In this document: piece after piece, positions 1-43,047 of the stretch
Position numbering within the stretch: position 1 is the first letter of the stretch
How the letters are laid out: every line of letters starts with the position of its first letter
Source of the DNA: Candidatus Cloacimonadota bacterium
GTDB taxonomy: Bacteria; Cloacimonadota; Cloacimonadia; JGIOTU-2
DNA: 43,047 nucleotides
Assembly (NCBI GenBank): GCA_023129415.1
Contig: JAGMCF010000178.1
Span: 1 to 43,047 of the forward strand
Direction: 5' to 3'
Notes under the pieces: model-generated
Told to the model about the DNA's origin: nothing
Seen by the model: only the letters and a program-made list of their open reading frames with translations
Databases searched by the model: none
Position numbers and translations under genes: made by a program

Positions 1-3
1 TAA

Positions 4-25
4 TCAATTCGCGAAGCTATGTTCT
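4..25. repeat. Left copy of window-terminal inverted repeat
   Basis: These 22 bases contain the core GCGAAGCTATGTTCT and reappear in reverse complement as the last 22 bases of the window with one mismatch (21 of 22). The copy lies just past the 3' end of the permease gene. A repeat exactly at both ends suggests that assembly stopped at a dispersed element. Because the copies are inverted, they do not indicate a circular molecule. Confidence 0.8.
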
Positions 26-52
26 AAATAAATCTATAATAATGATTTTTTT

Positions 53-1318
53 TCATTCTGTATAGAAAATTGCTTTTACAGGATCGATTTTAGAAGCTTT
101 GTATGCTGGATAGAAACCGGAAATAAATCCTACAATAATTGCAAAAATCAATCCAATTATAATTCCCATCATTGGAATAGAAACTTCAACTTCCATTTTT
201 GAAGTTATGAATTTGATTAAAATGAAAGCTAATCCTGAACCAAATATTCCTCCGATAAAAGCTAATGTTATAGATTCAAAAAGGAAATGTGCAAATATAT
301 CTCTATTCTTTGCTCCGATACTTTTTCTGATACCAATCTCCTTCATTCTCTCTCTAATAGAAATCAATAAAATACTGAAAAGTCCAATCCCACCTGTGAA
401 AAGTGATATACTTGATATACATAATAATATTATATTCCAATTTTTTAGAAACCCTTGAATTTCTTGTCTGATTTCAAGCATTCTCTGGCTAATATCTCTA
501 ATTTCAATATCATCTGCCATATTGTGTGTAGCAAGAAGGAGTTGTTTTGCTTGATTAAAAACATTTCCAACTTTTTCAGAATCAGTTGCTTTGATCCAGA
601 TATTATCAATTTGCATATTTGGTCTTAAATATATTGCAGCACATTTTGATGGGATAAAACAGCTTTCATGATCACGCTTTCTTTCCCAGATATTACCTCT
701 AACAGTCTTATTAGGGTCATCTAATCCTTCATCTTTAAGAACACCAACAATTTTCAATCTAATATCACCAATCGAAATAGATTTTCCAATTGCATCAATT
801 TGCGAATAGAATTTTTTCTCTATTGATGAGCCAATTATACATACATTCTGACCTTCATTTTGTTCGATAATACTAAAAATTCTTCCCTTGCCAATAATGT
901 AATTTTTACTGTTGAAAAAGGGATTGTTTAATCCATTCAATCTAATCTTACTTGATTTACCATTAATAACACATACTCTTTCATCATTTATACATGGATA
1001 GATATGTTTAGTATTATTTAGATTTTCACTCAATACTTCATAATCTTTATAGGTTAAATTTTTAAATCGAAGGTCAGAAGTATATTTTTTTAACTTACTT
1101 TTTTCGGAATTTGGAAATGAAGAGTATAAAACTATTACATCATCATATCCAAGTGAACTAATTGATTCTTCAATAAGATGTTTCATCGCATTAACAGAAG
1201 AAAACATAGTGGTTACTGCAGCGACCCCTATAACAATTCCAGCAAGAGTAAGAATTGAACGCAATTTATGAGATAAAATACTTTTTATGCCAGCTACTAA
1301 AGGTTCAACGAATTTCAT
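53..1318 (-). CDS. MacB/FtsX-type ABC transporter permease
   Basis: This 421-residue inner-membrane protein has the layout of MacB-family permeases. There is one N-terminal membrane segment (about residues 20-42, rich in AGIVIGVAAVT), then a roughly 230-residue extracytoplasmic domain. Three C-terminal membrane segments (about residues 295-410) form the FtsX-like core, with the family stretch MKEIGIRKSIGAK between the first two. Such permeases pair with a LolD/MacB-type ATPase to export peptides or lipoproteins or to transmit force across the envelope. No ATPase gene is visible here and it may lie beyond the left end. The start codon overlaps the topA stop by four bases (ATGA), so the two genes are translationally coupled. 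The substrate cannot be told from sequence. Confidence 0.88.
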   Translation of the reverse strand: MKFVEPLVAGIKSILSHKLRSILTLAGIVIGVAAVTTMFSSVNAMKHLIEESISSLGYDDVIVLYSSFPNSEKSKLKKYTSDLRFKNLTYKDYEVLSENLNNTKHIYPCINDERVCVINGKSSKIRLNGLNNPFFNSKNYIIGKGRIFSIIEQNEGQNVCIIGSSIEKKFYSQIDAIGKSISIGDIRLKIVGVLKDEGLDDPNKTVRGNIWERKRDHESCFIPSKCAAIYLRPNMQIDNIWIKATDSEKVGNVFNQAKQLLLATHNMADDIEIRDISQRMLEIRQEIQGFLKNWNIILLCISSISLFTGGIGLFSILLISIRERMKEIGIRKSIGAKNRDIFAHFLFESITLAFIGGIFGSGLAFILIKFITSKMEVEVSIPMMGIIIGLIFAIIVGFISGFYPAYKASKIDPVKAIFYTE

Positions 1319-3579
1319 GTAATCAACTCTTTTTTACAATTCAAACAGATGATTTTTTTTATCCCATTTTTACTTATTGATTTTTCAAACATAGTATCGA
1401 CACCACAATCAGGACATTTCAAATTGATAGGTTTATAATTAGTTATGAACTTACATTTGGGATAATTTGAACATCCATAAAAAGTTTTTCTGGATTTCTT
1501 ACTCTTTCTTTCTAATAATTCGCCATCACATAAAGGACATTTCAAGCCAGTAGAAAATGCTTTTGTAAATTTACATTTTGGATAGTTGCTACACGCATAA
1601 AACTTTCCAAATTTTCCGATTTTTAATACCAGTTTTCCCCCACATTTAGGGCATATTTCATCTGTTTTTTCCTCTTCAATTTCAATAATTTCAACTTTAC
1701 CATTTTCATTTAGTTTAAAGTTTTTTGTATTTTTGCATTTTGGGAAATTAGAGCAAGCAAGAAATTGACCATTTCTTCCCCATTTGATTATCATTTGGGC
1801 ACCGCATTTTTCACATTTAATATCACTCACTTTTGCTAGATTTGCTCTTTCTGCTTTAATATCAATATTCTTTAAAATCTTAATAAATTCTTCATAGTAA
1901 TTTTCTAATATTTGTAGCCAGTTAGTAGTTCCATTCTCGATTTCATCAAGACGATTTTCCATTTCACGAGTAAATGATACATTAAAGAAATCAGAAAATT
2001 TCTTTATCAGGAACTTTTCTACTTCCATACCTAACTCGGTAGGATAGAATTTTTTCTTTACAAGATTTACATATTTTCGTGCAAGCAATGTTGAAATTAT
2101 TGGTGAGTAAGTGCTGGGTCTCCCAATTCCTTCTGATTCTAATTTTTTAACTAAAGCAGCTTCAGTATATCTTGCTGGAGGTTTTGTGAAATTTTGATTT
2201 TTATTAAGTTTTATTAATTCAAGCTCATCCATTACATTAAGTAAAGGCATTTTATCGGCGATATATTTGATAGTTATATATGGATAACATTTCATAAATC
2301 CATCAAATTCAATAGTACTTCCATTTGATTCAAATAATCCATCACCGGCTTTTATTAAAACCTGAGTCATATTAACTTTTGCACAAGCCATTTGAGTAGC
2401 AACAAATCTCTGCCAGATAAGTTTGTACAATTTGTATTGATCTTGTGATAAGAAATCTTTGATTGACTCTGGAGTTCTAAATGATGAAGTTGGACGAATA
2501 GCTTCATGTGCGTCTTGAGCTTTATTTTTATTTTTATAAATTCTTTTGAATGGATTTGAATATTTTTCTGGAAACCTTTCTTTAATTAGTTTCTTCAATT
2601 CAGCATTTGCCCTATCTGACACTCGCACAGAATCAGTTCTCATATATGAAATAAGACCAATATTTTTATCCTTAACATTGACTCCTTCATAAAGTTGTTG
2701 AGCAATCCTCATTGTCTTTTTGGTTGAAAAACCCAATATTTTTGAAGCTTCTTGTTGTAATGTGCTTGTGATATAAGCAGGAAAAGGTGAGATTATTTTG
2801 CTTTCTTGTTTGATATCTGCGACAATATACTTTTCTTTTTCTAGTTTATTGAAAATTGCATCAGCTTCAGATTCATTAGTTAACTTAATTAATTTTTCTT
2901 TATATTTTTTCAAGATTGCTTTAAATTTAGTGTCCTTTCCCATTAGATGATCCCGATATATCGGGACTAACGGGACAGGTTTTAATTCTGCATTGATAAT
3001 CCAATATTCCTGAGGGACAAATTTTTGAATTTCTTCTTCCCTCTCGCAAAGAAGTCTTAACGCAACTGTCTGCACTCTACCAGCAGAAAGGTTTTTGGCA
3101 ATTACTTTCCATAGTACTGGACTAACTTTATATCCGACAATGCGGTCTAAAATCCTTCTGGTTTGTTGTGCATTGACCTTATTTTCATCAACTTGGGCTG
3201 GGGATTTTATGGATTCTTGAATTGCTTCCCTTGTAATCTCATTAAAAACAACTCTAAAAATTGGTTGTTTAGGAACAGATTTTTTTAGAATTTCTTTTAA
3301 ATGCCAGGCAATTGCCTCTCCTTCTCTGTCATTATCAGAAGCCAAAAAAACCTTTTCGGATTCCTTTGCTCTTTTTATGATTTGATTAACAATTTTCTTT
3401 TTATCAGGATTAAGGACATAGTACGGTTTGAAATTATTTTCAATATTAATTCCAAATTCCTTTTGGGGTAAATCGCGTATATGACCCATTGAAGCAAGGA
3501 TTTCGAAATCTTTTCCTAAGTATTGCTTGATAGTTTTTGATTTGGTTGGAGATTCAACAATCATTAAATTTTTTGGCAT
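1315..3579 (-). CDS. topA: DNA topoisomerase I (type IA)
   Basis: The 754-residue protein relaxes negative supercoils by single-strand passage. The TOPRIM domain shows Glu9 (IVESPTKSKTI) and the acidic pair Asp82/Asp84 in ASDNDREGEAIAWH. The catalytic tyrosine is Tyr312 in SYMRTDS. Four C-terminal zinc-finger repeats follow from about residue 605, each with CxxC pairs such as CEKCG, CPKCG, CPLCD and CPDCG; the first three end in the usual CSNxPKC. The length is normal for an enzyme with a zinc-ribbon tail. Residues 205-210 are encoded by a perfect 16-base palindrome that also occurs between genes elsewhere in the window. It lies in a loop after EYWIINAELKP, so the enzyme appears to tolerate a small in-frame insertion. 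The gene overlaps the downstream permease by ATGA. Confidence 0.97.
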   Translation of the reverse strand: MPKNLMIVESPTKSKTIKQYLGKDFEILASMGHIRDLPQKEFGINIENNFKPYYVLNPDKKKIVNQIIKRAKESEKVFLASDNDREGEAIAWHLKEILKKSVPKQPIFRVVFNEITREAIQESIKSPAQVDENKVNAQQTRRILDRIVGYKVSPVLWKVIAKNLSAGRVQTVALRLLCEREEEIQKFVPQEYWIINAELKPVPLVPIYRDHLMGKDTKFKAILKKYKEKLIKLTNESEADAIFNKLEKEKYIVADIKQESKIISPFPAYITSTLQQEASKILGFSTKKTMRIAQQLYEGVNVKDKNIGLISYMRTDSVRVSDRANAELKKLIKERFPEKYSNPFKRIYKNKNKAQDAHEAIRPTSSFRTPESIKDFLSQDQYKLYKLIWQRFVATQMACAKVNMTQVLIKAGDGLFESNGSTIEFDGFMKCYPYITIKYIADKMPLLNVMDELELIKLNKNQNFTKPPARYTEAALVKKLESEGIGRPSTYSPIISTLLARKYVNLVKKKFYPTELGMEVEKFLIKKFSDFFNVSFTREMENRLDEIENGTTNWLQILENYYEEFIKILKNIDIKAERANLAKVSDIKCEKCGAQMIIKWGRNGQFLACSNFPKCKNTKNFKLNENGKVEIIEIEEEKTDEICPKCGGKLVLKIGKFGKFYACSNYPKCKFTKAFSTGLKCPLCDGELLERKSKKSRKTFYGCSNYPKCKFITNYKPINLKCPDCGVDTMFEKSISKNGIKKIICLNCKKELIT
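2951..2966. repeat. In-frame 16-bp palindrome inside topA
   Basis: TCCCGATATATCGGGA is a perfect palindrome inside the topA reading frame, encoding residues 205-210 (VPIYRD in context). The identical 16-mer lies between genes at 28555-28570, and relatives occur at 10425, 14609, 25288, 26292 and 27671. Its reuse outside genes marks it as a dispersed element and not a topoisomerase motif. Confidence 0.85.
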
Positions 3580-3706
3580 TTATTTTCCTTTATGATTTCT
3601 TTACTGTAGAGGAAACATAGGGGTTAAAAGTTTTTACATTTATACATTTAATCGATAAACCCAAAATAAAAATTACTATTTTTTCATTGCAGAGACTAAC
3701 TTTTTA

Positions 3707-4702
3707 CTATTTGCATCTGCTATGAACCCGAACAACATGTTCCATAAAATCTAAGGTCTCGTCAATAGAATGGTCAGTCATGGAAACATTACACCAGCGA
3801 TGACCATATCTAACATTTTCTGCTGTATGTATAATAGTGTTTTCAACCAAGGGTTTAAGATGCATAATTTGAATACTTTTATCTTCTCCTTCCGCTCTTT
3901 TAACTGTCCGCCATTGTGGTTGCCATACACTATCCCTTTCCCTTTCGGGTAAATCTGCTACATTTGAATCCAACCTACTTTTACATAACGAACATAATAA
4001 CAGATTTTCTTTATCTCTTAAACTGTCTTTTAATATATCTGTTGGTAGCTTTATCTTTTTGTCTATATCCTGATTTTTTAGTAAATTAGTTATGGAGCCA
4101 ACTAAACGATCAATATCATGAATATCATACAAAGTTCCAACAACAGATAATCCCAATACTGCAAAGCTTTCTAAGGTGTGCCACCATTCTGTTGATTCCA
4201 AAGCTGGGATGATACACGAATTGGCTGTCCAGTCGCTGTCTGTCCAATTTTTGAGAACATCAACATGTGGAATCCAATGTTCAGGTAAAACAACATATCT
4301 CTTTTCTAATTTATATACTTCTTCAGGATAATATTTTTCTCCGTTAATCACAAATACAAGTGCCTTTTCACCTTCTACTTCAAGTTTATCAATAGGTTTT
4401 GCATGAGGGATTTCTTTATCCGCAACCACTAACGGATGCCATCTTAAATTTCTATTAGAAAAAGGAGCTTTACCTTGTCTTCCTCTTGTGCATAAAGCAT
4501 CTCTTTGTAATTTTCCTGCACCCCTGCCAGTGCCTGCGTCTCTCGTATAGGAAATCTTGCTATAACTTTGTCGAAAATGTTTCTTTGCATCTGGATTACT
4601 TATTGAGTCATTTAAGATATTTGAAATACTCTCGGTTAATCCGATTATTTTGCTATCTTTTTCAGTTAATAATGAAGCTCCTACTGTTCTACCTGTTGCC
4701 AT
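3707..4702 (-). CDS. HNH-type restriction endonuclease (putative)
   Basis: This 331-residue protein starts two bases after the stop of the DNA methylase gene, behind a GGAGG ribosome-binding site that lies within the last codons of that gene. The C-terminal third has the outline of an HNH (beta-beta-alpha-metal) nuclease: Cys237-x2-Cys240, then His281 in IMHLKPL where the family has a DH/HH core, Asn296, and a GHRWCN segment (His301, Cys304). The N-terminal two thirds is not recognised and may hold specificity or dimerisation functions. The pairing with a methylase carrying its own recognition domain points to the cleaving subunit of a Type II-like restriction-modification system. I infer resemblance to Type II systems built on Type I-like methylase and specificity parts (BstXI-like), but this was not checked by search. 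No frame break is seen. Confidence 0.7.
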   Translation of the reverse strand: MATGRTVGASLLTEKDSKIIGLTESISNILNDSISNPDAKKHFRQSYSKISYTRDAGTGRGAGKLQRDALCTRGRQGKAPFSNRNLRWHPLVVADKEIPHAKPIDKLEVEGEKALVFVINGEKYYPEEVYKLEKRYVVLPEHWIPHVDVLKNWTDSDWTANSCIIPALESTEWWHTLESFAVLGLSVVGTLYDIHDIDRLVGSITNLLKNQDIDKKIKLPTDILKDSLRDKENLLLCSLCKSRLDSNVADLPERERDSVWQPQWRTVKRAEGEDKSIQIMHLKPLVENTIIHTAENVRYGHRWCNVSMTDHSIDETLDFMEHVVRVHSRCK

Positions 4703-4704
4703 AA

Positions 4705-6726
4705 TTATTCCTCCACTTTAAAATTTTTTATACTGTCCATTTTTCGTTTAACACGAATTTTCATCTCAATTATATCTGAAATTTCGTTTATAATTTTATT
4801 AATTACATTTTTATCTTTAGGTATCGGCGGTATAATCTCATATATCCTATTCCCTAAGGTGGATATTGTAGCCTGAACAAAAGTTTTTGCCTTTATCTGT
4901 TGTTGAACTATATCTGTATTGAGGAGATATAGAAGCAAATAGGGATGTAATTGTTGAGGTTTTAAACATCTGAATCGCCTAATATGACTTTGGATGACAA
5001 ATTTTTTATCACGAGAAGTTACTATTGCAGTCCGCCCAATAAGAAATGTTCCATCTGTAACTAATAAAATGTCATTTCCATGGATATCCTGGTTCTTTTT
5101 ATATTTTTCATAAATTTCTTCAGGAATACATTTTATCGGGTCTATTTTTATCTCCCAATTGACAATATCAGAAGTTCTAACAAAAGGTATATCTCCCATT
5201 CCATAATATTGAGACCCCACTTCATGCCCTCTTTTTATAGACAATAACCCTTTTTCTACTAATTCTCTTATACTTGTTAAAACATATCTACCGCTTCCCT
5301 CCATCGCTTTTAGTTTTTTTTCTATCTCGGGGTCATAGTAATTTGGAATGAGAATGGAGTCTTTAATATCCGAAAGTTTGATAACAAACCCCAAATGATC
5401 ATGATGCTGTAATTTGTTATCTTTAAACAATCCATATCTTTCCGCAATACTTGGTAAATCATCATCAATTATTTTATTGCCATGCTTATCTAATATGTAT
5501 TCTCCTTTATCGTTGATATTGTATTTTATTTTTCCATTTTTGTCATGCCCTACTTTATTAGCTATCGCCATAAAAATCTCATAATCTTCTGTTACTGCTT
5601 TTGAGCTTTTCTTTTCTAAAATCAATACACTTGTCTTTGTATGAGTGCTGGGCAAAAAAGTCTCTGGTGCTAAACTGATTATTGTTAATATTTTTGCCTC
5701 TTGTAAAATATATTGTAGTATATATCTATCGCTTGGATTTCCGAAGATGCCATCTGGAAGAACGATAGCCATTTTTCCATTAGGTTTCAACAATTGGAGA
5801 CATCTTTCTATAAATAGAATCTGTGGGACTTGCTTTGAAATTATATTTGTTTGTTTCCATTCACCTTGTTTTGTTTTATTCCATTTGTGCCCCAATTTAT
5901 AATTTTTTAAGATTTCTTTATCCTCTATAGAAATCCTCGCTCCAAATGGTGGATTGGTAAGCACAATATCAAAATTATCATCCTTTATTTTTTCTCGTAT
6001 TTTTGTTGTCCACGATGAAACATCAAGCGAATCTGCACAGAAAATATTAGAATGCCCATCTCCAACAATTGACATATATACTTTACATATCTTAGCTAAA
6101 TCTATTTCTTTATCAATACCAAAGATGTTATTAAAAGACTTTTCCTTATCTAAATGCATTATGCTTTCCACCAAAAAACCACCAGAACCACAAGCAGGAT
6201 CAATAATTTTTTCGTTTGGCTTTGGATCAAGAATTTGCACACACATCTTAACAACATTCTTTGGTGTAAAAAACTGACCTTTTTCGCCTCTTAGTGCCGG
6301 TCCCCAAAATGCCTGAAAAGCCTCACCTATAACATCTCTTTTTGTTTTTAAGAGAGTGTAATTCTGGAGATTCTTTACCACATAGAAGATAGACTTGTAA
6401 TCGAGGTATAATTTTTCCTGTTGTTCAAATACATCAGGGAATTCTTTTTTAACTTCTTCAAACAGATTCTTTATTCTATTTGGGACATCAGACTCTTTGT
6501 CATTGAAGTATATTTTAAATTTAGGATTTTCTTGATTACGCAATTCATCAAAGATTTTACAAAATAATATACGGGTCATTTCAGCCCCAAGTTTTTCAGA
6601 TCTAGGTATATTACTATTTGTGTAAAGATAATAATGGATACGCTTGAAGACCTCTGAAAGACTCGGAGGGAATAGGGTATCTGAAAACAAATTTATTTTA
6701 TTTGCTCTGCTATTTTCCCTTGTCAT
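4705..6726 (-). CDS. N6-adenine DNA methylase fused to one target-recognition domain
   Basis: The 673-residue protein combines HsdM-like and half-HsdS-like parts. An N-terminal helical domain (about residues 15-145) is followed by the SAM-binding motif DPACGSGGFL (176-185) and the catalytic motif NPPFG (258-262), typical of gamma-class N6-adenine methylases. From about residue 480 the protein looks like one HsdS target-recognition domain plus spacer helix (GMGDIPFVRTSDIVNW, then GNDILLVTDGTFLIG, ending in a PPIPKD stretch). A classic Type I specificity subunit has two such domains, and only one is present here. A dimer would therefore read two copies of one half-site, predicting a symmetrical interrupted recognition sequence. 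It would protect host DNA from the nuclease encoded directly downstream. No HsdR helicase gene is nearby, which argues against Type I. Confidence 0.88.
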   Translation of the reverse strand: MTRENSRANKINLFSDTLFPPSLSEVFKRIHYYLYTNSNIPRSEKLGAEMTRILFCKIFDELRNQENPKFKIYFNDKESDVPNRIKNLFEEVKKEFPDVFEQQEKLYLDYKSIFYVVKNLQNYTLLKTKRDVIGEAFQAFWGPALRGEKGQFFTPKNVVKMCVQILDPKPNEKIIDPACGSGGFLVESIMHLDKEKSFNNIFGIDKEIDLAKICKVYMSIVGDGHSNIFCADSLDVSSWTTKIREKIKDDNFDIVLTNPPFGARISIEDKEILKNYKLGHKWNKTKQGEWKQTNIISKQVPQILFIERCLQLLKPNGKMAIVLPDGIFGNPSDRYILQYILQEAKILTIISLAPETFLPSTHTKTSVLILEKKSSKAVTEDYEIFMAIANKVGHDKNGKIKYNINDKGEYILDKHGNKIIDDDLPSIAERYGLFKDNKLQHHDHLGFVIKLSDIKDSILIPNYYDPEIEKKLKAMEGSGRYVLTSIRELVEKGLLSIKRGHEVGSQYYGMGDIPFVRTSDIVNWEIKIDPIKCIPEEIYEKYKKNQDIHGNDILLVTDGTFLIGRTAIVTSRDKKFVIQSHIRRFRCLKPQQLHPYLLLYLLNTDIVQQQIKAKTFVQATISTLGNRIYEIIPPIPKDKNVINKIINEISDIIEMKIRVKRKMDSIKNFKVEE

Positions 6727-6789
6727 AATATACCATTTTGTCTTTGAGGGCTTGAAATTTCAAATCTTTTCATACACTTGTATTTCTTA

Positions 6790-6936
6790 TTACTTCGAAC
6801 CAGATGAGAATTTTTTATCGTGATTAGCTTGAAAAAATTTTGTAATAAATTCTAAATATTTTTGGTGTTCTTCAATAAAGTATATAAATGGTGATGTATC
6901 AACCCCTATGATTTTATCCTTAAATTTATCTAACAT
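6790..6936 (-). pseudogene. Truncated PIN-domain (VapC-like) toxin
   Basis: Only about 48 codons remain. The start is MLDKFKDKIIGVDTSPFIYF: a PIN-domain beginning with the first metal-binding aspartate (Asp13 in GVDTSPFIYFIEEH). Intact PIN toxins run to about 130-150 residues and carry three more acidic residues, all missing here. The reading frame ends at an unrelated tail (FSSGSK) shortly before the methylase gene. The start codon lies 11 bases inside the end of the antitoxin gene, the usual coupled arrangement of toxin-antitoxin pairs, which decides this start over a longer frame beginning at 7002. The product is very unlikely to cut RNA. The break lies at the border of the restriction-modification genes, so loss may have accompanied their arrival. 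Confidence 0.72.
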
Positions 6937-7159
6937 CCCATTGATCCCTTTCAGTGTTAATATAATTTTCAACATCAACTTCTTGCCATAATTCTTTTCC
7001 AAGACCTTTTAATTGAAGTAATGTATATTTTGAATCCTTTTTGTTTAATTCTTGTTTCTTTATTTGTTTAACTAAATTATCAAGTAACTCTAATTTTTCA
7101 GAAAATGCTAATTTTGTTATTTCATACAAGATTTTATTAATCATAATAGGTTTTTGCAT
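6926..7159 (-). CDS. Antitoxin of a PIN-toxin pair
   Basis: This 77-residue protein has a predicted helical N-terminal half (KLAFSEKLELLDNLVKQIKK) and a C-terminal stretch (LKGLGKELWQEVDVENYIN) of the kind that wraps a cognate PIN toxin. A strong GGAGG ribosome-binding site stands just upstream of the chosen ATG. The overlap with the toxin remnant and the gene order support the assignment. With the toxin truncated the antitoxin has lost its partner, but it might still repress its promoter or neutralise a homologous toxin elsewhere. The family assignment rests on context and general form and not on a distinctive motif. Confidence 0.68.
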   Translation of the reverse strand: MQKPIMINKILYEITKLAFSEKLELLDNLVKQIKKQELNKKDSKYTLLQLKGLGKELWQEVDVENYINTERDQWDVR

Positions 7160-7253
7160 TTTTCCTCCAATCTTTAAGTAGAACTCATTCCAAATTATTT
7201 AATATAAATTAAGATGACTTATTTTATGTCAATCTTTAATCTACTATCTTTTA

Positions 7254-10200
7254 TTAAATCTTCCTCCCACAGCAGTGTTTATATTTCTTACCACTTCCAC
7301 AGGGGCAGGGGTCATTCCTGCCTACTTTTTGAACATGAATAGGTTTAGGTTTGGAGATATTTGAACTTTGTCTTTGCTTAATTTTTTCATTATTTGAAAT
7401 TTCCTGTTGAGAACTTCCAAATACTCTTCTTTCTAAATGTGATAATTTAATATCTTTTGCAGTTTGTTGCACTTGATAATAAGTTGCTGGATAAAGTGTA
7501 AACACATTTTTTATTACTTTTTCTTTAATAGTATCAATTAGGTTTAGAAAAAGTTCGTAACTTTCTTTCTTATATTCAATTAGAGGATCTTTCTGAGCAT
7601 AAGCACGAAGTCCGATTCCTTCTTTCAATCGGTCCATTTCATATAAATGCTCTTTCCATTCTGAGTCAACAACCTTTAATAAGGAATATCTTTCAAGAAC
7701 TCTTTGCTCATCTTCAAATCCTTTTTCTTTTTGGTCATAAGCATTTTTTAATTGAGAAAAAATCTCATCTACTAAATCATCCCTATTCCGAATATCACTT
7801 TTTATATTTATATTAACTGCTAACGCATTTTTAAACCAATTAAATAATTCTTCTATAGCCCAATTTTCCTCATATTGATCTTCACTAAGATAATCATATA
7901 CTTTATTTTCCACAACATCTGCTATCATCTCAATTATCTCATCTTTAAGATTTAGTCCTTTTAACACTTTCCGTCTATAGGAATAGATAACCTCTCTTTG
8001 CAGATTCATTACATCATCGTATTTTATCAACTGTTTTCTGATTTCGAAGTTATGACCTTCCACTCTTTTTTGTGCGTTTTCAACTGCTTTTGTCATCCAT
8101 GGATGTTTTATTGCTTCACCTTGGTCTAATCCTAATCTGGACATAATATTTGCAATGCGGTCTGAACCAAATATACGCATCAGATCATCTTCTAAGGAAA
8201 GATAAAATCTTGAGGAGCCTGGGTCACCCTGTCTGGCACTTCTTCCGCGTAATTGCTTGTCGATTCTTCTGCTTTCATGCCTTTCAGTTCCAATAATATG
8301 TAATCCACACGGAACTTCTTTAAAGCAATTTTCAGGACTTTCTGGAGTATTTTTTCCTGCTTCAGCACATTCATTTAAACATTTAATAATGCATTTTGAA
8401 CATCTTACGATTTCAGAACCAAGTTTAATGTCTGTTCCTCTACCTGCCATGTTGGTTGCAATCGTAATTGCACCAGATTCTCCTGCATGCGCAACAATTT
8501 CTGCTTCTTTCTGGTGATACTTTGCATTCAAAACTTCATGTGGTATACCCCTTCTTTTTAACAACCTGCTGATTACTTCAGATACTTCCACTGAAATAGT
8601 ACCTACTAATACTGGTCTTCTTTTAGAATACCAATGTTCTAGTTCATCAATAATTGCATTATATTTTTCTTTTTTTGTTCTAAAGATTAGATCGTCATAA
8701 TCAATTCTCCGAACTGGTTCATTTGTTGGAACCTCTATAGCTGATAAGTTATAAATTTCTTTGAATTCTCCAGCTTCATTTATTGCTGTACCAGTCATTC
8801 CAGAAAGCTTTGTATACATACGGAAATAGTTTTGGAATGTGATAGTAGCCAGGGTCTGAGTTGCTTCTTGAATTTGAACCATCTCTTTTGCTTCAAGCGC
8901 TTGATGAAGACCTTCGCTAAATCTACGACCAGGCATTAATCTTCCTGTAAATTGGTCAACTATTACTACTCGGTTATCATTAACAATATAATCAACATCT
9001 CTTTCAAAAAGTGAATAAGCAATCAACATCTGCTTAATATTATGTAATCTCTCATTTTTTTCTAAAAAATGCTCTTGTATTTGTTGTTTTTTGATTTGTT
9101 TTTCATCAAAGGATAGTTTTTCATTCTTATCAACTTTTTCAATCTCCTCATCAAGATTGGGCATAATAAAGAGGGTTCTATCATATTTAGAAAGTTCTTC
9201 TTGTCCCATCTCATTTAATTCTGCACTTCGTTGACTTTCTTCAATTGAATAATACAGTTTTTCATCAATCAAATATAGTTGCTTTTCACGAAGATATTGA
9301 CCCTCAACTTCATTCATTATTTTTTGATGTCTACCTTCTTTGATTGTCTTTAGAAATCGTTTTGATTTTGGAGCAGCTCTTTTTACAGTTAGAAGTTTCT
9401 CCCCAAACTCAAATGAATTAGCTTCATCTGTTCCTTTATTTATCATAACATCTACATCAGAAAGAATCCCATTTACTAATGCCAATTGCTTTTTTTCCAA
9501 TTTTCTTATCTGTGGATTCAATTCACGATAGAAATTCTTTGAATGCTCCACAGCCCCAGAAATTATAAGAGGTGTTCTTGCCTCATCAATAAGAACACTA
9601 TCTGCTTCGTCAACAATACAAAAGTAATGCCCTCTTTGGACAACTCCATCTGGAGAAATTGCCATATTATCGCGCAAATAATCAAATCCAAATTCATTAT
9701 TTGTTCCATAAGTAATATCACATTGATATTGTGCAATTTTTTCCTCAAAATCTATATCTGAGTAAATACACCCAACAGAAAGTCCTAAGAATTTATATAT
9801 CTCCCCCATCCATTCAGTGTCTCTTTGAGCAAGATAATCATTAACTGTTACAAGATGAGCACCTTTTCCAACAAGTGCATTAAGATAAAGAGGCATAGTT
9901 GCAACAAGTGTTTTACCTTCACCAGTCTTCATTTCTGCTACCATTCCTCGATGTAGGGCTATAGCTCCGACTAATTGAACATCATACGGAATCATGTTCC
10001 ATTCCATTTCTTGTCCACGAACTTTCCATTTTTTACCAATCAATCGTGTGCAAATCTCTTTTACAACTGCAAATGCTTCTGGTAAGATTTCGTCTAATAT
10101 ATATTCAGTAGAGTTTTTTAGGTCTTTCTCTGCTTCATCAATTTCAATTCCAATTTTGTCTTTTTCATTATCATCAAAAGTGGTGTCATACTCAGATTGT

Positions 10201-10403
10201 AGTTTATCTAATAGTTTTTGTTTATTTGATATATGAGATTGAATTCGTTTTTTAAATTCAATGGTTTTTGCTGACAAATCTTCATCTGAGAGAGAAGTTA
10301 ATTTTTCATATTCCTTATTAATAGCATCCACAATTGGCTGCATTTTTTTCATCTCTCTATTAAATTGTGTCCCAAAAACTTTAGTTAGAATTTTTTGAAT
10401 CAT
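7254..10403 (-). CDS. secA: Preprotein translocase ATPase SecA
   Basis: The 1049-residue protein is the motor that drives unfolded preproteins through SecYEG. The Walker A motif is in MKTGEGKTLVATMPLYLNAL, and the DEAD-type Walker B box is VDEADSVLIDEARTPLIISG. Later come the helicase-like GRGTDIKLG motif and a C-terminal zinc-binding SEC-C tail (NDPCPCGSGKKYKHCCG). It is about 150 residues longer than the E. coli protein. The extra length includes a charged, helix-rich stretch between the DEAD box and the SGMTGT motif, as in the long SecA of many FCB bacteria. It is needed here for export of the lipoprotein and the T9SS substrate encoded further right. It is the only copy visible. Confidence 0.98.
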   Translation of the reverse strand: MIQKILTKVFGTQFNREMKKMQPIVDAINKEYEKLTSLSDEDLSAKTIEFKKRIQSHISNKQKLLDKLQSEYDTTFDDNEKDKIGIEIDEAEKDLKNSTEYILDEILPEAFAVVKEICTRLIGKKWKVRGQEMEWNMIPYDVQLVGAIALHRGMVAEMKTGEGKTLVATMPLYLNALVGKGAHLVTVNDYLAQRDTEWMGEIYKFLGLSVGCIYSDIDFEEKIAQYQCDITYGTNNEFGFDYLRDNMAISPDGVVQRGHYFCIVDEADSVLIDEARTPLIISGAVEHSKNFYRELNPQIRKLEKKQLALVNGILSDVDVMINKGTDEANSFEFGEKLLTVKRAAPKSKRFLKTIKEGRHQKIMNEVEGQYLREKQLYLIDEKLYYSIEESQRSAELNEMGQEELSKYDRTLFIMPNLDEEIEKVDKNEKLSFDEKQIKKQQIQEHFLEKNERLHNIKQMLIAYSLFERDVDYIVNDNRVVIVDQFTGRLMPGRRFSEGLHQALEAKEMVQIQEATQTLATITFQNYFRMYTKLSGMTGTAINEAGEFKEIYNLSAIEVPTNEPVRRIDYDDLIFRTKKEKYNAIIDELEHWYSKRRPVLVGTISVEVSEVISRLLKRRGIPHEVLNAKYHQKEAEIVAHAGESGAITIATNMAGRGTDIKLGSEIVRCSKCIIKCLNECAEAGKNTPESPENCFKEVPCGLHIIGTERHESRRIDKQLRGRSARQGDPGSSRFYLSLEDDLMRIFGSDRIANIMSRLGLDQGEAIKHPWMTKAVENAQKRVEGHNFEIRKQLIKYDDVMNLQREVIYSYRRKVLKGLNLKDEIIEMIADVVENKVYDYLSEDQYEENWAIEELFNWFKNALAVNINIKSDIRNRDDLVDEIFSQLKNAYDQKEKGFEDEQRVLERYSLLKVVDSEWKEHLYEMDRLKEGIGLRAYAQKDPLIEYKKESYELFLNLIDTIKEKVIKNVFTLYPATYYQVQQTAKDIKLSHLERRVFGSSQQEISNNEKIKQRQSSNISKPKPIHVQKVGRNDPCPCGSGKKYKHCCGRKI

Positions 10404-10424
10404 TTAAATTGTTGAACTGGTATC

Positions 10425-10439
10425 CCCGATTTAATCGGG
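10425..10439. repeat. Palindrome CCCGATTTAATCGGG upstream of secA
   Basis: Seven-base arms surround a single T, a member of the dispersed TCCCGAT/ATCGGGA family, in the short gap between secA and the DUF2723 gene. No T-run follows on either strand, so it is not a typical intrinsic terminator. Confidence 0.7.
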
Positions 10440-10476
10440 TAGGTTAACTTGTTTAATTATAACAAAAATTAATTTC

Positions 10477-13242
10477 CTAATTTCCTATACCCTTTATTAA
10501 GTTTTCAAATTCAGACTTATTCTTTAGATAAGTCTTATTATCTGGTTCTTTTTCAAGAAGTTTGTCAATTAGATCCAAGCCTTGTTGATATTTCTTGTTT
10601 TGCTTACATATTGAGATATAATGATTTACAAAATACTTTTCATGTGGATTATTAATTATAAAATTTTCTAAGAGCGAAAGAGCATCCTCAATATTTCCAG
10701 ATTTGACCAGGTAGGTGGATGCAATATAGATAATCTGACCGTCATCAGGATTTTTCTCAATTAAAGGTTTAATGGTTTTATAAGCGTTTTCATAATCTCC
10801 AATTTCATAGTAAAGATTTGCTAAACTTGGTACATATCTATCTTTTTCTTGAATGAAGTTAAGAGCCTTTTTCAGATATTTTATTGAGTTATCATAATCT
10901 TTTTTCTGATAAAAGACAGTGGACATTCTCATAAAATCAGCACCATAATTATTAATTAATCGCCTCATATTATGATCTTTATGGAGTTCATCATTGAATA
11001 TTGAAGAGTAATCAAAGACTTCTTCAATATTATGATTAAGACGGATAGGATCAATCTGGTATTTCCCTTTGGTTTCAACAAGTCTGTCAGCCATGCCTTC
11101 ACTCTGTAAGTAATTATCAAATCCCACATGATCTGCTACAGTTACAGCAAAGTAAATGGGTCTCTTTCCAAAATTGTCTTTTACTATTTGAAGCACCATT
11201 TGATCTTTGGTATAAAGAACTTTATCCTTTTTCAGTTTAAGTTTAATATTACCAACTCTAAACATTGCATCATTTTGTAGCTGTATAGGTCGTTTAGCAA
11301 TATAATCAATTTGTTTATCAGTTAGATTAATTTCAATACCTTCAAAATCTCTTAATTGTTTAATATACCAGGGGGTATTCAACAAACTAAGATTTGCAAC
11401 ACTAACATCCTTCCTGATTCCTTTAATGACTTTTTTTGATATACTTGCTTGATTTAGTAATCTTCTGGTGCGTGCTGGTATCTCCTTTTTATCTGAAATT
11501 GAGATACCTGTGATTTCTTTAAAAGTAAGAGTATCATCTTCCAAATAGTATTCTTTGGCATTAGGATCATAAACAGCTTGGGCATACCATAAAGGAAATG
11601 TATCATTATCACCATTGGTAAATATGATTGCATTTTTATCCAATCCATTCAAAAAATTTGTGCCATATTCAAGAGAGAGTAGTTCTTGACTTCTATCATT
11701 TTTATGATAATGGGATGCCATATTGATTACTGGCAGAAATGATAAAATAACCAGTAATATCAAACCGATTGCTTTGGTTCTTTTAAAAAAGTATTTTACT
11801 ATACCCATTGCACCTATACCAAGCCAGAAAGACCAGAGTAAATACGCAATTATAAAGAAATAGGGTCTATCTCTAACTTCATCGATTGAGAGATTCATTA
11901 CAACTATCATAGCAATGCTTGCCATGAAGAAAAGAGAGCCAAGATAGAGAAATGACTTTTTACTTTTTTTAAATTGATAGTATATACCAGTCACTCCTAA
12001 GAAAATTACAATGGTTTGAAAAATATAATGAAAAGGATTTTTGGAAAAGCTAATAAAAAATCTACCTACAGTTTCTGGAATGAATTTAAATATATTTATG
12101 GAAAAGATATTATTAATATAATTTGAAATCATTATAAAAAATCTACCAATTGCTTCTGGAAATGAATGAAGAACATTTATATTTAAAAATTTATCAATAG
12201 TTCCGGCATCAAAAAATTGCCAGCTGAAATAACGCAAAAAGTGATGATCTATTTGAAATAAAATAGGGGCTCGTCGCTTGAAGAAGGTGGTGGGACCATA
12301 CTGTTTTCTAGAAATATAATCTGAAAATCTTTGCCAGTTAGATGGATCGCCTTCATTTATAAATGGATGTGCTGATGCTCTGATTGGAATCATTAAATGT
12401 GTACTTACACCAATTATTATAATAAAAAGAGCAAAGAACCAGACTCGTGGTTCAACATAACTGCGTAAATAATACAACAATAATCCAATAGTAAAAATTG
12501 CGAAAATATATTTTCCAAGACTTCCCCTACCAATGCTTGAACCAATTGCATAAAAGATATAATATAGAACTAACGCAATACCACAAAATATTATTGCTTT
12601 TTTAATAAATAATTTATTAAAATTTATCAAAGGTAATATTGCAATTAATAAGATTGCTGGGGCAATTTGTAATGTTGTTTGATGAACTCCAAATCCAAGA
12701 AAAAATAAAAATATAATTAGAAGCAGAATATTTTGATGATCAAAATCCTTTGACTTTTCAGTCCAAATAAGTATCAGCCAAATTATCAATGTAATGAAGA
12801 ATGAGAGACCTCCGTAAACCTCAGCTTCGATTGCATTTATCCAGAATTCTGCAGAAAAAGCAATAAAGAGAGATCCAATTATACCAGCAAAATAGCAATA
12901 TATTGATTTTTTCTCCCACATTGAAACTAATTTTACAATTGAAAGATATGTAAAAAGGATTGCAAAAGAACTGAAAATAATTGAAAGCAAACTAACACTT
13001 TGAGCATCTGCTAAACCTAATGGTAATAATGTAATAAACTTTCCAAGAATAATATAAAATGGATTACCTGGTGGATGTGGGACTCCTAAAATACTACTAC
13101 AAGTAGCATATTCACCACAATCCCAAAAAGATAAAGAAATAGGTTTTGTTATGAAATAAATAATAAAAGGAATTATAAGAATTATTAAACCAATAATTGA
13201 ATTGGTTCTTTTATTAATTTGTGATTTATTTTCAAAATTCAT
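10477..13242 (-). CDS. DUF2723 polytopic membrane protein with TPR tail
   Basis: This 921-residue inner-membrane protein starts with the DUF2723 signature (SFWDCGEYATCSSILGVPHP followed by PGNPFYIILGK at about residues 35-65). Roughly twelve hydrophobic segments extend to about residue 500, followed by a soluble domain and TPR-like helical pairs from about residue 760 to the end. DUF2723 is related to eukaryotic TMEM260, a protein O-mannosyltransferase, and the fold suggests a GT-C-like glycosyltransferase that uses lipid-linked sugar. A role in glycosylating exported proteins is therefore inference from the family. The TPRs may dock partners. The gene precedes secA in the same direction and could be co-transcribed with it. 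Confidence 0.85.
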   Translation of the reverse strand: MNFENKSQINKRTNSIIGLIILIIPFIIYFITKPISLSFWDCGEYATCSSILGVPHPPGNPFYIILGKFITLLPLGLADAQSVSLLSIIFSSFAILFTYLSIVKLVSMWEKKSIYCYFAGIIGSLFIAFSAEFWINAIEAEVYGGLSFFITLIIWLILIWTEKSKDFDHQNILLLIIFLFFLGFGVHQTTLQIAPAILLIAILPLINFNKLFIKKAIIFCGIALVLYYIFYAIGSSIGRGSLGKYIFAIFTIGLLLYYLRSYVEPRVWFFALFIIIIGVSTHLMIPIRASAHPFINEGDPSNWQRFSDYISRKQYGPTTFFKRRAPILFQIDHHFLRYFSWQFFDAGTIDKFLNINVLHSFPEAIGRFFIMISNYINNIFSINIFKFIPETVGRFFISFSKNPFHYIFQTIVIFLGVTGIYYQFKKSKKSFLYLGSLFFMASIAMIVVMNLSIDEVRDRPYFFIIAYLLWSFWLGIGAMGIVKYFFKRTKAIGLILLVILSFLPVINMASHYHKNDRSQELLSLEYGTNFLNGLDKNAIIFTNGDNDTFPLWYAQAVYDPNAKEYYLEDDTLTFKEITGISISDKKEIPARTRRLLNQASISKKVIKGIRKDVSVANLSLLNTPWYIKQLRDFEGIEINLTDKQIDYIAKRPIQLQNDAMFRVGNIKLKLKKDKVLYTKDQMVLQIVKDNFGKRPIYFAVTVADHVGFDNYLQSEGMADRLVETKGKYQIDPIRLNHNIEEVFDYSSIFNDELHKDHNMRRLINNYGADFMRMSTVFYQKKDYDNSIKYLKKALNFIQEKDRYVPSLANLYYEIGDYENAYKTIKPLIEKNPDDGQIIYIASTYLVKSGNIEDALSLLENFIINNPHEKYFVNHYISICKQNKKYQQGLDLIDKLLEKEPDNKTYLKNKSEFENLIKGIGN

Positions 13243-13354
13243 ATTATACTTTTGAATAAACTAAAATGTATTAAAATTTAAGTAATGTGTAAAGTTAGTA
13301 ATTAACATCTTTTTTATACATTAATGAAGAACATAACTTTGTAAATTGATTAAA

Positions 13355-13420
13355 CACCGAAAACACTGAAATGCACCGAAAAAAGATAATTACTTTCGGT
13401 GTTCCTCGGTGTTCTCGGTG
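13355..13420. repeat. Long imperfect hairpin of CACCGA-type repeats
   Basis: Two 27-base arms (13355-13381 and 13394-13420) are reverse complements at 21 of 27 positions. Each arm is built of degenerate 10-12-base units of the form ACACCGAAA. It lies in the non-coding stretch between the DUF2723 gene and the ferredoxin. Similar inverted arrays with other unit sequences occur at 20303-20446 and 29466-29546. Confidence 0.75.
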
Positions 13421-13468
13421 GTGAATAAAAACATTGAAATTCCGATACAATAAATTATCCATAATTTA

Positions 13469-13648
13469 TCAAATATTTGAATTTGTACCCTTAATTGCAT
13501 CTAAAGGACATTCATTGACACATAAACCACATTCTATGCAATCATCAGTTATAATATACTGTGTTTCATCTTCAATTATTGCGTTTTCTGGGCATATATC
13601 CACACAGGAACCGCATTTTATGCAATCAGGTGTAATTATGAAACTCAT
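13469..13648 (-). CDS. Small 2[4Fe-4S] ferredoxin
   Basis: A 59-residue protein carries two classical cluster motifs: CIKCGSCVDICP (cysteines 9, 12, 15, 19) and CIECGLCVNECP (cysteines 37, 40, 43, 47). Each has the CxxCxxCxxxCP pattern, so it should bind two [4Fe-4S] clusters and carry electrons at low potential. The start lies nine bases beyond the end of frr, on the same strand. The last codons of frr contain a GGAG that may serve as a distant ribosome-binding site. Redox partners are not identifiable here. It fits an anaerobic lifestyle and the B12-dependent methyl-transfer genes at the right end, where low-potential electrons are needed for cobalt reduction, but that link is speculative. 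Confidence 0.93.
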   Translation of the reverse strand: MSFIITPDCIKCGSCVDICPENAIIEDETQYIITDDCIECGLCVNECPLDAIKGTNSNI

Positions 13649-13657
13649 CTTTTTTTA

Positions 13658-14221
13658 TCAAATCTCCATTATCTCATTTTCTTTATTTTGAATAATGTTA
13701 GTGATTTTTTCTACAAAATCATTGGTAATATTTTGAATTTCATCCAAACCGTCTTGACAAACATCTTCAGAAATCTTACTATCTTTTTCTAATTTTTTTA
13801 CTTCCTCATTGAAATGTCTTCTTGAATTTCTTATGGCAATTTTAGCTTCTTCTCCATATTTTTTTACAATCTTAGCTAAATCCTTTCTTCTTTCTTCAGT
13901 AAGAGTAGGAAAAATTAATCTTATAATATTTCCATCATTTTGTGGGGTAATACCTAAATCTGATGCTAAAATAGCTTTTTCAATTAATGGAAGCAATGTC
14001 TTTTCCCAAGGACGAATAAGAATAATTCTTGCTTCAGGAATGGTCAATGTTCCAACATGATTCAACGGAGTTGGTTGTCCATAATAGTCCACTTTGATAT
14101 CTTCTAAAAGATTGATATTGGCTTTTCCAGTTCTAATTTTGAGTAATTCCCTTTTAAAAGATTCTATGCTCTTCTGCATTTTTTCTTTAATAGTTTTGTA
14201 AATTGGATTTAACTCACACAT
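13658..14221 (-). CDS. frr: Ribosome recycling factor
   Basis: The 187-residue protein has the full length and typical segments of RRF: an N-terminal helix (KTIKEKMQKSIESFKRELLKIRTGKAN), the loop IKVDYYGQPTPLNHVGTL, and the PWEKTLLPLIEKAI and NDGNIIRLIFPTLTEERRK blocks. With EF-G it splits post-termination ribosomes in the cytoplasm. In many bacteria frr directly follows pyrH, completing the rpsB-tsf-pyrH-frr order. Here that junction is stretched to about 950 bases by a repeat element, an 80-base duplication and a broken four-helix-bundle gene. frr may therefore depend on its own promoter or on read-through of these repeats. Confidence 0.97.
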   Translation of the reverse strand: MCELNPIYKTIKEKMQKSIESFKRELLKIRTGKANINLLEDIKVDYYGQPTPLNHVGTLTIPEARIILIRPWEKTLLPLIEKAILASDLGITPQNDGNIIRLIFPTLTEERRKDLAKIVKKYGEEAKIAIRNSRRHFNEEVKKLEKDSKISEDVCQDGLDEIQNITNDFVEKITNIIQNKENEIMEI

Positions 14222-14279
14222 TTTTACTCCTATATATTGATTTAACTGATGGTAATATAAAGAATTATTAATTGATAAA

Positions 14280-14475
14280 TGAGTCCACTATAAAAAGTCA
14301 AATTTAAGTATTAGTAAGCCGTTAAAACGGTTATAGTCATATTGAGGTTTCATTAACCACCAACTTAAGTTGGTGGTTAATAACAAGTTAGAAATACTCA
14401 ACCATTTCAACGGTTTCTCAAATCGGTATAAATTATAGAAATATTTCATTTTATGACTTTTTTATAGTAAACTCA
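14280..14475. mobile_element. 196-bp MITE-like element, copy 1
   Basis: The element begins TGAGTCCACTATAAAAAGTC and ends with the inverted counterpart (right end read inward: TGAGTTTACTATAAAAAAG). It is flanked by TAAA on both sides (14276-14279 and 14476-14479), a likely 4-base target duplication. Inside are a 12-base hairpin (14319-14330, CCGTTAAAACGG) and a perfect 28-base palindrome (14353-14380, centre AACTTAAGTT). It has no coding capacity, so movement would need a transposase supplied elsewhere. A second copy with the same ends and size lies at 42162-42358. Confidence 0.82.
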
Positions 14476-14510
14476 TAAATAATATAATATTTACTACATC
14501 TAAGTATTAA

Positions 14511-14590
14511 TTATTCAAGTTCCGCAGGAGTGGAAATTACCGAATAAATCATATTTAACTTTTTATAATATCTTCTGCGAAAAATGAGTA
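14511..14590. repeat. 80-bp direct repeat, copy A
   Basis: This 80-base sequence matches 15130-15209 in the same orientation at about 72 of 80 positions. Its ends carry CCGCAGGA and TTCTGCGAA, which form an imperfect inverted pair. Read on the minus strand it still encodes FFAEDIIKS followed by a stop, equivalent to the PyrH C-terminus encoded by copy B. It is either a duplicated pyrH 3' end or a dispersed repeat that pyrH has captured. Confidence 0.8.
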
Positions 14591-14608
14591 AGATTTAAAT
14601 TAATTTCA

Positions 14609-14624
14609 TCCCGACAAGTCGGGA
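14609..14624. repeat. Palindrome TCCCGACAAGTCGGGA
   Basis: Seven-base arms surround a two-base loop. The sequence is a variant of the dispersed TCCCGAT-type palindrome and lies downstream of the broken four-helix-bundle gene. Both arms differ from the commonest form at the same paired position, so the stem is conserved. Confidence 0.7.
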
Positions 14625-14662
14625 CTAATGACAAATGAAATGTCAAAACTTAAATGTCAAAG

Positions 14663-15086
14663 TCATTTTTTCTGCTTTGATTTAATTATAATTGATGAGA
14701 AAATTAAATTAAGTTCATTGGCTTCTTTCCAATATATTTTTGCTTCATCTTTTCATGCTATAGGCAGATCAGCCTTTGGCTGATAATTGTGGAACTGCTT
14801 TTGCAATCATCCTCATCTGGCTACGGCTTGCTTCGCCAAGACGAGACCAATGTTTTGATTCTTTCGATTCTTTTTTGCAAATACCTATTTTATGTTCGAA
14901 ATCTCTTTTTGACTCTGCACAGTCTGCTTCAGAATAATTGGCACCAACACTTGTGCCCGCTTTAACTAATTGAGTAATTAGAGATAGAGTTATCGGATTT
15001 TTTGGGATTTTTTTAGCAAATTCGATAATATCCTCACCAAATTTTGCAGTTCTCTCCTCTAAATCGAATTTCTTTTTATTTGCCAT
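14663..15086 (-). pseudogene. Four-helix-bundle protein (IVP family), disrupted
   Basis: The open frame 14769-15086 (105 codons) begins as a typical four-helix-bundle protein of the 23S rRNA intervening-sequence family (KNPITLSLITQLVKAGTSVG, YSEADCAESKRDFEHKIGIC, KESKHW). Two insertions break it. The first, 33 bases at 14814-14846, adds in-frame residues 81-91 (SRLGEASRSQM) and has imperfect inverted arms. The second, about 31 bases at 14753-14783, contains ATCAGCCTTTGGCTGAT and brings a stop and a frameshift. Beyond it the family's usual ending is still readable in another frame (KDEAKIYWKEANELNLIFS, from 14752 downward). Family function is unclear. The gene sits inside the direct-repeat-bounded insert between pyrH and frr. 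Confidence 0.8.
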
Positions 15087-15129
15087 TTGTCATTTGATAT
15101 TTCATTAGAAATTAGATATTTGTAATTAG

Positions 15130-15209
15130 TTATTCAAGTTCCGCAGGATTGAAAATTAATGAATATATCATAGTTAACTTTTTATAATATCTTCTGCGAA
15201 ACATGAGTT
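15130..15209. repeat. 80-bp direct repeat, copy B (overlaps pyrH end)
   Basis: This is the second copy of the 80-base repeat. Its right part, read on the minus strand, supplies the last codons of pyrH (SCFAEDIIKS and stop). Recombination between copies A and B would remove 619 bases, including the whole four-helix-bundle gene, and restore a shorter pyrH-frr gap. Confidence 0.8.
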
Positions 15210-15911
15210 AATTATACTCCCAAAATTATCATCATAAATAGCTTTTTTAATATTACCTGATTCTTTAATATTAAAAACCTTAATAGGAAGTTTAAATTCT
15301 TTTGCTAAAGATATTGAAGTTAAATCCATTACCTTAAGGTCCCGTTTTATATATTCATCAAATGATATAGTTTTAAAAAATATTGCATCTTTAAACTTTT
15401 GTGGATCTTTATCAAAAATACCATCAACTTTTGTTCCTTTGATTACTATTTCAGAATCAGTTTCCAAAGCTCGTAATACAGCAGCTGTATCAGTAGTAAA
15501 AAATGGATTACCTGTTCCTCCACCAAAAATTGCAACTATTCCATTTTTTAGTGATGTTTTTGCTTTATCTGCATTAAATATTGTTCCGACATTACCAATA
15601 TTACAAGAGTTAAATATTACTGATTTTGTATTGAGTTCATTAAACTTTTCATTAAGTGCAATTGAATTTTGAATAGTTGCAAGCATTCCGATATTATCAG
15701 CTTGAACCCTATTCATTTTGCTAGCAACAGCAGATGCTCCTCTGAAAAAATTTCCTCCACCAATAACAATTCCTATCTCAATTTCATCATTATGAATTTC
15801 AACCAATTCTTTTACAATTTTCGAAAGAGATAGGTCATCAATTCCAAATGATTTTTGACCTTGTAATACTTCTCCACTAAGCTTGAGTAATATTCGTTTA
15901 TATTTTTTCAA
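15174..15911 (-). CDS. pyrH: UMP kinase
   Basis: The 245-residue cytoplasmic enzyme phosphorylates UMP to UDP with ATP, feeding pyrimidine nucleotide synthesis. Amino-acid-kinase-family signatures are visible: KLSGEVLQG near the N-terminus, IVIGGGNFFRG, GGTGNPFFTTDTAA, and KGTKVDGIFDKDP. The C-terminal ten residues (SCFAEDIIKS) are encoded within an 80-base repeat that recurs 619 bases downstream. This tail is unlikely to be ancestral PyrH sequence, which normally ends soon after the segment matching NIKKAIYDDNFGSII. It lies two bases downstream of tsf, in the conserved rpsB-tsf-pyrH-frr order. Confidence 0.97.
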   Translation of the reverse strand: MKKYKRILLKLSGEVLQGQKSFGIDDLSLSKIVKELVEIHNDEIEIGIVIGGGNFFRGASAVASKMNRVQADNIGMLATIQNSIALNEKFNELNTKSVIFNSCNIGNVGTIFNADKAKTSLKNGIVAIFGGGTGNPFFTTDTAAVLRALETDSEIVIKGTKVDGIFDKDPQKFKDAIFFKTISFDEYIKRDLKVMDLTSISLAKEFKLPIKVFNIKESGNIKKAIYDDNFGSIINSCFAEDIIKS

Positions 15912-15913
15912 CT

Positions 15914-16507
15914 TTACTTACCTATTTGGAATCTTGCAAATCTTGAGATTGAAATATTTTCTCCGAATTCTACAATAGATTCAGTCAGAAGCTGCTGTAT
16001 AGTAATATTTTCATCCATAACAAGAGCTTGATTGAGTAAGCAATTTTCTTTATAGAATTTCTTTAATCTTCCTTCAACAATTCTATCAATAATTTTTTCA
16101 GGCTTTCCTGAGTTTATTGCTTGGGCTGTATAGATTTCCTTTTCTTCTTCAATTACTTTTTGGTTTATATCTTCTTGAGAAATTGATAATGGATTTGTTG
16201 CTGCGATGTGCATAGCAATTTTTTTTGTTAATTTTTTAAATTTTTCATTTCGAGCAACAAAATCTGTTTCACAACTCAATTCTAATAAAACCCCAATTTT
16301 TGAACCAGGATGAATATAAGAATAAATTATTCCCTCTTTTGCTTTACGAGTTGACTTTTCTGCAGCTTTTGCAATTCCCTTTTTCCGTAAAATTTTTATT
16401 GCTTCATCAATATCACCCTTAGCTTCATTTAAAGCTTTCTTGCAATCCATTAAACCAACTTTAGTTTTATCTCGCAATTCTTTTACCATTTTTGCAGTTA
16501 TTTCCAT
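15914..16507 (-). CDS. tsf: Elongation factor Ts
   Basis: The 197-residue protein exchanges GDP for GTP on EF-Tu. The N-terminal UBA-like domain (VKELRDKTKVGLMDCKKALN) and the core signature ELSCETDFVARNEKF are intact. The short length matches the compact EF-Ts of Thermus-like bacteria and not the roughly 280-residue E. coli form, so it has a reduced dimerisation core. It lies between rpsB (64 bases upstream) and pyrH (two bases downstream) and is probably co-transcribed with both. Confidence 0.97.
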   Translation of the reverse strand: MEITAKMVKELRDKTKVGLMDCKKALNEAKGDIDEAIKILRKKGIAKAAEKSTRKAKEGIIYSYIHPGSKIGVLLELSCETDFVARNEKFKKLTKKIAMHIAATNPLSISQEDINQKVIEEEKEIYTAQAINSGKPEKIIDRIVEGRLKKFYKENCLLNQALVMDENITIQQLLTESIVEFGENISISRFARFQIGK

Positions 16508-16571
16508 TACAACTCCATTATTTTATTATTATTGAAAAAAATAGTGTTCTAAATTTAGTAACAAATTAAAA

Positions 16572-17615
16572 TTATTTTTGATGAACTAAACCGAGATGTA
16601 TTTTAAGCCCTCTTTTTGATGCTAATTCTTTACCACAATAAGGACAAACGAATTCCTTTTCTTCCTTTTTCTTTTTAGTCTTTGACTCTTTCTTTTCTTT
16701 TAATTCTTTTTTCTTATCAACCAATTTTTTTTCAACTTTAGCTTTAGTATCTTTTTTAACAATTTTTTCTTCTATGTCTTCTGAAACTTCTTCAGCTTTT
16801 GGTAAAGGTTTATCAGGTTCTTTTTCTATTGAAATAATTTCTTCTGTAACTAATTCTTTAATTTCTTCAATAGTTTCTTCTTCAACTTTTTCTGGTTCTT
16901 TCATAATTTCTTTAATATCTCCACCTTCAGCAGCAATTTTTTTTCCTTCTACAATCGCATTAGCTATAATATCAGAGATAAGATTGACCGATTTCATTGC
17001 ATCATCATTGCCGGGAATAACATAATCTATTCCATCTGGATCACTATTTGTATCAACAATTGCAACGATTGGGATTCCTAATTTTTGGGCTTCTTTAACA
17101 GCATTCTTTTCATTAACTGTATCTGTAATTACCACTGCATCGGGTAATTTCTCCATTTCGCGAATTCCACCCAAAGCATTTAGAATTTTATCATATTTTC
17201 TCTGCATTCTAAGAATTTCTAATTTAGTAAATTTATTAATTTCTCCCGAATCATTTAATTTTTCAAAATGATCTAATTTTTCAATACTTTTTCGAATGGT
17301 TTTTAGATTTGTTAATGTTCCACCATACCATCTATGATTTACATAGAATTCATTACATTTTTCAGCTGCGTTTGCTATACCTTCTGAAGCCTGCTTTTTA
17401 GTGCCGACGAATAATATTCTTTTGCCGTATGCAGCCAATTCTCGTAAGAAATAATAAGCTTGATTAATAGCTTCTAAAGTTTGTTTAAGATCAATTATGT
17501 GAATCCCATTTCTTTTAATGAAGATATATTTTTTCATCTTTGGATTCCATCTACGAGTTTGATGACCAAAGTGAACACCTGCTTCTAACAAACTCTTCAT
17601 TTCTACAACATTCAT
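16572..17615 (-). CDS. rpsB: 30S ribosomal protein S2 with C-terminal zinc finger
   Basis: Residues 1 to about 230 are standard S2 (LLEAGVHFGHQTRRWNPKMK, RWYGGTLTNLKT, PDAVVITD, GIPIVAIVDTNSDPDGIDYV), a late-assembling small-subunit protein needed for S1 binding and initiation. About 110 extra residues follow. The first part is a glutamate/lysine-rich low-complexity linker. The end is CPYCGKELASKRGLKIHLGL followed by VHQK, a C2H2 zinc finger with Cys324, Cys327, His340 and His345 (CX2CX12HX4H). Normal S2 is about 230-260 residues. The tail may contact rRNA, mRNA or S1-like partners on the 30S surface, which is inference. A structured leader candidate lies at 17682-17721. Confidence 0.96.
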   Translation of the reverse strand: MNVVEMKSLLEAGVHFGHQTRRWNPKMKKYIFIKRNGIHIIDLKQTLEAINQAYYFLRELAAYGKRILFVGTKKQASEGIANAAEKCNEFYVNHRWYGGTLTNLKTIRKSIEKLDHFEKLNDSGEINKFTKLEILRMQRKYDKILNALGGIREMEKLPDAVVITDTVNEKNAVKEAQKLGIPIVAIVDTNSDPDGIDYVIPGNDDAMKSVNLISDIIANAIVEGKKIAAEGGDIKEIMKEPEKVEEETIEEIKELVTEEIISIEKEPDKPLPKAEEVSEDIEEKIVKKDTKAKVEKKLVDKKKELKEKKESKTKKKKEEKEFVCPYCGKELASKRGLKIHLGLVHQK

Positions 17616-17681
17616 TTATCCTCCAACGGTTTTATTCCTAACTTTATCATCGCTACTTATATCCGAATTTATACTTAATTA

Positions 17682-17721
17682 TTAAGCACCTGCAGAAAGT
17701 CGGACACCGTTTGCAGCTTAA
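17682..17721 (-). promoter_or_regulatory. Candidate structured leader of rpsB
   Basis: On the minus strand, upstream of rpsB, the arms TTAAGCTGCA and TGCA-GGT-GCTTAA pair over ten bases with a three-base bulge. They enclose the GC-rich loop AACGGTGTCCGACTTTC in an otherwise AT-rich spacer. S2 operons are often autoregulated through the mRNA leader, so this is a plausible S2-binding element. There is no T-run after it, so it is not an intrinsic terminator. Confidence 0.4.
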
Positions 17722-17752
17722 AAGTTAAGTTTCTTATTGGTTATAATATTAT

Positions 17753-18139
17753 TTATCTCTTGGAATACTGATAAGCTTTTCTTGCTTTAACTAATCCATA
17801 TTTTCTTCGTTCTTTTACTCTTGCATCGCGGGTGAGAAATCCTGCTTTTTTAAAAATCGAATGTAACTCAGGATCATATTCAATTAGGGCACGACTTAAA
17901 CCCAGACGGATTGCTCCTGCTTGACCAGACAATCCTCCACCTTTAACATTAACCCTTAAGTCAAAATTGTCAGATTGCTCAATAAGATTGAAAGGTTCTT
18001 CAACAATCATCATAAGAGTTTCTCTATGCAAAAACTCTTTTAGAGGTTTTCCATTAATTGTTCTCTTTCCCGTTCCTTTAGATAATCTTACTCTTGCTAC
18101 AGCACATTTTCTTCTACCAACCGCATCAAAATATTGCAT
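17753..18139 (-). CDS. rpsI: 30S ribosomal protein S9
   Basis: The 128-residue protein is full length, opening with YFDAVGRRKCAVARVRLSKG and ending in the conserved basic tail KERRKYGLVKARKAYQYSKR. That tail reaches the P-site tRNA on the small subunit. The central GGGLSGQAGAIRLGLSRAL block is intact. It follows rplM by 35 bases, the near-universal rplM-rpsI pair. Confidence 0.98.
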   Translation of the reverse strand: MQYFDAVGRRKCAVARVRLSKGTGKRTINGKPLKEFLHRETLMMIVEEPFNLIEQSDNFDLRVNVKGGGLSGQAGAIRLGLSRALIEYDPELHSIFKKAGFLTRDARVKERRKYGLVKARKAYQYSKR

Positions 18140-18174
18140 TACTAATTCTCCTATTTGATTAAAATATTTAAAAA

Positions 18175-18603
18175 TTATGAGATTAATTCTGGATTTTGAG
18201 CTTGATGTAAATGCTCTTTGCCAATATAAATTTTTAATCTTTTCATCATCTTTTTTCTTAACTTGTTTTTAGGTAACATTCCATTGACTGAATGATAAAT
18301 CACTTTTCTGGGATCCTTCTCCATCATTTTTTTGAAAGAAGTAATATTTTGACCACTTGGATAACCAGAATATCTTTTGTAAAATTTATTATCTGGTTTA
18401 CTTCCTGTTAGTTTTACTTTCTCTGAGTTGATTACAACAACAAAGTCTCCCATATCAAAAAAGTGAGTAAATATCCGCTTATTCTTACCTCTTAATAATA
18501 CTGCAATCGTTGTACTTAAACGACCTAATACTTTATCTGTTGCATCAATAAGATACCATTTATGCTCAATTTCATTCACCTTTGGCAAAAAAGTTTTCAT
18601 CAT
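18175..18603 (-). CDS. rplM: 50S ribosomal protein L13
   Basis: This 142-residue early-assembly protein of the large subunit shows the motifs KWYLIDATDKVLGRLSTTIA, the Lys/Arg-rich RGKNKRIFTHFFDMGDFVVV and the C-terminal YIGKEHLHQAQNPEL. It is the first gene of the minus-strand translation cluster. Its start region is separated from the divergent aldehyde dehydrogenase by a 240-base AT-rich gap that must hold promoters for both directions. Confidence 0.98.
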   Translation of the reverse strand: MMKTFLPKVNEIEHKWYLIDATDKVLGRLSTTIAVLLRGKNKRIFTHFFDMGDFVVVINSEKVKLTGSKPDNKFYKRYSGYPSGQNITSFKKMMEKDPRKVIYHSVNGMLPKNKLRKKMMKRLKIYIGKEHLHQAQNPELIS

Positions 18604-18760
18604 CTCTCCAATATATTCATCTACTTTCTGTATTTTGAAAAATAAAGAAAGAACAGCACTATTTATATAACTTATGAATATTTAGTAATTAGCCAATAAG
18701 TTTATTGCCTGAAACCCTTGTCAAGTTTCTCTGGCAATGAATATTTTATAATATATCCAA

Positions 18761-18798
18761 GTCAAATAGTTTGACAAAAACCTGCATATCTTTAAATA
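18761..18798 (+). promoter_or_regulatory. Candidate promoter with palindromic operator for aldehyde dehydrogenase
   Basis: A consensus -35 box TTGACA (18771-18776) is followed after 16 bases by TAAATA (18793-18798), about 45 bases before the start codon. The perfect inverted repeat GTCAAATAGTTTGAC (18761-18775) covers the -35 box, a position where a bound dimer would block RNA polymerase. The regulator is unknown. Confidence 0.45.
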
Positions 18799-18843
18799 AG
18801 TAATTTCAAAGTTATCAATAAAATAATACGAAAAGAGTAAATT

Positions 18844-20256
18844 ATGAATAAAGAATATCCATTTTATTTAGGAAATCAAGCTATATCAAATTCAGAAAAA
18901 TTTGAAGTAAGATGTCCATTTGATAATAGTATCGTTGGTTTAGTTAATAAAGCAAATGAAAAACATATTAATTCCGCAATTGAGAAATCAGAACAAATAT
19001 TTAAGATTTCAAGAAAGATACCAACCTATGAAAAAGCAAATGCTCTGAGGAGTATCGCAAAAGATATTCAAGAAAAAAGTGAAGAATTAGCAAAAACTTT
19101 AGCTTTGGAATGTGGAAAAAATATCAACTTTGCCAGAGGTGAGGTGCAAAGGGCTTATCAAACATTTACAATTGCGAGTGAAGAATGTAAAAGAATTGAG
19201 GGTGAATACTTCAGTTTGGATTCTGTAAAAAAAGGAGAGAACAAATCTGCTTTGGTGAAAAGATTCCCAATTGGTCCGATTTTAGGTATAACACCATTTA
19301 ATTTTCCTTTGAATCTAGTAGCTCACAAAGTAGCGCCAGCCCTGGCAGTCGGAAATCCAATTATTATCAAACCTTCTTCAATAGCACCAATCTCTGCATT
19401 GAATTTAGCAGAGATAGTAACAAAGTATACCCCGGATGGTATGTTGTCAGTTTTACCTTGTGCTGGTGCAGATATTGATAATGCAGTCCGAGATCCAAGA
19501 ATCAAAATGATAAGTTTTACTGGAAGTCCTCCAATTGGATGGAAATTAAAAGAAATATGTGGTAAAAAGAAGATATGCCTTGAATTAGGTGGCAATGCAG
19601 GACTTATTCTTGATAAAGATTGTGATATTGAAGATGCAATAAGTAAAGCAATTATAGGAGGTTTTGCTTATGCTGGTCAGGTTTGTATCCATACTCAAAG
19701 AATATATGTTCATGAAAAAATATATGTTGGTTTTGTAAGTAAATTTATTGAAAAAGTAAAAGCATTAAAGAGTGGAAATCCCTTAGATGAAAATGTTTTT
19801 CTTAATTCAATGATAACTGAAGAAGACGCAATTCGTGCTGAAAAATGGGTAAATGAAGCTGTTGATGCTGGAGCTAAAATATTATGTGGTGGAAAACGAA
19901 AAGATAGTAACTTTCAAGCTACAGTTTTAACTGATACAATACCTGAAATGAAAGTAGAAGCAAAAGAAGTATTTGCTCCTGTTGTTACAGTCAATAGTTT
20001 CAATGATTTCAAGGACGCTGTTGGAATGGTAAACAATTCTGCTTATGGCTTACAAGCTGGTGTGTTTACAAATAATATGAAAAACATATTTTATGCTTTT
20101 GATAATATAGAAGTTGGCAGCGTAATCATTAATGACACTCCAACTTTTAGGGTTGACCAGATGCCTTATGGTGGAATTAAAAACTCTGGTTTTGGCAGAG
20201 AAGGTGTAAAATATACTATGGAAGAGATGACAGAAATAAAATTGTTGGTTTTTTAA
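18844..20256 (+). CDS. NAD(P)-dependent aldehyde dehydrogenase
   Basis: This 470-residue cytoplasmic enzyme of the ALDH superfamily oxidises an aldehyde to the acid. Key residues are visible: Asn153 in TPFNFPLN, Lys176 in IIKPSS, the coenzyme-binding FTGSPPIG (about 225-232), Glu247 in LELGGNAG and the catalytic Cys281 in GQVCIH. The conserved EVFAPVV and PYGGIKNSGFGREG blocks are near the C-terminus. The substrate cannot be fixed; lactaldehyde-, glyceraldehyde-3-phosphate- and semialdehyde-type enzymes share this outline. It is a single-gene unit on the plus strand, flanked by minus-strand operons, with a candidate promoter/operator upstream and a cluster of palindromes downstream. Confidence 0.93.
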   Translation: MNKEYPFYLGNQAISNSEKFEVRCPFDNSIVGLVNKANEKHINSAIEKSEQIFKISRKIPTYEKANALRSIAKDIQEKSEELAKTLALECGKNINFARGEVQRAYQTFTIASEECKRIEGEYFSLDSVKKGENKSALVKRFPIGPILGITPFNFPLNLVAHKVAPALAVGNPIIIKPSSIAPISALNLAEIVTKYTPDGMLSVLPCAGADIDNAVRDPRIKMISFTGSPPIGWKLKEICGKKKICLELGGNAGLILDKDCDIEDAISKAIIGGFAYAGQVCIHTQRIYVHEKIYVGFVSKFIEKVKALKSGNPLDENVFLNSMITEEDAIRAEKWVNEAVDAGAKILCGGKRKDSNFQATVLTDTIPEMKVEAKEVFAPVVTVNSFNDFKDAVGMVNNSAYGLQAGVFTNNMKNIFYAFDNIEVGSVIINDTPTFRVDQMPYGGIKNSGFGREGVKYTMEEMTEIKLLVF

Positions 20257-20494
20257 ATGGTTGAAGCCGGCAAAACGCTACGCTGGCAAAATGGCTAAAG
20301 CCGTCATAAATAGTCATAACACTTCGCTGCCCGTTCTCCGTAGTACTACGAAGGGTGAATCAAATGGTCAAAACACTTACTCTGTCACAATAACAACATT
20401 TGACGAGCCCCAAAGGCTCTTATGACCATTTTTGACTATTTATGACGCTCCGCAGGAGCATATGACCACATTTGACATTTTTGCCCTTTCTATC
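20257..20494. repeat. Cluster of palindromes and GTCATAAAT-type repeats
   Basis: This gap between two convergent genes is packed with inverted repeats. GTCATAAATAGTC (20303-20315) pairs perfectly with GACTATTTATGAC (20434-20446). Inside or beside these lie CGTAGTACTACG (about 20338-20349), GAGCCCCAAAGGCTC (20405-20419) and GCTCCGCAGGAGC (20447-20459). Degenerate units such as ATGGTCAAAA, TATGACCATT and ATTTGACATT recur. The GC-rich small palindromes sit in an AT-rich frame. I see no gene in it. It could act as a bidirectional transcription barrier, although no clear T-run is present. Confidence 0.75.
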
Positions 20495-21004
20495 TTACCA
20501 AATATTCTTATTCATAAATTCCCAGTTTTTCCCTAAAATTCTTGGTGTAACTTCTAATGACCTCACAAATGGATATAAAGTCCTAAAATGGCAGAACACT
20601 TTTTCTCCATCTTCTGAAATATTGAATTGATAGAAACCAACAATATTTATCCTTCTATCCCATACAGCTATCCATTTATCATCTTGCGAGATAAATTTCT
20701 TTATGTTTTGTGAAATGGGTTTATTTATTAACTCTCTGGCTATGTTTCTGTATCTTGCTTTGTCTATTCTTATACCAAAGATTTTTCGAAATTCTTCAAA
20801 ATGTTTCTCTTTTTTATCCAATCTGTCATCATGAAACTCTACAAATAAAAATGAGTCTTTACGCTCCCGTTTAACTTTAATATAATTATAAACAAAGTAT
20901 GTTCGTGTGTATCCATCCACCAAACCGAATTTACTTTTTTTACTTTTATCAATATGTCCAATTAGTGCTCTTGCATTTTTAATGAAATTTTCAGGATTAA
21001 ACAT
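20495..21004 (-). CDS. Hypothetical protein
   Basis: This 169-residue soluble, basic protein is not recognised. It has no signal peptide or membrane segment. The sequence alternates charged helical stretches (KKEKHFEEFRKIFGIRIDKA) with beta-like hydrophobic stretches (KDSFLFVEFHD, KWIAVWDRRINIVGFYQF), which suggests a mixed alpha/beta fold. A weak ribosome-binding site precedes ATG. It lies alone, 60 bases upstream (in map order) of the GlmL operon end and beside a palindrome cluster, a setting typical of accessory genes. Codon use looks like that of its neighbours. It could be a small nuclease-like or regulatory protein, but no motif supports either. Confidence 0.6.
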   Translation of the reverse strand: MFNPENFIKNARALIGHIDKSKKSKFGLVDGYTRTYFVYNYIKVKRERKDSFLFVEFHDDRLDKKEKHFEEFRKIFGIRIDKARYRNIARELINKPISQNIKKFISQDDKWIAVWDRRINIVGFYQFNISEDGEKVFCHFRTLYPFVRSLEVTPRILGKNWEFMNKNIW

Positions 21005-21064
21005 TTATTTCTACCCCACATATGTAAATAAAAAAACCTTATTGGTTGTATAGTCGTATATACA

Positions 21065-22189
21065 TCATTCTTCAATTGCCTCGACATTAGCTCTTGGGAT
21101 AATAATTTCTTTATCATCCTCCATCTTTGCTTTTAGTATTCTTACTTTTGTTTCGCTTTCAACAACAGCCAAATCTTCAGGTAAAGCGCTTACTGTACAT
21201 ATTTTTCCAAAATTAGGTTCACGAATAATACGAATAACACTCCCGATTTTGAGTCCAGTTGCTTCTTTGGATTTGATTTTTAATTCCTCTTCTGTAAATG
21301 GAATAGGGATTATAATTTCTGGACGCATCACACCAGCACGAATCTGGGTTTTACCATGCATAGAAGCTTTGTATCCTTCGAAATTTTTTAATAAATTAAA
21401 GGTTTTGTTAGCCATTTTCATGGGTCCAAATCCTTCTGTTAGAACAAGAGTTATCCCTTTTTCCTCATGACCAGTAATTGCAACACCAATATCAAAACCA
21501 AGGAATTCTTTAAGATCTCTATCATCAATGCCACCAGCAACAATACCTTTGGCTTTAACCCCCAATGCTTTTTTTATTGAAGGTAAATCAACTATTGAAC
21601 CGCCAATAATAATTTTATCTCTAAAGGATTCATCTATTAAATCTGGACTTAAGGGGCTAATCGGATTATCAACAGCCACTTTAATTTCACCTGTAATTTC
21701 TCCACCAATTCCAAAGATACCCTGGACATAAGCGGATTTGTTTTCAATTTCAACTCCCTCATTTTCATAGACCTTGCTTACAATACCATCAATAAATGCT
21801 TTAACTTCTATTGGAATTGGTGGCTCGCGTAATAGAACCTGTCCAGTAATTGATGAGATATTTTCTACAGTTCCTGTAATAGGAGAAGTAACACTACTAC
21901 GAAAGAGTCCAAAAAGCATTTTACTTGTAGCAATTATTTCGCCTTTTTCAATTTTATCACCCACTTTTTTTACCATCTTATCAGGGACATCTCCGGGAGG
22001 GACACCTAATTTATTTGCTACATTAACTGGTTGGATATCTCCAGGTAAATCGGTTCGGGCTACAACATCCTCAGCACTCACTTTATCTCCTATTTTCACA
22101 ACAACTTTACCTTTTAGTGGCAATATTCTATCTTTTTTTAATATAATACTTCTACTAATTGTCAATCCTGGTGTATATGCTTGTGCCAT
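21065..22189 (-). CDS. GlmL-associated protein with lipoyl-like and KOW-like regions
   Basis: The 374-residue protein starts eight bases after the GlmL-like gene. The N-terminal 150 residues contain two or three biotinyl/lipoyl-like hybrid motifs (GDKVSAEDVVARTDLPGDI, GDKIEKGEIIATSK, SPITGTVENIS) resembling the sandwich domains of carrier proteins and RnfC. No biotinylation or lipoylation lysine motif is evident. A middle region (about 155-300) has glycine-rich alternating strands and helices (GIVAGGIDDRDLKEFLG). The last 60 residues look like a KOW/SH3-type barrel (GLKIGSVIRIIREPNFGKI and the RANVEAIEE end). I infer a scaffold working with GlmL in B12-enzyme maturation, from gene coupling alone. 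It is otherwise uncharacterised. Confidence 0.7.
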   Translation of the reverse strand: MAQAYTPGLTISRSIILKKDRILPLKGKVVVKIGDKVSAEDVVARTDLPGDIQPVNVANKLGVPPGDVPDKMVKKVGDKIEKGEIIATSKMLFGLFRSSVTSPITGTVENISSITGQVLLREPPIPIEVKAFIDGIVSKVYENEGVEIENKSAYVQGIFGIGGEITGEIKVAVDNPISPLSPDLIDESFRDKIIIGGSIVDLPSIKKALGVKAKGIVAGGIDDRDLKEFLGFDIGVAITGHEEKGITLVLTEGFGPMKMANKTFNLLKNFEGYKASMHGKTQIRAGVMRPEIIIPIPFTEEELKIKSKEATGLKIGSVIRIIREPNFGKICTVSALPEDLAVVESETKVRILKAKMEDDKEIIIPRANVEAIEE

Positions 22190-22197
22190 TTTATCTC

Positions 22198-24093
22198 CTA
22201 TTTAAGTTTATCTTCAGGATAAACTTCTAATGCTTTCATCCATTTTTTTAGTGCATTAATTCTTTGTGAGTTTTCGGAAGGTAAATGAATACGCATTGTT
22301 TCTTTCTTGAGAATTTCATCATAATAAGCTTCTCTTCCTCTTGTATCAATAACAATTCCAACAACACCACCAGATAATTCAGTATTAATCTCAGTATTTC
22401 TGCCACCACCTAAATCCATTCCGGACATAGGTTTCAGTTTTGCTTTTGCATTTTGTCCTAAACCAAGTTTTAGTAAAACTATTTCGCCAAATTTAATATC
22501 TTCATTAAATGTCTTATCTGGCAATTCAATGTTAGCATGTAATGCAACTTTATCTTCTTTATATTTACCCTTTGGTGCAACACATGTTCCCAGGTGAATT
22601 AAACAATCTTTGGTAAAAACTTCTGTTGCTGCTTTTTCGCTTATTGTAGAAAGCACTCCCAGTTGTGGCATCATAAAGATACTATCAACAGCAAGTTTAG
22701 TTATACCCTCGGGAAGGAACCCGTCAATAAGCATCATAGCAGCTTGATTTCTACGAGGAGCATGAGATAACACTCCTCCACTTCCAACAAGGATATCAAG
22801 GGACATCATATTGACAATTGTTTGCCCAGAAGTTGTTTGTGCAAATGCATCAGCAATTTCACTTTCTTTTTGCATTCCTTTTAGAGTGACTGCAAATTCT
22901 TTATGCTGCTCAAAAGCAAGCCGTAAAGCTTCTTTTGCAATTGCCTGCTCTAAGATTAATTCTTCCATAAGAAAAGGTATTGTTGTTGGACGAATCATTT
23001 TATTTTTTATCATATTTCTTAGCCGTTTTTCAGGAATATCAAAAGGAACCCAACGCATAATGTTATCTATACCAGTAGAAGCAAGAACATTTGAAATACT
23101 GTAACTCAATCCAAGATTCGCACTAACAGTCCTATTAAATATCTTGGCTTCTGTAAAAACAGAGAAAATATCAGTAGTAGCACCTCCTATATCAACGCCA
23201 ACAACTTCAATATTTTCCAATTTCGCAATTGTTTTCATAATGTTACCGACTGCTCCGGGGGTTGGCATAATTGGAACATTTTCAAGTTCTCCTTTTCCTG
23301 TTTCTGCAACTGTCCATGTCATTAATTTTTTATAGCCAGGTGCTTGAGCCATAACATGTTCCATAAATAGATCATGAATTTTATCTCTTGCTGGTCCAAG
23401 ATTTTCCCGTTCAAGAACAGGTCTGATATTATCAGTTATAATTAAATCTGTTTTTTCATCTAAATTTTCCTTAACGAAATCCCGAGCTTTTACATTACCA
23501 GCAAAAATAATCGGTAATTTGTAACTTGAGCCTAATCTTGGCTTAGGGTCAGCAGCAGAAATAATTTCTGCAAGTTCTGCAACATGTTTTGTAGTTCCAC
23601 CATCTATACCACCTGAGAGCAGTATCATATCAGGTCGCAAATGCCTGATTCTTTCAATTCTTTGATGTGGTAATCTTTTATCATTACTAGCTAAGACATC
23701 CATCACAATAGCTCCGGCTCCCAATGCAGCTCTTTCTGCGCTTTCACCAGTCATACTCTTAACAACTCCGGCAACCATCATCTGTAATCCACCACCAGCA
23801 CTGCTTGTTGAGACATATGCATCTACCCCAAGATTTCCTTTTTGGGGAACTACAATCTTTCCATTATGTAATATTTTTCTCTCTCTATCACCTTTTAGAT
23901 GAACCAGATCTTCAACTTCCTCAACAGCATTCAATACACCTTTTGTAACATCATCAAATGGAGCTTCAACAGTTGTTGGTGCTTCTCCTCTTACTATTAA
24001 TCTATAAACACCATCAATTATTTCAATCAAAATCGCTTTGGTTGTAGTGCTTCCACAATCTGTGGCCAAAATTGATCGCATTTCTTCAGCCAT
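22198..24093 (-). CDS. glmL: GlmL/MutL-type ASKHA ATPase (glutamate-mutase accessory family)
   Basis: The 631-residue protein has the two phosphate-binding loops of the actin/Hsp70 ATPase fold: TDCGSTTTKAILIE (11-24) and GVDIGGATTDIFSVF (299-313). It also has glycine-rich GAGAIVMD, LLSGGIDGGTTKH and VGSGGVLSHAPRR segments. The family (GlmL, also called MutL) is usually encoded beside B12-dependent carbon-skeleton or amino mutases and is thought to repair or load them. This copy is longer than the roughly 460 residues common in glutamate-mutase operons, with an added C-terminal domain (about 500-631). No mutase gene is in the window, so its client must be encoded elsewhere or be different. It is flanked tightly by a 116-residue protein and the 374-residue protein. 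Confidence 0.85.
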   Translation of the reverse strand: MAEEMRSILATDCGSTTTKAILIEIIDGVYRLIVRGEAPTTVEAPFDDVTKGVLNAVEEVEDLVHLKGDRERKILHNGKIVVPQKGNLGVDAYVSTSSAGGGLQMMVAGVVKSMTGESAERAALGAGAIVMDVLASNDKRLPHQRIERIRHLRPDMILLSGGIDGGTTKHVAELAEIISAADPKPRLGSSYKLPIIFAGNVKARDFVKENLDEKTDLIITDNIRPVLERENLGPARDKIHDLFMEHVMAQAPGYKKLMTWTVAETGKGELENVPIMPTPGAVGNIMKTIAKLENIEVVGVDIGGATTDIFSVFTEAKIFNRTVSANLGLSYSISNVLASTGIDNIMRWVPFDIPEKRLRNMIKNKMIRPTTIPFLMEELILEQAIAKEALRLAFEQHKEFAVTLKGMQKESEIADAFAQTTSGQTIVNMMSLDILVGSGGVLSHAPRRNQAAMMLIDGFLPEGITKLAVDSIFMMPQLGVLSTISEKAATEVFTKDCLIHLGTCVAPKGKYKEDKVALHANIELPDKTFNEDIKFGEIVLLKLGLGQNAKAKLKPMSGMDLGGGRNTEINTELSGGVVGIVIDTRGREAYYDEILKKETMRIHLPSENSQRINALKKWMKALEVYPEDKLK

Positions 24094-24108
24094 CTTTCCT
24101 CCATAATA

Positions 24109-24459
24109 TTATATTTTCTTTTTTAATGCTTTCTTTTTCCTTTTTAGTTCTTTAATTTTTCTTTTTTCTTCTTTTAATTTTATATGAAATTCTGCATCAT
24201 ACTTATCTATCTGGTTTAATAAATACGAAATATTTTCATCATTTTCAAGCGAGCATGCAAATTTTTGATACTCAATTGGATTAAATATTAATTCTGCAAA
24301 AGGAGCTATCATATACAAAAATTGGCTTGCAATAAAATGGAGAGGTCTTACTGATTCGATGAACATAATTGATGCAGAACCCATTCTTCTTTCAGCTATG
24401 AATTTCGCTGCTTTATCCATCAGTTCCTGAGCTTCTTCTTTTGAAATTTCAACTATCAT
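24109..24459 (-). CDS. Small conserved-looking protein of GlmL operon
   Basis: The 116-residue protein lies three bases after comF and 15 bases before the GlmL-like gene. The N-terminal helix (SKEEAQELMDKAAKFIAERR) is followed by a hydrophobic stretch (HFIASQFLYMIAPFAELIFN) that could be an amphipathic or membrane-touching helix. It ends in a strongly basic coiled-coil-like tail (KEEKRKIKELKRKKKALKKK). No catalytic motif is seen. The stretch SASIMFIESVRPLHFIASQF suggests a small helical bundle. Its tight position upstream of GlmL suggests a shared role, but I do not recognise the family. Confidence 0.6.
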   Translation of the reverse strand: MIVEISKEEAQELMDKAAKFIAERRMGSASIMFIESVRPLHFIASQFLYMIAPFAELIFNPIEYQKFACSLENDENISYLLNQIDKYDAEFHIKLKEEKRKIKELKRKKKALKKKI

Positions 24460-24462
24460 AAA

Positions 24463-25158
24463 TTATGCTCTTGAGATTGAAGCTGCATAGAATTTTCTCG
24501 CACCTATTCCTTTTAAAAGTAATGCTATTGACTTCATCGTTGAACCAGTTGTTATTACATCATCAACTATCAAGAATATCTTCTCTTTTACTAATTCTGG
24601 ATACTTAATTTCAAAAGCATCACCAACATTTTTTTCGCGTTCTTCTTTAGTTAGCTTTGTTTGGGTTTTTGTATATTTTGATCTTTTGATAATATTTTTT
24701 CCTAATGGAATTTTTAATATATTTGATATTTCCTTTGAGATGAGATAAGATTGATTAAATCCTCGTTCTCGTTCTTTGACTTTGTGAAGAGGAACAGGAA
24801 TAATAAAATCTATATCAGAAATAAATTCATATTTGGACAATCTATTTGCTAACAATTCACCTAAATGTTTTCCAATCTTCATATATTCATTATATTTGAG
24901 ATTATGAATCAAAAGTTGAATAATATTATCGAATTTATAAGCTGATACAAGTCCATCAAAATGTAACTCTTTTTTACAATTTTCGCAAAGACCATTTTGA
25001 GCTGGATTTTCACCACAGAAGAAACACTTTTTTATATCTAAAAGAACCAATTCATTTAAACATTTTTGACAAATGCAATGATTATTAGTCAACTTTTCTT
25101 TGCAGACAATACATACATTCGGGAAAAATAAATCTAAAAGTTGACTTAAGCGTTTCAT
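24463..25158 (-). CDS. comF: ComF-family phosphoribosyltransferase-like protein
   Basis: The 231-residue protein has an N-terminal zinc-ribbon region with paired cysteines (CIVCKEKLTNNHCICQKC, CFFCGE, CENCKKEL). A type I phosphoribosyltransferase domain follows, with the PRPP loop IFLIVDDVITTGST (about 195-208) and FIIPVPLHKVKERERGFNQS. ComF homologues act in DNA uptake in naturally competent bacteria and are also widespread without competence, so the role here is open. It heads the comF-116-GlmL-374 gene run, and the downstream genes follow within 3-15 bases. Confidence 0.87.
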   Translation of the reverse strand: MKRLSQLLDLFFPNVCIVCKEKLTNNHCICQKCLNELVLLDIKKCFFCGENPAQNGLCENCKKELHFDGLVSAYKFDNIIQLLIHNLKYNEYMKIGKHLGELLANRLSKYEFISDIDFIIPVPLHKVKERERGFNQSYLISKEISNILKIPLGKNIIKRSKYTKTQTKLTKEEREKNVGDAFEIKYPELVKEKIFLIVDDVITTGSTMKSIALLLKGIGARKFYAASISRA

Positions 25159-25218
25159 CTTTTATTTGATAAACTCAGAGCATATAATTTTTTTCATTTC
25201 AATTTTTTGTTTCTTATT

Positions 25219-25962
25219 TTATATTTTTAATTTATGGATAATATAGTTTTCAATAGATTTAAAAATCACTTGTCCACCTGTCCGCCGTCCCGATATAATC
25301 GGGATGGAAGGCGGGTCAGTCCAATTTAATGCAGGGTCAGAAGCTCTTTCCGGATGAGGCATCATACCAAGGACATTTCCTTTTTCATTGATTATTCCAG
25401 CAATGTTTTCTAATGATCCATTAGGATTAGCATTATCAGTCACATTTCCATCTTTATCGCTGTATTGAAATACAATCTGTTGATTATCTATTAATTTTTG
25501 TAATCCAATTTTATCAATAAAATAATTTCCTTCATTATGGGCTATGGGAATATCTAATACATTTCCTTTTTGTAATAAATTTGTAAAAGGGGTGTTATTA
25601 TTTATAATTTTTATATATTGATGTTTGCAAACAAAAAGTAGAGATTTATTTTGCATCAAAGTTCCAGGTAATAATCCAGTTTCAGTAAGCATCTGAAATC
25701 CATTGCAAATACCAATAACAAGACCACCTGATTTGGCAAATTTAATAACCTCTTGCATAATTGGACTGAATTTCGCTATTGTTCCTGAACGCAAATAATC
25801 TCCATACGAAAATCCACCAGGTAGAATAACACAATCAGGTTTTTTTAATTTTGTGTCTTTATGCCATACATAATCAGCATCAGCATGCATTATTTTTTTT
25901 ACAGCATAATAACTATCATAATCACAGTTTGAGCCAGGAAATATTATAATGTTATATTTCAT
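25219..25962 (-). CDS. purQ: FGAM synthase glutaminase subunit PurQ
   Basis: The 247-residue class I glutamine amidotransferase subunit releases ammonia for conversion of FGAR to FGAM, the fourth step of purine synthesis, with PurS and PurL. The nucleophile is Cys86 in GICNGFQML, and the rest of the triad is His203 and Glu205 in PHPERASDP. Residues 217-229 (PPSIPIISGRRTG) come from a 39-base palindromic module inserted in frame about a dozen residues after the triad. Without it the sequence would run NWTD-GQVIFKSI, the usual ending. The protein is correspondingly longer than the usual 220-230 residues. The start overlaps purS by ATGA. Confidence 0.96.
   Translation of the reverse strand: MKYNIIIFPGSNCDYDSYYAVKKIMHADADYVWHKDTKLKKPDCVILPGGFSYGDYLRSGTIAKFSPIMQEVIKFAKSGGLVIGICNGFQMLTETGLLPGTLMQNKSLLFVCKHQYIKIINNNTPFTNLLQKGNVLDIPIAHNEGNYFIDKIGLQKLIDNQQIVFQYSDKDGNVTDNANPNGSLENIAGIINEKGNVLGMMPHPERASDPALNWTDPPSIPIISGRRTGGQVIFKSIENYIIHKLKI
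25277..25315. repeat. Nested palindromic module in frame inside purQ
   Basis: The outer layer is CCTGTCCGCCG (25277-25287) with TGGAAGGCGGG (25305-25315). The inner layer is TCCCGATATAATCGGGA (25288-25304). The 39 bases equal 13 codons. At 27692-27721 the same outer layer encloses only TAATACTA, so the inner palindrome here looks like an insertion into the loop of the outer one. Confidence 0.85.
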
Positions 25963-26198
25963 ATTTCAAATCTATATGTTTCAATATTAGGATTTGCAAG
26001 CACTTTATCACAAATTTCATCAATTTCGTTTTTAATATGTTTTTTATCATCCGAGTTTATTGTAACTTCAAAAAATTTACTGGCACGGACTTCAGAAATA
26101 TCTTTATATCCAAGAGTGTGTAATGTATTCATAATTACTTTTCCTTGTGGGTCTAATACTTCTGGTTTTAGTGTTACATAAATTTTCACTTTTTTCAC
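25959..26198 (-). CDS. purS: FGAM synthase subunit PurS
   Basis: The 79-residue protein opens with KIYVTLKPEVLDPQGKVIMN, continues with LHTLGYKDISEVRASKFFEV and ends in NIETYRFEI, the compact alpha/beta fold of PurS. It bridges PurL and PurQ in the three-part enzyme found in Gram-positives, archaea and several other phyla, replacing the fused large PurL of E. coli. It overlaps purQ by four bases, which keeps the subunits in proportion. Confidence 0.96.
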   Translation of the reverse strand: MKKVKIYVTLKPEVLDPQGKVIMNTLHTLGYKDISEVRASKFFEVTINSDDKKHIKNEIDEICDKVLANPNIETYRFEI

Positions 26199-26216
26199 AT
26201 TTTCTCCTTATTGAGA

Positions 26217-26307
26217 TTAGCCACGAATTATCACGAAATAACACGAAAAATAATGGAATTAACTGCATAGTTTCTTTCAGTTTCAAATTTCTCCCGATTT
26301 ATCGTGA
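26217..26307. repeat. CACGAA-unit repeat and imperfect palindrome between purB and purS
   Basis: The segment 26217-26250 is built of degenerate CACGAATTA-like units beginning TTAGCCACGAATTATCACGA. A related run begins at 28454 (TTAGCCACGAACAACACGA). At 26292-26307 lies TCCCGATTTATCGTGA, a decayed copy of the dispersed palindrome. Together they fill the short gap between purB and purS. Confidence 0.6.
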
Positions 26308-26319
26308 CAGTTTCAAGTA

Positions 26320-27624
26320 TCAAGATTTACTTTTTTCAAATACTCGCTTGAAAATAAAATCTACATTTTTTGTAAATCTATTCAGATTGAACAGTTTTTC
26401 TAACTCATCAGATTTTATTATTTTAACAAATCTTTTATCAGATAATAAAATATTTTTAAATGATTGCTTTGTTTCCCAGCATTTCATTGCACAAGATTGA
26501 ACGATATCATAAGCCTTCTCTCTGGGTATGCCTCTGTTTGTCAATTCTAATAAAATTGTTTGTGAGTAGATCAAGCCATTTGTCAGTTCAATATTCCTTT
26601 TCATATTCTCAGGGAATACTATAAGATTTTTCAGTAACTCGCTTGTTTTCGCCAACATATAATGCAGAAGAATCGTGGAATCAGGAATGATTATTCTTTC
26701 AGTAGAAGAGTGGCTAATATCCCGCTCATGCCATAAAGCATTATTTTCTAAAGAAGTCACAGCATATCCCCGTAAAACTCGTGCCATACCACAAAGTCTT
26801 TCGCATAGTATAGGATTTTTCTTGTGAGGCATTGCAGAAGAGCCTTTCTGTCCTTTTGTAAATCCTTCTTCAACTTCATGGATTTCTGTCCTTTGTAATC
26901 CTCTAATTTCTGTAGCAATTTTCTCAATTGTGCTGCCAATGATTGCTATTGAAACCATATATTGTGCATATCTATCTCTTTGAATTATTTGGTTTGAAAT
27001 GTTTACAGGCTTTAATCCCATTTTTTTGCAAACATACTCTTCAATGAATGTATCAATATGTGCATAAGTTCCAACTGCTCCAGAAATTTGTCCAACGGAG
27101 ATATTCTCAACAGTAGATTTCATTCTTTTAATATTCCGTTGCATTTCATCAAACCAGAGTGCTATCTTAAGTCCAAAAGTTGTTGGCTCAGCATGAATTC
27201 CGTGTGTACGACCAATACAAGGTGTATGTTTATATTTGTTGGCTTTCTTTTTTAATGTTGCAGTAAGGTTTTTCATCTCTTTTAAAATAATCAAACCAGC
27301 ATCTTTCATCAAGCAGGAATTGGCAGTATCTATAATATCAGAAGAGGTCATTCCTAAATGAATAAATCGAGCAGAATCTCCAACATAATTTGCTACATTT
27401 GTGAGAAAAGCAATCACATCATGATTAACCTTTTTTTCGATTTCATTAATCTCTTCAACATTAAATTTTGATTTTGATTTTATGTTTTGCAAATCCTTAT
27501 CTGGAACAATTCCAAGTTTGTTCATTGCTTCAGCAGCAGATATTTCAATCTCTAACCATTTTTTGAATTTATTTTCTAAAGTCCATATATTCTCCATTTC
27601 AGGTAATGAATATCTTTCTATCAT
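26320..27624 (-). CDS. purB: Adenylosuccinate lyase
   Basis: The 434-residue enzyme of the fumarase/aspartase superfamily cleaves SAICAR and adenylosuccinate, releasing fumarate in purine synthesis. The family signature GSSAMPHKKNP is present, along with the substrate-binding TSSDIIDTANS and GRTHGIHAEPTTFG. The chosen start, MIERYSLPEMENIW, is preceded by AAAGGA at proper distance. The longer frame from a GTG at 27654 would add ten residues with no family counterpart. Upstream lies a pair of palindromic modules (27671-27721) that separate purB from the lipoprotein gene. Confidence 0.96.
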   Translation of the reverse strand: MIERYSLPEMENIWTLENKFKKWLEIEISAAEAMNKLGIVPDKDLQNIKSKSKFNVEEINEIEKKVNHDVIAFLTNVANYVGDSARFIHLGMTSSDIIDTANSCLMKDAGLIILKEMKNLTATLKKKANKYKHTPCIGRTHGIHAEPTTFGLKIALWFDEMQRNIKRMKSTVENISVGQISGAVGTYAHIDTFIEEYVCKKMGLKPVNISNQIIQRDRYAQYMVSIAIIGSTIEKIATEIRGLQRTEIHEVEEGFTKGQKGSSAMPHKKNPILCERLCGMARVLRGYAVTSLENNALWHERDISHSSTERIIIPDSTILLHYMLAKTSELLKNLIVFPENMKRNIELTNGLIYSQTILLELTNRGIPREKAYDIVQSCAMKCWETKQSFKNILLSDKRFVKIIKSDELEKLFNLNRFTKNVDFIFKRVFEKSKS

Positions 27625-27670
27625 TGTTGAATCCTTTCTGCAACCTTTTGCCACAGAGGTTCATCCTTCG

Positions 27671-27721
27671 TCCCGATTTATCGGGACTACGCCTGTCCGC
27701 CGTAATACTATGGAAGGCGGG
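27671..27721. repeat. Two palindromic modules side by side upstream of purB
   Basis: TCCCGATTTATCGGGA (27671-27686) is followed five bases later by CCTGTCCGCCG-TAATACTA-TGGAAGGCGGG (27692-27721). The same two modules are nested one in the other inside purQ. Degenerate CACAGA-type units flank them (27649-27658 and 27729-27744). The block lies in the purB leader, where it could affect mRNA structure. Confidence 0.8.
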
Positions 27722-27749
27722 GAGAATGGACACTGATTGCACAGAGTAT

Positions 27750-28439
27750 TTATTCCTTATTAATATTTCTAATATTACCACTTTGTATTATCTCTACATC
27801 TTCTGGTATATTTAATCTAAAAATTTTATCTTTAAGTTCAGGAAAACTCCAATTATCAATAATAAGATTTGCAAATTCTTTTTCATCTTGAAATATATGC
27901 AAAATATAAGGCAAATTATTTCGGTAATTATTCAATATAATTTTAAGTTTTTCATATTGTATCAATATTAAATTGAATTTTTTATCAAAAACTAATTTTG
28001 TATTATGAAGTGAAATAATACATGTTGTTTTCGTTTTTTCAATATTTTTATACTCTTTGATTATTTGTTGTAAATCAAAATTAAGATTAACTTTATTATC
28101 CTGTTTAAAAACATAAAGAATACTTTTTGCTGGCAAAAAAATATTAAGTGAATCATCAAATAAAATCTGAGCTTGAGGAGAAGGTGAAAGCCCCAATAAA
28201 CCTGAACTAAAAATATCAATTCTCAATTTTTTATTCTTTTTTCTTAGCAAAGAATTACTTTTTAATTCGAAATTTTTTAAAGAAAGATTAATAATTCCAG
28301 AAGCTTTACAATTTTTAAAATAAGAAAGATTTGCTAGTATCTTTTCCTTTATTTCATTATCAGTTAATTTTTTTGGTTTAATCAAAATACTACATGAAGT
28401 AATTGAAAATATCAGAAATATTAAAATAATCTTTTTCAT
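27750..28439 (-). CDS. Outer-membrane-type lipoprotein, LolA/LolB- or DUF4292-like
   Basis: The 229-residue protein has a lipoprotein signal: KK, a hydrophobic stretch (IILIFLIFSI) and a lipobox-like ITSC with the modified cysteine at residue 16. The mature part alternates short hydrophobic and charged strands (ASGIINLSLKNFELKSNSLL, KKLRIDIFSSGLLGLSPSPQ, SILYVFKQ), as expected for the half-barrel fold of LolA/LolB-type proteins and the related DUF4292 family common in FCB bacteria. These bind lipoprotein acyl chains or other lipids in the periplasm. lgt, which attaches the diacylglycerol to such proteins, is the next gene upstream. The exact role is inferred. Confidence 0.7.
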   Translation of the reverse strand: MKKIILIFLIFSITSCSILIKPKKLTDNEIKEKILANLSYFKNCKASGIINLSLKNFELKSNSLLRKKNKKLRIDIFSSGLLGLSPSPQAQILFDDSLNIFLPAKSILYVFKQDNKVNLNFDLQQIIKEYKNIEKTKTTCIISLHNTKLVFDKKFNLILIQYEKLKIILNNYRNNLPYILHIFQDEKEFANLIIDNWSFPELKDKIFRLNIPEDVEIIQSGNIRNINKE

Positions 28440-28453
28440 TTGTAAATCCCTTT

Positions 28454-28629
28454 TTAGCCACGAACAACACGAACTGACACGAACAAAATCTTATTCATAA
28501 AATTGAACCTTTTTAAATAATTATTAATTTTCATGCTCCTTTGCCTGCCCTGTGTCCCGATATATCGGGATTATTTCACTGGGGTTAAATCTTTTCCTAT
28601 TTAATGGGGTGTCCCGATTTGTTTTCGGG
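28454..28629. repeat. Repeat-rich gap between lgt and the lipoprotein gene
   Basis: The region holds CACGAA-type units (28454-28484), the perfect palindrome TCCCGATATATCGGGA (28555-28570, identical to the one inside topA) and CCCGATTTGTTTTCGGG (28613-28629), a looser hairpin. The motif TGGGGTT/TGGGGTG recurs between them. No coding sequence is seen. Confidence 0.7.
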
Positions 28630-28647
28630 GCATGTATGTTTCATATC

Positions 28648-29442
28648 TTATTCTTCATTAGAATTTAAATCAGTTTCTTTAAATATGAAAATGAATCCGA
28701 TTATTGCAACTATTATCATTAACAAACACAAAATCTGTCCCATTGTTAAAAAATTAATTATAAACCCAAGCTGAGGGTCTGGTTGTCTTGCGAATTCAAC
28801 TAAAAATCTAAAAAGACCATATAAAAATAAAAAACTCCAGAAAATAAAGCCATCTCGCAATTTTTTTCTACTTAGAAAAATAAGGATAACAAATAATAAA
28901 ATACCCTCAAGAAAAAGCTCATACAATTGAGAAGGATGCCGAGCAAAATCTTCTCCAGGAAAGATCATACCCCAGGGTAAATCAGTTGGTCTGCCAAAAA
29001 GTTCACCATTAATGAAATTCCCAAATCTTCCTAATGCTAATCCTATAGGAGCAACAACTGCAATTGGATCAGCCAATTTATAGAAATTGTATTTATGTTT
29101 TCTGCAGAAAAGATAACCAAAAATTATTGAGCAAATCATCCCACCATGAAATGACATTCCACCATGCCAAACAGCAATAATCTCTAAGGGATTATGAATA
29201 CATTCTTTAAGATTATAAAATATAACATAACCTAATCTTCCACCAATAATAACTCCCAACATAATGTAAAAAAATAGATTTTCATAATCTGATTTTGCAA
29301 TTTTTACATTCCTTTTCTTATAAAGCTTTTTTAATAAAAAGTAGCCAATAATAAATGAGATTATGTACATTAAGGCATACCATTGAATCTTGAGAGGTCC
29401 AATGTGAACAATAGTTGGGTTGAAATCTGGAAATTTAATCAT
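28648..29442 (-). CDS. lgt: Prolipoprotein diacylglyceryl transferase
   Basis: The 264-residue inner-membrane enzyme transfers diacylglycerol from phosphatidylglycerol to the lipobox cysteine of prolipoproteins. The Lgt signature GRFGNFINGELFGRPT is intact, as are HGGMSFHGGM (catalytic histidine region) and RHPSQLYE. About seven membrane segments are predicted. It lies between purL and a lipoprotein gene in the same orientation, in a repeat-rich neighbourhood. Confidence 0.97.
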   Translation of the reverse strand: MIKFPDFNPTIVHIGPLKIQWYALMYIISFIIGYFLLKKLYKKRNVKIAKSDYENLFFYIMLGVIIGGRLGYVIFYNLKECIHNPLEIIAVWHGGMSFHGGMICSIIFGYLFCRKHKYNFYKLADPIAVVAPIGLALGRFGNFINGELFGRPTDLPWGMIFPGEDFARHPSQLYELFLEGILLFVILIFLSRKKLRDGFIFWSFLFLYGLFRFLVEFARQPDPQLGFIINFLTMGQILCLLMIIVAIIGFIFIFKETDLNSNEE

Positions 29443-29465
29443 TTTATTTTTACTAAAAAGATATT

Positions 29466-29546
29466 TTAGCCACAGATAAACACTGATAATACAGATTTAA
29501 TTTATTAAAAATTTCATTCTTTGTGTCTTACTGTCTTTGTGGTTAA
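29466..29546. repeat. Inverted CACAGA-type arms; right arm encodes the PurL C-terminus
   Basis: The left arm begins TTAGCCACAGATAAACACTG (29466-29497). The right arm (about 29512-29546) read in reverse begins TTAACCACAAAGACAGTAAG. Both consist of degenerate 10-12-base units with CCACA/ACACA cores in opposite orientation, so they can form a long imperfect hairpin. The right arm runs into purL and supplies its last roughly eleven codons. Confidence 0.65.
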
Positions 29547-31751
29547 TTTTTCGGTTATAGATGAGTGCCATCTTGAAAATATTTCATCCACTTTGACATC
29601 AATCAAATCATTTATTCTCAAATAATTTTTTATAACACTTCCCAAGATTATAAAATTGACCTTATGCTTTTTAGCTAATTTCTTAATTATCGAGATATTG
29701 TTTGGCTCAATTGAGACAACAATCCGTGAATGAGATTCTCCAAAAAGTTCAATATCAGGACGATTTTTCATTTCAAAATTAATTTTTGCTCCCAAAAAGT
29801 TTTCTGACTTGAATCCACTTTCTGCCAAAGCCACAGCTAATCCTCCTTCAGAACAATCATGAGCAGATTTAACTATTCCCAATCTGATTGCTTCATAACA
29901 GACTTTTTGAATACTTTTTTCATATTCAAGATTCACTTTTGGGGCATGTCCGGATACTTTGCCAGTTGCTAATTCTAAATATTCTGAACCGCCAATTTCA
30001 TTACAATTATTTCCTAAAAGGATTATCAAGTCTCCCTCATTCTTGAAGTACTGTGTAGTTGCAAATTTCTTATCTTCAAGAAGACCAAGCATTCCAATTG
30101 TCGGTGTGGGATAAACTGCTGATTTTTCTGTTTCATTGTAAAAACTGACATTACCACCAGTTACAGGTGTATCAAATGCTTTGCATGCATCTCCCATTCC
30201 ACGAATAACTTCTGCAAAAGTCCAGTATATTTCCCTTTTATATGGATTCCCAAAATTCAGGCAATTAGTAATTGCAAGTGGTTTTCCACCAGCACAAACT
30301 ATATTTCTTGCAGCTTCCGCAACTGCTCCTTTTGCTCCTTCATAAGGATCTAAATAACAATATCGACCATTACAGTCAGTTGTCATAGCCAATGCTTTAT
30401 TAGTTCCCTTAACTCTACATACTGCTGCATCTGAACCCGGCTCAATAATTGTATTTATTCTTACCATATAATCATATTGTTGATATACATAATTTTTACT
30501 TGCGATATTTGGACTGGAGAGTAAATTTTTCAAAACAACATTATAATCATCTGGCAATGGAATAATATCCGGATTAAATTTATGTACTTTATCGAGGTAT
30601 TTGGGATAATTCTTCTCTCTTTTATAAACAGGTGCATCTCCTCCAAGAACTAAAGTATTTGCAGGAATTTCTGCCACAACTTTTTTATTTTCTCTGACTC
30701 TCAGCATTTTATCAGCAGTCACTTCACCTATCTTGACAATATTCAAATCCCATTTTTTGAAGATGTCTTCTACTTTTTCAAAATTTTCTGGTTTGATAAC
30801 CAACAGCATTCTCTCTTGAGATTCTGAAAGCATAATTTCATAAGGTGTCATTCCCTTTTCTCTCTTAGGAACTAATGCTACATCAATATCAATGCCTGTT
30901 CCTCCTTTTGCAGCCATTTCAGAAGATGAGCAAGTTAATCCTGCTGCACCCATATCTTGAATTCCTATTACTAATTTTTTCTCAATCACTTCAAGAGTCG
31001 CTTCTAAAAGCAATTTTTCCATAAAGGGGTCCCCTACCTGCACAGATGTTCGCTTTTCTGCAGATTCTTCAGATAATTCTACTGAGGCAAAAGTACACCC
31101 ATGAATTCCATCTCTTCCAGTTGTAGAGCCCACATAAAGAACATAATTCCCTGGACCTTTTGCTGATGCTGTTGCTAAATTTTCATGTTTCAAGATTCCC
31201 GCTGTCATAACATTGATCAAAGGATTTCCTTCATAACTATCTTCAAAATAGATTTCTCCGGCAACAGTAGGTACACCCATACAATTTCCATAATCTGCAA
31301 TACCCTTAACCACACCTTTTAATAAATGTTTTACATGGTTATTATTGAGATTACCAAATCTAAGTGAATTCAAAGATGCGACAGGTCGTGCACCCATTGT
31401 AAAAATATCTCGTAAGATACCACCAACACCTGTTGCTGCTCCCTGGTATGGTTCCAATGCAGACGGATGGTTATGACTTTCCATTTTGAATGCTACAGCC
31501 AATCCATCCCCAATATCAACTACTCCTGCATTCTCTTCACCGGTTTTTGTAAGTAATCCCTTTCCTGTTCGCGGTAATGTTTTAATTTGAAGTATTGAAT
31601 TCTTATAACTCGCATGTTCAGACCACATTACAGAAAATATTCCCAATTCTGTGATGGTTGGCTCTCTGCCTAAAATCTGCAGGATTCTTTTGTATTCCTC
31701 TTTAGATAATCCATGTTCAGTTATAATTTCTTCAGTTATTTGAGTTTTCAT
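29514..31751 (-). CDS. purL: FGAM synthase large subunit PurL (small-type)
   Basis: The 745-residue enzyme binds FGAR and ATP and uses ammonia from PurQ. Motifs include [11 protein letters not shown], the ATP-binding [20 protein letters not shown], and the second-half block [14 protein letters not shown] with [10 protein letters not shown]. The length matches the PurS-dependent form, consistent with purS and purQ about 3.5-6 kb away in the same direction. The last residues ([11 protein letters not shown]) are encoded by a CACAAAGACA-type repeat and look like a captured tail that replaced the original stop. The start codon gives [16 protein letters not shown], the standard family opening. Confidence 0.97.
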
Positions 31752-32105
31752 AAAACACCTTATCTTAAAAAATTACAAATCTTAAACAATTATTTAACAG
31801 TCAAGAAATATTACAAAATAATAAAAAATAAATTATACAGTATGAAATACAGTTTGATTTTTATAAAATGAGATCTGTAAAGTTGCGATTTTCTAACTCA
31901 CCCCCTGTATAAATATTAAAATACGAATTTCACAGGATAAACTTGGTCCTTCTCTTTGTCAAAAGAGAGGGATGACTTTGTCAAGTCCTAAATATGGTTG
32001 AAACAGCGTTTCTTTCAACGCATTGGCTTAGTTGACATGCTGGGCAAACAAAAAAGGGCGGAATATCACTATTCCGTCCTTAGCTTGGTTTTTCAATCTT
32101 TACCA
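31752..32105. other. Non-coding gap, 354 bases
   Basis: This AT-rich spacer lies between the start of purL and the end of the T9SS substrate gene. It contains two weak inverted repeats, CTCTTTGTCAAAAGAG (about 31953-31968) and GTTGAAA...TTTCAAC (about 31997-32019), and the terminator described separately. A purL promoter must lie here, but none stands out. Confidence 0.6.
32049..32081 (-). terminator. Intrinsic terminator of the T9SS substrate gene
   Basis: On the minus strand, 25 bases past the stop, AGGACGGAATA pairs with TATTCCGCCCT over an 11-base stem (one G:U pair) with a GTGA loop, followed by TTTTTTG. This is a clean Rho-independent signal. Confidence 0.85.
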
Positions 32106-34592
32106 TTACCTAATAAGCAACATCTTCTTCACTTCATTGTAATTCTCAGTCTTGAGTTGATAGAAATATACACCTGTTGGAAGATTGTCCACATTCCACT
32201 TTGCTGTTCCATATCTGGCTTCAATAGTTTCAATGAGCTGGCCAGCAACATTGTAGATTCTGATTTCTACTGGCTCTGCCTTTAGTCTGCCTTTGATTGC
32301 ATATTCAATGGTTGTGGAACCTTTAAATGGATTGGGGTGGTTTCCAAGTCTGTTTTCCTTAAAGTCATTTACATATCCACCTTCACCTTCTTCTGGTGTT
32401 AAGCTGATAGAAGCATAAACATGTGTCTCTCCACCAAAATCAATGGATTCTAACCAGTAATAATAGGTTATATCAAACACCACAGGATTATCATCAATAA
32501 ATGTATACTCCTTTGGTTCAGAAGTTGTGCCATATCCTGGAATTAAATCATAATTGATTCTCATTGCTGTGCCAAAATCATCATCAGTATTACGATAAAC
32601 ATTGAATCCATTCACATCGGTTTCACTTGCAGTTGCCCAGTAAATGGAAGTATAACCATTTTCAGCAACATAAGTGGCTGTAAAAGCTGCAAGCTCCACG
32701 GGGAGTGTGGCAGTTCCCGTATCTGTAATGAGGTCTACTACACCATAGGAATCGTAGAAGTAAACATCTCCAAAGGTTAGAGTACCATGAGTGGCGACAA
32801 GAGCCTGAAATACAATGTCTGCAATAAGACCTTCTCCTTCAGGGGCTTGAGCTGGATCTGTGCCTGCTAAGGTATAAGCTATACTTAATACCCCTGGCGT
32901 TGAAGTATCAATCATCCAGCCTAATGCCTCGCCACCATTAGAAGTAAGAATGTTCGGTTCATAAGTAATGGGATTTGTAGGAGTAGCTGTTACATAAGCA
33001 AGCTCTGTCGGGTCATAGATTACCTCAAACTCATAGGTATCTAAATTTTGAACATCAGTACAATACACATCTACCTGTATGTAAGTTCCTCCAGGTTGTG
33101 AGGGTATGCTGGTCAGATTCTGGTTACCATAAGTGGTTGCATCTAGATCAAATACTATGCCTGCATTCTCGTTTGGACCTTTCCCATTCTTTCCACCTTG
33201 ACCAGATTTTGGAGGTGTACCTTCGTGCCAGTGATCACCAAACACCTGCAAGTCAGCAGCATCTATAATCTGGAGTCCACTAGTAGGATCAGGTGTAGGA
33301 CTCAGATTGTAGAGCGGATCCCAACCTGGGCTGTTCTCATCAAAATGCCAGTGGTCACCAAAGAGCTGTAAATCTGCAGCATCTACATAGCCATCTGAAT
33401 TGAAATCACCAATGATTTGTTCACCCGCTACTTTCAATAACCAGATATCAATATTGAAAGTAGGATCTGCTGAATACCCAGCGATAGCATAAGATCCATC
33501 ACTTGTTATATCTACCGACATGGCTTTGTCTAGCATACCTCTCCCATAAGCACGTGTCCAGATGGTATCTCCGTCTGCGTCTGTTTTTACTACATAGAAA
33601 CTTGATATCATGCTTGGTCCAAAAGAATCCGTATCGCCTGCCAATATAAACCCGCCATCACTGGTCTGTTTGACAGAATAGGCTACATCGTTTTCTACTC
33701 CTCCGTAGACCCGGGTCCAGAGGGTATCGCCATTGGATTCCGTTTTTATCAAATAGAATTCAAAACCAGTCGCTCCAGGAGGATTGGCAAGCCCGGCAAT
33801 TATATATCCTCCATCCGCGGTCTGTTGAACTGAGTTTCCACCGTCGGCGAAGTCTCCACCGTACATCTCAGTCCAGAGCGTATCTCCAGCACTGTCCGTC
33901 TTAACTAGATAAACATCAGAACTTCCTCCTGCTCCAAAAGATGAAGTGCGTCCTGCGATTATAAACCCTCCATCATCTGTTTCCTGGATAGAACGTGCTT
34001 CATCGTTTAGCATTCCTCCATAAGTTCTGGTCCAGAGGGTATCTCCATTGGCTTCAGTTCGCACCACATACATATCCACATCATCTATACCACCACTAAC
34101 AGGGCCGGTATACCCAGCCACTATGAATCCACCGTCAGCGGTCTGCTGAACGGAAAGTCCCCAATCATAAGAACTTGCGCCGCCATAAGTATTTGTCCAA
34201 ATCGTATCACCATTTGCGTCCGTTCTTACCAAGTAAACATCCTTATCACCAGCGCCATAAGACTTGGTATAACCAGCTACGATATACCCGCCATCATTAG
34301 TCTGTTGAATGGAGTAGCCTTCCTCATTGGCTGAACCTCCATAAGTTCTCGTCCATATAGTATCACCATTTGCGTCAGTCTTAACCACATAGAAGTCAGT
34401 ACCACCAGCACCGAAATAATCGGTTATTCCAACGAGTATAAATCCGTCATCAACGGTTTGCTGAACACAACTACCAACTTCTACGCCAGGTCCTCCATAA
34501 GTTCTTGTCCATAGGGTGTCACCCGGTTCCTGAGCCACAACTCCAGATGCGATAAATAGGCCCAGAACTATTGTTAACATAGTATTTTTCAT
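32106..34592 (-). CDS. Secreted propeller-dockerin-cohesin protein with T9SS sorting domain
   Basis: This 828-residue exported protein has a signal peptide (MLTIVLGLFIASGVVAQ), then seven repeats of about 50-60 residues each starting GDT(L/I)WTxxYGG, which would form a seven-bladed beta-propeller. A dockerin-like segment (about 395-455) has one canonical calcium loop, DFNSDGYVDAAD, and a degenerate partner IIDAADLQVFGDHW. A cohesin-like beta domain follows (about 480-630; NLDTYEFEVIYDPTELAYV). Then come an FN3-like domain (LPVELAAFTATY, WATASETDVNGFNVYRN) and the sorting domain (NHPNPFKGSTTIEYAIK to the MLLIR end). It should pass SecA/SecYEG and then type IX secretion to the surface. GC is visibly higher than in all neighbours, which may reflect transfer or amino-acid bias. 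It has its own ribosome-binding site (AAGGAG) and terminator. Confidence 0.88.
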   Translation of the reverse strand: MKNTMLTIVLGLFIASGVVAQEPGDTLWTRTYGGPGVEVGSCVQQTVDDGFILVGITDYFGAGGTDFYVVKTDANGDTIWTRTYGGSANEEGYSIQQTNDGGYIVAGYTKSYGAGDKDVYLVRTDANGDTIWTNTYGGASSYDWGLSVQQTADGGFIVAGYTGPVSGGIDDVDMYVVRTEANGDTLWTRTYGGMLNDEARSIQETDDGGFIIAGRTSSFGAGGSSDVYLVKTDSAGDTLWTEMYGGDFADGGNSVQQTADGGYIIAGLANPPGATGFEFYLIKTESNGDTLWTRVYGGVENDVAYSVKQTSDGGFILAGDTDSFGPSMISSFYVVKTDADGDTIWTRAYGRGMLDKAMSVDITSDGSYAIAGYSADPTFNIDIWLLKVAGEQIIGDFNSDGYVDAADLQLFGDHWHFDENSPGWDPLYNLSPTPDPTSGLQIIDAADLQVFGDHWHEGTPPKSGQGGKNGKGPNENAGIVFDLDATTYGNQNLTSIPSQPGGTYIQVDVYCTDVQNLDTYEFEVIYDPTELAYVTATPTNPITYEPNILTSNGGEALGWMIDTSTPGVLSIAYTLAGTDPAQAPEGEGLIADIVFQALVATHGTLTFGDVYFYDSYGVVDLITDTGTATLPVELAAFTATYVAENGYTSIYWATASETDVNGFNVYRNTDDDFGTAMRINYDLIPGYGTTSEPKEYTFIDDNPVVFDITYYYWLESIDFGGETHVYASISLTPEEGEGGYVNDFKENRLGNHPNPFKGSTTIEYAIKGRLKAEPVEIRIYNVAGQLIETIEARYGTAKWNVDNLPTGVYFYQLKTENYNEVKKMLLIR

Positions 34593-34795
34593 CTTTTCTC
34601 CTTTTGTTCCGTGATTTTAGTGAGAGATTTTTTCTTTTTTTCAGTGGTTAATATAATAATAAGCACCTCTCACTGTTTCGCCTTCAAAGTGTAATAAATT
34701 AGGATTAAATACATAAGCACTCTACCTATTTTAGACTTTAACATTTCAAATTCCCTACACCTACCATATAAGTTAATCTTTCATGTATCTTTTTC

Positions 34796-34940
34796 TTGAC
34801 ATAATGAGAAATATTTACCAAATTAAGTAATAGCATAATTAGGGATAAGCCATCTCTTGGTTTGTTCTCTCATTATGTCTGCTTGGGCTGTTAGCAAACC
34901 ACCCAAATTATATGCTGACAGCCCTTTTCCTTATTTTTTT
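34796..34940 (+). ncRNA. Candidate two-hairpin RNA with plus-strand terminator
   Basis: The plus strand shows GACATAATGAGA (34798-34809) pairing perfectly with TCTCATTATGTC (34868-34879). A second stem, GGGCTGTTAGCA / TGCTGACAGCCC (34885-34896 and 34913-34924), has one mismatched position and is followed by TTTTCCTTATTTTTTT. A TTGACA stands at 34796. Both flanking genes are on the minus strand, so a plus-strand terminator here has no coding gene to serve. A small RNA is one explanation; a transposon remnant is another. No -10 box is convincing. Confidence 0.4.
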
Positions 34941-34944
34941 CAAT

Positions 34945-34984
34945 AAAAAATGTGCATCTAAAACAAAATCAGATACACATTTTT
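34945..34984 (-). terminator. Intrinsic terminator of the TrmB-like gene
   Basis: Just past the stop on the minus strand, AAAAATGTGTATCT pairs with AGATGCACATTTTTT (one G:U or mismatch) around an AT-rich loop, with the T-run forming the stem end. It is weak in GC but well placed. Confidence 0.65.
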
Positions 34985-34985
34985 A

Positions 34986-35807
34986 TCACACTTTCTCTTT
35001 AATCTTAAATTCCTCAAGGGTCATTGCCTTTTCCCATACACTATAAAAAGTTATTTTAAAAGCTTTGGTTATATCTGGATGTTCAATAACCATTGATGTT
35101 AAACTTTTCATTGAAGTTATCCTATCTCGTAATGCAAATATTACTGTTTTCCCATCAAAAATCATCATTTTCATAGGCAATTCATAAGCAACTCTTAGTT
35201 CCTCTCCACTTTCCATATACATTTCCATTCGTTTTATAAAATCTAATTTTCTTGCCTCCGCAACCTCATAAATTCCTTTATATTTAACCCCTCTTTCTAA
35301 ACCCCTAAATTCTTCCTCATTCATTGTTTTGCTTATGTTCATAGCATAAGGGGCCTTACTAAAAGAGAGCACCTCTTCTTTAACTATTCTTTCTAAAGAT
35401 TCCACTTTTTCAACTATTCTACTTTTTTCTCTCAGTACTTGTATGTAATCCATTGGATCAATGTTTTCTTTTTCAGAAAGGTATAAAGGCGAAAGAGTAT
35501 CAGACAAGTTTGACATAAGAATTTTTTTATTTTCTGTTTCTTGTTGAAGTTTTTGCTGAAGTCCGTTAAAAGCTGTTTTAGGATTTGCAGAGGCATATTT
35601 TTTTACACCTCCCAATATCTCTATACATAATCCCTTTCTAACCAACTGATGTAGTACCTCATAAGTTTTTGATCGAGATATTCCTGAAAGTCTTGATACT
35701 TCTGAGGCAGTGAAGCTCTTTTTTTTAAGTAAATTAAGATAAATCTTTGCTTCGGATTCTGTTAATCCTATTTTGATTAAATTCTCAATAGAAAAATTTT
35801 CTTTCAT
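34986..35807 (-). CDS. TrmB-family transcriptional regulator
   Basis: The 273-residue protein has an N-terminal winged-helix domain (IGLTESEAKIYLNLLKKKSF, then VSRLSGISRSKTYEVLHQLV) followed by a coiled linker (about 80-110). A C-terminal effector domain (about 115-265; GVKYKGIYEVAE, EELRVAYELPMKMMIFDGKT) resembles the PLD-like sensing part of TrmB proteins. TrmB regulators are best known from archaea, where they respond to sugars, but bacterial members exist. The ligand is unknown. The gene stands alone with its own promoter candidate and terminator, between the T9SS substrate gene and corA. A role in controlling either neighbour is possible. Confidence 0.87.
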   Translation of the reverse strand: MKENFSIENLIKIGLTESEAKIYLNLLKKKSFTASEVSRLSGISRSKTYEVLHQLVRKGLCIEILGGVKKYASANPKTAFNGLQQKLQQETENKKILMSNLSDTLSPLYLSEKENIDPMDYIQVLREKSRIVEKVESLERIVKEEVLSFSKAPYAMNISKTMNEEEFRGLERGVKYKGIYEVAEARKLDFIKRMEMYMESGEELRVAYELPMKMMIFDGKTVIFALRDRITSMKSLTSMVIEHPDITKAFKITFYSVWEKAMTLEEFKIKEKV

Positions 35808-35868
35808 AAATACTCAGCATTTCCTTTCTTTAACACTCTTTATAATTTTGTTGTTTCATTTTAGGACA

Positions 35869-35897
35869 AATAAATTTCTTCAAAAATAGTTTGTCAA
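35869..35897 (-). promoter_or_regulatory. Candidate promoter of the TrmB-like gene
   Basis: On the minus strand TTGACA (35892-35897) and TTTATT (35869-35874) are 17 bases apart, some 60 bases before the start codon. An AAAGGA ribosome-binding site precedes the ATG. Confidence 0.45.
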
Positions 35898-36615
35898 GAA
35901 AAAAAATATTTTTTTTAAATTATTTTAAGAAATATTAATCCTGATGTCTAAATATCCTTTACTTAGGGCAATGTAGCCAAAAGTTTTTTTAATTAAAAAT
36001 CTTAAAAAGTTTTCTAATATCTATTTTTTTGTTTTAAATGTTGTTAAAATTTGTTGACTTATAAAGTGACAATTTAATCTCTTCTTTAATTATTGAGAAG
36101 ATTAAAACATTATCACTTTATCAAATACTAATGGAAATTATAAAAAGAGCAAAATAATAAAAAAAACCATTTGACAATTTGCGAATGGGTCTTTGGGGAT
36201 TGAAACTCGACTCGAGTTCTTTGAACCCGAGTCGGATTTCCGAATCGAATTTTATCTTAAGAATCAACAAACAAAAAGGACTCAACTTCCATATTCGTTT
36301 AACAGCTCGTAAAGTTTGCGATTTTTCAGCCTAGAACAAGTAAGAACTTTGATATAAATTTATTTAAATACTGTTTTTTGAAATCTAAGTCATTATGTCT
36401 CCTCTGAAAATTACTTTTGATTAACTATTTTTTTTATAATAAAAATTAAATATGTCAAATTTTTTTATTTCCCCCAGAAAATTCTGCTGGAAATAAAAAT
36501 TATTATAAATACAATTACTTGACATCAAATAAGAGGAATTTGATTTTATAAAAAACTAATAATAGAAACTGAACCCTGTTCTCCGACCCATTCTCCGAAA
36601 GATGAAAAGGTAAAA
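35898..36615. other. Long AT-rich non-coding region with two palindromes
   Basis: This divergent gap between the TrmB-like gene and corA has no credible reading frame. Two structures stand out. Imperfect inverted arms at 36061-36084 and 36095-36121 begin ATAAAGTGACAAT and end ATTATCACTTTAT. At 36209-36233 GACTCGAGTTC-TTT-GAACCCGAGTC has 11-base arms with one mismatch and is GC-rich compared with its surroundings. A TTGACA at 36519 may be part of the corA promoter, but its spacing to a TATAAA (22 bases) is too long. Confidence 0.6.
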
Positions 36616-37557
36616 ATGATAGAAATATATAAGACTGTTGAGAAAGAGTTAACAAAAGTTGAGCAAGCAGAAATTGATGAAAAAAATTCTTGGGTTTACA
36701 TTGTTTCCCCCACTTCAGAAGAAATTGAAATAATTACAGATAAATTTAATATCCCGAGAGATTTTATCGAAGACCCCTTAGATGTTGATGAAAGTCCACG
36801 AATTGAAAGAGAAGATGACACAACCTTAATTATTATTCAAACTCCATATTACGATGAAGATGACGAATACATTAAGTTCAAAACAATCCCCTTAGGAATT
36901 ATACTCACAGGAGATTATTTGCTTACGGTTTCATCAAAAGATGATGATGTCTTGCAAAATTTCATCAAAGCGAGAGTGAAAAACTTTTCAACCCATAAAA
37001 GAAATAGACTCATTTTACAGATTCTTTCCAAAACTGCAACAGTATATTTGAATTATCTTAAAAGGATAAACCGACATACAAATGTGATCGAATATCGTAT
37101 GGAAAAATCTATGAAAAATGATGAACTCATGGATTTATTAGATCTGCAGAAAAGTTTGGTGCACTTTTCTACATCACTTCGTTCAAATGAAGCTGTAATG
37201 GATAGACTTTATCGAAGTGGACTTCTAACAAAATTTGACGATGATAAGGATTATTTGGAAGATTTAATCGTTGAAAATAAACAAGCACTTGAGATGACAA
37301 ACATACATACAAATATTCTCAAAAGCACAATGGATGCATTTGCTTCAATGATTTCAAATAACCTAAATACAGTGATGAAATTCCTAACTTCTGTGACAAT
37401 TATTCTAATGATTCCAACACTAATTGCAAGTATTTATGGAATGAATATAAAACTCCCGTTTGCCAGATCTCCCCATGCTTTTGTAATAACAATTGGGGCA
37501 TCTATCATGTTATCTTTGATTGGTGTGTTTATATTTATAAAGAGGAAGTGGTTTTAA
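36616..37557 (+). CDS. corA: CorA-type magnesium/divalent cation channel
   Basis: The 313-residue protein has a long cytoplasmic N-terminal domain rich in acidic residues and helices, ending in a stalk helix. Two C-terminal membrane segments follow. The signature YGMN is at 274-277 (IYGMNIKLPF), directly after the first membrane segment, and the protein ends with the basic RKWF. As a pentamer it carries Mg2+, or Co2+/Ni2+, into the cell. A cobalt role would fit the B12-dependent genes nearby but is speculation. AAAGG lies just upstream of the start. No Mg2+ riboswitch was recognised in the long upstream region. Confidence 0.93.
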   Translation: MIEIYKTVEKELTKVEQAEIDEKNSWVYIVSPTSEEIEIITDKFNIPRDFIEDPLDVDESPRIEREDDTTLIIIQTPYYDEDDEYIKFKTIPLGIILTGDYLLTVSSKDDDVLQNFIKARVKNFSTHKRNRLILQILSKTATVYLNYLKRINRHTNVIEYRMEKSMKNDELMDLLDLQKSLVHFSTSLRSNEAVMDRLYRSGLLTKFDDDKDYLEDLIVENKQALEMTNIHTNILKSTMDAFASMISNNLNTVMKFLTSVTIILMIPTLIASIYGMNIKLPFARSPHAFVITIGASIMLSLIGVFIFIKRKWF

Positions 37558-37632
37558 TTAATTTAATAAGAATAGAACCCAATCTTTCAAAATGTAACTC
37601 TCAATATTCTTTACCAAAAGTGTAAACACAAC

Positions 37633-37962
37633 CTACTTTTTCCGTTTTCTCTTTTTCTTATCCTTGGGTTTTAGCTTTGTTAAAATAGCAGACCTGCCTT
37701 TACTTGCCTTGAACATTAAAGGAAGAATATTAACAATCCAGAAAGCTATAATAAGGATTGTTACCCCCCAATTCAGAGTAAAATTTTTATAAGCTTCTTC
37801 ACCAAATAAGAAAACCAAAATTAAAACAACTACAGCAAAACCCATTGCTGTATATGATATGTTTAAAACTCTTTTCCTTCCAATTTGAGTTACTCTCTGT
37901 GCCACAGCATCCAAACCTAATATCAAAATTATAATTGAAACAATAATTGAACCGATATTCAT
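37633..37962 (-). CDS. Small three-segment membrane protein
   Basis: The 109-residue protein has three hydrophobic stretches (about 4-20, 35-55, 65-87) and a strongly basic cytoplasmic-type tail (LKPKDKKKRKRKK). It lies 51 bases downstream of the sodium:solute symporter on the same strand. A small accessory subunit of that symporter is conceivable, as in some solute/sodium transporters, but the sequence itself does not show this. No family is recognised. Confidence 0.6.
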   Translation of the reverse strand: MNIGSIIVSIIILILGLDAVAQRVTQIGRKRVLNISYTAMGFAVVVLILVFLFGEEAYKNFTLNWGVTILIIAFWIVNILPLMFKASKGRSAILTKLKPKDKKKRKRKK

Positions 37963-38013
37963 ATTTACCTCTTTATAAAACTTAAGCCAACTTCAGACAA
38001 ATCAGAAACTAAC

Positions 38014-39468
38014 TCAAGTTTTAGATTGTTGTTTAATACTTTTTTTTTGTGTTAACCAGACTATGATAGGAAATATCACCATTGGAACTCCCATTCCCAA
38101 TGTGGCAATAAAAGGAATTTTGCTTTTCGGTAAGATAAAGAATAAAATCATAGTTAAACCAAGTCCTATTACACAAGAGGTCTGAGCAGCGATTTTATTG
38201 GCTTTTTTCCAGAATAATCCATAAATGAATGGAGCTAAAAAAGTAGCTGCTATTGCACCCCAGGATATAAGAAGAAGAGTTAAAATAACTGCAGGACGCA
38301 AAACAGCAAAGATGACCGATATAATGATAAATAAACCACACATAATACGCATTAATAAATTTAATTTTTTATCAGAAACATAAGACTTACTAAATCCGTG
38401 GTATAAATCCTTTACAATTGCTGAAGCAGAAACAAGAACTAATGCAGCTAATGTGGACATCGAAGCAGATAAAACAAGGAGTAGAATTATGAAAGTAACT
38501 CCCGGAGGTATAACTTCTGTAATCAGAGTTGGAATAAGTTTATCAACAAAATGTATCTTATCTGCAAAAAGGGATGGATGATTTTGAGGAGATATAAAAA
38601 CTCGAGTTAAAGAACCCGTAAAATACGCTGAACCTGTAACTAATAAAGCAAAGACAGTTGAGATTATCATACCAATCTTCACGGATTTTTCATCCTTTAT
38701 AGAATAAAACTTTTGAATAAGCTGAGGCATTGCAAATGGTGCTACACTTGTAATTATCACTATAAATAATAAAGGGAAAAATCCGGGTGGTCCTATCAAA
38801 CCTACTAATTTGGGGTTTTGTGAAGAAAGTTTGGTTATAATTGTCTGAAATCCTCCTCCTTTTGAAACAGCGAAATAAACCATTAATGAGACTCCTGCAA
38901 TCATTATTATGCCTTGAATAAAATCAACAATTGCAATTGACCTAAAACCGCCTAAAATCATATAAATGCTTGTAAATACCGCCATTATTAATAAAATAAC
39001 TTCAAATTTTATATTAAAAGCAATCTCAAAAAGATAGCTCAACCCTATGAATACTGAAGCTGCATACGGTATGAAGAAAATAAAAATTACAATTGCAGAA
39101 AATATTTTCAGGAAATTTGAGTTATATCTTTTATGCAAAAATTCAGGCATTGTATATACATCTAATTCAGTAGAAACCCTTCGAATTTTTTTGCCCAGTA
39201 ATAACCACACAAGCAATGTGCCAAGTATTGTATTTCCGAGTGCCACCCACAATGAAGAAAAACCAAAACCCCATCCTAATTTTCCTGCAAATCCAATTAA
39301 AAGAACTGCACTGAAATATGCTGTTCCATAAGTGAAAGCAGAAAGCCAGGGTCCAATCGCTCGTGAACCAAGAAAAAAATCCCCAAATGTTTTAGTGCGT
39401 CTCATTCCATAAAGACCTATTCCAAGAAGTAATAGTGCATACAGTATAAAGAATAAGTATCTGCCCAT
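38014..39468 (-). CDS. Sodium:solute symporter (SSS family)
   Basis: The 484-residue inner-membrane protein has about 13 hydrophobic segments. SSS-type features include the N-terminal RTKTFGDFFLGSRAIGPWLSAF, the GFAGKLGWGFGFSSLW segment, the ILGGFRSIAIVDFIQG stretch, and a helix with ASMSTLAALVLVSASAIVKDL that forms part of the sodium site in the family. The substrate (sugar, amino acid, betaine, proline or organic acid) cannot be decided. The MttB-family methyltransferase operon starts 510 bases away on the other strand, so uptake of a methylated amine is a possible role but only by proximity. Confidence 0.92.
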   Translation of the reverse strand: MGRYLFFILYALLLLGIGLYGMRRTKTFGDFFLGSRAIGPWLSAFTYGTAYFSAVLLIGFAGKLGWGFGFSSLWVALGNTILGTLLVWLLLGKKIRRVSTELDVYTMPEFLHKRYNSNFLKIFSAIVIFIFFIPYAASVFIGLSYLFEIAFNIKFEVILLIMAVFTSIYMILGGFRSIAIVDFIQGIIMIAGVSLMVYFAVSKGGGFQTIITKLSSQNPKLVGLIGPPGFFPLLFIVIITSVAPFAMPQLIQKFYSIKDEKSVKIGMIISTVFALLVTGSAYFTGSLTRVFISPQNHPSLFADKIHFVDKLIPTLITEVIPPGVTFIILLLVLSASMSTLAALVLVSASAIVKDLYHGFSKSYVSDKKLNLLMRIMCGLFIIISVIFAVLRPAVILTLLLISWGAIAATFLAPFIYGLFWKKANKIAAQTSCVIGLGLTMILFFILPKSKIPFIATLGMGVPMVIFPIIVWLTQKKSIKQQSKT

Positions 39469-39978
39469 TTTTCCCTTTCCAGAAAATTATTTTGATTAAT
39501 AAATCCTATCGATCTTATATCAAAATCTGATTAAAGAAGGATAAACTATTTATTAATATTTGTATTTATCCTGTAAAGAATTTTGGGGGATAAAAAGCAA
39601 TTAATTCAATTTTCGAAATACAAATTTTATTCATAACAATGAAAATTTTATCAATTTACTTCTTTGAAATTTAAGCTTCAAATCAAGAAAAAAATCAATT
39701 AATTTGACATAATTTTTACACAATTCACTTAAAACTTTGATAATTTCTAAGATTCTATCTCCCTGAGATAGATCAAGCTTTAACATGAAATTGAATTATA
39801 AAATGAAATCTTAATTAGAGTCTGTCCGTAAATGTTGAACGAGGTTCTTAGCTCGTTTTCTTAAGGCATATTTTAAACCTATTTGCTTTAACGACCTTGG
39901 AAGGTCGTTCTACAAACAATGAGTTTACGGACAGACACTAATTAGTATTGAAATAAATCATAATTAAGAAAGTAATAT
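39469..39978. other. Non-coding divergent region with an inverted-repeat element
   Basis: This 510-base AT-rich gap lies between the symporter and the methyltransferase gene and must contain both promoters. It holds a terminal-inverted-repeat element at 39812-39945. Apart from that, TCTCCCTGAGAT (about 39760-39771) is a small imperfect palindrome. No reading frame is credible. Confidence 0.6.
39812..39945. mobile_element. MITE-like element with GTCTGTCCGTAAA ends
   Basis: The left end (AGTCTGTCCGTAAA, from 39819) and right end (TTTACGGACAGACA, to 39937) are inverted copies with one mismatch. TTAATTAG and CTAATTAG flank them as a possible 8-base target duplication with one difference; because this is itself nearly palindromic the border is uncertain. 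Inside are AACGACCTTGGAAGGTCGTT (39890-39909, nine-base arms) and AACGAG/CTCGTT (39838-39857). There is no coding capacity. It lies just upstream of the methyltransferase gene and may carry or disrupt its promoter. Confidence 0.72.
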
Positions 39979-41445
39979 ATGAGACCAAAAGTCAAATTTT
40001 TAGATAACAACCTTATTGAACAAATCATTTCAGAAGCAAAAGAAATTCTGTGCAAATTGGGAATAGAAGTTCATAATTCTGAAGTTTTATCAATGTTATC
40101 TGACTATGGAGCGAAAGTTGAAATAGACGATAATCATGTAAAATTTACAGAAGAAATTATTGATAAAGCAATCAAATCTGCACCAAGTTCTTTCAAACTT
40201 TATGATATATATGGCAATGAAACAAATGATTTATCTGGATATAATGTTTATTTTACACCGGGTTCTGCAGCATTACATATTCTTGATTACAACACACAAC
40301 AAATTCGTAATCCTACAACTGAAGATTATATAAATTATTCAAAAATTATGAACCAACTTAATTATATTGCTTCCCAGAGTACTGCTTTTATTCCTTCAGA
40401 TGTGAATGAGAAAATTTCAGATAGTTATCGGCTTTTCCTGAGTCTTCTATATGGCGAGAAACCTGTAATAACTGGAGCTTTCAGAATCGAATCCTTCGAA
40501 GTTATGAAAAATATGCAAATTACTGTTCGTGGTTCAGAAAAAGCTCTAAAAGAAAAGCCACTTACTGTATTTTCAGTTTGTCCAACCTCACCTTTAAAAT
40601 GGAGTGATGTTACCTCGCAGAATTTGATTGATTGTGCAAAATATTCTATTCCTGTTGAATTCATTTCTATGCCTCTTTCTGGTTTTATCGCACCTGTGAC
40701 ACTTGTAGGAACACTCATTCAGCATACAGCAGAGACTTTGAGCGGGATTGTGATCAGTCAGCTTGCCAATCCCGGAACACCAATTTTATATGGAGGTTCT
40801 CCAGCTATTTTTGATATCCGTTATGAAACAACACCAATGGGAGCAGTTGAAACAATGATGATTGACTGTGCATACAATGAAATCGGAAAATACTTAGGAC
40901 TGCCAACCCAAGCATATATTTCATTGAGCGATGCGAAACAACTCGATGCCCAGGCTGGTCTTGAAAGTAGTATGGGAGCTACTCTCGCAGCTTTATCTGG
41001 AATTAATATGATCGCAGGTCCTGGTATGCTCGATTTTGAGAGCTGCCAGAGTTTAGAAAAACTTGTGCTGGATAATGAAATTTGCGGTATGACCCTTCGG
41101 TTGGTAAAAGGTATTGAGCCGAAAGAGGATTTCCCGGCAATTCCACTATTTCAAGAATTATTAAAAGAGCATCATTTACTAATTTCAAAGCACACAAGAA
41201 AATATCTCCGGGAGGAACACTTCTTCCCGGGACAAGTTATAAATAGAGAAAATAGACCTCGCTGGATTGAGGAAGGTTCTACTTCTCTTAAAGAAAGAGC
41301 ACATGCTGAAGTTGAAAAATTAATTAAAAATTATGAACCCACCAGGATATCTAAAGAAATCAAAAAAGAATTGATACATTTGATGAAAGCTGAAGCTCGA
41401 AGATATGGTCAAGAAAAGTTACCAGATGGAAATTTATCATACTAG
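39979..41445 (+). CDS. MttB-family corrinoid-dependent methyltransferase (non-pyrrolysine)
   Basis: This 488-residue protein of the trimethylamine methyltransferase superfamily transfers a methyl group from a methylated amine or betaine to a corrinoid protein. The family blocks are recognisable: LPLSGF-type core (PLSGFIAPVTLVGTLIQHTA), QLANPGTPILYGGSPAIFDI, LPTQAYISLSDAKQLDAQAG and EHHLLISKHTRKYLREEHFF. There is no in-frame TAG, so it belongs to the non-pyrrolysine branch (MtgB-like), whose known members use glycine betaine, proline betaine or carnitine. The substrate here is unknown. The operon supplies its own reactivation and corrinoid proteins. Confidence 0.88.
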   Translation: MRPKVKFLDNNLIEQIISEAKEILCKLGIEVHNSEVLSMLSDYGAKVEIDDNHVKFTEEIIDKAIKSAPSSFKLYDIYGNETNDLSGYNVYFTPGSAALHILDYNTQQIRNPTTEDYINYSKIMNQLNYIASQSTAFIPSDVNEKISDSYRLFLSLLYGEKPVITGAFRIESFEVMKNMQITVRGSEKALKEKPLTVFSVCPTSPLKWSDVTSQNLIDCAKYSIPVEFISMPLSGFIAPVTLVGTLIQHTAETLSGIVISQLANPGTPILYGGSPAIFDIRYETTPMGAVETMMIDCAYNEIGKYLGLPTQAYISLSDAKQLDAQAGLESSMGATLAALSGINMIAGPGMLDFESCQSLEKLVLDNEICGMTLRLVKGIEPKEDFPAIPLFQELLKEHHLLISKHTRKYLREEHFFPGQVINRENRPRWIEEGSTSLKERAHAEVEKLIKNYEPTRISKEIKKELIHLMKAEARRYGQEKLPDGNLSY

Positions 41446-41453
41446 TTTAATTT

Positions 41454-42164
41454 GTGAGTGAAATTATAAAGTTCAACCTAAGTGAAATTATTCCTACTCA
41501 TGAAGATATACTTCGAGAACAGGGAGTATTGCAAGGAATAAAAGTCAGAGAAAAAATAAATAAGATTATTGTAAAAGCATTAGATATTTTCAAATCAAAA
41601 GCACAACCTGTGGGTATTCTATCAGAAATATCAATTGATGAATTTGAAGAGGTATTTATTGATGAAGGTGAAAATGCTAAAGATACCCCTCTCGAGCATA
41701 TTTTTCCTCAAGCTGATTATTTAGCGTTATTTGCACTTACACTCGGTAAAAAAGTAAGCGAAGCAATCAGTAAATTTTTTAAAGAGAATGACTTTGCTCT
41801 TGCTTCTCTGCTTGACAGCATTGGGTCTTTAGCTTCTTACAAAGTAACAGAAATGATTGAGACATATTTTCTAAAAAGTCTTTCAAAAAGTCATCGTATA
41901 TGTCAGGACTTATCTGTGCTTAGCTATAGTCCTGGCTATTGTGGATGGCATATCAGCGGACAGAAAAAACTCTTCCTGTTCCTTCATCCTGAGAAAATTG
42001 GTTTATCGTTAAATACGAGTTTCTTAATGACCCCTCTAAAATCAGTTAGTGGTGTAATTGTTGCAGGGAAAAAAGAGATTCACATTTTTCAGAATAACTT
42101 TCCATTTTGTCTGGAATGTAAAACACACTCATGTCAAGCAAGGATGAAAAAATTGAATCAATGA
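41454..42164 (+). CDS. Stand-alone MetH-type corrinoid activation-domain protein
   Basis: The 236-residue protein starts with GTG eight bases after the methyltransferase stop. Its second half matches the vitamin-B12-dependent methionine synthase activation domain: YSPGYCGWHISGQKKLF, IGLSLNTSFLMTPLKSVSG. This domain binds SAM and re-methylates oxidised cob(II)alamin. Here it is free of a methionine synthase and would repair the neighbouring corrinoid protein, taking the place of the iron-sulphur RamA-type activase. The C-terminus has a cysteine cluster (FCLECKTHSCQ) that could bind a metal or cluster. The stop codon TGA is the first three bases of a 197-base mobile element; without it the frame would stop at TAA in the same place. 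Confidence 0.85.
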   Translation: MSEIIKFNLSEIIPTHEDILREQGVLQGIKVREKINKIIVKALDIFKSKAQPVGILSEISIDEFEEVFIDEGENAKDTPLEHIFPQADYLALFALTLGKKVSEAISKFFKENDFALASLLDSIGSLASYKVTEMIETYFLKSLSKSHRICQDLSVLSYSPGYCGWHISGQKKLFLFLHPEKIGLSLNTSFLMTPLKSVSGVIVAGKKEIHIFQNNFPFCLECKTHSCQARMKKLNQ

Positions 42165-42358
42165 GTCCACTATAAAAACCCCTGAAGGGGTTAAAACTCA
42201 ATTTTTATTCCCCCCATTTCCCACAGTTAAAAACTGTGGGCTTCTATGGCACTTAATACGCCTGTAGTTAATGGATTAAGTAGACCACAACTTTAGTTGT
42301 GGGTTCAAGGAAAATAATGCCTTTTAACCATTTTAATGGTTTTTTTATAGTAAACTCA
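42162..42358. mobile_element. 197-bp MITE-like element, copy 2
   Basis: The ends are TGAGTCCACTATAAAAACC and, inverted on the right, TGAGTTTACTATAAAAAAAC. TCAA flanks both sides (42158-42161, 42359-42362). Internal hairpins are CCCCTGAAGGGG (42179-42190), CCCACAGTT/AACTGTGGG (42220-42240), CCACAACT/AGTTGTGG (42285-42302) and AACCATT/AATGGTT (42326-42341). It shares ends and length with 14280-14475, but the interiors differ. Removing the element and one TCAA leaves a 27-base intergenic gap with an intact TAA stop. Confidence 0.85.
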
Positions 42359-42392
42359 TCAATAAATTCCTAAAAAGTTTAAGGAGAAAGAA

Positions 42393-43034
42393 ATGGATGC
42401 TATATTACAGAAAATTTCAGAATATTTACTGAAAGGTGATGATGAGAAAGTATTTGAATTAACCAAACAAGCTATTGAACAGAATATCTCACCAAAGAAG
42501 ATTCTTGATAATGGGCTAATTGCTGGAATGAATATCATTGGTGAACAATTCAAAAAACATGAAATCTTCCTTCCTGATGTGCTCATGGCTGCAAAAGCAA
42601 TGTATGCTGGAATGGACCAACTCAAACCACTCCTCCTCAAAGATGGAATTCAAAGTATGGGAAAAATAGTTCTGGGTACAGTTCATGGTGACCTTCATGA
42701 TATTGGAAAGAACCTTGTGGGAATAATGCTCAAAGGTGCTGGTTTTGAAGTTATTGATCTTGGTAATGATGTTCCTGCTGAAAAGTTTGTTGAAATTGCT
42801 CTCAATGAGCAGGTGAAAGTGATTGGCCTGTCTGCACTTTTAACAACCACCATGACAGTTATGAAAGAAGTAATAAGCATCTTGAAGGAGAAAGATACAA
42901 CAAATTCTATAAAAACAATTGTGGGGGGTGCACCACTCTCTAAAGACTATGCAAAAGAAATTGGTGCAGATGCGTATGCTTACGATGCAGCAAATGCGGT
43001 GGAATCTGTGAAAGCACTTATAGGAAGAACATAG
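42393..43034 (+). CDS. Methyltransferase corrinoid protein (B12-binding)
   Basis: The 213-residue protein has an N-terminal four-helix cap domain (about 1-88) and a Rossmann-like B12-binding domain with the DxHxxG motif: Asp100, His102 and Gly105 in GTVHGDLHDIGKNLVG, His102 being the lower cobalt ligand. GLSALLTTTM and IVGGAPLSKDYAKEIGADAY complete the fold. It accepts the methyl group from the MttB-family enzyme and hands it to a second methyltransferase that is not in the window. AAGGAG lies seven bases before the start. The stop codon lies inside the terminal repeat at the window's right edge. Confidence 0.95.
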   Translation: MDAILQKISEYLLKGDDEKVFELTKQAIEQNISPKKILDNGLIAGMNIIGEQFKKHEIFLPDVLMAAKAMYAGMDQLKPLLLKDGIQSMGKIVLGTVHGDLHDIGKNLVGIMLKGAGFEVIDLGNDVPAEKFVEIALNEQVKVIGLSALLTTTMTVMKEVISILKEKDTTNSIKTIVGGAPLSKDYAKEIGADAYAYDAANAVESVKALIGRT

Positions 43035-43047
43035 CTTCGCAAATTGA
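43026..43047. repeat. Right copy of window-terminal inverted repeat
   Basis: This is the reverse complement of bases 4-25 with one mismatch. It contains the stop codon of the corrinoid protein gene, so the 3' end of the gene either falls within or has been captured by a dispersed repeat. Confidence 0.8.

Follow-up and report, generated by a model that had tools for sequence, protein, structure and literature searches.

The window analysed here comprises 43,047 nucleotides of a Candidatus Cloacimonadota genome (G000 below). On its minus strand, positions 25219-25962 encode PurQ, a protein of 247 amino acids assigned by its open reading frame and translation, by the Pfam domain GATase_5 and by a relative in the PDB (3d54_D). 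This gene hosts a nested palindromic module of 39 bp (25277-25315) that makes up codons 217-229. The module consists of a left outer arm CCTGTCCGCCG (25277-25287), which occurs 20 times in the genome, an inner palindrome TCCCGATATAATCGGGA (25288-25304) that occupies the tip of the outer hairpin and belongs to a family of 198 exact copies, and an exactly matching right arm TGGAAGGCGGG (25305-25315).

Further members lie elsewhere in the window. Upstream of purB, a composite intergenic repeat (27658-27729) has the form GGTTCATCCTTCG[inner]CTACG[30-bp module]GAGAATGG, other copies of which are found with and without the 30-bp module. It contains the inner palindrome TCCCGATTTATCGGGA (27671-27686) and the outer module in a 30-bp form with the short tip TAATACTA (27692-27721). 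Intergenic DNA also carries an inner palindrome at 28555-28570 and the inner-type palindrome TCCCGACAAGTCGGGA at 14609-14624. The second host gene in the window is topA (1315-3579, minus strand; 754 amino acids, with the Pfam domains Topoisom_bac, Toprim and Zn_ribbon_Top1). As a separate observation, an open reading frame of 828 amino acids (32106-34592) contains seven copies of a 56-nt segment between 33541 and 34547, with a spacing of 156-165 nt, and putatively specifies a protein of repeated domains.

Filled, empty and extended sites in purQ

The two forms of the outer module share their arms and differ in what lies between them: the 30-bp form is CCTGTCCGCCG + TAATACTA + TGGAAGGCGGG, while the 39 bp in purQ are CCTGTCCGCCG + TCCCGATATAATCGGGA + TGGAAGGCGGG, a palindrome of two layers. 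The preliminary description had recognized the outer pair at both places, and the matches are indeed exact; neither form appeared in 100 shuffles. It had also depicted the purQ element as a palindrome inserted in the loop of another. The nesting stands, but the inner palindrome stands in place of the 8-nt tip and is not added to it, with a net gain of 9 bp. When folded as a single DNA strand, the 39-mer forms one uninterrupted hairpin of two layers (-11.9 kcal/mol, z -3.7). No Rfam family was matched in the region.

The claim that the 39 bases add 13 codons in frame holds in the PurQ translation. The first added residue lies 12 after Glu205 of the HPE motif, and the block (residues 217-229) is situated between this catalytic motif and the C-terminal DGxxIF segment. 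Since the tail downstream of the insert (IFKSIENYIIHKLKI) is conserved and unaltered, the reading frame of purQ is still read through. The alignment to Thermotoga maritima PurQ (3d54_D) ends at residue 199 of 213 of the latter, just short of the insert, and an AlphaFold prediction run without an alignment gave an unusable model (mean pLDDT 33). The insert may form an exposed loop.

In all other genera inspected, PurQ lacks the 13-residue block, in agreement with the expected absence from related proteins. The nearest empty site, which is close to perfect, is found in a member of another genus (G005), where the sequence reads GCTGA^TGGACAAGAA as compared to ACTGA[39 bp]TGGACAAGTG in G000. The insertion point is GA^TGG (GA^TGGACAA in G005) and the insert measures exactly 39 bp; between the filled site of G000 and the empty site of G005, neither a target duplication nor a loss of bases is seen. 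No PurQ match was found in G001, a member of the same genus with a rated completeness of 96%.

In the sister species G002, purQ has this insert at the identical codon, enlarged in its distal arm by another palindrome of 33 bp (11 codons), again in frame: GGGACGG[TCGCCGACGCTCCATAGCTTTGGCAACGGAGCG]CGGACAGG. Variants of this 33-bp unit occupy the same internal point of the module at one locus in G000 (L176) and, in a module that has a different tip, at one in G001 (L208). Since the 39-bp composite is also found ready-made elsewhere, purQ in G000 need not have been hit twice; the extension of 33 bp in G002 represents a true second step. Furthermore, the left arm of the G002 element has changed from CCTTCC to CTGTCC, a form that is unique among the 107 module arms collected. 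Pairing is thereby restored: CTGTCC and GGACAG match each other across the element in its enlarged form. Such an arm change would be the product expected from quasipalindrome template switching, a class of mutation that is the subject of two papers (PMC7202029, PMC8794818).

A modular family in one lineage

The inner palindrome, TCCCGAT-n-ATCGGGA, is present in 198 exact copies in G000, and its closest relatives G001, G002, G003 and G005 contain 105, 38, 62 and 95 copies, respectively; these counts, like all comparisons here, come from draft metagenome bins, with a contamination of 7% for G000. None is found in G004, which is of the same family, while other family members have 0 to 25 copies and the rest of the class 0 to 18; no copies were obtained with reversed-pattern controls. 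Of the outer module, G000 has 20 copies (control 0), three with a TCCCGAT tip and one with a TCCCGAA tip; in one instance it forms a tandem array with a period of 30 bp. Both modules are thus recurrent elsewhere in the genome, and in relatives as well, as had been predicted. The proliferation of the palindromes is lineage-specific within Cloacimonadota. A cross-phylum scan retrieved comparable hairpins, with different tips, from Neomarinimicrobiota, Bacteroidota, Ignavibacteria, Patescibacteria and others, some of these matches being chance matches in GC-rich genes; the TCCCGAT tip was confined to Cloacimonadota records.

Within the window, inner palindromes start at 2951, 14609 (a variant), 27671 and 28555, against an expectation of 0.02 and at most 1 in 100 shuffles. 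The copies at 27671, 28555 and 2951 had initially been taken to stand alone. All three are present and that at 28555 is intergenic, but the copy at 2951 is the core of a nested insert in topA, and that at 27671 lies in the composite repeat beside the module at 27692.

Hairpin tips covary as pairs (ATAcTAT, AAAcTTT, GAAcTTC). In a third type of repeat, CCATTCTCCGTAG[X]CGAAGGATGAA, the position X is taken by a wide variety of sequences, TCCCGAT palindromes among them, and at two loci (L226, L228) by a complete copy of the repeat itself. Some copies of it have the 30-bp module at one exact point, TTCTC^CGTAG, where other copies lack it.

Most of the inner-type palindromes (46 of 55) lie outside open reading frames, though 86% of the sample is coding. 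Such a distribution would suit transcription terminators or RNA-stability hairpins maintained by selection, of which purQ merely happens to carry one, and a T run does follow some inner copies, for example GTCCCGATTTATCGGGACTTTTTTT (L183:17371). However, the T run is lacking at most copies, including the one in purQ, copies inside the coding genes topA and purQ would have no such use, and relatives manage without the palindromes. This explanation is therefore highly improbable.

Inserts in other genes and the extent of nesting

Orthologues were aligned over a sample of 430 kb of G000, about 725 kb of G001 and other loci; gene names in this sample were assigned by eye, except for purQ, topA and the DUF362 gene (Pfam). 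In topA, alignment and folding identify a nested palindrome of 42 bp (2938-2979) that supplies 14 amino acids in frame, is absent from G001 and has the inner copy at 2951 as its core. The topA gene of G001 contains a different palindrome of 15 bp, some 15 codons from the site of the G000 insert. A small four-helix-like gene (14769-15086) carries about 30 bp (CTGGCTACGGCTTGCTTCGCCAAGACGAGA, approximately 14817-14846; 10 residues in frame) that are absent from a relative (L192). An 84-nt direct repeat with 90% identity (14506-14589 and 15125-15208) flanks this gene, which suggests that the segment, absent from the syntenic stretch of G001, is mobile or duplicated.

The same behaviour is seen in other genes. 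A sigma factor gene has a 15-bp palindromic insert, in frame and absent from a relative, and ftsI/PBP of G001 has 36 bp in frame, with two palindromes inside TCCGCCAG...CTGGCGGA. A layered insert of 84 bp, likewise in frame, lies in the DUF362-ferredoxin gene of G003, TCCGCCAGCTG[CCTGTCCGCCG[TCCCGATAA[TCCCCGATTTAATCGGGGA]GGGA]TGGAAGGCGGG]GCGGA; in G001, this gene has a 36-bp insert elsewhere. Among internal gaps of at least 4 amino acids between orthologues, 9 of 52 are palindromic or GC-rich as compared to 4.4% of random segments, with a p-value (about 4e-4) that is approximate because purQ is counted twice among the nine and one of the gaps is GC-rich only. It had been proposed that small palindromes insert into each other and into a coding gene while the frame is kept, and this is now seen at several independent genes.

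In another four-helix-bundle gene, the module occupies the same orthologous site in two species: G000 has 30 bp with the short tip (PPSIVLRRTG) and G003 has 39 bp with a nested tip (PPSIPISSGRRTG), so that the tip was changed in place with the frame kept. The same gene is interrupted downstream by a GIY-YIG open reading frame, and it may therefore no longer work.

To assess how far nesting goes, inner palindromes were excised and their flanks were scored for a stem of at least 5 bp, with swapped flanks as the control. By this measure, 12 of 65 inner palindromes are nested in a stem in G001 (3.7% for swapped flanks, p 4e-6) and 7 of 55 in G000 (5.8%, p 0.04). Nesting is real, with about one inner copy in six lying within a recognizable outer stem. 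A blastn search for orthologous palindromic indels gave four clean cases, one of them inside a hairpin of the empty allele, too few for statistics. One case of clean orthologous nesting is a CCCCGATTTAATCGGG hairpin that is intact in G000 (10432) and into which a palindrome of 23 bp is set in G001. Some of the nesting consists of exchanged hairpin tips and not of plain insertion. The idea that outer modules generally sit at the centres of other palindromes was rejected (0 of 35 in the family, 4 of 67 in other phyla). At loci from Gracilibacteria (L122, L123), Rickettsiales (L111) and Bradyrhizobium (L089), a CCTGTCCGCC...GGCGGA hairpin lies inside repeats of the CGTCATNCCCGCGA... (CGTC) type, and the nesting of related hairpins may thus be much wider across phyla.

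It could be imagined that no mobile element is involved at all and that the palindromes arise and change in place, through ectopic gene conversion and polymerase template switching (quasipalindrome correction). Changes of this sort are indeed seen: an arm in G002 has a compensating change, tips covary, and one tip was changed in place. However, the occurrence of the same 30-39 bp at unrelated empty sites, in purQ, topA and the composite repeat, is left unexplained, and we consider this alternative quite unlikely.

Hairpins of the same type are also encountered in RNA genes. In peripheral helices of RNase P RNA, TCCCGAT-type hairpins occur in differing combinations in G005, G001, G003, G002 and G000; as these helices vary anyway, this is suggestive only. 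The RNase P RNA of G003 (L289, G003:C127:4201-4786) gives a match of 586 nt, compared to about 390-430 in relatives, and has two long insertions in peripheral helices. Beside an intact tRNA-Asp gene, G000 has truncated copies with the anticodon or T arm replaced by TCCCGA hairpins, and G001 and G005 have similar fragments with other loops. These surroundings were inspected at L256 (G000:C235), L272 (G001:C31) and L273 (G005:C191); GIY-YIG open reading frames lie between the copies in G000. No palindrome was seen in tmRNA. Insertions in RNA genes, such as those for RNase P RNA and tmRNA, have also been reported for the palindromic elements of rickettsiae (PMC2229807).

The position of these reading frames between tRNA-Asp fragments with TCCCGA hairpins (L256), and of another about 100 bp from the in-frame module in a four-helix gene (L257), might indicate that a GIY-YIG endonuclease element mobilizes the palindromes or makes the breaks through which they enter. 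We regard this as very unlikely, as other GIY-YIG reading frames lack such palindromes in their 150-bp flanks and there are 12 GIY-YIG genes as opposed to 198 palindromes. Nuclease reading frames of this type, about 88 amino acids long, interrupt four-helix-bundle (IVP-type) genes at one and the same point (L009/L257, G000:C205 about 2600-3000; L260, G000:C256). The inverted repeat GCCCAGTGTAAT...ATTACACTGGGC marks their boundaries, and they look like a homing element of these genes.

Possible routes of spread and comparison with known systems

The most probable reading, with a probability of about 0.8, is that the 39 bp in purQ are a copy of a very small, non-autonomous, modular palindromic family that has spread in one lineage of Cloacimonadota. 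The identity and the history of the module are well supported. Insertion without target duplication, together with the hairpin shape, suggests single-stranded intermediates. The element would move as a folded single strand, and a putative single-strand enzyme would insert the hairpin in trans. Tips and helices might then be exchanged between hairpins, for which recombination of single strands or template switching by a polymerase offers the best explanation; conversion may also have diversified the modules. Such exchanges would lead to palindromes within palindromes. In genes, selection would retain copies only if their length and frame can be tolerated, in the manner of Rickettsia palindromic elements.

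The leading candidate for the enzyme is a tyrosine HUH/Y1 transposase acting in trans, although we put it forward only tentatively and think it somewhat improbable. It is a different proposal that the palindromes are ordinary REP elements moved by genome-encoded REP-associated tyrosine transposases (RAYTs). G000 has 12 Y1_Tnp genes and most relatives have some, insertion without target duplication would fit, and palindrome density correlates with Y1 density over 41 genomes (rho 0.51). On the other hand, the correlation disappears within the family (rho 0.21, p 0.41), G004 combines seven Y1 genes with 0 TCCCGAT palindromes, the hairpins that flank the Y1 genes are of other kinds, TCCCGA palindromes lying close to just 2 of 12, and the outer module has no terminal GTAG. 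An ordinary REP origin thus seems unlikely. The possibility that the modules adjoin Y1 transposases was ruled out, since the Y1 genes carry hairpins of their own. At five loci of G000 (L022, L023, L024, L025 and L028), these belong to separate hairpin families (e.g., CTGTCATGGACCATTCCATGACAG, CCACCAACTAAAGTTGGTGG), and the Y1 genes apparently represent several separate REP/IS200-type systems. With their own hairpins and a copy number that is unlinked within the family, none of the Y1 genes could be tied to the modules as a mobilizing enzyme.

It is possible, but doubtful, that the exchange is directed by structure, hairpins of DNA and of RNA genes being swapped regardless of sequence by a stem-recognizing enzyme or repair route. 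Such a process would cover palindrome tips, RNase P RNA helices and tRNA arms alike and, if it exists, palindromes would accrete inside one another and inside proteins. For the small mobile family favoured here, the units are small enough to dissect, which opens two questions to experiment: by what means repeats of 30-40 bp are moved when no enzyme is obvious, and whether proteins gain new segments from these inserts. With its exchanged tips, the mosaic also offers natural material for studies of hairpin recombination and template switching.

In their small size, the modules resemble the GTAG/CGTC REPs, which measure 20-40 bp, comprise subfamilies with complementary stem and loop changes and are in part intragenic (PMC3733652). 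REPs of the CGTC class have no dedicated transposase (PMC3733652). In contrast, the ends of the present module carry neither tag (CCTG...GCGGG, with varying flanks) and the nesting is multi-level. Classical MITEs share their terminal inverted repeats with a resident transposon and are flanked by a target-site duplication; no such duplication is seen at purQ, and the search for partners covered the Y1_Tnp and GIY-YIG families. The small dispersed repeats of Nostoc treated by Elhai et al. 2008 are very small bacterial repeats that reportedly insert into one another, and are alike in these respects.

The palindromes of Volvox carteri mitochondria and plastids are comparable in that short palindromes within palindromes build up larger composites, but those repeats are organellar and nearly all intergenic or intronic (PMC2670323), whereas here bacterial protein genes are also invaded. 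The GC clusters of yeast mitochondria likewise consist of hairpin units that merge and shuffle, with filled and empty sites; their units have about 42 nt, one lies within var1 (rps3), and putative AG or ACT target duplications have been described (PMC4478555), in contrast to the purQ site. The hallmark of both organellar systems, a palindrome inside a palindrome, is found at purQ, topA, the DUF362 gene, L226 and L228.

The chief known sources of protein-coding palindromes are Rickettsia and Wolbachia. The open-access literature yielded nothing relevant on such repeats in Cloacimonadota, nor any report of minute size, nesting and protein-coding insertion combined in a bacterium outside Rickettsiales. 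Rickettsia palindromic elements (RPE) are 105-146 bp long and lie in frame in protein genes, and protein-coding palindromes are also described for Wolbachia (PMC2229807). As with RPE, the palindromes studied here lie within conserved protein genes with the frame kept, in intergenic DNA and perhaps in RNA genes, both systems are without a known mobilizing enzyme, and in-frame inserts with empty sites in relatives occur in purQ, topA and others. They differ from RPE in that the units measure 15-42 bp, mostly 30-42 bp, with composites of up to 84 bp, and are layered inside one another, and in that the host belongs to Cloacimonadota. The preliminary suggestion of an RPE-like, modular system in a distant phylum is therefore upheld for the in-frame behaviour, the modularity and the nesting, each seen at several genes, while size and taxon set the family apart from RPE themselves. 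It adds an independent case of protein-coding palindromes from a distant phylum, in which the states before, after and after again can be compared at one gene of the purine pathway.
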